Source: Rickettsiales bacterium | Lineage (GTDB): Bacteria; Pseudomonadota; Alphaproteobacteria; Methylaequorales; Methylaequoraceae | Assembly (NCBI GenBank): GCA_028407765.1 | Contig: JAOOJU010000006.1 | Coordinates: 1-34,107 of the forward strand | Direction of reading: 5' to 3' | DNA length: 34,107 nt | Shown here: piece by piece, positions 1-34,107 of the stretch | How the letters are laid out: every line of letters begins with the position of its first letter | Numbering within the stretch: the first letter of the stretch is position 1 | Position numbers and translations under genes: made by a program | Notes under the pieces: model-generated | The model's input: only the letters and a program-made list of their open reading frames with translations | Databases searched by the model: none | What the model was told of the DNA's origin: nothing

Positions 1-167
1 AGTTCACTGAATAAAACGTTTATATCCTCGTAAGAAATTGGTCTAAGATCTTTTTTAAAGAAACCAAATTTTTCGTGCTCAGTTCCAATTTTCCAATCAT
101 TTTTTGATTTACATCCGCTTTCAATGAACTCTATTAAATCCTTTTTATTAATTATTTTTTTTTTCAT
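1..167 (-). CDS. gshA: Glutamate-cysteine ligase, N-terminal fragment (cut by window edge)
   Basis: Reading leftward from an ATG at 167, the frame stays open to the window edge and gives about 55 residues. They include the motif GTEHEKFGF at residues 28-36, preceded by DWKI. That block is characteristic of the plant/alphaproteobacterial type of glutamate-cysteine ligase, which joins L-glutamate and L-cysteine using ATP as the first step of glutathione synthesis in the cytoplasm. The start lies one base after the rsmE stop, so the two are almost certainly co-transcribed in the order rsmE-gshA, an arrangement seen in many alphaproteobacteria. The rest of the protein, including most of the catalytic domain, lies outside the window. 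The family call rests on one strong motif plus the gene neighbourhood. Confidence 0.85.
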   Translation of the reverse strand, partial: MKKKIINKKDLIEFIESGCKSKNDWKIGTEHEKFGFFKKDLRPISYEDINVLFSE

Positions 168-168
168 A

Positions 169-891
169 TTAAGAATCTTTTTGTGCGGTAATACAAGACA
201 GTGCATAAATTGCCGCAGTATCAGCCTTAAGAAGTGAATTTCCTAGTGAGACAAATAAAACTTTCTTTTTCTTCAAAAATTCTCTCTTGTCATTTTTTGA
301 CCATCCACCAACTGGACCAATAAAAATTGCTAATTTCTTAAGAGAATTTTTCTTTAAGACTTTAAGTATAGAATTATTTTTTTCTTTTTCATCGCACATG
401 ATAATTTTCCTATCAGAACCTATTTTTTTGATTAAATCTTCCAAATTTATTAATTCTTCAATCTTTGGAACAATCATATTCTCTGATTGTTCAGTAGCTT
501 CAATAGCAATTTTATCTAATCTTGAATAGTTCAATTTTATATTTTCAGAAAATTCCGTGTTCAAAGGTATAATTTTTCTTACACCAATCTCTGTAGTTTT
601 TTCTACTAAGTACGAAATATTTTTTGGCTTTATTACTCCAAAACAAATCCAAATATCTAAGTTCAAGTTTTCATTTACCTTTCTAGTTTGGTTGATTGGA
701 ATGAGCTTAACTTCTTTTTTTGTAAAACTTATTTTAGCTAACCATTCTCCATCATGACCATTAAAAGCAAATAACTCTTCACCTTCTTTTTTTCTCATTA
801 CATTTTTAAGATAATGAGATTGACTTTTAGTAAGAACTATCTCACCTTCTATTTTAATGTTCTTTTCTATAAAAACTCTAATTTTAGCCAT
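169..891 (-). CDS. rsmE: 16S rRNA (uracil-1498-N3)-methyltransferase RsmE
   Basis: This 240-residue protein has the normal length for RsmE, a SPOUT-fold enzyme that methylates N3 of U1498 in 16S rRNA using SAM. Family landmarks are the N-terminal PUA-like part (SQSHYLKNVMR near residue 25), the central KTTEIGV and EATEQSENMIVP blocks, the glycine loop GPVGGW at 192-197, and the C-terminal knot segment LGNSLLKADTA at 216-226. Two usually conserved positions differ: the family GPEGG is GPVGG here, and the LGxxILRxETA block reads LGNSLLKADTA. The reading frame is intact and the protein looks functional, but the SAM-binding loop deviates from consensus. The gene is followed after one base by gshA and is transcribed divergently from ubiA. 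Confidence 0.9.
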   Translation of the reverse strand: MAKIRVFIEKNIKIEGEIVLTKSQSHYLKNVMRKKEGEELFAFNGHDGEWLAKISFTKKEVKLIPINQTRKVNENLNLDIWICFGVIKPKNISYLVEKTTEIGVRKIIPLNTEFSENIKLNYSRLDKIAIEATEQSENMIVPKIEELINLEDLIKKIGSDRKIIMCDEKEKNNSILKVLKKNSLKKLAIFIGPVGGWSKNDKREFLKKKKVLFVSLGNSLLKADTAAIYALSCITAQKDS

Positions 892-920
892 TTTTGTGCC
901 TAGTTATAATTAAAATCATA

Positions 921-1802
921 ATGAAAACCAGTATTAAGTCATCATTTAACAAAATTTATTTTCTTTTAATGTTGGGAAGATACCATAAACCCTATGGTTC
1001 TTTACTTTTAATGTGGCCCTGTTTTTGGGGAGTTGCATTTCTTAACAAAATCTCAATCACCGATTTATATCATCTATTGCTTCTAATGTTAGGCTCTTTT
1101 TTTATGCGTGGAGCTGGATGTACAATAAATGATATCATAGATCTTAAATATGATAAGAAAGTTGAAAGGACTAAAAACAGACCGTTAGCATCAAAAAAAA
1201 TAACAATTCACGAAGCCGCCATCTTTCTTTTTTTTCAATTGCTGTTAAGTCTAGCCATACTATTGAATTTTGATATGAAAACAATTTTACTGAGTCTTTC
1301 AATAGTTCCGTTAGTATTTTTTTATCCTTTTTTTAAAAGATTCACTTTTTTTCCACAAGTAATCTTAGGATTAGTTTTCAACTGGGGTGTGATAATTGGT
1401 TTTTCTTGTTCAAATGATTTTTTTATGGTTGAAATAATTTATTTATACTTTGCAGGAGTATTCTTAACTATCGGATATGATACAATTTATGCTTTTCAAG
1501 ATATAAAAGATGATAAAAAATTAGGTTTAAAATCACTGGCAATTAAAACTAGTAAATTTCCCAGAATGTTTTTATTTTTAATATATGGATTAAGCTCTGT
1601 TTTATTCTCAATATCTTTTTTTAATAATAATGGGATAGATTTTCTTGCTGTTTTCTTTTCTATCATAATTTTTCTGTTTCTATTAAAGCAAATTAAAAAT
1701 TTCGATATTAGAAGTAAAAAAACACTGCAAAAAGAATTTGTATCAAACTCTTTTCTCGGCGGATTTATTTTCTTTGGATTTTTAGTTACAAATTATTTTT
1801 GA
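921..1802 (+). CDS. ubiA: UbiA-family 4-hydroxybenzoate polyprenyltransferase
   Basis: The product is a strongly hydrophobic protein of 293 residues with roughly eight to nine membrane segments. Both aspartate-rich motifs of the UbiA prenyltransferases are present: NDIIDLKYD (N70, D71, D74, D78) and YDTIYAFQDIKDD (about 186-198). These bind Mg-pyrophosphate of the polyprenyl donor. The enzyme attaches the isoprenoid tail to 4-hydroxybenzoate in ubiquinone synthesis in the inner membrane. I chose the ATG at 921; an upstream in-frame ATG at 894 would add nine poorly conserved residues and sit three bases from the rsmE start. The neighbouring rsmE-gshA order supports ubiquinone UbiA over other family members, though substrate cannot be proven from sequence. 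The 3' end overlaps the DUF4170 gene by 10 bases in convergent orientation. Confidence 0.88.
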   Translation: MKTSIKSSFNKIYFLLMLGRYHKPYGSLLLMWPCFWGVAFLNKISITDLYHLLLLMLGSFFMRGAGCTINDIIDLKYDKKVERTKNRPLASKKITIHEAAIFLFFQLLLSLAILLNFDMKTILLSLSIVPLVFFYPFFKRFTFFPQVILGLVFNWGVIIGFSCSNDFFMVEIIYLYFAGVFLTIGYDTIYAFQDIKDDKKLGLKSLAIKTSKFPRMFLFLIYGLSSVLFSISFFNNNGIDFLAVFFSIIIFLFLLKQIKNFDIRSKKTLQKEFVSNSFLGGFIFFGFLVTNYF

Positions 1803-1978
1803 CTTACTATCTCATAACGAACATAACAGTCATCCACATTTTTCCATGAATAAAAATCCCATTCTTTTTTTGCTTCTTCGTATGAGCTGAAAGGACCATA
1901 CCTTTCTATATTATAACCTTTTTTAATTTTTTTAAATTCTGTATTTTCATAGTTTCCTCCCACAACCCAATAACTCAT
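1793..1978 (-). CDS. Small DUF4170-family protein
   Basis: A 61-residue protein that starts MSYWVVGG and contains a GPFSSYEEA block followed by WKNVDDCYVRYEI. I recognise this as DUF4170, a short soluble family widespread in alphaproteobacteria, of unknown function, often found beside the CysQ-like phosphatase and Kdo/lipid A genes. I prefer the ATG at 1978 over the ATG at 1993, because it begins right at the conserved block and an AGGAAA ribosome-binding site precedes it. Here it stands alone on the minus strand between ubiA and pmbA and overlaps the end of ubiA by 10 bases. A role linked to envelope lipids has been suggested only by neighbourhood, so I do not assign a function. Confidence 0.75.
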   Translation of the reverse strand: MSYWVVGGNYENTEFKKIKKGYNIERYGPFSSYEEAKKEWDFYSWKNVDDCYVRYEIVSQK

Positions 1979-2047
1979 ATTAATTTTCCTCATGACTAAT
2001 TTTCACTTGATGTTGTAAATATATCATTTTGTCATATAAAGAAAACT

Positions 2048-3388
2048 ATGGATAAAAACTTTCTTCAAAACATTATAAGTAAACTTAAAAAAAAAGGGTG
2101 TGATCAATCCGATATTTTCTTTGTAAAAAATTCATCTTTAAATTCTTCTGTAAGATTAAATAAATTAGAAAAAAATGAATACTCAGAAAATTTTGAAATA
2201 GGAATAAGAGCTATCAAAGGTCAGAAACAATCTATTATTTCATCAAATAATGCTGAAGCTAAAAATATAGATTTATTAATTGATAGAGTATTTGAAATGG
2301 TATCAGTAGTTCCTAATAACCAATATTGTGGACTTGCATCAGACCAAGAAGTCCAAGATTTCAACCGAAAAGATTTTGATAATTTAGATTTATTTGATCA
2401 GAAAATTCCAACATTATCAGAGTTAAATCATAAAGCATTGGAATTAGAGAGTAGTGCTCTAAAAAATGACATGATTATAAACTCTGAAGGAGCAGAAGTA
2501 GCTTGGTCAAAAAGCGAGTTTTTTTTAGCTGCATCAAACGGACTATACCAAGAGTTTTGCAAAACTAATAGTAGTTTCATACTTGCTATACTTGCCGGTA
2601 ATGAATCAAGTATGGAAAGAGAGTATGATTTTAAGTCGGAGGTATATTTCAATGATTTAGGTGATTTAGAAAAAGTTGGTAGACTAACTGCTGAAAAAGC
2701 AGTAGCAAAATTGAACTCTAGAAAGATAAAAACTTGTAAAGCTAGTGTTATGTTTGACTCAAAAATTGCTTCAAGTTTAATTAGGAACTTATTAACAGCT
2801 TCAAATGCTACATTAATAGCAAGAGGAACAAGTTTTTTAAAAGATAAGTTAAATTCAAAATTATTTGATGAAAAAATAAATATAATAGATGACCCTCTCA
2901 TGAAAAGAAAATCTAAATCTAAAATAGTTGATTGTGAGGGTATTAAGTCAAACAAAAAAAATTTAATTCAAGATGGAAAATTGAAATTTTTCTTTAATTC
3001 ACTTGAACAATCAAGGCAACTAAATCAAAGTCCAACAGGTCATGCATCAAGAGGTCCATCATCTTTACCTTATCCCACATCAACAAATTTATATTTAGAT
3101 AGAGGGTCTGTTTCAAAAGAAGCAATGATAAAAAGTATAAAAAAAGGATTGCTAGTTACAGAATTAATGGGCAGTTCTATAAATATGTCAAATGGTGATT
3201 ATAGTCGAGGAGCATCTGGTTTCTGGATAGAAAATGGAGAAATAGCATACCCGGTTTCGGAAGTAACGATCGCAGGGAATTTATTGAAAATATTTGAAAC
3301 TATATTACCCGCAAGTGATTTAGAGTTTACATTTGGAATTAACTCTCCTTCTTGCTTAGTAGAAAATATGACAATTGCTGGAATTTAA
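2048..3388 (+). CDS. pmbA: TldD/PmbA family protein (TldE/PmbA subunit)
   Basis: At 446 residues this is full length for PmbA (TldE), the non-catalytic-looking partner in the TldD/TldE metalloprotease, which trims peptides such as microcin B17 precursor and unfolded peptides in the cytoplasm. Landmarks are FEIGIRAIKGQ near residue 50, the SPTGHASRGPSS stretch near 330, and the GASGFWIENGEIAYPVSEVTIAGN tail block (described here by its ends GASGFW and VTIAGN). No HExxxH zinc motif is seen, which fits TldE rather than TldD; no TldD gene is in the window. The stop TAA shares its last base with the ATG of the next gene (TAATG), implying translational coupling. It heads a plus-strand run that continues into lipid A genes. 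Confidence 0.88.
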   Translation: MDKNFLQNIISKLKKKGCDQSDIFFVKNSSLNSSVRLNKLEKNEYSENFEIGIRAIKGQKQSIISSNNAEAKNIDLLIDRVFEMVSVVPNNQYCGLASDQEVQDFNRKDFDNLDLFDQKIPTLSELNHKALELESSALKNDMIINSEGAEVAWSKSEFFLAASNGLYQEFCKTNSSFILAILAGNESSMEREYDFKSEVYFNDLGDLEKVGRLTAEKAVAKLNSRKIKTCKASVMFDSKIASSLIRNLLTASNATLIARGTSFLKDKLNSKLFDEKINIIDDPLMKRKSKSKIVDCEGIKSNKKNLIQDGKLKFFFNSLEQSRQLNQSPTGHASRGPSSLPYPTSTNLYLDRGSVSKEAMIKSIKKGLLVTELMGSSINMSNGDYSRGASGFWIENGEIAYPVSEVTIAGNLLKIFETILPASDLEFTFGINSPSCLVENMTIAGI

Positions 3389-4185
3389 TGAGAGAAAAAG
3401 TAACCAAACTAGAAAAAAATTATGTCACTATCGCTCACGATGCTATTTATAAAGCTGGAGAAATTGCACTAAGCTTTGAAAAAGAAAAAATTGATTTTTG
3501 GAATAAGTCTATTGGTCAACCAGTCACTAACGCTGACTTAGAAATAAATTTATTTCTAAAAAATTTTTTTAAAGAACATACCCCTGAATTTGGTTGGTTG
3601 TCTGAAGAATCTGAAGATGACAAGTCTAGATATATAAAAAAAAAGTTCTGGTGTGTAGATCCTATCGACGGAACCCGATCTTATATAAATAATAAACCTG
3701 AATATGTTATTTCAATTGCTCTAGTGTCCTTTTCTGAACCTATCTTTGGATTGATTTTTAACCCGAGAACAAACGAATTATTTTCGGCACAAAAAAACCT
3801 TGGGGCGTTTTGTAATAGAAAAAAAATAAAAGTTTCCGATAATGTAGTTATTAGTGATTGTAAAGTTGCAATTAGTAATTCAGAATTAAAAAAAATTGCG
3901 AAATTTTCGTTCTTTGAAGATTTAAAAATTTTACCTATGGGTTCAATTGCCTATAAGATTGCTCTTGTTGCCAAAGGGGAGATTGATATAGCATTAAGTT
4001 TTACAAAAAAAAGTGACTGGGATCTTGCTGCTGCTGCATTGATACTTGAAGAGGCATGTGGAGTCATTTCAAATATTAAAAATGAGCCAATAAATTATAA
4101 TTCTAAAAACCTAAAAATTTCGTCAGTTTTTGCCGCAAATCCATTTATTCACAAAAGATTACTTAAAGAAATTAAAAAAGCTTAA
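3388..4185 (+). CDS. Inositol monophosphatase / CysQ-like phosphatase
   Basis: A 265-residue Mg-dependent phosphatase of the FIG superfamily. All three metal-site motifs are present: SEES at 72-75, DPIDGT at 91-96, and the C-terminal SDWDLAA with W211-D212. Family members remove phosphate from inositol monophosphate, 3'-phosphoadenosine 5'-phosphate (CysQ) or histidinol phosphate; the sequence alone does not settle the substrate. In alphaproteobacteria the copy next to pmbA is usually annotated as 3'(2'),5'-bisphosphate nucleotidase CysQ, so that is my leading guess. The start is the ATG at 3388, overlapping the pmbA stop; an in-frame upstream TTG at 3352 would force a 37-base overlap and adds nothing conserved. 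Confidence 0.85.
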   Translation: MREKVTKLEKNYVTIAHDAIYKAGEIALSFEKEKIDFWNKSIGQPVTNADLEINLFLKNFFKEHTPEFGWLSEESEDDKSRYIKKKFWCVDPIDGTRSYINNKPEYVISIALVSFSEPIFGLIFNPRTNELFSAQKNLGAFCNRKKIKVSDNVVISDCKVAISNSELKKIAKFSFFEDLKILPMGSIAYKIALVAKGEIDIALSFTKKSDWDLAAAALILEEACGVISNIKNEPINYNSKNLKISSVFAANPFIHKRLLKEIKKA

Positions 4186-4196
4186 TTGGTAATAAT

Positions 4197-5984
4197 TTGA
4201 AAAAAACAAAACCGAAAATTGATTTAAATTCTACTAAGCATCTACTTAAAAGATTAATAAATAACTATGTAAAAAAACACTATAAAAAATTGTTTTTTGC
4301 ACTTTTGTGTATGATTATAGTTTCAGCAACCACCGCAATTCACGCGTGGATGATGCAACCTGTATTAGATGATATTTTTTTAAATAAGAATTCTAGAATG
4401 TTATTATTTCTCCCTATAGCAATAATTTTAATCTCTATTTTTAAAGGAATTGCCTCATATTTCCAATCAATTTTAATGAATTTTATTGGTTACAGAATAG
4501 TAGCTGATGTTCAAACAGAAATGTTTTCATCAATTATAAAATGCGATTTATCATTCTTCAGTGAAACAAACTCCGGAACCTTAATATCAAGATTTATAGC
4601 TGATGTAGGCTCATTAACTAGAGGCGTACATAATGTAATAACAAATATTGTTAAAGATTTATTAACTATTTTTTTTTTAATATTAGTAATGTTTTATCAC
4701 GATTGGAAACTTGCACTAATGGCATTCATAGTTTTTCCAATATCAATCTTTCCTATAGTTAGAATTGGTAAAAGAATTAGAAAAATTTCCACGCAAACAC
4801 AAATTGGTTTTGGCGAATTAACATCCAAACTAACACAAACTTTTTCCGGAATTAAAACTATTAAGTCTTTTAACTCACAAAGTTTTGAAAAAAATAGGGT
4901 AAATATATCAATAGAAAATATTTTTAAATTAACTTTTAAGTCTAATAAAATTAGTTCAATAGCCAGACCGCTTATGGAGACACTTGGAGGCTTAGCCATA
5001 GCTTCAGTTATATGGGTGGGAGGAAGTCAAGTAATAAATGGTGTAACAACTCCTGGTACATTTTTTTCATTTATAACTGCATTATTAATGGCTTACCAAC
5101 CAGTCAAATCTCTTGCTAGTTTAAATTCTACTTTACAAACCGCAATGGCTTCTGCACAAAGAGTTTTTTCTATCATCGATATAACCCCCAAAATTGTAGA
5201 TAAAGAAAAAATTTTGTTTAATCCAATTAGACTAAATAAGAAGAAAAATATTACTTTTAAAAATGTCTATTTTAAGTACTTTAGCTCTGAAGATGATGTT
5301 CTTAAAAATATTTCAATAGATATTCCGCATGGTAAAAAAGTTGCTTTAGTCGGTTACTCAGGTGCAGGAAAAACATCATTACTAAATCTAATACCTCGTT
5401 TTTATGAACCTTATAAAGGTCAAATATTAATAAATAATAAAAATATTAATGATATCGGAATTAAAAATCTTCGAAATTTATTATCTATAGTAAGTCAAGA
5501 TATAGTTCTTTTTGATGAAACTATAAAATATAACATTGCTTATGGATCTGAAAATGTCGGTAAAGATCAAATAATTCAGGCATGTAAAAATTCTGGATGT
5601 AGTGAATTTATTTCTAAATTACCTAAGGGTATAAACACACAAATTGGTGAAAATGGAGTTAAATTATCTGGTGGTCAAAGGCAAAGAATTGCTATTGCTA
5701 GGGCTTTTTTGAAGAACTCACCATTTCTTTTACTCGACGAAGCCACATCATCTCTTGATTCAATATCAGAAGAAAAAATACAGAATGCCATAAAAAAACT
5801 AATGTCTGGTAGAACATCTCTTGTTATTGCGCATAGATTATCAACTATTAAAGATGCAGACAAAATAATTGTTTTAGACAATGGAAAAGTTATAGAATCT
5901 GGAAATCATAAGAAACTAATTTCTACCTCATCGTTATACAAGAGCCTCTACAATATCCAGTTCAAATTAAAAAAAAATGCTTAA
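4197..5984 (+). CDS. msbA: ABC transporter, lipid A exporter MsbA type
   Basis: A 595-residue half-transporter with an N-terminal six-helix membrane domain (about residues 30-320) fused to a nucleotide-binding domain. Motifs seen are Walker A GYSGAGKT (386-393), Q-loop Q434, signature LSGGQ (490-494), Walker B LLLDEA (511-516) and H-loop H546. MsbA-type exporters flip lipid A-core from the inner to the outer leaflet of the inner membrane. The immediate downstream genes (acyltransferase, waaA, lpxK) strongly support lipid A as substrate over generic lipid or drug export. It begins with a TTG at 4197, 11 bases after the preceding stop, since no ATG fits. Its 3' end overlaps the next gene by 8 bases. 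Confidence 0.9.
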   Translation: MKKTKPKIDLNSTKHLLKRLINNYVKKHYKKLFFALLCMIIVSATTAIHAWMMQPVLDDIFLNKNSRMLLFLPIAIILISIFKGIASYFQSILMNFIGYRIVADVQTEMFSSIIKCDLSFFSETNSGTLISRFIADVGSLTRGVHNVITNIVKDLLTIFFLILVMFYHDWKLALMAFIVFPISIFPIVRIGKRIRKISTQTQIGFGELTSKLTQTFSGIKTIKSFNSQSFEKNRVNISIENIFKLTFKSNKISSIARPLMETLGGLAIASVIWVGGSQVINGVTTPGTFFSFITALLMAYQPVKSLASLNSTLQTAMASAQRVFSIIDITPKIVDKEKILFNPIRLNKKKNITFKNVYFKYFSSEDDVLKNISIDIPHGKKVALVGYSGAGKTSLLNLIPRFYEPYKGQILINNKNINDIGIKNLRNLLSIVSQDIVLFDETIKYNIAYGSENVGKDQIIQACKNSGCSEFISKLPKGINTQIGENGVKLSGGQRQRIAIARAFLKNSPFLLLDEATSSLDSISEEKIQNAIKKLMSGRTSLVIAHRLSTIKDADKIIVLDNGKVIESGNHKKLISTSSLYKSLYNIQFKLKKNA

Positions 5985-6630
5985 AAAAATTATAAGAAAT
6001 TCAATAATTAAATCATTATTAAGTTGGCTAATATCTCTTTATTTAAAATTATGCTATCACACATCTATTTGGTTGATTAAAGATAATGAAAATGTTTCTA
6101 GCTTAATAAAAGCAAATAAAAATTTTATTGTGTGTTTTTGGCATGGAAGATTATTGATGACACCCTTTTGTTGGAATTACGAAAAAAATTTCTTTATGCT
6201 AATATCTGGTCATCCAGACGGACAAATTATCTCAAAAGCCGTTTCTTATTTTGGCATAAAAACCATTGTAGGTTCATCTTTCAATAATAAGTATCAATCG
6301 CTTAGAAATATTCTTAAAGAAATCAAGTCAAATAATATTATTGGAATGACACCCGATGGACCAAGAGGACCAAGAGGAGAGGTTAAAGATGGGATGATAT
6401 CTCTTTCATTATTATCTAAAACTCCAGTAATACCCCTAAGTTTTAGTGCAAAATATAGCAAGGAATTAAGCTCATGGGATAAATTTCTTTTCGTATTTCC
6501 ATTTAATAAGTTTGTTGCTGTTTGGGGAAAACCAATTTATTTTGAAAAAGAGAAACTTAATATAAATAAAAAAAAACTGGAGGATGAGATTAATAGAGTG
6601 ACAAAGCTTTCAGATAATCTGGTAAACTAA
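5977..6630 (+). CDS. DUF374-type lysophospholipid acyltransferase family protein
   Basis: A 217-residue protein with an N-terminal hydrophobic segment (about residues 10-35), then FWHGRLLM at 54-61, SGHPDG near 77-82 and TPDGPRGPRG at 125-134. This set of motifs marks the DUF374 branch of the acyltransferase superfamily, common in alphaproteobacteria. The exact acyl acceptor is unknown; homologues are annotated as lysophospholipid acyltransferases. Position between msbA and waaA, overlapping msbA by 8 bases and leaving 7 bases to waaA, suggests a role in lipid A acylation or envelope lipid remodelling, but this is inference. The HxxxxD motif of PlsC-type enzymes appears to be replaced by the SGHPDG block. 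Confidence 0.82.
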   Translation: MLKKIIRNSIIKSLLSWLISLYLKLCYHTSIWLIKDNENVSSLIKANKNFIVCFWHGRLLMTPFCWNYEKNFFMLISGHPDGQIISKAVSYFGIKTIVGSSFNNKYQSLRNILKEIKSNNIIGMTPDGPRGPRGEVKDGMISLSLLSKTPVIPLSFSAKYSKELSSWDKFLFVFPFNKFVAVWGKPIYFEKEKLNINKKKLEDEINRVTKLSDNLVN

Positions 6631-6637
6631 ATTAGTT

Positions 6638-7900
6638 ATGTTATTTGTATTATATAGAAATTTAATAAATATTTTTTTTATACCAATAGTTATTTTTTTT
6701 CTCTTTAGACTCATCAAAAAAAAAGAAACGAGAAAAAGTTTTCTTGAAAAATTTGGTTTTTACAGTTTAAAAAGACCAAAAAAAAAAGTTATTTGGATTA
6801 ATGCAGTAAGTATCGGTGAATTCCTATCAATTATTCCTATAATAAATAAAATTTATGATCATTATCCGAAATACAGTATTTTAATAACAACATCCACAAT
6901 TACCTCAGCAGAAATTTTTAAAAGATTAAATCTTAAAAATGTAATTCATCAATTTACACCGTTAGATATAAATCATGTAGTAAAAAAGTTTTTTAAATAT
7001 TGGAATCCAAATCTATCTATATTTATAGAATCAGAGCTATGGCCAAACTTAATTTTTGAATCAAAAAGATGTAAAAAAATTAATCTTTTAGTTAATGCAA
7101 GGTTATCTAAAAAAACTTTCCTAAGATGGAAAAATTTTCCTAATCATGCAAAAGAACTTATAGAAAAATTTGATCTTTGTTTATCTCAAGATTATATATC
7201 CAATAAAAGGTTTGAAGCGCTTGGAATGAAAAATAATAAAAGCATTGGAAATATAAAATTCTTTTCTGAAAACTTAAAATATAATAAAAATGATCTAAAA
7301 AGTCTTGAAAGTCAGATCACCAATAGATTTACTATTCTTCTAGTAAGCAGCCATGATCAAGAAGAAAAATTATTATTATCAATCACCCAAGAACTATATC
7401 AATCAATTCCTAACCTTTTGTTGATCTTGATACCAAGACATGTAAATAGATCTGTGAAAATACAAAATTTAATAAAAAAAGAGAACGTAAATTTTAGTAC
7501 AAGATCAAAATCGGAAAAAATTTCTTCTCGAACAAAATGTTACCTGGTAGATACTATTGGGGAAGTTGGTTTATTTTATAAAATCTCAAATATCGTAATC
7601 ATCGGAGGATCATTTGTAAATCATGGAGGACAAAATCCAATAGAAGCATCACATTTTGATGTTCCAATTATTTTTGGTCCATATATGCAAAATTTTTTAG
7701 AAATTAGTCAAGCATTATTAAAGAATAAGGCTGCGCTGAATGCAGATAAAAATAATTTAAAGAAAAAAATTATTAAATTGTATGATAACAAGCAAGAAAG
7801 ATTAGAGCAGGCATCAAATCTTAAAGAATTTTGTTTGAAAGAAAAAAAAAAGTTTAAAGTTATGTGGATTGAACTAAATAAATATCTTTCAAAAATATAA
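6638..7900 (+). CDS. waaA: 3-deoxy-D-manno-octulosonic acid (Kdo) transferase
   Basis: A GT30 glycosyltransferase of 420 residues with one N-terminal membrane anchor (about 7-25). The conserved WINAVSIGEF block places a glutamate at residue 61, matching the catalytic base position in this family. Other landmarks are FIESELWPN near 129-137 and the C-terminal GGQNPIEA block that binds CMP-Kdo. The enzyme transfers one or more Kdo sugars from CMP-Kdo onto lipid IVA at the cytoplasmic face of the inner membrane. It lies directly between the acyltransferase and lpxK, with a one-base gap to lpxK. The number of Kdo residues added cannot be read from the sequence. Confidence 0.93.
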   Translation: MLFVLYRNLINIFFIPIVIFFLFRLIKKKETRKSFLEKFGFYSLKRPKKKVIWINAVSIGEFLSIIPIINKIYDHYPKYSILITTSTITSAEIFKRLNLKNVIHQFTPLDINHVVKKFFKYWNPNLSIFIESELWPNLIFESKRCKKINLLVNARLSKKTFLRWKNFPNHAKELIEKFDLCLSQDYISNKRFEALGMKNNKSIGNIKFFSENLKYNKNDLKSLESQITNRFTILLVSSHDQEEKLLLSITQELYQSIPNLLLILIPRHVNRSVKIQNLIKKENVNFSTRSKSEKISSRTKCYLVDTIGEVGLFYKISNIVIIGGSFVNHGGQNPIEASHFDVPIIFGPYMQNFLEISQALLKNKAALNADKNNLKKKIIKLYDNKQERLEQASNLKEFCLKEKKKFKVMWIELNKYLSKI

Positions 7901-7901
7901 A

Positions 7902-8867
7902 ATGATTAAACCTCCAAAATTCTGGTATAAAAAAAATAATATTATTTCTATTCTTTTAGGCCCTTTAAGCTTGTCTTATAACCTAATTCATAGAATTTAT
8001 TATAGACTCTGTAGAGAAATAAAAGTTTCAGTACCAACAATTTGTATTGGAAATTTAGTTATTGGTGGTGTGGGTAAGACACCTGTAGTCATTGCGATAA
8101 GGGAATTATTATCAAAGAATTATAAAAATATTTTTGTTCTACTAAGAGGCTACCGGCGTTACTCATCAAATGTAAGAATAGTAAATAAAGATGACGAGCC
8201 AAAAGATGTTGGTGATGAAGCAATACTGCATAAAAATTATGGTCAGGTCTGTGTGGCTTTTGATAGAAAAGAAGGAGCAAATCTATGTATTGAAAATAAG
8301 GCTGATTTACTTATTCTCGATGATGGTTTTCAAACTAAACATATCAAGAAAGATATCTCCTTAATTGTATGCGATACACTTAATAAATTTGGGAATGAAA
8401 AAATATTTCCAGCTGGACCATTAAGAGAAAGTATCCAATTTGGATTATCGAGAGCTGACGCAATGATATTAATTAATAATTCAAATAATACTTTAAAATT
8501 AAACCCCTCATTTGATCTACCAATTTTTCATGCAAAAAAAAAAATAGCAATTCCAAATCTTAAAACAAAAAATATTTTTGCATTTTGTGCTATTGGTTCG
8601 CCTGAAAACTTTTATCACAGCCTAAGTGAAAATGGATTGAATATAAAACAAAAAGAAAGCTTTCCAGATCACTATTTTTACAACGATTCAGACATAGAAA
8701 AAATAATAAATTTAGCTGAAAGGAGTAATCTTGAAATAATTACTACAGAAAAAGACATTACAAAAATAAAAAAAATATACAGAAAAAAAATAAAAATCGC
8801 AAAATTACAAATCATTTTCTCATCTAAAAAGACTTTAAAGAAATTTTTAGAAAAAAAATTTAGTTAA
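7902..8867 (+). CDS. lpxK: Tetraacyldisaccharide 4'-kinase
   Basis: This 321-residue protein is the usual length for LpxK, which phosphorylates the 4' position of the lipid A disaccharide using ATP at the inner membrane. The N-terminal membrane-associated helix is followed by the P-loop GGVGKTP (55-61), an LLRGYRR segment around 80-86, and the DDGFQ motif at 140-144, all family hallmarks. The ATG at 7902 comes one base after the waaA stop, so the two are co-transcribed. Together waaA and lpxK give sequential lipid A-Kdo steps. Its 3' end overlaps the convergent M23 peptidase gene by 8 bases. Confidence 0.93.
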   Translation: MIKPPKFWYKKNNIISILLGPLSLSYNLIHRIYYRLCREIKVSVPTICIGNLVIGGVGKTPVVIAIRELLSKNYKNIFVLLRGYRRYSSNVRIVNKDDEPKDVGDEAILHKNYGQVCVAFDRKEGANLCIENKADLLILDDGFQTKHIKKDISLIVCDTLNKFGNEKIFPAGPLRESIQFGLSRADAMILINNSNNTLKLNPSFDLPIFHAKKKIAIPNLKTKNIFAFCAIGSPENFYHSLSENGLNIKQKESFPDHYFYNDSDIEKIINLAERSNLEIITTEKDITKIKKIYRKKIKIAKLQIIFSSKKTLKKFLEKKFS

Positions 8868-9666
8868 TTTTATTTAAGGTGATCAAAATATTTGGGTCCA
8901 CAGGCTTTTTTCCTAAATAGACACCCCAATGCAGGTGAGGACCTGTTGCTCTTCCTGTCTGACCTATAGAACCAATCAATGTTCCAGTAGTTACATATTC
9001 ACCTTCAGATAAATTTATTTCGTGTAGGTGTGCAAAAATGGAAATCAATCCAAGTCCGTGGTCGATAATTACAGTATTTCCAGTAAAAAACATATCCTTT
9101 TCTACTAATGAAACTCTGCCATTAGCAGGAGAAACTATTCTAGTACCTTTTGGGGCAGCTATATCAATTCCATAATGAGGGCGTCTTGGTTTTTTATTGA
9201 GAATTCTTTGACTTCCAAAAACACCTGAGATCCTTCCTTTAGCAGGAAAAATAAAGTCTTCTTTAAATAATTTTTTATCTTCACTCTTTTTCTTTGCTAG
9301 TTGAATCTTTTCTTTATCTCGAAGTATTTTTTGTATTTCTTTTTGATTAGGTTCAACTTTATTTGATGCTAAATTATTAATTATTTCTATTTTATACTTT
9401 TGATCTTTTATTTTAAATATTTTATCTATTCCATTTATGCTTAAATTTAAATCTTTTTGAAATTTACGACCAAAAGCAAAAATAAAATATCCATCGCTTG
9501 ATACTTTAATTTTATTATTATCAATTATTATCTCATCATTTTTTTTTGCTTCTCCATAAATTAGTCCACCTTCACAGAAACAACCTATTATCTCTGGAAA
9601 ATTTTGATCATCCATACCTAATATTTTTAATGGAGAAATTACAAGAAAAAAAATTAAATACTTCAT
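8860..9666 (-). CDS. M23/LytM-family murein endopeptidase, secreted
   Basis: A 268-residue protein with an N-terminal signal-like hydrophobic segment (residues 1-17), a variable middle with a short charged helix (about 105-135), and a C-terminal LytM domain. Zinc and catalytic residues are in place: HYGID (H164, D168), HLH (H213, H215) and HLHWG (H244, H246). Such enzymes cleave peptide cross-links in peptidoglycan or act as amidase activators, but with the complete metal site this one is probably active in the periplasm. The ATG overlaps the xseA stop as ATGA, so it is translated after xseA. There is no long coiled coil of the EnvC type. Confidence 0.87.
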   Translation of the reverse strand: MKYLIFFLVISPLKILGMDDQNFPEIIGCFCEGGLIYGEAKKNDEIIIDNNKIKVSSDGYFIFAFGRKFQKDLNLSINGIDKIFKIKDQKYKIEIINNLASNKVEPNQKEIQKILRDKEKIQLAKKKSEDKKLFKEDFIFPAKGRISGVFGSQRILNKKPRRPHYGIDIAAPKGTRIVSPANGRVSLVEKDMFFTGNTVIIDHGLGLISIFAHLHEINLSEGEYVTTGTLIGSIGQTGRATGPHLHWGVYLGKKPVDPNILITLNKIN

Positions 9667-11003
9667 AATTTTTTTACAATAGTCCTACTATCATAATATT
9701 CGATTTCCATGGTTTGTCCTTTTAAAATTTCTTTATCTCTATTTACTAATTTACCCGAAACTCTGGTCACACTGTATCCTCTTTTTAAAATATTTTTATA
9801 TGATAGTGAACTTAACAATTTTGAATTTTCTTTAATTTTTTGATCAAGAAAAATCATCGTATTATTGAGGCTTTTCTGAAGCCTTTGATCCAAGTTTTTT
9901 TTTCTTTCTTTAAAGAAAGAAAGTTCATTAAAAAATACTTTTGTATCTAAATTTACAATAATATCTTTAAGTCTAATTTTAGACTCTTTGAGAAAGTTTA
10001 TTATTAGATTTATTAGTTTTACTTCAATAAAATCTAGTGACTGAAATTTTTGGTTAATTAAAGTTTTGACGTCTGGGATTTGATTATACAAGTTTTGCGT
10101 GTTTAAATTTTTATTTTCCATAAGTCTGGAAATAGCCTTGTTTAGTCTTTGCATTAGTTCATAATTTTTTATGTTGAGTTCTTTTTTGACTGGAACAACA
10201 AACTCTGCAGCTGCAGTTGGAGTTGGTGCCCTCAAGTCCGAAGCAAAATCAGAGAGTGTAAAATCAGTTTCATGACCAATAGCCGAAATTATTGGTATAA
10301 TTGAATTAAAAATTGCTTTAACCAGAACTTCTTCATTAAAAGGCATTAAATCCTCTAAACTTCCTCCTCCTCTTGCTAAAATTAATACATCTACAATAAA
10401 ATCTTTATTTCCCTTTAAAGACTCAATATTAATTTTTTGAATGATTTCTGAAATTTGCTGAACACATCCTTTTCCTTGAACACTAACTGGATAAATAATA
10501 ATCTCGAGAGGAAACCTATCACTTATTCTATGAATAATATCCTTTATCACTGCTCCGTTCTCGGAAGTGATTACACCTACTTTGTCTGGAAGAAATGGAA
10601 TTTTTTTCTTATACTTCTGATCAAAAATTCCCTCCTTTTCCAGTCTAAGCTTTATTTCTTCAAACTTTTTTAATAATGATCCCTCACCCTCTGATTCTAT
10701 TTTATCAATTGTAATTTGATATTTAGATTGCAATGAATAAGTTGTTACTTTCCCGTAGATTAATATTTTTTCACCTTCTCCAGGTATCAATGAAAGTTTT
10801 GATACTTTTGATCTCCAGCAGACAGCAGAGATGCTTTCATTCTCATCTTTTAAAGTTATATATATATGTCCCGAAGTATGTCTTATAATTTTGGAAACCT
10901 CTCCTATTAGTTTGATATAGGAAAAATTACTTTCTATAGTTTTTTTTATAGAATTATTAAGTTCTGATACTGTATATTCATTTATATTGGAAATTTCATT
11001 CAT
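9663..11003 (-). CDS. xseA: Exodeoxyribonuclease VII large subunit
   Basis: A 446-residue protein with an N-terminal OB-fold (YTVSELNNSIKKTIE start), the conserved GVITSENGAVIKDI block, LARGGGSLEDL, and SAIGHETDFTLSDFASD followed by RAPTPTAAAE. These are diagnostic of XseA, the catalytic and DNA-binding subunit of exonuclease VII, which degrades single-stranded DNA into oligonucleotides. The C-terminal half is helical and charged as expected. No xseB is present in the window, so the small subunit must be encoded elsewhere. It is divergent from purD with a 50-base gap and is followed by the M23 gene through an ATGA overlap. Confidence 0.93.
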   Translation of the reverse strand: MNEISNINEYTVSELNNSIKKTIESNFSYIKLIGEVSKIIRHTSGHIYITLKDENESISAVCWRSKVSKLSLIPGEGEKILIYGKVTTYSLQSKYQITIDKIESEGEGSLLKKFEEIKLRLEKEGIFDQKYKKKIPFLPDKVGVITSENGAVIKDIIHRISDRFPLEIIIYPVSVQGKGCVQQISEIIQKINIESLKGNKDFIVDVLILARGGGSLEDLMPFNEEVLVKAIFNSIIPIISAIGHETDFTLSDFASDLRAPTPTAAAEFVVPVKKELNIKNYELMQRLNKAISRLMENKNLNTQNLYNQIPDVKTLINQKFQSLDFIEVKLINLIINFLKESKIRLKDIIVNLDTKVFFNELSFFKERKKNLDQRLQKSLNNTMIFLDQKIKENSKLLSSLSYKNILKRGYSVTRVSGKLVNRDKEILKGQTMEIEYYDSRTIVKKL

Positions 11004-11053
11004 TTGATTATATTATTTCTATTTGTTTAGATCTAAAATTAAAAGGTTTTTTT

Positions 11054-12325
11054 TTGAATATACTCGTTTTAGGAAGTGGTGGCAGAGAACATGCTCTCTG
11101 TTGGAAAATCTCTAAATCACCAAAATGTAATAGTTTATTTTGTATTCCTGGAAATGGTGGAATAGAGCAAGTAGCTACTTGTATCAAAATCAACCCTACA
11201 AATAAAAGAAAAATATATTTATTTTGTAAATCACATAAAATTGATTTGGTAGTTATTGGTCCCGAAGGTCTGCTAGGGGAAGGACTGTCCGATTATTTAA
11301 CTAACAAAAAAATAAAAGTTTTTGGTCCCTCAAAAAGAGCTGCAAAACTTGAAACATCAAAAGTTTTCTCAAAAAAATTTCTAAAAAAAAACTCTATTCC
11401 AACTGCCAATTCATATGAATTTAATAATTTCGAATCTTCTGTAAATCATATAAATTTGAATAATGCTCCATTTGTAATCAAAGTAGATGGTTTAGCTGCC
11501 GGAAAAGGAGTAATAATTTGCACCTCTAAGAAAGAAGCAGTAAAAACTTTACATGATATTTTTAAAAAAAGTAAATTTGGTAATGCTGGAGAGAAAATAT
11601 TGATAGAGGAGTTTTTAGAAGGCTATGAAATAAGTTATTTTGCTTTTTTTGACAAAAATAACTTTTTGCCTTTTGGATATGCACTCGATCATAAAAGAGC
11701 AAAAAATAATGATAAAGGTTTAAATACCGGTGGAATGGGTGCGTTTAGTCCCTCCAAGAAGATAACAACTGCATTAGAAAGAAAAATCATAAAAGAAATA
11801 GTCTTACCAACCAAAAATGGTTTGAAAAAAAACAAAATTGTTTACAGAGGAATAATTTTCTTTGGACTGATGATTACAAAAGAAGGACCAAAAATTATTG
11901 AGTATAATGTTAGATTTGGTGACCCTGAGTGTCAAGTCCTTATGAGAAAACTTGACTCTGATCTTTTAAATATTTTAAATGCTGTGGCAAGTGATCTTTT
12001 ATATAAAAACTTAAAAATTTCATTGAATAAAGACTTTTGTTTATGTGTGATACTTGCATCAATTGGCTACCCAAATAAATATCAAACAGGTTTAGAAATA
12101 AAAGATATTCAAAAAATATCTTTAAATGAAAATATAGAAATATTTCATTCTGGAACTGAAAAAAAAAATAATAAATACTTATCTAGTGGTGGGAGAGTTC
12201 TTTCAATAACTGCAAAGGATAAAAATCCAGATATAGCTAAAAGAAAAGTTTATCGTGCCTTGAAGAAAATTGATTGGAAAAATGGGTTTTACAGAGATGA
12301 TATAGGTGTTAAAAATTATGATTGA
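11054..12325 (+). CDS. purD: Phosphoribosylamine-glycine ligase
   Basis: A 423-residue ATP-grasp enzyme catalysing the second step of purine synthesis, joining glycine to phosphoribosylamine. It begins MNILVLGSGGREHAL, the classical PurD N-terminus, and shows GPEGLLGEGL, KVDGLAAGKGV, TGGMGAFSP and NVRFGDPECQ. Translation starts at a TTG at 11054; no ATG lies between the upstream stop and the conserved N-terminus. An AAAAGG stretch is placed as a ribosome-binding site just before it. It is divergent from xseA and overlaps the convergent tadA by 10 bases. The gene stands apart from other purine genes, as is common in alphaproteobacteria. Confidence 0.95.
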   Translation: MNILVLGSGGREHALCWKISKSPKCNSLFCIPGNGGIEQVATCIKINPTNKRKIYLFCKSHKIDLVVIGPEGLLGEGLSDYLTNKKIKVFGPSKRAAKLETSKVFSKKFLKKNSIPTANSYEFNNFESSVNHINLNNAPFVIKVDGLAAGKGVIICTSKKEAVKTLHDIFKKSKFGNAGEKILIEEFLEGYEISYFAFFDKNNFLPFGYALDHKRAKNNDKGLNTGGMGAFSPSKKITTALERKIIKEIVLPTKNGLKKNKIVYRGIIFFGLMITKEGPKIIEYNVRFGDPECQVLMRKLDSDLLNILNAVASDLLYKNLKISLNKDFCLCVILASIGYPNKYQTGLEIKDIQKISLNENIEIFHSGTEKKNNKYLSSGGRVLSITAKDKNPDIAKRKVYRALKKIDWKNGFYRDDIGVKNYD

Positions 12326-12789
12326 TTTTTTTTTCTTATTTCTTTGAAATATCTTTTTAATAATATTGAGTTTTCCTCTTCCTGAAAACCTCCAAAAAAT
12401 TGAAAGTTTTTTCGACCAGAATTATATTTAAACCTAATATTTTTAAAATTATTTCGAAAATTATTGTTATATGCACCAAAAAAAACCTCTTTTATTCTTG
12501 CCTGATATATTGCTGACTCGCACATCACACATGGCTCCAAAGTAACATAAAGACTCATATCAAATAATTTATGGTCTTTCACTACCAAACATGCTTTTCG
12601 TATTGCCTCGATCTCAGCATGGGCTGTGCAATCACTCTTTTCAATAACGCTATTACAGGCATAACTAATTAATTCTTTTTTAGAATTAACAATCACACAA
12701 GCAACTGGAACGTCTACTTTATTAAAAGATTTTTTTGCCATTTCTGTTGCAAACTTCATTGGATTATTTAAGCGTTGGTATAAATTCAT
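12316..12789 (-). CDS. tadA: tRNA-specific adenosine deaminase
   Basis: A 157-residue cytidine/deoxycytidylate deaminase-fold protein. The zinc site is complete: HAE at 57-59 (E59 proton shuttle) and PCVMC with C87 and C90. TadA converts A34 of tRNA-Arg(ACG) to inosine. The usual VPVGAV motif reads VPVACV here. The C-terminal part is rich in asparagine, lysine and phenylalanine. Guanine deaminase-like relatives share the fold, so the assignment leans on the length, the HAEIEAIR block and single-copy placement beside housekeeping genes. It is divergent from the amidotransferase gene with a 79-base AT-rich gap and overlaps purD at its 3' end. Confidence 0.85.
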   Translation of the reverse strand: MNLYQRLNNPMKFATEMAKKSFNKVDVPVACVIVNSKKELISYACNSVIEKSDCTAHAEIEAIRKACLVVKDHKLFDMSLYVTLEPCVMCESAIYQARIKEVFFGAYNNNFRNNFKNIRFKYNSGRKNFQFFGGFQEEENSILLKRYFKEIRKKNQS

Positions 12790-12868
12790 ATAGTAAATTA
12801 TTTAATTCAAAATTCATGTTTTTTAACATATGATAATTTAATATTATCTCAAATATTATTTAAAAACT

Positions 12869-13579
12869 ATGAATTGTCCTATAATTGGAATAACTCTTGA
12901 TTTAGAAGAAAAGAAAACATATTCATCATTTCCTTGGTATGCGGCAAGAAAAAACTACTCTGATAGTGTGTATCAAGCAGGAGGTGTTCCAGTATTTATT
13001 CCGCATAATGAAAGTTTAATTGATAGTTTTATCAAACTAATAGATGGAATTATCATTACAGGTGGTGACTTTGATGTTGATCCAAATCTATATGGACAAA
13101 AAAATATCCATAACAAAGTTAATTTAAAAAGAAGCAGGACTAACTTTGAATATAAAATTACTGAGCAAGCAGTAAAAAATAATCAACCTATTTTAGGTAT
13201 CTGTGGGGGTGAACAATTACTAAATGTTATTTTTGGTGGAACATTATACCAACATATTCCGGATGAAGTAGATACTAAAATAAATCACGAACAAATTAAT
13301 CCAAGAGATCAAGCTAGTCATGATGTATTTATAAAAAAAAACTCAAAACTGCAGTCAATTGTTAATACAAATAAAATGTTTGTAAATTCTGCGCATCATC
13401 AATCAATAAAAAAGACTGGAAAAGATCTGGTAATCAATGCAGTAAGTTCAGACGGAGTAATAGAAGGAATAGAGCACAAGAAATTAAGTTTTTGTATTGG
13501 AATACAATGGCATCCTGAATTTTTGATTGATGAGAATGACTTGAATATTTTCAAAGCGTTAGTGAAGGCATCAAAATAA
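12869..13579 (+). CDS. Class I glutamine amidotransferase, gamma-glutamyl-GABA hydrolase (peptidase C26) family
   Basis: A 236-residue protein with the C26 layout: GGDFDVDPNLYG near 65-76, a nucleophile elbow GICGGEQ with C112, and QWHPEF with H215 and E217 forming the triad. E. coli PuuD, a member, cleaves gamma-glutamyl-GABA in putrescine breakdown. The elbow reads GICGG where many relatives have GICRG. None of the other putrescine pathway genes is near, so the true gamma-glutamyl substrate is open. Only one base separates it from the downstream pseudouridine synthase, suggesting a shared transcript without obvious functional link. Confidence 0.8.
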   Translation: MNCPIIGITLDLEEKKTYSSFPWYAARKNYSDSVYQAGGVPVFIPHNESLIDSFIKLIDGIIITGGDFDVDPNLYGQKNIHNKVNLKRSRTNFEYKITEQAVKNNQPILGICGGEQLLNVIFGGTLYQHIPDEVDTKINHEQINPRDQASHDVFIKKNSKLQSIVNTNKMFVNSAHHQSIKKTGKDLVINAVSSDGVIEGIEHKKLSFCIGIQWHPEFLIDENDLNIFKALVKASK

Positions 13580-13580
13580 A

Positions 13581-14333
13581 TTGGAAAGAAAACCTATTAG
13601 ATTAGTTAAATTAATTTCACACGCTGGTTTTTGCTCAAGGCGAGAAGCCGAAAAATTAATAGAAAATGGAGAAGTCTTTTATGAAAATAAACCATTTAAA
13701 AACTTTATTATTGACCCAAAACTAATTAAAAATATTACAATTAAAGGGAAAAGTCTTGAAAAACAATCTACTAGATTATGGATTTTTAATAAAACATTAG
13801 GACTAATATGTTCTAATTCTAATCAATACAATAAAAAAACAGTATTTGATGTTCTCCCAAAAAACTTTCCGAGGGTAGTTTCTGTAGGTAGATTGGATAT
13901 TAATTCTGAGGGATTACTTCTATTTACTAATAACCCCTCTTTATCAACGTTCCTTGAACATCCAAAAAATAACATAGAAAGAAAATATCATGTGAGGACC
14001 AAAGGAAAATATGATGAAATTAATTTAGAAAACTTGTCAAAAGGAATAACATTGAAAAAAATAAAATATAAACCACTAAAATTAAAAACAATAATTAAAA
14101 AAAAAGATATTACGGATTTTGAAATTAAAATTTTTGAAGGAAAAAATAGAGAAATAAGAAAATTATTATATCACTTCGGACTAAAAGTAATAAGACTTAG
14201 AAGAATAGAATATGGGCCTTTTAAAATAAGTGATACTAAAAGAAATTCTTTATCTGAGATAAAAGGTAATCAATTAAAAAAAAATTTAGAAATTTTAGGA
14301 TTTAAAAATGAGAGTGATTTCTGGACAGCTTAA
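13581..14333 (+). CDS. rRNA pseudouridine synthase, RluB/RsuA family
   Basis: A 250-residue protein with an N-terminal S4 RNA-binding domain (LVKLISHAGFCSRREAEKLI, beginning near residue 8) and a catalytic domain with GRLDINSEGLLLFTNN, where D106 is the nucleophile, plus the REIRKLL block. The family isomerises specific uridines in 23S (RluB, RluE, RluF) or 16S (RsuA) rRNA; RluB-like is most likely in alphaproteobacteria. The start is a TTG at 13581, one base after the preceding stop. The 3' end overlaps rsmD by 26 bases, giving two rRNA modification genes in tandem. Confidence 0.85.
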   Translation: MERKPIRLVKLISHAGFCSRREAEKLIENGEVFYENKPFKNFIIDPKLIKNITIKGKSLEKQSTRLWIFNKTLGLICSNSNQYNKKTVFDVLPKNFPRVVSVGRLDINSEGLLLFTNNPSLSTFLEHPKNNIERKYHVRTKGKYDEINLENLSKGITLKKIKYKPLKLKTIIKKKDITDFEIKIFEGKNREIRKLLYHFGLKVIRLRRIEYGPFKISDTKRNSLSEIKGNQLKKNLEILGFKNESDFWTA

Positions 14334-14865
14334 AAGTCAAAAACTACTACAACCAAAAAATTCTCTGATAAGACCCACTTCAGATCGTTCTAAAGAAATG
14401 ATTTTTAGTACTTTGAATTCAATCCTTGAAAATGAAAATAGAAAACTAGAAGATCTAAATGTTTTAGACGGTTTTTGCGGAACTGGAGCTTTGGGAATCG
14501 AAGCATTATCAAGAGGAGCAAAAACATCGACCTTTGTAGATAATTCTAAAAAATCACTTGAACTTGCAAAAGATAATTGCAAGAAATTTAAATTGATAAG
14601 AAAGAGTTTCTTCTATAATTTGGACTTAACAAAAAATTTCAAAAAACAGAAGAGTTTTGATCTTTTTTTCTTAGATCCTCCGTATAAAAATGAGGTAATT
14701 AATAAAAGCATTAAATTGCTGTATGAAAAAGAATGGATAATAAGTAATTCTATAGGAATCATAGAGTCTAGAAAAAACCAAGAAGTTGAAAAATTTGGTT
14801 TTATTCATCTCTTAAAGAAGAAAAAGATGGGTGTCTCTAATTTTTCTTTCATAAAAATAGTTTAA
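14308..14865 (+). CDS. rsmD: 16S rRNA (guanine-966-N2)-methyltransferase
   Basis: A 185-residue Rossmann-fold methyltransferase. The N-terminal MRVISGQLKSQ and RPTSDRSKEMIFSTL blocks, the SAM-binding GFCGTGALGIEALSRGA region (55-71) and the catalytic DPPY (123-126) define RsmD, which methylates N2 of G966 in 16S rRNA. The ATG at 14308 sits inside the 3' end of the pseudouridine synthase gene; the overlap is real because the conserved N-terminus begins immediately at this methionine. Its stop directly abuts the convergent mutL stop with no bases between. Confidence 0.92.
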   Translation: MRVISGQLKSQKLLQPKNSLIRPTSDRSKEMIFSTLNSILENENRKLEDLNVLDGFCGTGALGIEALSRGAKTSTFVDNSKKSLELAKDNCKKFKLIRKSFFYNLDLTKNFKKQKSFDLFFLDPPYKNEVINKSIKLLYEKEWIISNSIGIIESRKNQEVEKFGFIHLLKKKKMGVSNFSFIKIV

Positions 14866-16638
14866 TTACTTTCTGCCAAATAACTTTTCTATATCATTAA
14901 TTTTTAATTCTACATATGTTGGTCTTCCATGATTACACTGTCCAGAAAATGGTGTGGATTCCATATCTCTTAATAAATTATTCATCTCTTCAATTTTCAT
15001 TTCTCTTCCTGCTCTTATTGAACCATGACATGCCATGGATGAACATATTTTATTAATATTTGTTTCAATAATTTCTGTATTTCCTATTTCATTTAATTCA
15101 TTGATGGTGTCAATTACTAGTTGTTTAACGTTTGAGTTCGATAAAATTACTGGAACTTCTCTAATTAGAATAGAATCTTTACCAAATTTTTCTAAAACCA
15201 GCCCATAACTTTTAAGTGTTTCTTGAATATTTGACAAAGATTCTAATGTTGAAGAATCAACGTTAATTATTTCTGGAATTAATAAAATTTGTGTCTGAAC
15301 AGTTTTGTTAAAAAAATCTTTTTTTAATTTTTCATAAACAATTCTCTCGTGAGCAGCATGTTGATCAACAATTACAATACCATCATTAGTTTCAGAAATT
15401 ATATAGGTCTCATGATATTGACACTTTGCATACCCAAGTGGTTGATTAATATCTCTTATATTTGATGGATTGATATCATCCGTTTTATGCTTACCATCAA
15501 AATTAATTTCTTTTTCATCATTAATAACTGCATTATAATCTAATTGAGGTCTTTGAAAGTCTATTTGATAACTTTTAGGATAGGCTTTGAAAGATTGCAA
15601 AGCTATTGATGAGTTTGTTGATGTAGCTCTATGCCCAGCCATAGACAAACTGGCTCTGATTGAACTAATCAATGATGACCTCAAAAGGTTAGAATCCTTA
15701 AACCTTACTTCATTTTTCGTTGGATGCACATTTACATCAATGTCTTTATAAGGAGCGTCAATAAATATTATAACTTGTGGAAATCGGTCATGAGCTAAAA
15801 AATCTCTATATGCAGCTTTTACAACCCCATTTAGCTGTTTATCCCCAATTGATCTATTATTAACAAAAAAAAATTGGTTCGCACTGTTTGAAAAATGAAA
15901 TGTTGGAAGACTTATTAAACCTGAGTAAAAAAAATTTTCTCTTCTTTGTTTGAATAAAATCAAATTTTTTTCAAAACTCTCTCCAAACAGATCTATAACT
16001 CTCATTTTTAAAAATTCCTCTTTGGTTAAATTTTTGATTGGTTTTGTATTAATTATATTTTTTTCTTCACAAAACAAATTAAATTCCACTTCAGTATTAG
16101 CTAGTGCAAGCTTTTGAATAGTTTTTTTAATTAAAAGATTCTCATACTTCTCAGATTTTAAGAACTTCAGTCTTGCTGGTGTTGTGAAAAAAATATCCTT
16201 AACAGTAACAGTAGTTCCAACTTGTCTATTAGATAGCTTATTATGAATTATCTCTCCAGATTCAACATAAAGTTCTGAACCAATGTCATCATCTCTTGTT
16301 TTTGATGTGATATGAAATTTTGAAACAGATGCAATTGATGGTAAAGCCTCTCCCCTAAAACCCATTGTTTTAATTGAAAATAAATTTTCATCACTTAGTT
16401 TTGAGGTTGCATGTCTCTTTACAGAAAGTAATAACTGATCCTTACTGATACCATTCCCATCATCTATGATTTTTATTTCTGTTTTTCCTCCATCTCTTAT
16501 GTAAATATCAATCTTAGTCGCTTTAGCGTCTAAACTATTCTCAACCAGTTCTTTTACAGCAGATGCAGGTCTTTCAAGGACTTCTCCTGCGGCAATTTTA
16601 TTGATAAGTTTTTCAGAAAGAAGTTTTATCTTTTCCAT
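14866..16638 (-). CDS. mutL: DNA mismatch repair protein MutL
   Basis: A 590-residue protein with the GHKL ATPase N-terminal domain (INKIAAGEVLERPASAVKE, then ENSLDA, DDGNGI and GFRGEAL) and a C-terminal dimerisation domain. The C-terminal part carries DQHAAHERIVYE near residues 421-432, matching the metal-dependent endonuclease motif DQHAx2Ex4E, plus ACHGSIRAG and CNHGRPT. This is therefore a nicking MutL as in organisms lacking MutH. It partners with MutS, not found here. Translation begins 26 bases inside the 3' end of pgi, so the two are coupled. It is convergent with rsmD without a gap. Confidence 0.95.
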   Translation of the reverse strand: MEKIKLLSEKLINKIAAGEVLERPASAVKELVENSLDAKATKIDIYIRDGGKTEIKIIDDGNGISKDQLLLSVKRHATSKLSDENLFSIKTMGFRGEALPSIASVSKFHITSKTRDDDIGSELYVESGEIIHNKLSNRQVGTTVTVKDIFFTTPARLKFLKSEKYENLLIKKTIQKLALANTEVEFNLFCEEKNIINTKPIKNLTKEEFLKMRVIDLFGESFEKNLILFKQRRENFFYSGLISLPTFHFSNSANQFFFVNNRSIGDKQLNGVVKAAYRDFLAHDRFPQVIIFIDAPYKDIDVNVHPTKNEVRFKDSNLLRSSLISSIRASLSMAGHRATSTNSSIALQSFKAYPKSYQIDFQRPQLDYNAVINDEKEINFDGKHKTDDINPSNIRDINQPLGYAKCQYHETYIISETNDGIVIVDQHAAHERIVYEKLKKDFFNKTVQTQILLIPEIINVDSSTLESLSNIQETLKSYGLVLEKFGKDSILIREVPVILSNSNVKQLVIDTINELNEIGNTEIIETNINKICSSMACHGSIRAGREMKIEEMNNLLRDMESTPFSGQCNHGRPTYVELKINDIEKLFGRK

Positions 16639-17887
16639 GATTCAAATACTTGATAGCAAGTTTTTTCCCTTCTTCAACTGCAGGTTGATTAAATGGATTA
16701 ATATCAAGAAGATAACAAGTATAAATAGTTTCAAGAAAAAAATGCATTAAAATCGAACCAATTGTTTCTTCATTATTTGATTCTAACTCTATCATTCTAA
16801 TAGGTACATTTTTTTTTTTCAAAGTCTCAAATGTAGCCATAGTCTCGGCAACTAATAACTCATTCATATTTTTTTTATGTAAATTTTCGTAAACAAAGTT
16901 TTTTGAAATATAACAGTCAAGTTCAATAGATTTTTTTTTCTTTTTAAAATAGATAATATTGATAAACTTGTCTCTAGGTCCATCCAGATATAATTGTAGT
17001 TGACTATGCTGATCAACAGTACCCATGCCACTTATCGGTGTTGAACCCTTTCCATTCTTTCCAATACTCTCACCCCATAATTGTCTGAACCACATAGAGA
17101 AATTCAGTAAGGAATCCGAATATGGCATAAGGATATTTTGATTTATACCCTCTTTTATCAAATTATAATTTTTTAAAGATGCTAGAGCAGGAGGAAATTC
17201 GTGAATATTCTTTATTCTTGACATTTGCTCGAGGACTTTAGCTCCACCTTGATGGATTTTTTCACTATCTAGGTTTGATAACTCAGCGGGAATCATACCT
17301 ACAAGAGAAAAAATAGAGTATCTTCCGCCAATTAGCTTGCTATGTTCATAATATGGACATTTCAATTCTTCCTGAATTTTCTTCAGAGTGCTCTTTTTGT
17401 TTTCTGTAATGATATATAGGTTTTTGGAAAAATTATTAACGATATTTTTAGAAAAATTTTTTATCATAAAAAATTGACTTAGAGTTTCTATTGTCTCTCC
17501 TGATTTTGAAATAACAACAAATCCAGTTCTTTTAAAATCTATGCACTTTAAAAGGTCCATAATCTGTTCAGAATCTATGTTTTCAATAAAATAAATCTTG
17601 GGGTTATTATTATTTATAAACTGATTGTTTTTTAAAGAATATAATGTTTTTCCTCCCAGACTTGATCCTCCAGTTCCTAAAAACAATATCGTCTCATAAC
17701 GTCTTAATTTTTTGGAAATCTCCTTAATTATTTGTTTCTGCGAAAAGTTATTTACAATGGACAAACACTCTAATTTATCAGTTTGAAGTTCATCTAAAAC
17801 TTTTAAATGTGCATCTTTAAGTTTATTTAAATCAATTTTTGCATCTAATTTATCATCAAAGTTGTAAAATTTTTGCTTATAATTCAT
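16613..17887 (-). CDS. pgi: Glucose-6-phosphate isomerase
   Basis: Interconverts glucose-6-phosphate and fructose-6-phosphate. Sugar-phosphate binding elements are FLGTGGSSLGGK, VISKSGETIET and GGRYSIFSLVG; DQHSQLQ carries the catalytic histidine and NPFNQPAVEEGK the C-terminal lysine. At 424 residues it is much shorter than the 550-residue enterobacterial form and resembles the compact Pgi of Gram-positives and many low-GC alphaproteobacteria. The ATG at 17887 follows the upstream M16 stop by two bases. The end overlaps mutL by 26 bases. Confidence 0.93.
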   Translation of the reverse strand: MNYKQKFYNFDDKLDAKIDLNKLKDAHLKVLDELQTDKLECLSIVNNFSQKQIIKEISKKLRRYETILFLGTGGSSLGGKTLYSLKNNQFINNNNPKIYFIENIDSEQIMDLLKCIDFKRTGFVVISKSGETIETLSQFFMIKNFSKNIVNNFSKNLYIITENKKSTLKKIQEELKCPYYEHSKLIGGRYSIFSLVGMIPAELSNLDSEKIHQGGAKVLEQMSRIKNIHEFPPALASLKNYNLIKEGINQNILMPYSDSLLNFSMWFRQLWGESIGKNGKGSTPISGMGTVDQHSQLQLYLDGPRDKFINIIYFKKKKKSIELDCYISKNFVYENLHKKNMNELLVAETMATFETLKKKNVPIRMIELESNNEETIGSILMHFFLETIYTCYLLDINPFNQPAVEEGKKLAIKYLNHGKDKTSF

Positions 17888-17889
17888 TT

Positions 17890-19185
17890 TTATGGATTTC
17901 CGACAACAGCAAAGAAAAGCATATTTTCGTCAAAGAAACTTTTACTTACTTCATTGATATACTCAACCGTAAGATTTTCAATTATCTCTTTTCTCTTTGT
18001 AAAATAGTCTATTCCTAGATTAAATTTTTGCACCGTTTCTAGTAAAGCCGCAATGGCTAATGTGCTAGTATAGTTTCTAGAAAAAGATCCAATAAAATAT
18101 GACTTAGCATCTTTTAATTCATCTTTTGTTATTCCTTGCTCTTTTGATTCTTTCCATTGTTTTTTTACTAAATCTATTGTTTCTTTAACTGAATCATTTC
18201 TTGTTTGAAAACCTCCTATAATTATTCCATCATTAATAAAAGGAATCAGGTAGGAATATATTGAATAAACTAGTCCTCTTTCTTCTCTGACTTTTTTATA
18301 TAACTTTGATTGAAAACCACCACCACCTAAAACATAGTTTGCAATTCTTATTGCAAAAAAATCTTTGTTGTTTCTCATTAAACCATGATGACCAAAAACT
18401 ACAGATGTTTGAGGAGTCTCTTTGAATTCAGAGTGAATCCCCGTATTTAATTTTACAAATTTTGGAATATAGAAATCATTCTCATTTCCATCTTCAAGTT
18501 CAAAAAATGTAGAGTCAATTAATTTTAATAATTCTTCTTTATCAATATTCCCTGAAACACCTAATATCATATTTGATTTCGTAAAATACTTCTTAGTATA
18601 TTCCAAAAGGTCTTCTCTGTTAATATTAGAGATCGAATCAATAGTACCAAGCTTGCTTTTAGAAAAATTATGATTGACATAAAAATTCTGATCAAAAACT
18701 TTCGATGATAATTGTTGAATGTCTGACTTCTCAATTCTTAGACTTGCACTTATTTGATTTCTTACTTTTTCGATTGATTCAGAGGAAAATCTGGGCTTAG
18801 TTATCGCTCGTCTTAAGAGATCAAAACTTTCTGCTTTATTACTGGAAACTGTCTGAAATGTAATATTAAGTTCGTCTTTACTAGTTGAAATATTTAACTT
18901 CATACCCAAAGATTTAATTTTTTCTTGGAACTCTCTAGCATTCATATTTTCTGAACCTTCATCTAATAACGCTGCTACAAAACTTGAAGTTCCCTCTTTA
19001 CCTATTTTATCAAAGTAACTACCACCCTTGAAACTCATACTCAAACTAATTATTGGAACAGAGTTATCTTCAACAAACCATAAAGAAATACCATTTTTTG
19101 TTTTTAAGTCTAATACCTCTAATGACCATAATCTAGTTGGGATAATGAAACTAAATAGAACAAAAGTTTTTATTAAAAGTTTCAT
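17890..19185 (-). CDS. M16-family zinc peptidase homologue, non-catalytic partner
   Basis: A 431-residue protein with an N-terminal signal peptide (about residues 1-20) and the two-lobed M16 fold. At the place where active members carry HxxEH, this one reads GTSSFVAALLDEGSENM, with no zinc ligands. It does keep the second-lobe R/Y region, seen as VREERGLVYSIYSY. That pattern fits the inactive half of a heterodimer, as in bacterial M16 pairs where one subunit supplies zinc and the other the R/Y pair. It starts by ATGA overlap with the upstream M16 gene, so equal production is likely. The site of action is predicted to be periplasmic. Confidence 0.88.
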   Translation of the reverse strand: MKLLIKTFVLFSFIIPTRLWSLEVLDLKTKNGISLWFVEDNSVPIISLSMSFKGGSYFDKIGKEGTSSFVAALLDEGSENMNAREFQEKIKSLGMKLNISTSKDELNITFQTVSSNKAESFDLLRRAITKPRFSSESIEKVRNQISASLRIEKSDIQQLSSKVFDQNFYVNHNFSKSKLGTIDSISNINREDLLEYTKKYFTKSNMILGVSGNIDKEELLKLIDSTFFELEDGNENDFYIPKFVKLNTGIHSEFKETPQTSVVFGHHGLMRNNKDFFAIRIANYVLGGGGFQSKLYKKVREERGLVYSIYSYLIPFINDGIIIGGFQTRNDSVKETIDLVKKQWKESKEQGITKDELKDAKSYFIGSFSRNYTSTLAIAALLETVQKFNLGIDYFTKRKEIIENLTVEYINEVSKSFFDENMLFFAVVGNP

Positions 19186-20498
19186 CCTAAGATTCCAGTA
19201 ACGTAATTTTTATTTTCGAGAAATCTTTTAATAGCACTTTTAACATCGTCAATAGTTATACTGTTAAGATTTTCATTCCAGTTTTCAATTTCTTTTAGTT
19301 TTAGACCTATAGTAAGGGCTTCTCCGATAATTTGCGCCGGTTGAAAAATACTATCTCTTAGATATGTAGCCTCATGTTCATAATTTTTTTTTTGAAATTT
19401 AAATTTTTCTTCTGTAATTTTATTATCTAACGCTTCATACATACTTTTATCAATTAACTCTTCTAGCTCTAGAATTTTGATTCCTGCATTTGGTATTGCA
19501 TAAAAATAAATTGTTCCCATGTCACGAGACATTCCTTGATAGTAACCACCAATTGCAGACACCATTTTTTTCTTTTTAACAAACTCATCATATAATATAC
19601 TTGTGCTACCACCGGCAATAATCTTTAGGCCTATATCAAGGGCAATTCCGTCTTTAATGGAGTCTTTATAAGAGGGAGCTTTATAAATTCTTTTCCAAAT
19701 TTTTTGTTTAATATCTGAATTATTATAAGTTACCCTAGAGTCAGTTAATAACTTCGGATCTGCAAGTAAAAGTCTTTGAATAGTTTTATTATCCGAACTA
19801 ATTTTTCCGTAATATTTTTTTGTTAATTTTTTAGCTGTTTGTAAGTCTATATCACCGGAAAGAACTACAGTTGCATTTTGTGGAACATAATACTTCCTGT
19901 AGAAATTAAAAATATCATTAAATTTTAGAGACTTAATTTCATGTTCCCAACCTATTATGGGCGTTCCGTATGTATGATTAGGAAATAAACTTTTTCTGAG
20001 CGATTCATCCAGAATAGAAGATGGTTTACTATCAATTCTTTGGTATCTTTCTTCCAATATTACTTTACGTTCAGTTGAAACTTGTTTTTCAGTAAGAGTT
20101 AAGTTTTGCATTCTATCAGCTTCCATCTCAATTATTTGTTCTATTTTTTCTGAAGGTATAGTTTGATAATATGCTGTATAATCGTAACTTGTAAAAGCAT
20201 TTTCACTACCACCATTTGAAGAAATAAATTTTGAGAAATAATTTCCTGGAAATTTTGTTGTTCCTTTGAACATTAAATGTTCTAAGAAATGAGCTATACC
20301 ACTTTTTCCATAATTTTCATCAACAGACCCAACATTATACCAAATCATGTGAGTTACGATAGGAGCTCTATTGTTTTCAACCAAAACAACTCTTAAACCG
20401 TTGTCTAGAAAAAACTCTTTAGAATCAAATATCTTAGAGACAACCACCTTAGTGTTCAAGAAAATCACAAGAAATAATATTAAGGATTTTACTTTCAT
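19182..20498 (-). CDS. M16-family zinc metallopeptidase, catalytic subunit
   Basis: A 438-residue exported peptidase with a signal peptide (about 1-21). The inverted zinc motif HFLEH lies at residues 70-74 (H70, E73, H74), followed downstream by the conserved ERKVILEE helix that supplies the distal glutamate. M16 enzymes degrade unfolded peptides inside a closed chamber; the periplasmic substrate is unknown. The adjacent inactive paralogue, sharing an ATGA overlap, probably forms its partner. An 88-base gap separates it from the upstream lipoprotein gene, and no clear terminator or promoter stands out there. Confidence 0.92.
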   Translation of the reverse strand: MKVKSLILFLVIFLNTKVVVSKIFDSKEFFLDNGLRVVLVENNRAPIVTHMIWYNVGSVDENYGKSGIAHFLEHLMFKGTTKFPGNYFSKFISSNGGSENAFTSYDYTAYYQTIPSEKIEQIIEMEADRMQNLTLTEKQVSTERKVILEERYQRIDSKPSSILDESLRKSLFPNHTYGTPIIGWEHEIKSLKFNDIFNFYRKYYVPQNATVVLSGDIDLQTAKKLTKKYYGKISSDNKTIQRLLLADPKLLTDSRVTYNNSDIKQKIWKRIYKAPSYKDSIKDGIALDIGLKIIAGGSTSILYDEFVKKKKMVSAIGGYYQGMSRDMGTIYFYAIPNAGIKILELEELIDKSMYEALDNKITEEKFKFQKKNYEHEATYLRDSIFQPAQIIGEALTIGLKLKEIENWNENLNSITIDDVKSAIKRFLENKNYVTGILG

Positions 20499-20586
20499 TA
20501 CTTCAATATGGCATCAAAATAAATTGTTTCAATAAGTCAAAGATAAATATAACTCTTTTAACTTTTATAACTGATTACTTTTTATT

Positions 20587-21216
20587 TTACCTAACAATTG
20601 GAATTTCATCTATTGCCTGGATTGATTCATAATTATTTTCGATCGAATCATATGAATTTTGATCTTGATATGTTTGGTTATTTTGGAAATTTCTACCTTG
20701 GTAGTTCATATTATTTTGATTTATAAAATTATTTTCAGGAGTATATCTTCTGGAAAAATTATAACCCTTATCATATATTGGTCTGTAATAAATATTTCCT
20801 TCTCTAAAACTATTAACAGAATTTTCATAAACCCATTTTCCAAGTGTAAATTTTCTATTTCTACTAAATTTTTCTATTGAATCTGATGGTGAGGTTGATA
20901 GTGGAACTTGAACCATGGGAGCCATGAAATTTTGTGTTCTTGGTTGTACAAAATTTCTATTATCTATTATTTGCTCTGAAAATTCTGGGTTTTCTTGAGT
21001 AAGATTATTTCTATCTCGGTAAGAATTTTTAGCATTATTCATGGGCCTAGATTCAAAATCTGGTGGTAGAATTAATTCTGGAGTTTCATTTACAAGATCA
21101 TCTTCCATTGTTGGCTTAGTAATACCGCTTGCCATCTTTATAGCCTCACAGGAATTCAAGAAAAAAACTAACAATACTATAATTTTTGAAATTTTTTTTT
21201 TACTAATCAAAATCAT
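20587..21216 (-). CDS. DUF3035-type lipoprotein
   Basis: A 209-residue protein with a lipoprotein signal: a hydrophobic stretch then LNSC with the lipidated cysteine at residue 23. After it, KPTMEDDLVNETPELILPPDF resembles the short conserved core of DUF3035, a family found next to lspA and M16 genes in alphaproteobacteria. The remainder, from about residue 60, is low complexity and rich in asparagine, glutamine, tyrosine and arginine, unlike most DUF3035 members. I use the ATG at 21216, preceded by GGTGGA, rather than the GTG at 21231. It overlaps the preceding lipoprotein gene by 14 bases. Function is unknown. Confidence 0.75.
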   Translation of the reverse strand: MILISKKKISKIIVLLVFFLNSCEAIKMASGITKPTMEDDLVNETPELILPPDFESRPMNNAKNSYRDRNNLTQENPEFSEQIIDNRNFVQPRTQNFMAPMVQVPLSTSPSDSIEKFSRNRKFTLGKWVYENSVNSFREGNIYYRPIYDKGYNFSRRYTPENNFINQNNMNYQGRNFQNNQTYQDQNSYDSIENNYESIQAIDEIPIVR

Positions 21217-21859
21217 CGCATTTATATCCACCGCTCATATAGTCATTGACTACTCTAATACAATCATTTTCAATTCCGAAAAGTTCCATTTCTTCCTCCT
21301 CACTCATAATTCTGTTCATTTGAATTTGCGGTTCTGCTTCAATTACTTGTAACTGGTTTAAATTAGTAACATTACTATTCATAGTTTCAAAGTTATCAAA
21401 TGGCTCGTTCATATAAGGCTGACCAAAACGATTATTATCTTGTTCTATTGAATATTGAGGAAAAGGTGGGGGAGGTGGTGCAGGCATCGGAGTGCCATTA
21501 GGTCCCACATAATAATATTGCCTTGCGCTTCTGTATATTGAATCATTATATCCACCATAAAATTGATTAGAAGGAGACATATTTTGTTGGTACATCCTTT
21601 GATTATTATTATATGTCTGATCATTTTGTTCATCAGCAAAATCTGGAACTTGATAAGCATCTTCAACAATTATTGCTTCGCTTTCTTCAGGTTCTTGATC
21701 TTCCCAAAAAACTACGGAATCATATATATATCCACCAGCATCTTTTACTGACCCCCAACTTGATTCTATTGTTGAGCATGAATTCAAAAAAAAGAGCAAC
21801 GCCGCAATTGTAAAATACTTAACTTTAAATTGATTTTTAAATAACAGACTTTTAAACAT
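21203..21859 (-). CDS. Uncharacterised Asn/Gln/Tyr-rich lipoprotein
   Basis: A 218-residue protein that I do not recognise as any named family. It has a basic N-terminus, a hydrophobic segment ending FFLNSC with the presumed lipidated cysteine at residue 28, and a long low-complexity tail. The tail is acidic near residues 50-75, then rich in asparagine, glutamine and tyrosine, with a polyproline run (PAPPPPPFPQ) mid-protein and a cysteine near the end (YKCDDFD). It shares the exact FFLNSC lipobox with the downstream DUF3035-like gene, so the two may be duplicated or co-functioning lipoproteins. I chose the ATG at 21859; an in-frame GTG at 21868 is an alternative. Likely anchored in the inner or outer membrane facing the periplasm. 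Confidence 0.7.
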   Translation of the reverse strand: MFKSLLFKNQFKVKYFTIAALLFFLNSCSTIESSWGSVKDAGGYIYDSVVFWEDQEPEESEAIIVEDAYQVPDFADEQNDQTYNNNQRMYQQNMSPSNQFYGGYNDSIYRSARQYYYVGPNGTPMPAPPPPPFPQYSIEQDNNRFGQPYMNEPFDNFETMNSNVTNLNQLQVIEAEPQIQMNRIMSEEEEMELFGIENDCIRVVNDYMSGGYKCDDFD

Positions 21860-21910
21860 TATATTCACTAAATATAGTTAAAATCATATAAAATAATCAT
21901 ATATTTTGTT

Positions 21911-21958
21911 ATAATCTTTAATATTGATAACATTAGTTCTATTAATTTAAAAGATTAT
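21911..21958. repeat. 9-bp inverted repeat in the lspA-lipoprotein gap
   Basis: ATAATCTTT at 21911-21919 is matched perfectly by AAAGATTAT at 21950-21958, with a 30-base AT-rich spacer. It occupies most of the 100-base gap between lspA and the first lipoprotein gene. It could be an RNA stem between cistrons or an operator, but in such AT-rich DNA a chance match is quite possible. Confidence 0.3.
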
Positions 21959-21959
21959 T

Positions 21960-22457
21960 TTAACTTTTTATCTTAGTTTTACTTTTAAAACTAGTAACAA
22001 TGTAAATTAAAGCACCTAGAGTTATGAAAGTATCTGCAAAATTAAACGCTGGCCAATGAATGTCAGCTAAATGAAAATCTATAAAATCAATTACATAAGA
22101 GTTTCTTATTCTATCTATACCGTTACCAATAGCTCCCCCTAGAATGAAACTTAAAGAAATTATGTCAATTCTTGAGGAAGACTTCCAAATCCAAAAAAAA
22201 ATGAAGATACTAATGAAAAAAGACAGGATTCCTAAATAAAATGAAATATTAAAGTCAGAGAATATTCCAAAACTTATTCCAGTATTAACTACATAAACTA
22301 AATTTAGAAATGGGAAGACTTGAATACCAAAATATAGTTCTTCAGTTTTTAAACTAGTTAAATATTTTGTATATTGATCGATAATTATAATAATAACTGA
22401 AAGGGAATAGCAAAAAAAATGAAACCTCTTATTTTGAAATCTTAATAACTTCATCAC
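21960..22457 (-). CDS. lspA: Lipoprotein signal peptidase (signal peptidase II)
   Basis: A 165-residue membrane protein with four hydrophobic segments. Family motifs are an early IDQYTKYL (D27), NTGISFG (58-64), and the two catalytic aspartates in GNGIDR (D115) and FNFADTF (D132). LspA cleaves the signal peptide of prolipoproteins after lipid attachment, in the inner membrane. Its two immediate downstream genes both encode lipoproteins, its own substrate class. The start at 22457 (or the adjacent ATG at 22454) lies 26-29 bases inside the 3' end of ileS; no later ATG would preserve the first membrane helix. The ileS-lspA order is common in bacteria. Confidence 0.93.
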   Translation of the reverse strand: MMKLLRFQNKRFHFFCYSLSVIIIIIDQYTKYLTSLKTEELYFGIQVFPFLNLVYVVNTGISFGIFSDFNISFYLGILSFFISIFIFFWIWKSSSRIDIISLSFILGGAIGNGIDRIRNSYVIDFIDFHLADIHWPAFNFADTFITLGALIYIVTSFKSKTKIKS

Positions 22458-25233
22458 ACCTATTACATATTAGTTCACTTCCTTTTTTTTTAAAAATTTT
22501 CCAACATCTCTCACATTTCGTACCATTGAAAGGTTCAATTTTTATTGAAATATTTTTGTCTTCCTCAAATTCAAAAAAACTTTCATCTTTTTGTTCAACG
22601 ATTATAGCTTCCGAAACAATTAAAATATCACTTAAATTAATGTCTTTTATAATATCCAGATACGAAGTGTCTCCCAGGAAAATATTTGCTTTTGCCTCGA
22701 GACTTGATTTTAAAAGTTTTTGATCTCTATTTTTTTCAATTAAATTACTCACTGCCTTCCTAATATTTTTAATAATTTTCCAATTTTTATATATATTTTC
22801 GTTATTCCAAACATCAGGCAAATCATGATACGGTATAAGATGACAACTATTTTCTTTTTCTATATTTTTTTGATCTAACCAGCATTGCCAACTTTCTTCT
22901 GTAGTGAAAACTAAAACTGGGGAAAGCCAATTTATAAGAATCTTAAAAACATCAACCATAACTGTCCGGGCAGAATTTCTTTTATACGAATTAATAGGTT
23001 CGCAATAAAGCGTATCTTTCCTTATATCAAAGAACAGACTTGAGAGCTCATTATTACAAAAATTTGAAATTAATTGAAATGCTCTATAAAAGTTGTAGGA
23101 CTTGAAACTCTTGAGTACAACTTCATTAATGCTATAAATTTCATATCTAATATATTTTTCTAATTCTGGAAGATCTTCATGATTTATTTTTTCTTTTTTT
23201 TCATTCCAGTTTTTGAGGTTTCCAAGTAGAAATCTTATTGTATTTCTAATTTTTCTGTAAATTTCTGTTTGACGATTAAGGCTCTCATAGCTAATTTTTA
23301 GATCTTCATTATAATTACTAGTCGCCACCCATAATCTTAAAATATCTGCCCCATATTTTTTTATAACATCATCAGGAGAAATAACGTTACCTAGTGATTT
23401 AGACATCTTCTTACCTTTTTCATCTAAAACGAATCCATGAGTTAAAACAGATTTATATGGACTTTCATTATATATTGCACACGATTCTAATAATGACGAC
23501 TGAAACCAGCCCCTATGCTGGTCAGATCCTTCTAAATATAAATCTGCTTTTTCAGTTATTTCTCTATTTTTTAATACAAATGCATGGCTTGCCCCAGAAT
23601 CAAACCAAACATCTAAAATATCAGTCACTTTTATATAATTATCTGGATTATAATCAGAAGTTAAAAATACTTTATTATCCTCAGAAAACCAAATATCCGT
23701 ACCATGCTCTTTAATTAAATTGATTATTTTTTCATTAACTTCTTTATCTAACAGCGGCATATTATTTTTCTTATCTAAAAAAATAGTAATGGGAACGCCC
23801 CATGATCTTTGTCTTGACACACACCAGTCTGGTCTTTCACTTACCATTGAAGTTATTCTATTCTTACTACTCTCTGGGATCCAATTTACTTTTTCGATTT
23901 CAGACACTGCAGAAGAGCGCAACTCTTTTTCTTCCATTGAAATAAACCACTGAGAAGTTGTCCTATATATCAAAGGAGCTTTCGACCTCCAAGAATGGGG
24001 ATAGCTGTGATTAAATTCTTGGTAATAAATTAACTTTTGGAGTTCTGCCAATTTTTCTATAATTAGTTTATCAGCTTTATAAATATGTATGCCAGAGAAG
24101 AAAGGAACATTTTCAAAATAAATACCTTTTGAATTTACTGTGTTAGGCACCTCAATATTAAACTTTTTACCTAATTCAAAGTCCTCAATTCCATGTCCAG
24201 GAGCTATGTGAACAAAACCTGTTCCTGTTTCATTAGTCACATGTTCCCCCTTTATTAAAGGGACATCATAATCATATCCCAATGAAAAGAAAGGATGTTC
24301 ACATATCATATTTTCTAATTCATTTCCTTTAAACTTTTTTAGAATTGTGTAGGAATTTACTTTATGATCGATGCAGAACTGATCAAATAGTAATGATGAA
24401 AAAATGACCTTCTCATCCTTTTTAAGGTTAAGATCTATGTAATTTTTCTCAAGAGAAACTATTATATAATCAACGTTCTCTGAAAAAGCTATAGCCCTAT
24501 TCCCCGGTAAAGTCCAGGGTGTTGTTGTCCATATAACTATATTTGCATCTTTAAATAAATTCTCTTTTGCCTTTTTAACTCTAAACTTTACAAAAATAGA
24601 ACTAGATTTCTTCTCCTGATATTCTATTTCAGCCTCAGCTAAAGCAGTATTTTCAACTACTGACCACATGACTGGTTTATGTCCTAAATATAATCTTCCA
24701 CCCATTAAAAACTTCATCAACTCAGAAACTATTATTGCTTCAGCTTCATTTGTCATAGTTGTATATTTTTTTGTCCAATCACAGTTAATACCTAATCTTT
24801 TAAATTCTTCAGTTTGAATTTCAATCCATTTCTCAGCAAATTTTCTGCACTCATCTCTGAACTTTAACTGATCTACTTCATCCTTATTTTTTCCAGACTT
24901 TCTGTAGTTTTCTTCGACTTTCCATTCAATTGGTAGTCCATGACAATCCCATCCTGGTACATAGTCAACATTAAATCCCATCTTTGAATGAGATCTTGAG
25001 ATAATATCTTTTAAAATTTTATTTAGTGCATGACCTAAATGTAAATTTCCATTTGCATACGGGGGGCCATCATGCAAAATAAATCTCTTTTTATTTTTAT
25101 TCTGGTCTTTTATTTTTTTTTGGACACTTGTTTCCTCCCAAAACTTTATCCATTTCGGTTCATTCTGATTAAGTTTAGCCCTCATTGAAAACTTTGTTTC
25201 AGGCAATTGAATTGTATTCGAAAATTGATTCAT
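22429..25233 (-). CDS. ileS: Isoleucyl-tRNA synthetase
   Basis: A 934-residue class I synthetase that charges tRNA-Ile. The ATP-binding motifs are HLGH (65-68, within PPYANGNLHLGH) and KMSKS near residues 607-612. The CP1 editing domain lies between, with WTTTPWTLPGNRA, and the WVATSNYNEDLKIS region follows. A C-terminal zinc finger is complete: C907 and C910 in CERCW, C923 and C926 in CNRC. Full length and intact. It follows ribF after 9 bases and overlaps lspA. No T-box or other leader is evident. Confidence 0.97.
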   Translation of the reverse strand: MNQFSNTIQLPETKFSMRAKLNQNEPKWIKFWEETSVQKKIKDQNKNKKRFILHDGPPYANGNLHLGHALNKILKDIISRSHSKMGFNVDYVPGWDCHGLPIEWKVEENYRKSGKNKDEVDQLKFRDECRKFAEKWIEIQTEEFKRLGINCDWTKKYTTMTNEAEAIIVSELMKFLMGGRLYLGHKPVMWSVVENTALAEAEIEYQEKKSSSIFVKFRVKKAKENLFKDANIVIWTTTPWTLPGNRAIAFSENVDYIIVSLEKNYIDLNLKKDEKVIFSSLLFDQFCIDHKVNSYTILKKFKGNELENMICEHPFFSLGYDYDVPLIKGEHVTNETGTGFVHIAPGHGIEDFELGKKFNIEVPNTVNSKGIYFENVPFFSGIHIYKADKLIIEKLAELQKLIYYQEFNHSYPHSWRSKAPLIYRTTSQWFISMEEKELRSSAVSEIEKVNWIPESSKNRITSMVSERPDWCVSRQRSWGVPITIFLDKKNNMPLLDKEVNEKIINLIKEHGTDIWFSEDNKVFLTSDYNPDNYIKVTDILDVWFDSGASHAFVLKNREITEKADLYLEGSDQHRGWFQSSLLESCAIYNESPYKSVLTHGFVLDEKGKKMSKSLGNVISPDDVIKKYGADILRLWVATSNYNEDLKISYESLNRQTEIYRKIRNTIRFLLGNLKNWNEKKEKINHEDLPELEKYIRYEIYSINEVVLKSFKSYNFYRAFQLISNFCNNELSSLFFDIRKDTLYCEPINSYKRNSARTVMVDVFKILINWLSPVLVFTTEESWQCWLDQKNIEKENSCHLIPYHDLPDVWNNENIYKNWKIIKNIRKAVSNLIEKNRDQKLLKSSLEAKANIFLGDTSYLDIIKDINLSDILIVSEAIIVEQKDESFFEFEEDKNISIKIEPFNGTKCERCWKIFKKKGSELICNRCDEVIKISK

Positions 25234-25242
25234 ATTAATTTT

Positions 25243-26166
25243 TTATTTACAATATTTTATATCTTCATTTATTTGTTTTTTTAGCTCATCAACATTACTA
25301 AACTTTTTTTCTTTTCTAATAAAAGATTTAAAAACAACCTCGATAGATTCTCCATAAATATTTTGATTAAAATCGAAAATATAAACTTCAAGAATTGGAA
25401 AAGAGTTATTAAAAGTTGGCTTTATACCATAATTTGCAATTCCTTTGAAAGAAGATTTAGAAATATTACCTTTAAAATTTATCAAAACTTCGTAAACACC
25501 AAAACATATATCACAATACTTCGATATATTAACATTTGCTGTGGGATAACCAATTTTTCTACCCATCTTCCTACCTTTAATTACTCTAGCTTTAATAGAC
25601 CAATTTCTTCCTAAAATTTTTTTTACCTGTTCTAAATTTCCTTCCAATAGAAATCTTCTTACTTCAGACGATGAAAAGTCATTTAATTCTTTTTTCTTAA
25701 ATTCTTCTACAATAGTGCATTTAAAACTTTTATCTTTTCTTGAAATTTCCTCTAATAAATCTGTATTTCCTTCTTGTCTATAACCAAAAACAAAATCAAA
25801 TCCAGTAACCACATGACTTACCTTCAACCTATTTATTAATATATCATTGATAAATTCATTAGCGGTAATTTTTGAAAAATCTTTATCAAATTTAAAGTTA
25901 AAATAATATTTGACTTTTTGATTTCTGATTAATTCAAATTTTAATCTGAATGGTGTGATTCTAAAATTACTCTTTCTTTTATTAAAAAAACATTTTGGAT
26001 GAGGTTCAAATGTTAAGACAGACAGTGGTAGGTTATCTTTTCTTGATAAATTTCTAGCCACTTCAATGACTGATTTATGACCCAAATGAACACCATCGAA
26101 ATTGCCAATTGCAACAACTGAATTCAAAGCATCAATCGGTATCTTTTTTGTTTTTATTAACTTCAT
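25243..26166 (-). CDS. ribF: Bifunctional riboflavin kinase / FAD synthetase
   Basis: A 307-residue two-domain enzyme making FMN then FAD from riboflavin. The N-terminal FAD synthetase domain has GNFDGVHLGH at 21-30 and SSSEVR near 165-170. The C-terminal kinase domain has GRKIGYPTAN at 202-211 and ends with the ESIEVVFKSFIRKEKKF region. The ATG shares a base with the upstream maoC stop (TAATG type), so translation is coupled. I searched the upstream sequence by eye for an FMN riboswitch and saw none, as expected for an internal cistron. Confidence 0.95.
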   Translation of the reverse strand: MKLIKTKKIPIDALNSVVAIGNFDGVHLGHKSVIEVARNLSRKDNLPLSVLTFEPHPKCFFNKRKSNFRITPFRLKFELIRNQKVKYYFNFKFDKDFSKITANEFINDILINRLKVSHVVTGFDFVFGYRQEGNTDLLEEISRKDKSFKCTIVEEFKKKELNDFSSSEVRRFLLEGNLEQVKKILGRNWSIKARVIKGRKMGRKIGYPTANVNISKYCDICFGVYEVLINFKGNISKSSFKGIANYGIKPTFNNSFPILEVYIFDFNQNIYGESIEVVFKSFIRKEKKFSNVDELKKQINEDIKYCK

Positions 26167-26612
26167 TAAGTTTTTTTAGACATGACTAAAATTTCAGCCT
26201 CACCCTTTAAAATTTTTTTTCCATCTTTTTCACAAAATGTATCGAGTTTAACACGATTTTTTTCTTCATCTTTGGATCTAACTGAGACTCTAACAATCAC
26301 TGTTTCTCCTATGAAAACAGGTGCCAAAAATGATAATGATTGATTAAGGTAAATACTTCCCGGACCAGGCAACTTTGTTCCTATCACTGTAGAAATCAAA
26401 CTGGCAGTTAAAAATCCGTGACCTACTCTTTTTTTAAAAATAGTTTTTTTTGCAAACTCCTCACTTGTATGAACAGGATTATTGTCCCCAGTAACTGCAG
26501 AGAAAAGGATAATGTCAGACTCTGTTATTGTTTTTGATATGAAAGCTTCTTGTCCAATCTTTATTTCTTCAATACATAAACCTCTTAGATTTTCGTAATC
26601 TTCATGTTTCAT
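26166..26612 (-). CDS. MaoC-like (R)-specific enoyl-acyl hydratase/dehydratase
   Basis: A 148-residue single hot-dog-fold protein. The hydratase-2 motif is seen as FSAVTGDNNPVH, giving D43 and H48 as the catalytic pair, followed by GHGFLTASLIS. Such proteins hydrate (R)-3-hydroxyacyl-CoA or acyl-ACP intermediates; substrate unknown here. I chose the ATG at 26612, preceded at proper distance by AGGGAG, over the TTG at 26630. It is the first gene of the maoC-ribF-ileS-lspA series, and a plausible promoter lies just upstream. Confidence 0.85.
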   Translation of the reverse strand: MKHEDYENLRGLCIEEIKIGQEAFISKTITESDIILFSAVTGDNNPVHTSEEFAKKTIFKKRVGHGFLTASLISTVIGTKLPGPGSIYLNQSLSFLAPVFIGETVIVRVSVRSKDEEKNRVKLDTFCEKDGKKILKGEAEILVMSKKT

Positions 26613-26654
26613 TAATTTTTCTCCCTGCAAATTTAAATTAATTTAATTGTAATT

Positions 26655-26684
26655 AGTATAGTGTATAATAAATTAATTTTTCAA
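26655..26684 (-). promoter_or_regulatory. Predicted sigma-70-type promoter for maoC-ribF-ileS
   Basis: On the minus strand, TTGAAA (26679-26684) and TATACT (26655-26660) are spaced by 18 bases, a near-consensus pair. Transcription would start near 26648, leaving a short leader before the ATG at 26612. On the other strand of the same gap, TATAAT at 26664-26669 with a weak TTTAAT upstream may serve the divergent ligase-like gene. AT-rich background makes chance matches likely. Confidence 0.4.
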
Positions 26685-26704
26685 TTATAGTACTTAATTA
26701 AATA

Positions 26705-27958
26705 ATGACCCAGTTATTAAAAATTTCATGTGTATTATTGGGGATCTCATTTTCTCTAAGATTGCATACTCCAATTGCTTTTGGTTTATGCGTTCTTATT
26801 CCAGTTTTGATAATTTTTTTTGAAAAAAGAAAAAGAATTAATGAATGGGTTTTAAAGGCAAAAGAAACAAAATTAATTTTCTTTTTATTACCTCTAGTTA
26901 TTTCATTTGGTCTTAGTTCTCTTAATTCAATTGAAATTTCTAGATCCTTTCCTGTGATTTTTTATCTTTTCACATATATGTTCTTTTCATACATATTGTT
27001 TTTTTTTTTTAAAGAAAATAAAGAAGCTTTAACTATTACCAGTGTATTTATTATTATTTCTGTTTGCTTTTCTACAATTCTTGTAACTGCCTATAATTGC
27101 TTCGAGTATTTCTCAATTCCTGAATGGTACATTAATTCAAAGGGAAACATAACGTCAGGAGAAGAACTTTGGTCAGGCGAAGTGAGGAGATTTAAAGGGT
27201 TTTCTAATTTATTAGTTTTATTAATTTGTCTTTGTCCTTTTTTTGAGAAGATAATAAGTAACAAAAAAATTTTTATTTCCTACTTTATTTTTCCATTAAT
27301 AATTCCGATAATCTATTTAGGTAATGTCAATTCAGCTGCTCTGGGATTACTTTCAGGTACCATACTAATTAGTATTTATAGACTTTTAATGTTTTCAGAA
27401 AGACCAAAAAAAAAGTTAACAATAATAGCAACTCTTTCTCTTCTAACTTTAAGTTTTATTTTAAATGTTTTAGTAAAACAATACGAAAGTAGTCCAATTG
27501 CTAAAATTAATTTTATAATTCCTACTAGTATTGTAGATGCTCACAGACAAATTATTTGGGGTTTTTCTTTAAGTAAATATAAAAATAAACCTTTATTAGG
27601 AATCGGGCCTGATTCTTCGAACTTTATGAAAGGTAGTCAAGAAAATATTGGTCATCCATCAACAGGAGATATGAATTATATTCCAAGTCATCCTCATAAC
27701 TTTTTTATAGAACTATTACTTGAAACTGGTTTATTGGGGATTTTAACTTTTTCAAGTCTAATAATATACGTAAATTATTACATTGCAAAAAGATATAGTC
27801 GCTTAAGTTCTGGTTATTTAATTTTTTTTAATGGTTATTTTTGGGGTTCTTCATTAGTTAATTTTTCATTCTGGGCTTCATGGTGGCAAGGAAGTTATTT
27901 TTTAATTTTAGCAATAATATTTTCCGCTATGTATAATGAAAAAGAAAGAAGATATTGA
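26705..27958 (+). CDS. O-antigen ligase / Wzy-like membrane protein
   Basis: A 417-residue polytopic membrane protein with about ten hydrophobic segments. Near residues 300-345 it carries a large periplasmic-loop pattern: PLLGIGPDSS, then SHPHNFFIELLLETGLLG, which is the hallmark of the O-antigen ligase/polymerase (Wzy_C) superfamily. Members join polysaccharide to lipid A-core (WaaL) or polymerise repeat units (Wzy); the subfamily cannot be told apart by eye. It begins an isolated plus-strand pair and ends in TGATG overlap with the sugar dehydrogenase gene. No other polysaccharide synthesis genes adjoin it, but the lipid A genes lie about 18 kb away in the same window. Confidence 0.8.
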   Translation: MTQLLKISCVLLGISFSLRLHTPIAFGLCVLIPVLIIFFEKRKRINEWVLKAKETKLIFFLLPLVISFGLSSLNSIEISRSFPVIFYLFTYMFFSYILFFFFKENKEALTITSVFIIISVCFSTILVTAYNCFEYFSIPEWYINSKGNITSGEELWSGEVRRFKGFSNLLVLLICLCPFFEKIISNKKIFISYFIFPLIIPIIYLGNVNSAALGLLSGTILISIYRLLMFSERPKKKLTIIATLSLLTLSFILNVLVKQYESSPIAKINFIIPTSIVDAHRQIIWGFSLSKYKNKPLLGIGPDSSNFMKGSQENIGHPSTGDMNYIPSHPHNFFIELLLETGLLGILTFSSLIIYVNYYIAKRYSRLSSGYLIFFNGYFWGSSLVNFSFWASWWQGSYFLILAIIFSAMYNEKERRY

Positions 27959-29115
27959 TGTATTTTGTCTCAAAAATTGCATTTTTTATAATCATTTTTA
28001 ACTTTCACTTCATTATGGCAGATGAAAGGATCAAAAATTATAGAAATTATAACCTAACAAAAACTAAATTTAAGCTAACTGAAATTGTAAAAGGACTTAA
28101 TTATCCCTGGGGCCTAACATTCATTGATAATGAGAGATTATTAATAACTGAAAAAAATGGAAAACTTTTAAGAGTGAATATCAACAATAAAGAAATCACA
28201 GAAATAAAACATAATATTCAAAGTCTTCAATATGATGGTGGTAGCTCTCAGGGTGGGCTTTTGGATGTTCTCTATCATGAAGGTTACACATATTTTTCCT
28301 ATAGCCATATACACAACAGTGATATGATGGATGGTCAAGATCTCAAATACTCTAGTACGGCTATCGCTAGGGGAGAACTTTTGGGAAATGAAATAAAAAA
28401 TTTGGAGATTTTACTAATTGGAACACCAGGAATTAGCACAAATAAACACTGGGGATCTAGACTTGTAATAAAGGATAATTTCTTGTACGCAAGTTTTGGG
28501 GAAAGAGGTAAAGGTATGATTGCCCAAGATCCTACGAAACACCCTGGGAGTATAATTAGAATTAATTTAGATGGAACTATCCCAGAGGATAACCCTGCTT
28601 TTATGAGTGAATCAAACTGGTTGCCAGAAATTTATCAGATTGGAGTAAGAAACCCTCAAGGTATGACTTTATCGCCCAATGATAACGAAATATATTTTTC
28701 TCAACATGGTCCGATGGGAGGCGATAATTTAGGTATTGTTAAGTATGCTGGCAACTATGGTTGGAAAAATATTGCGTGGGGAGGTAAAGAGTATACTTGG
28801 ATAAAAATAGGAGATGAACCTTTCAAAGATGAATTCGATAAACCCATTATTGCATGGGTTCCGTCTATGGCTATTGGACAGATTTCATTCTATAATGGAG
28901 ATATTTTCTCTGAATGGAATGGTGACCTTATTGGGAGCGCAACAAAAGCTGGATTACTATTTAGATTAGACTTTGAAAATAATATTATTATAAATGAAGA
29001 GATCATCCTAAACCAAGAATTAGGCAGAATTAGAGACTTTGAAATTGATAGACAAGGTAATATTTTTATTATAATTGATGATGAAGATTCTTCTTTGTGG
29101 AAATTATCTAAATAA
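27958..29115 (+). CDS. PQQ-dependent sugar dehydrogenase family (soluble aldose dehydrogenase-like)
   Basis: A 385-residue six-bladed beta-propeller of the GSDH/YliI family. Residues 1-20 form a signal peptide with likely cleavage after IMA. Landmarks include LNYPWGLTF near 42-50, GGSSQGGLLDV, NKHWGSRL with the probable catalytic histidine, PEIYQIGVRNPQGM and QHGPMGGDN. Homologues oxidise aldose sugars in the periplasm using PQQ and calcium. No PQQ synthesis genes are here, so cofactor supply is unknown. The ATG at 27958 overlaps the preceding stop, which argues for joint expression with the ligase-like protein. It ends 5 bases from the convergent ftsY. Confidence 0.87.
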   Translation: MYFVSKIAFFIIIFNFHFIMADERIKNYRNYNLTKTKFKLTEIVKGLNYPWGLTFIDNERLLITEKNGKLLRVNINNKEITEIKHNIQSLQYDGGSSQGGLLDVLYHEGYTYFSYSHIHNSDMMDGQDLKYSSTAIARGELLGNEIKNLEILLIGTPGISTNKHWGSRLVIKDNFLYASFGERGKGMIAQDPTKHPGSIIRINLDGTIPEDNPAFMSESNWLPEIYQIGVRNPQGMTLSPNDNEIYFSQHGPMGGDNLGIVKYAGNYGWKNIAWGGKEYTWIKIGDEPFKDEFDKPIIAWVPSMAIGQISFYNGDIFSEWNGDLIGSATKAGLLFRLDFENNIIINEEIILNQELGRIRDFEIDRQGNIFIIIDDEDSSLWKLSK

Positions 29116-29120
29116 CTTAT

Positions 29121-30032
29121 TCAAATATTGAGCAATGCCTCTGAAAATTCTTTTGCTTTAAAATCAATTAAATCCTCTTTGGCTTCACCCACTCCCAGAC
29201 TTATTATGGGAATTTTCAGTGTTTCTCCAATCGGAATAATTGCACCGCCTTTTGCAGTTCCATCTAACTTCGTGATAATTAAACTACTAATTTTACAAAT
29301 TTCATTAAAAACTTGAGCTTGCTTAATTGAGTTCTGACCAGTATTACCATCAAGTACAAGAATAGTTTCGCCTGGAGAATCATTATCTAACTTTTTTAAA
29401 ACTCTGATGATTTTTGACAACTCATCCATTAAATTAGATTTATTATGTAGTCTTCCAGCTGTATCAATTAATAAAATATCGAGATTCTTTTTTTTTGCTT
29501 CTTCATATGAAGAAAATGCCAATGAAGCTGGATCAGTATTTTCAACTGATGAAAAAAAAGTAGAGCCAGTTTTTTTTGACCAAATTTCAAGTTGTTCTAT
29601 TGCCGCGGCTCTAAATGTATCTGCTGCAACGATACCAACTTTTTTTTTTAATAAAGAAAACTTATATGCTAATTTTCCAACTGTTGCTGTTTTACCCACA
29701 CCATTAACTCCAACAATTAAAATCACAAAGGGTTTTTTTTTGAATTGAATTTCTTTTTCCAATGGCTTTAAGATATTTATCATCGATTGTGAAATATTTT
29801 TTTTCACAGATTCAGGACTTGTATCTACAAATTTTGATTTTCTTATTTTTGCAATAATTTGTTCTGAAAGAGACACTCCAATATCTGAAGTAATTAACAG
29901 ATCTTCAAGTTCATTCAAAGTTTCATCATCAATCTTCTTGCTTTTTAAAATCGTCTTAATACCATCTCCAATTTTACTGGATGATTTTGTTAATCCTTTT
30001 TTTAAATTTTTAAACCAAGAAAAAACCATCAT
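29121..30032 (-). CDS. ftsY: Signal recognition particle receptor FtsY
   Basis: A 303-residue SRP GTPase with helical N domain (residues about 1-95) and G domain. GTPase motifs are GVNGVGKT (108-115), DTAGR (190-194) and TKLDG (264-268). The acidic A domain of E. coli FtsY is absent; the protein starts with a short amphipathic, basic region (MVFSWFKNLKKG) suited to membrane contact, typical of compact FtsY. It receives ribosome-SRP complexes at the inner membrane, pairing with Ffh encoded at 32,271. Start is at the ATG at 30032 overlapping the mtaB stop as ATGA; an ATG at 30029 follows directly. Confidence 0.95.
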   Translation of the reverse strand: MMVFSWFKNLKKGLTKSSSKIGDGIKTILKSKKIDDETLNELEDLLITSDIGVSLSEQIIAKIRKSKFVDTSPESVKKNISQSMINILKPLEKEIQFKKKPFVILIVGVNGVGKTATVGKLAYKFSLLKKKVGIVAADTFRAAAIEQLEIWSKKTGSTFFSSVENTDPASLAFSSYEEAKKKNLDILLIDTAGRLHNKSNLMDELSKIIRVLKKLDNDSPGETILVLDGNTGQNSIKQAQVFNEICKISSLIITKLDGTAKGGAIIPIGETLKIPIISLGVGEAKEDLIDFKAKEFSEALLNI

Positions 30033-31288
30033 AAAACCTTTGCAATTAGTGATTTTTCATTAAAACTTTTAAATTTAACCTCTATCAATTCACCATTCAT
30101 TTTTTTAATCTGGTTTTTATTTAAATCAGGTATGGATAATTTGAAATAATCATCAGTATAACTTAAATTTGACCCCTCAAATAAAATTTTATTTATTTTT
30201 CCGACTTTTTCCTTCATAATTTCTAATTTTATCCAAGAACCAAGTTTTCTTAATTGACTTGCTCTATAATTTATAATTTTTCTCTCTACCTGAGGCATCT
30301 TAGACGCTGGTGTGCCAATTTTAGGAGAAAAAGGGAAAATATGTAAATTTGAAAAGTTACATTGATTTATACATTCATAAGTATTCTGAAAATTCTGTTC
30401 AGTTTCCGTAGGAAAACCAACTATTATGTCGGCCCCGAATGTAATGCTTGGTCTTTTCTTCTTTAGGTAGTTACATAGATTTAATAAATCTGTCCTATTA
30501 TGGCGTCTTTTCATTCTTTTCAGTATCATATTATCTCCAGATTGAGCTGAAAGATGTATATGAGGCATTATCTTTTTTTCATTAGTTATCAAATCCAAAA
30601 GATCCGCATCAATTTCTGCAGGATCAATAGAAGACAATCTCAACCTGTTTAAATCAGGCAACATATTTAATAGCCTTTTTATAATTTCTCCCAGTTTAGG
30701 TTTTCCGGGAAGATCATTTCCGTATGATGTTATATCAACCCCTGTCATGATGATTTCTTTGTAACCTGCTTTTAAAAACTTTTTGGTTCTTGTAACTATT
30801 TCGCTTAATGGCAAACTAACAGAGTCTCCCCTTCCATACGGTATGATACAAAATGTACATCTATGATCACATCCCTGTTGAATTTGCAATAACGCACGAG
30901 TTTTTTGATTAAATTTCTCTAATGGTTCAGGGAAAACACTTGTTTTCATTTTTGCCTCATGAACTAAATTACCTAATTTATTTTGATAAGAAATCTTTTG
31001 GGTTTTAAATTGATTTTTTATAATTTCATCAACCTCATTCATGTCTAGAAAAGACTTTGGATCAACATGTGATGCACAACCTGTTACAATTATTTTATTT
31101 TTTGGATTCTGTTTTTTTGCTTTTCTAATTTCACTTTTAGACTTTTGGACAGCATTGTTTGTGACTGCACAAGTATTAATAACTATCGTAGACTTAACAT
31201 TATTTTTTACCAGAATATCAGAAATTACTTCTGATTCATAAGAGTTCAATCTACAACCTAAATTTATTACTGACGATTCATTCTTCAT
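30029..31288 (-). CDS. mtaB: tRNA t6A37 methylthiotransferase (MtaB-type)
   Basis: A 419-residue radical-SAM methylthiotransferase. The N-terminal domain binds one Fe-S cluster through C12, C40 and C71 (in NLGCRLN, INTCAVT and VTGCAS). The radical-SAM motif CDHRCTFC gives C140, C144 and C147. The NLGCRLNSYESE start is typical of MtaB, which makes ms2t6A at position 37 of tRNA, rather than MiaB or RimO. The TRAM domain at the C-terminus is short. It overlaps both neighbours by 4 bases (ATGA at dapF-mtaB and mtaB-ftsY), so all three are translated from one message. Confidence 0.92.
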   Translation of the reverse strand: MKNESSVINLGCRLNSYESEVISDILVKNNVKSTIVINTCAVTNNAVQKSKSEIRKAKKQNPKNKIIVTGCASHVDPKSFLDMNEVDEIIKNQFKTQKISYQNKLGNLVHEAKMKTSVFPEPLEKFNQKTRALLQIQQGCDHRCTFCIIPYGRGDSVSLPLSEIVTRTKKFLKAGYKEIIMTGVDITSYGNDLPGKPKLGEIIKRLLNMLPDLNRLRLSSIDPAEIDADLLDLITNEKKIMPHIHLSAQSGDNMILKRMKRRHNRTDLLNLCNYLKKKRPSITFGADIIVGFPTETEQNFQNTYECINQCNFSNLHIFPFSPKIGTPASKMPQVERKIINYRASQLRKLGSWIKLEIMKEKVGKINKILFEGSNLSYTDDYFKLSIPDLNKNQIKKMNGELIEVKFKSFNEKSLIAKVL

Positions 31289-32130
31289 TTTAAACTCATT
31301 CGTATATTTTCTATATTAACTACTCCATTATATACCTCGGAAACAGGACCAGTCATCAATAAATGATTATCACTGAGAAAAGATATTTCCAAGTCACCTC
31401 CCGTCATCCTAACAATGGAGTTCCTTTCAGTTAGATTATTATTATATGCGGCAATTAATGATGCACAAGCACCTGTTCCGCAAGCGTCTGTAAAGCCAGA
31501 ACCTCTCTCATAAACTTGCAATTCAATTAGTTTTCTTGATACTATTTTTGCAACATTAACATTTACCCCCTGAGGAAATATTTTCATTTTACTTACATTA
31601 ACACAATCCTCTTTTATTATTTCCCTTTCTATTTGATCGCAAAAAAAAACAACATGCGGATTACCTACACTTACAGAAAATCCATTTTTTAAATGTTTAA
31701 GTCCAATTCCTAGATCCTGAGTATCCATGGGATGCCTTAGGGGAATCTCATCCCAATTAAACTTGGCAATTCCCATATCCACGCTTATTAAACCATTTTC
31801 TAATTCTTCCACATCAACCAATCCACCTTTTGTTTCAAGCACTACATTCTTAGTTTTTGATTCTTTTATTATAAGTTTCCCTACACATCTAGTGGCATTT
31901 CCACAACTCTCTGCCTCTGAACCATCTGAATTAAAAATAAGAATTTGGAAATCCGCTATTCCGTCTTCGGAGTTTTTTATTAAAACTATCTGGTCGCAAC
32001 CAATCCCTAACCTTCTATTGGACAAATATTTAATCTCATCAGCCTCTAGATTAAGATTAAAATTTCTTGTATCAATGATAATAAAATCATTCCCAAGTCC
32101 ATTCATTTTTACAAAAGATAAATTTTGCAT
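31285..32130 (-). CDS. dapF: Diaminopimelate epimerase
   Basis: A 281-residue enzyme converting LL- to meso-diaminopimelate for lysine and peptidoglycan synthesis. Its two catalytic cysteines are C76 (in ESCGNATRC) and C217 (in DACGTGACAS). The N-terminal FVKMNGLGNDFIIID block is diagnostic. The residue before the second cysteine block differs from the enterobacterial GxGET form (GSGFTDACG), a change I believe is common in alphaproteobacteria. It is the first gene of dapF-mtaB-ftsY and is divergent from ffh across a 140-base gap. Confidence 0.96.
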   Translation of the reverse strand: MQNLSFVKMNGLGNDFIIIDTRNFNLNLEADEIKYLSNRRLGIGCDQIVLIKNSEDGIADFQILIFNSDGSEAESCGNATRCVGKLIIKESKTKNVVLETKGGLVDVEELENGLISVDMGIAKFNWDEIPLRHPMDTQDLGIGLKHLKNGFSVSVGNPHVVFFCDQIEREIIKEDCVNVSKMKIFPQGVNVNVAKIVSRKLIELQVYERGSGFTDACGTGACASLIAAYNNNLTERNSIVRMTGGDLEISFLSDNHLLMTGPVSEVYNGVVNIENIRMSLK

Positions 32131-32270
32131 AGAGTTAAAGTAATTAAATTTATAAATAACTTTAAGAACTAATATTTTTTTGTTATAAAAACAATAATTA
32201 TTTTAGTCAGTCCACGAGTTTCGTGCACTGGCTTTTTTTGTGTTGAGCAATTTAACTTGAAAATTATTTT
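32131..32270. other. Divergent intergenic region between dapF and ffh
   Basis: This 140-base gap, the longest in the window, must hold the dapF promoter (minus) and the ffh promoter (plus). The left 75 bases are almost pure A/T with possible -10 elements such as TATAAA at 32151 and 32184. The right part carries a GC-richer hairpin described separately. No conserved SRP RNA motif (GGAAG/AGCAG loop) is seen, so I do not call a 4.5S RNA here. Confidence 0.6.
32205..32239 (+). terminator. Intrinsic-terminator-like hairpin in the ffh leader
   Basis: Left arm AGTCAGT-C-CACGA (from 32205) pairs with TCGTG-C-ACTGGCT (to 32233) around a short GTT loop: 12 pairs including one G-T pair, with a single C-C mismatch, then a run of T residues to 32239. 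The T tract is on the plus strand only. No recognised plus-strand gene precedes it, since dapF is divergent. It may end a short RNA of at most about 75 bases or act as an attenuator in the ffh leader. Confidence 0.65.
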
Positions 32271-33635
32271 ATGTTTAGTTCTTTAAGTGAAAAAATAACT
32301 CAAACTTTTAAGAAATTAAAAGGACAGGGTAAGATATCTGAATCGTCTCTTAATAATGCTTTGAGAGAAATAAGAATAGCTTTATTAGAAGCTGATGTAG
32401 CATTATCCACTACCAAAGATTTTATTGAAAAAATTAAAGAAAAAGCACTAGGTCAGGAGGTTCTTAGTAGTGTTACGCCGGATCAGATGGTTGTAAAAAT
32501 TGTAAATGATGAATTGGTCCAATTATTAGGCTCCGCTAGCTATGAATTAAACTTAAAATCGAAACCTCCTGCAATAATCCTAATGGCTGGTTTACAGGGA
32601 TCAGGAAAAACAACATCTTCAGCAAAATTAGCAAAAAAAATAACAGAAAAATATAAAAAATCAGTTTTAATGGCTTCTCTAGATATTTATAGACCTGCGG
32701 CACAAAAACAACTCGAAACACTTGGAAATCAGAATAATATTGAGACACTTGAGATATTTCCAACACAGAAGCCTTTGGAAATTGCTCTTAGAGCAAAAAA
32801 AACTGCAGAAACAGAAAACTTCGATGTTCTGATCCTGGATTCAGCTGGTAGAAATCATATTGATTTAAAAATGATGAATGAAATAGCAGAAATTTCAAAA
32901 AAAATTCAAATAATAGAAACTCTTCTCGTGGTAGACTCAATGGCTGGACAAGATTCAGTTAATACTGCAAAAAGTTTCTCAGAGAAAGTTAACATTACTG
33001 GAATTATCCTAACAAGAGTTGACGGAGATAGCAGAGGGGGAGCTGCTTTATCCATGAAATCGGTTACTAACCAACCAATAAAATTTCTTGGAATAGGTGA
33101 AAAAATTGAAGATTTAGAAGAATTTCACCCAGACAGAATTGCAAGTAGGATTTTAGATATGGGTGATGTAGTTTCCTTAGTTGAAAAAGCATCTGCTGAA
33201 ATTGATGATGAAGAAGCAAAAAAAATACAAGGAAAGTTCCTAAAGGGAAAATTTTCTCTATCTGACTATGCAAAACAGTTAGATCAAATTACCAAAATGG
33301 GTGGTCTTCAAGGATTGATAAAGTATCTTCCAGGAATGGCAAACTTAAAAGAGAAATTCAATGAATCTTCGGGTAAAGAGAAAATGATCGAAATTCAGAA
33401 AGCTATAATTTCATCAATGACAAAAAGAGAAAGATTTTTTCCTGATATAATCAAAGCCTCAAGGAAAATAAGAATTGCTAAAGGCTCAGGATCTTCAGTT
33501 CAGGAAGTTAATAAGCTTCTAAAGCAATTTAAGAAAATGAGTCAGATGATGAAAAAAATGGGTAAAAATAAAAATATAGAAGCCATGATGAATTCTAATC
33601 AACTTGGTGACATTAACTCGCTATTAAAAAAATGA
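32271..33635 (+). CDS. ffh: Signal recognition particle protein Ffh
   Basis: A 454-residue SRP54 protein with N domain (1-95), GTPase domain and methionine-rich M domain (about 320-440, ending with [10 protein letters not shown]). GTPase motifs are GLQGSGKT (107-114), DSAGR (190-194) and TRVDGD (248-253). The arginine in the last motif, where FtsY has lysine, fits my memory of alphaproteobacterial Ffh. It binds 4.5S RNA and signal sequences of nascent inner-membrane proteins. A weak ribosome-binding site precedes the ATG. The hairpin upstream may affect its expression. It is followed after 25 bases by rpsP. Confidence 0.97.
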
Positions 33636-33660
33636 TAAATATAACAGAAAGGATACTAAA

Positions 33661-34107
33661 ATGGCCGTAGCATTAAGATTATCAAGAGGAGGTTCTAATA
33701 AAAGACCATTTTATAGAATAGTGGCTGCAGATATAAGAAGCCCAAGAGATGGAAGATTTATTGAAAGACTTGGAACTTATAACCCAATGAAACCTAAAGA
33801 CCACCCTGAAAGACTCTCTATTAAAAAAGAAAGAATAAAATATTGGTTGTCAGTCGGAGCGAAACCAACAAATAGAGTTGCAAAATTTCTCGCGCTTGAA
33901 GGTATGGTTGAAAAACCAAAAATATATGAACAAACTAAACAAAACAAACCTAGGGCTAAGACTGTTGAAAAATTAAAGGCAAAAGAAGAAAAAATGAAAA
34001 ATGCTGAATCAGCTGCTGAAACACCAGCTCCTGCTGCTGCTGAAATACCAGCTCCTGCCGCTGCTGAAACACCAGCTCCTGCCGCTACTGAAACACCAGC
34101 TCCTGCC
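33661..34107 (+). CDS. rpsP: 30S ribosomal protein bS16 (3' end beyond window)
   Basis: The frame opens with [11 protein letters not shown] and continues through [18 protein letters not shown] and LGTYNP, the typical bS16 core of about 80 residues, which helps assemble the 30S subunit body. An AAAGGA ribosome-binding site lies 8 bases before the ATG. After the core comes a lysine-rich linker (about 90-115) and then an Ala/Pro/Glu repeat still in frame at the window edge (149 codons so far). Alanine-rich bS16 tails occur in alphaproteobacteria. In many bacteria rimM, trmD and rplS follow, but those would be outside. Confidence 0.96.
34012..34107 (+). repeat. 24-bp tandem repeat in rpsP, four copies to window edge
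   Basis: Four consecutive in-frame copies begin at 34012, 34036, 34060 and 34084, each encoding AAETPAPA with single variations (T to I in copy two, A to T in copy four). The copies differ by only one to three bases. The GC content is well above that of the rest of the window. The array may continue past the edge. Confidence 0.92.

Follow-up and report, generated by a model that had tools for sequence, protein, structure and literature searches.

A compact ffh-motif hairpin as a candidate attenuator in the leader of an alphaproteobacterial ffh gene

Results

Genes and promoter-like signals around the dapF-ffh gap

The window, by which we mean the whole 34,107-nucleotide stretch of DNA that was analysed, closes with two genes on the plus strand: ffh, encoding the SRP protein, and rpsP, encoding ribosomal protein S16 (Table 1). 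S16 has a repeated tail rich in Ala, Pro and Glu (ETPAPAAAE..., at about 34000-34107), which continues beyond the end of the window. On the other side of the gap lies a run of three minus-strand genes, dapF, mtaB and ftsY (29121-32130), with a four-base overlap between successive frames, and NCBIfam agrees with the names of all five genes. Because ftsY, the SRP receptor gene, sits in a run that diverges from ffh, the starts of the SRP-protein and SRP-receptor transcription units probably both fall within one 140-base gap. A search for tRNA and tmRNA genes returned none in the window.

Family comparison brings out an extended -10 element in this gap: the pattern TGnTATA lies 21-27 bases 5' of the stem described below in all 22 distinct sequences of the window's family, a set assigned from family handles and from ffh identity (62.8-70.7%, window included). 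The weak -35-like stretch was read by eye, and its counterparts in the family sequences, read in the same way, are CTTTAAG, CTTTATG or CTTTTAG. Given the conserved -10 element and its usual spacing, transcription of the leader is predicted to begin at about 32196, some 9 bases before the stem.

Table 1 Features of the dapF-ffh region, with positions in the window
Feature	Position	Strand	Basis
dapF, divergent neighbour, first gene of dapF-mtaB-ftsY	31285..32130	-	NCBIfam
Weak -35-like TTTAAG, 17 bases before the -10 hexamer	32161..32166	+	Read by eye
Extended -10 element TGTTATAAA	32181..32189	+	Family comparison
P2 hairpin, outer stem	32205-32211/32227-32233	+	Sequence, fold, covariance model, relatives
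P2 hairpin, C.C mismatch	32212/32226	+	
P2 hairpin, inner stem (loop 32218-32220)	32213-32217/32221-32225	+	
Seven-T tract at stem end	32233..32239	+	Sequence, family comparison
Remaining ffh 5' leader, T tract to ATG	32240..32270	+	Sequence
ffh, SRP protein	32271..33635	+	NCBIfam TIGR00959, 567 bits
rpsP, ribosomal protein S16, directly after ffh, runs off the window	33661..34107	+	NCBIfam

A stable hairpin followed by a T tract lies before ffh

The hairpin occupies 32205-32239 of the plus strand, 74 bases from dapF (32131-32204). Its stem-loop (32205-32233) reads AGTCAGT-C-CACGA-GTT-TCGTG-C-ACTGGCT, with T continuing up to 32239, and forms twelve pairs (7+5) around a single C.C mismatch; one of the pairs is a G.U, between T32207 and G32231, and the first of the seven T pairs with A32205. 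The original prediction, which had described a 12-pair stem with one mismatch and a seven-T tail 31 bases before the ffh start, is thereby confirmed. Folding of the RNA from 32200 to 32242 gives -14.5 kcal/mol with a z of -5.3, a value that none of 200 shuffles equalled, and the G+C content is 55% in the stem and 29% in the window as a whole. When both strands of the window were scanned for T runs of at least five bases preceded by hairpins at -5 kcal/mol or better, this hairpin ranked top of the 28 terminator-like candidates (-14.0 kcal/mol; the second best reached -11.6). With a stable stem and a T tract immediately after it, the hairpin has the makeup of an intrinsic terminator; the site is absent from the list produced by a consensus terminator scan of the window, a miss that is probably due to the C.C mismatch.

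The hairpin corresponds to the core of the ffh motif

In its accessible text, the study of Meyer et al. 2009 (PMC2704228) defines the ffh motif as one hairpin with a bulge, located ahead of ffh and carrying two almost unvarying cytosines in that bulge; it occurs in many Alphaproteobacteria, Pelagibacter ubique among them, in the space that separates ffh from a divergent dapF. The same text regards the motif as likely cis-regulatory, reports its transcript among metatranscriptome small RNAs, and notes that regulation of the SRP protein, be it transcriptional or translational, had not been described by then. The window has each of the structural hallmarks: a bulged hairpin on the same strand and directly upstream of ffh, two cytosines (32212 and 32226) equivalent to those of the bulge, and a dapF gene that diverges from ffh as it does in Pelagibacter ubique; its closest named relatives, moreover, are labelled Alphaproteobacteria. 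Judged by its structure and place, the window's hairpin is the core of this already described motif, and its assignment to the alphaproteobacterial ffh leader motif (Rfam RF01793), as a compact variant, is well supported. The hairpin had earlier been called an orphan, a label that does not hold, since the element belongs to ffh and matches the ffh motif of Alphaproteobacteria.

A covariance model built from 22 hairpins, all of them from outside the window's family to avoid circularity, matches 32205-32239 at 42.3 bits (E 4.3e-10, a rough value), and at E 10 neither the window nor the 1.13 Mb assembly contains another match. RF01793 itself is absent from the Rfam matches to the window at the gathering threshold, to 32080-32330 at E 10 and to the genome at E 10, and the hairpin does not reach the RF01793 cut-off of 35 bits. 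Three features set the window's element apart from RF01793: it has only A/T bases before the stem in place of the 5' GGGAUCG stretch, it carries a C-G pair beside the C.C mismatch where RF01793 has A.C, and it ends in a seven-T tract, a form that the Rfam model does not detect. Five weak Rfam matches to 32080-32330 at E 10 look like chance.

The stem covaries and its C.C mismatch is conserved

In the window's family, the hairpin occurs in the window itself, in every one of the 16 fetched relatives whose ffh is complete (L002-L018) and in one further locus (L201) where ffh is represented by its start only. Within this family one inner pair varies between A-U, G.U and G-C (L001, L010, L011). Across 38 aligned sequences, 98.2% of the cells pair and 10 of the 12 pairs vary at both positions, which none of 500 shuffles reached; the selection rule for the rows of alignments A1-A3 required pairing and C.C, so the percentage paired is flattered.

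Less biased than these alignments are the covariance-model search and a hairpin rule without the demand for C. The latter found the geometry in 136 of 158 distinct 160-base stretches upstream of ffh, 130 of them with C.C, in a set that is not random (many loci were fetched through model or Rfam matches, or are close relatives; loci L060-L080 and L083, which are not alphaproteobacterial, were excluded). In control stretches, taken only from hairpin-bearing loci at 540-700 bases upstream and lying mostly in other genes, a hairpin of the same geometry occurred in 8 of 132 and C.C in none. Because C.C accompanies nearly all of the upstream hairpins and is absent from the controls, the mismatch is most likely a selected feature. 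The comparison with relatives, which had been put forward as a check on the hairpin, thus finds a stem that is conserved, covarying and tied to ffh, and for this reason the leader-element part of the earlier proposal (a short RNA or an attenuator of ffh) is right; the short RNA is weighed in the Discussion.

The hairpin is widespread in the class

In an even draw of 289 genomes of the class, the hairpin model finds a match in 192 at E 0.1, where some matches will be due to chance; the matches listed, 150 rows from 149 genomes, have E values no higher than 2.2e-6. With RF01793, 99 of these genomes match at E 0.1, about half as many as with the 35-position hairpin-only model, and 58 score above the RF01793 cut-off; at E 0.1 RF01793 matches none of the four genomes of the window's family included in the draw; compared with the hairpin-only model, Rfam's model is narrow. 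For placement, the 150 listed RNA rows (149 of the 192 genomes) were set against the 150 ffh rows listed out of 258 genomes with an ffh match, and among the matches listed in genomes that also have a listed ffh, 97 of 98 precede ffh on the same strand at a distance of 12-116 bases. The exception (G030:C63) is 95 bases from a contig end, and the genome has another copy before its ffh. When 200 genomes were drawn from the phylum, the model matched 42, of which 41 are members of the class; the one outside it gave a weak match (E 0.0026). Control of SRP synthesis by a leader attenuator had been thought unusual at the outset; the hairpin is class-wide and not an isolated oddity.

Of 53 genomes with a listed ffh and no listed model match, 40 were fetched. 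Among 109 class loci with an ffh start, 91 carry the hairpin (83 by the rule and 8 by the model only, L195 being weak), and 17 with enough upstream sequence have none by rule or model; the remaining locus, L196, is counted among the 18 without a hairpin and is uninformative, with only 35 bases upstream. The hairpin is therefore dispensable for some members of the class. The hairpin-less loci are L162, L163, L164, L168-L171, L179, L180, L182, L184-L186, L188-L190 and L199, and several of them come from small genomes.

According to the accessible text of Meyer et al. 2009 (PMC2704228), the motif is absent from Caulobacterales and Rhodospirillales. We find the C.C hairpin at L081, on a contig with a Caulobacterales label, and at L047, whose contig bears the label Rhodopila. 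Rhodopila is now placed in Acetobacterales and was formerly classed in Rhodospirillales. Both rows were in the model, so their support comes from structure and place and not from the score.

The T tract and the flanks of the hairpin vary between lineages

Among the 8 bases after the stem, 6-7 are T in all 22 distinct sequences of the window's family. Elsewhere the tract is less regular: with duplicates collapsed and L062 and L162 left out as false matches, 34 of 101 non-family sequences have at least 5 T of 8 and 24 have at most 2, and T is enriched at +3 to +6 after the stem. These 101 leaders also share a nnTTTTGnGTTTGG-like block at fixed spacing 3' of the stem (bases +1 to +14), in which T reaches a frequency of 0.84 at +10 and +11, a conservation that exceeds the need of a terminator tail. 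If the downstream UUUGG block is paired with a near or a far stretch upstream, the energy is equalled by 82 of 2000 (near) and 5 of 2000 (far) permutations; as shared G+C content can give such energies, this pairing was set aside and is not claimed.

On the 5' side, the window's lineage lacks both the GGGAUC part and an upstream helix that is common in other members. In the non-family sequences, the 40 bases 5' of the hairpin have a mean fold z of -1.46, with 38% below -2, compared with -0.15 and -0.05 in two controls and -0.32 in the window's family. The two helix pairs beside a CC-GG core are of compensating types, with 35 and 36 of 53 sequences paired against shuffle means of 21.1 and 22.8 and maxima of 33 and 36, while pairs 3 and 4 are not conspicuous against the shuffles (27 and 24 of 53, means 20.6 and 22.1); in this test just 15 control stretches satisfied the same rule. 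The helix is unpaired in RF01793, and the accessible text of Meyer et al. 2009 describes a single hairpin. It often takes the form GGUCC...GGAUC or CUCC-GA-GGAG directly 5' of the ffh-motif hairpin, as in L143, L149, L152 and L157 and, by eye, in L020, L086, L089, L148 and L154.

Discussion

For the window's lineage an attenuator is, we infer, the simplest reading, since the parts of a terminator lie about 44 bases past the predicted start and before ffh. Across the class, conservation of C.C is stricter than that of the T tract, which makes it most likely that the stem is a recognition site for some cellular factor. Intrinsic termination alone is an unlikely general function, given that the stem, the C.C mismatch and the position are conserved where the T tract, often weak outside the window's family, is not. 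Taken together, we consider it somewhat probable that the element is a cis-acting, specifically recognised ffh leader which, in this lineage, doubles as a promoter-proximal terminator or attenuator, with partial termination, readthrough and a supply of SRP set by a factor. In such a scheme ffh, with rpsP behind it, would be transcribed from about 32196 and the nascent leader would fold into the hairpin at about +10 to +38; a fraction of the polymerases would halt within the T tract, at about +44, releasing an RNA of about 44 nt, and the others would continue into ffh. Binding of the factor to the hairpin would alter readthrough (or stability) and in this way set the supply of SRP protein. RNA signals reported for relatives, namely the metatranscriptomes, the sm5 arrays and the Bartonella RNA-seq cited below, also count in favour of this reading.

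As to what the factor might be, no antiterminator structure or ligand was identified for the window's leader. The Rfam matches to 32080-32330 at E 10 include no SRP RNA family, so that autoregulation by Ffh through mimicry of SRP RNA finds no support there. Gene order does not decide between Ffh and S16, because rpsP stands behind ffh with or without the hairpin (in the fetched flank of 91 of 91 hairpin-bearing and 15 of 18 hairpin-less loci).

The main competitor of attenuation, less probable in our estimate and yet credible, is a leader hairpin that is recognised or protects the 5' end of the ffh mRNA, acting on stability or translation, with the T run incidental in an A+T-rich genome. Stem-loops that protect 5' ends lie close to the transcript start, and a start some 9 bases ahead of the stem, as predicted, would agree with this, as would the retention of the stem and C.C in lineages whose T tract is weak or broken. 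An incidental T run fits poorly with a tract that is uniform throughout the window's family and begins right at the stem end, and with the hairpin being the best terminator-like site of the window. It is nearly inconceivable, by comparison, that the hairpin is a chance inverted repeat, in view of its fold z and of its conservation and covariation in relatives. The terminator-like anatomy would equally suit a plain terminator that insulates ffh from transcription through the dapF region; we hold this to be very improbable, as dapF, mtaB and ftsY all point the opposite way, a promoter-like element lies between dapF and the hairpin, and a conserved C.C mismatch would be unexpected in a plain terminator.

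An RNA of about 44 nt, or longer if started further up, would also be expected if the hairpin closed a separate trans-acting short RNA and ffh started downstream of it; a short RNA was one of the two readings of the original prediction. Rfam does class RF01793 as an sRNA gene, the transcript is among the metatranscriptome small RNAs of PMC2704228 according to the accessible text, and sm5 of Sinorhizobium meliloti is presented in the available part of a 2008 study (PMC2573895) as an independent sRNA of 108-258 nt with array signal. We judge this improbable for the window: only 31 bases lie between the T tract and the ATG, 97 of 98 placed matches, among the matches listed, stand directly before ffh, and in the window's family the RNA would contain little beyond the hairpin, the bases 5' of which vary.

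sm5 is also the closest counterpart in position. The available part of PMC2573895 places this candidate in the dapF< >ffh gap, the same gap as the window's hairpin, and gives it a sigma-70-like promoter, a predicted Rho-independent terminator and an array signal, with no Northern; its predicted 108-258 nt differ from the approximately 44 nt deduced here. With Meyer et al. 2009 and sm5, as far as their accessible text goes, both the short-RNA and the cis-regulatory readings are already in print. The literature searched, whose scope left out most subscription journals, yielded no functional study of the ffh motif.

In ribosomal-protein operons, structured leader attenuators precede genes for RNA-binding proteins. 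The window's arrangement, a structured leader before ffh with rpsP behind, would resemble these only in how it works, and it differs from them in having no identified alternative structure or known binding protein. More speculatively, and with a probability that we put well below even, the hairpin might be part of a class-wide feedback switch for SRP supply, in which a dedicated protein (Ffh, S16 or another) reads the invariant C.C hairpin and sets the passage of polymerase; the window would then hold a minimal version, consisting of promoter, hairpin, T tract and about 44 transcribed bases. The interest of this variant lies in a leader reduced to one hairpin and a T tract, in which the C.C hairpin appears to be the indispensable part, and its clean terminator anatomy makes attenuation of SRP-protein synthesis directly testable.

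Two further records touch on this RNA. A row labelled RF01793 in a Mesorhizobium table (PMC5596092, in the part available) refers by its label to a plasmid and may not be at ffh, and the accessible text of a study of Bartonella bacilliformis (PMC7717549) reports an ffh leader RNA in RNA-seq.
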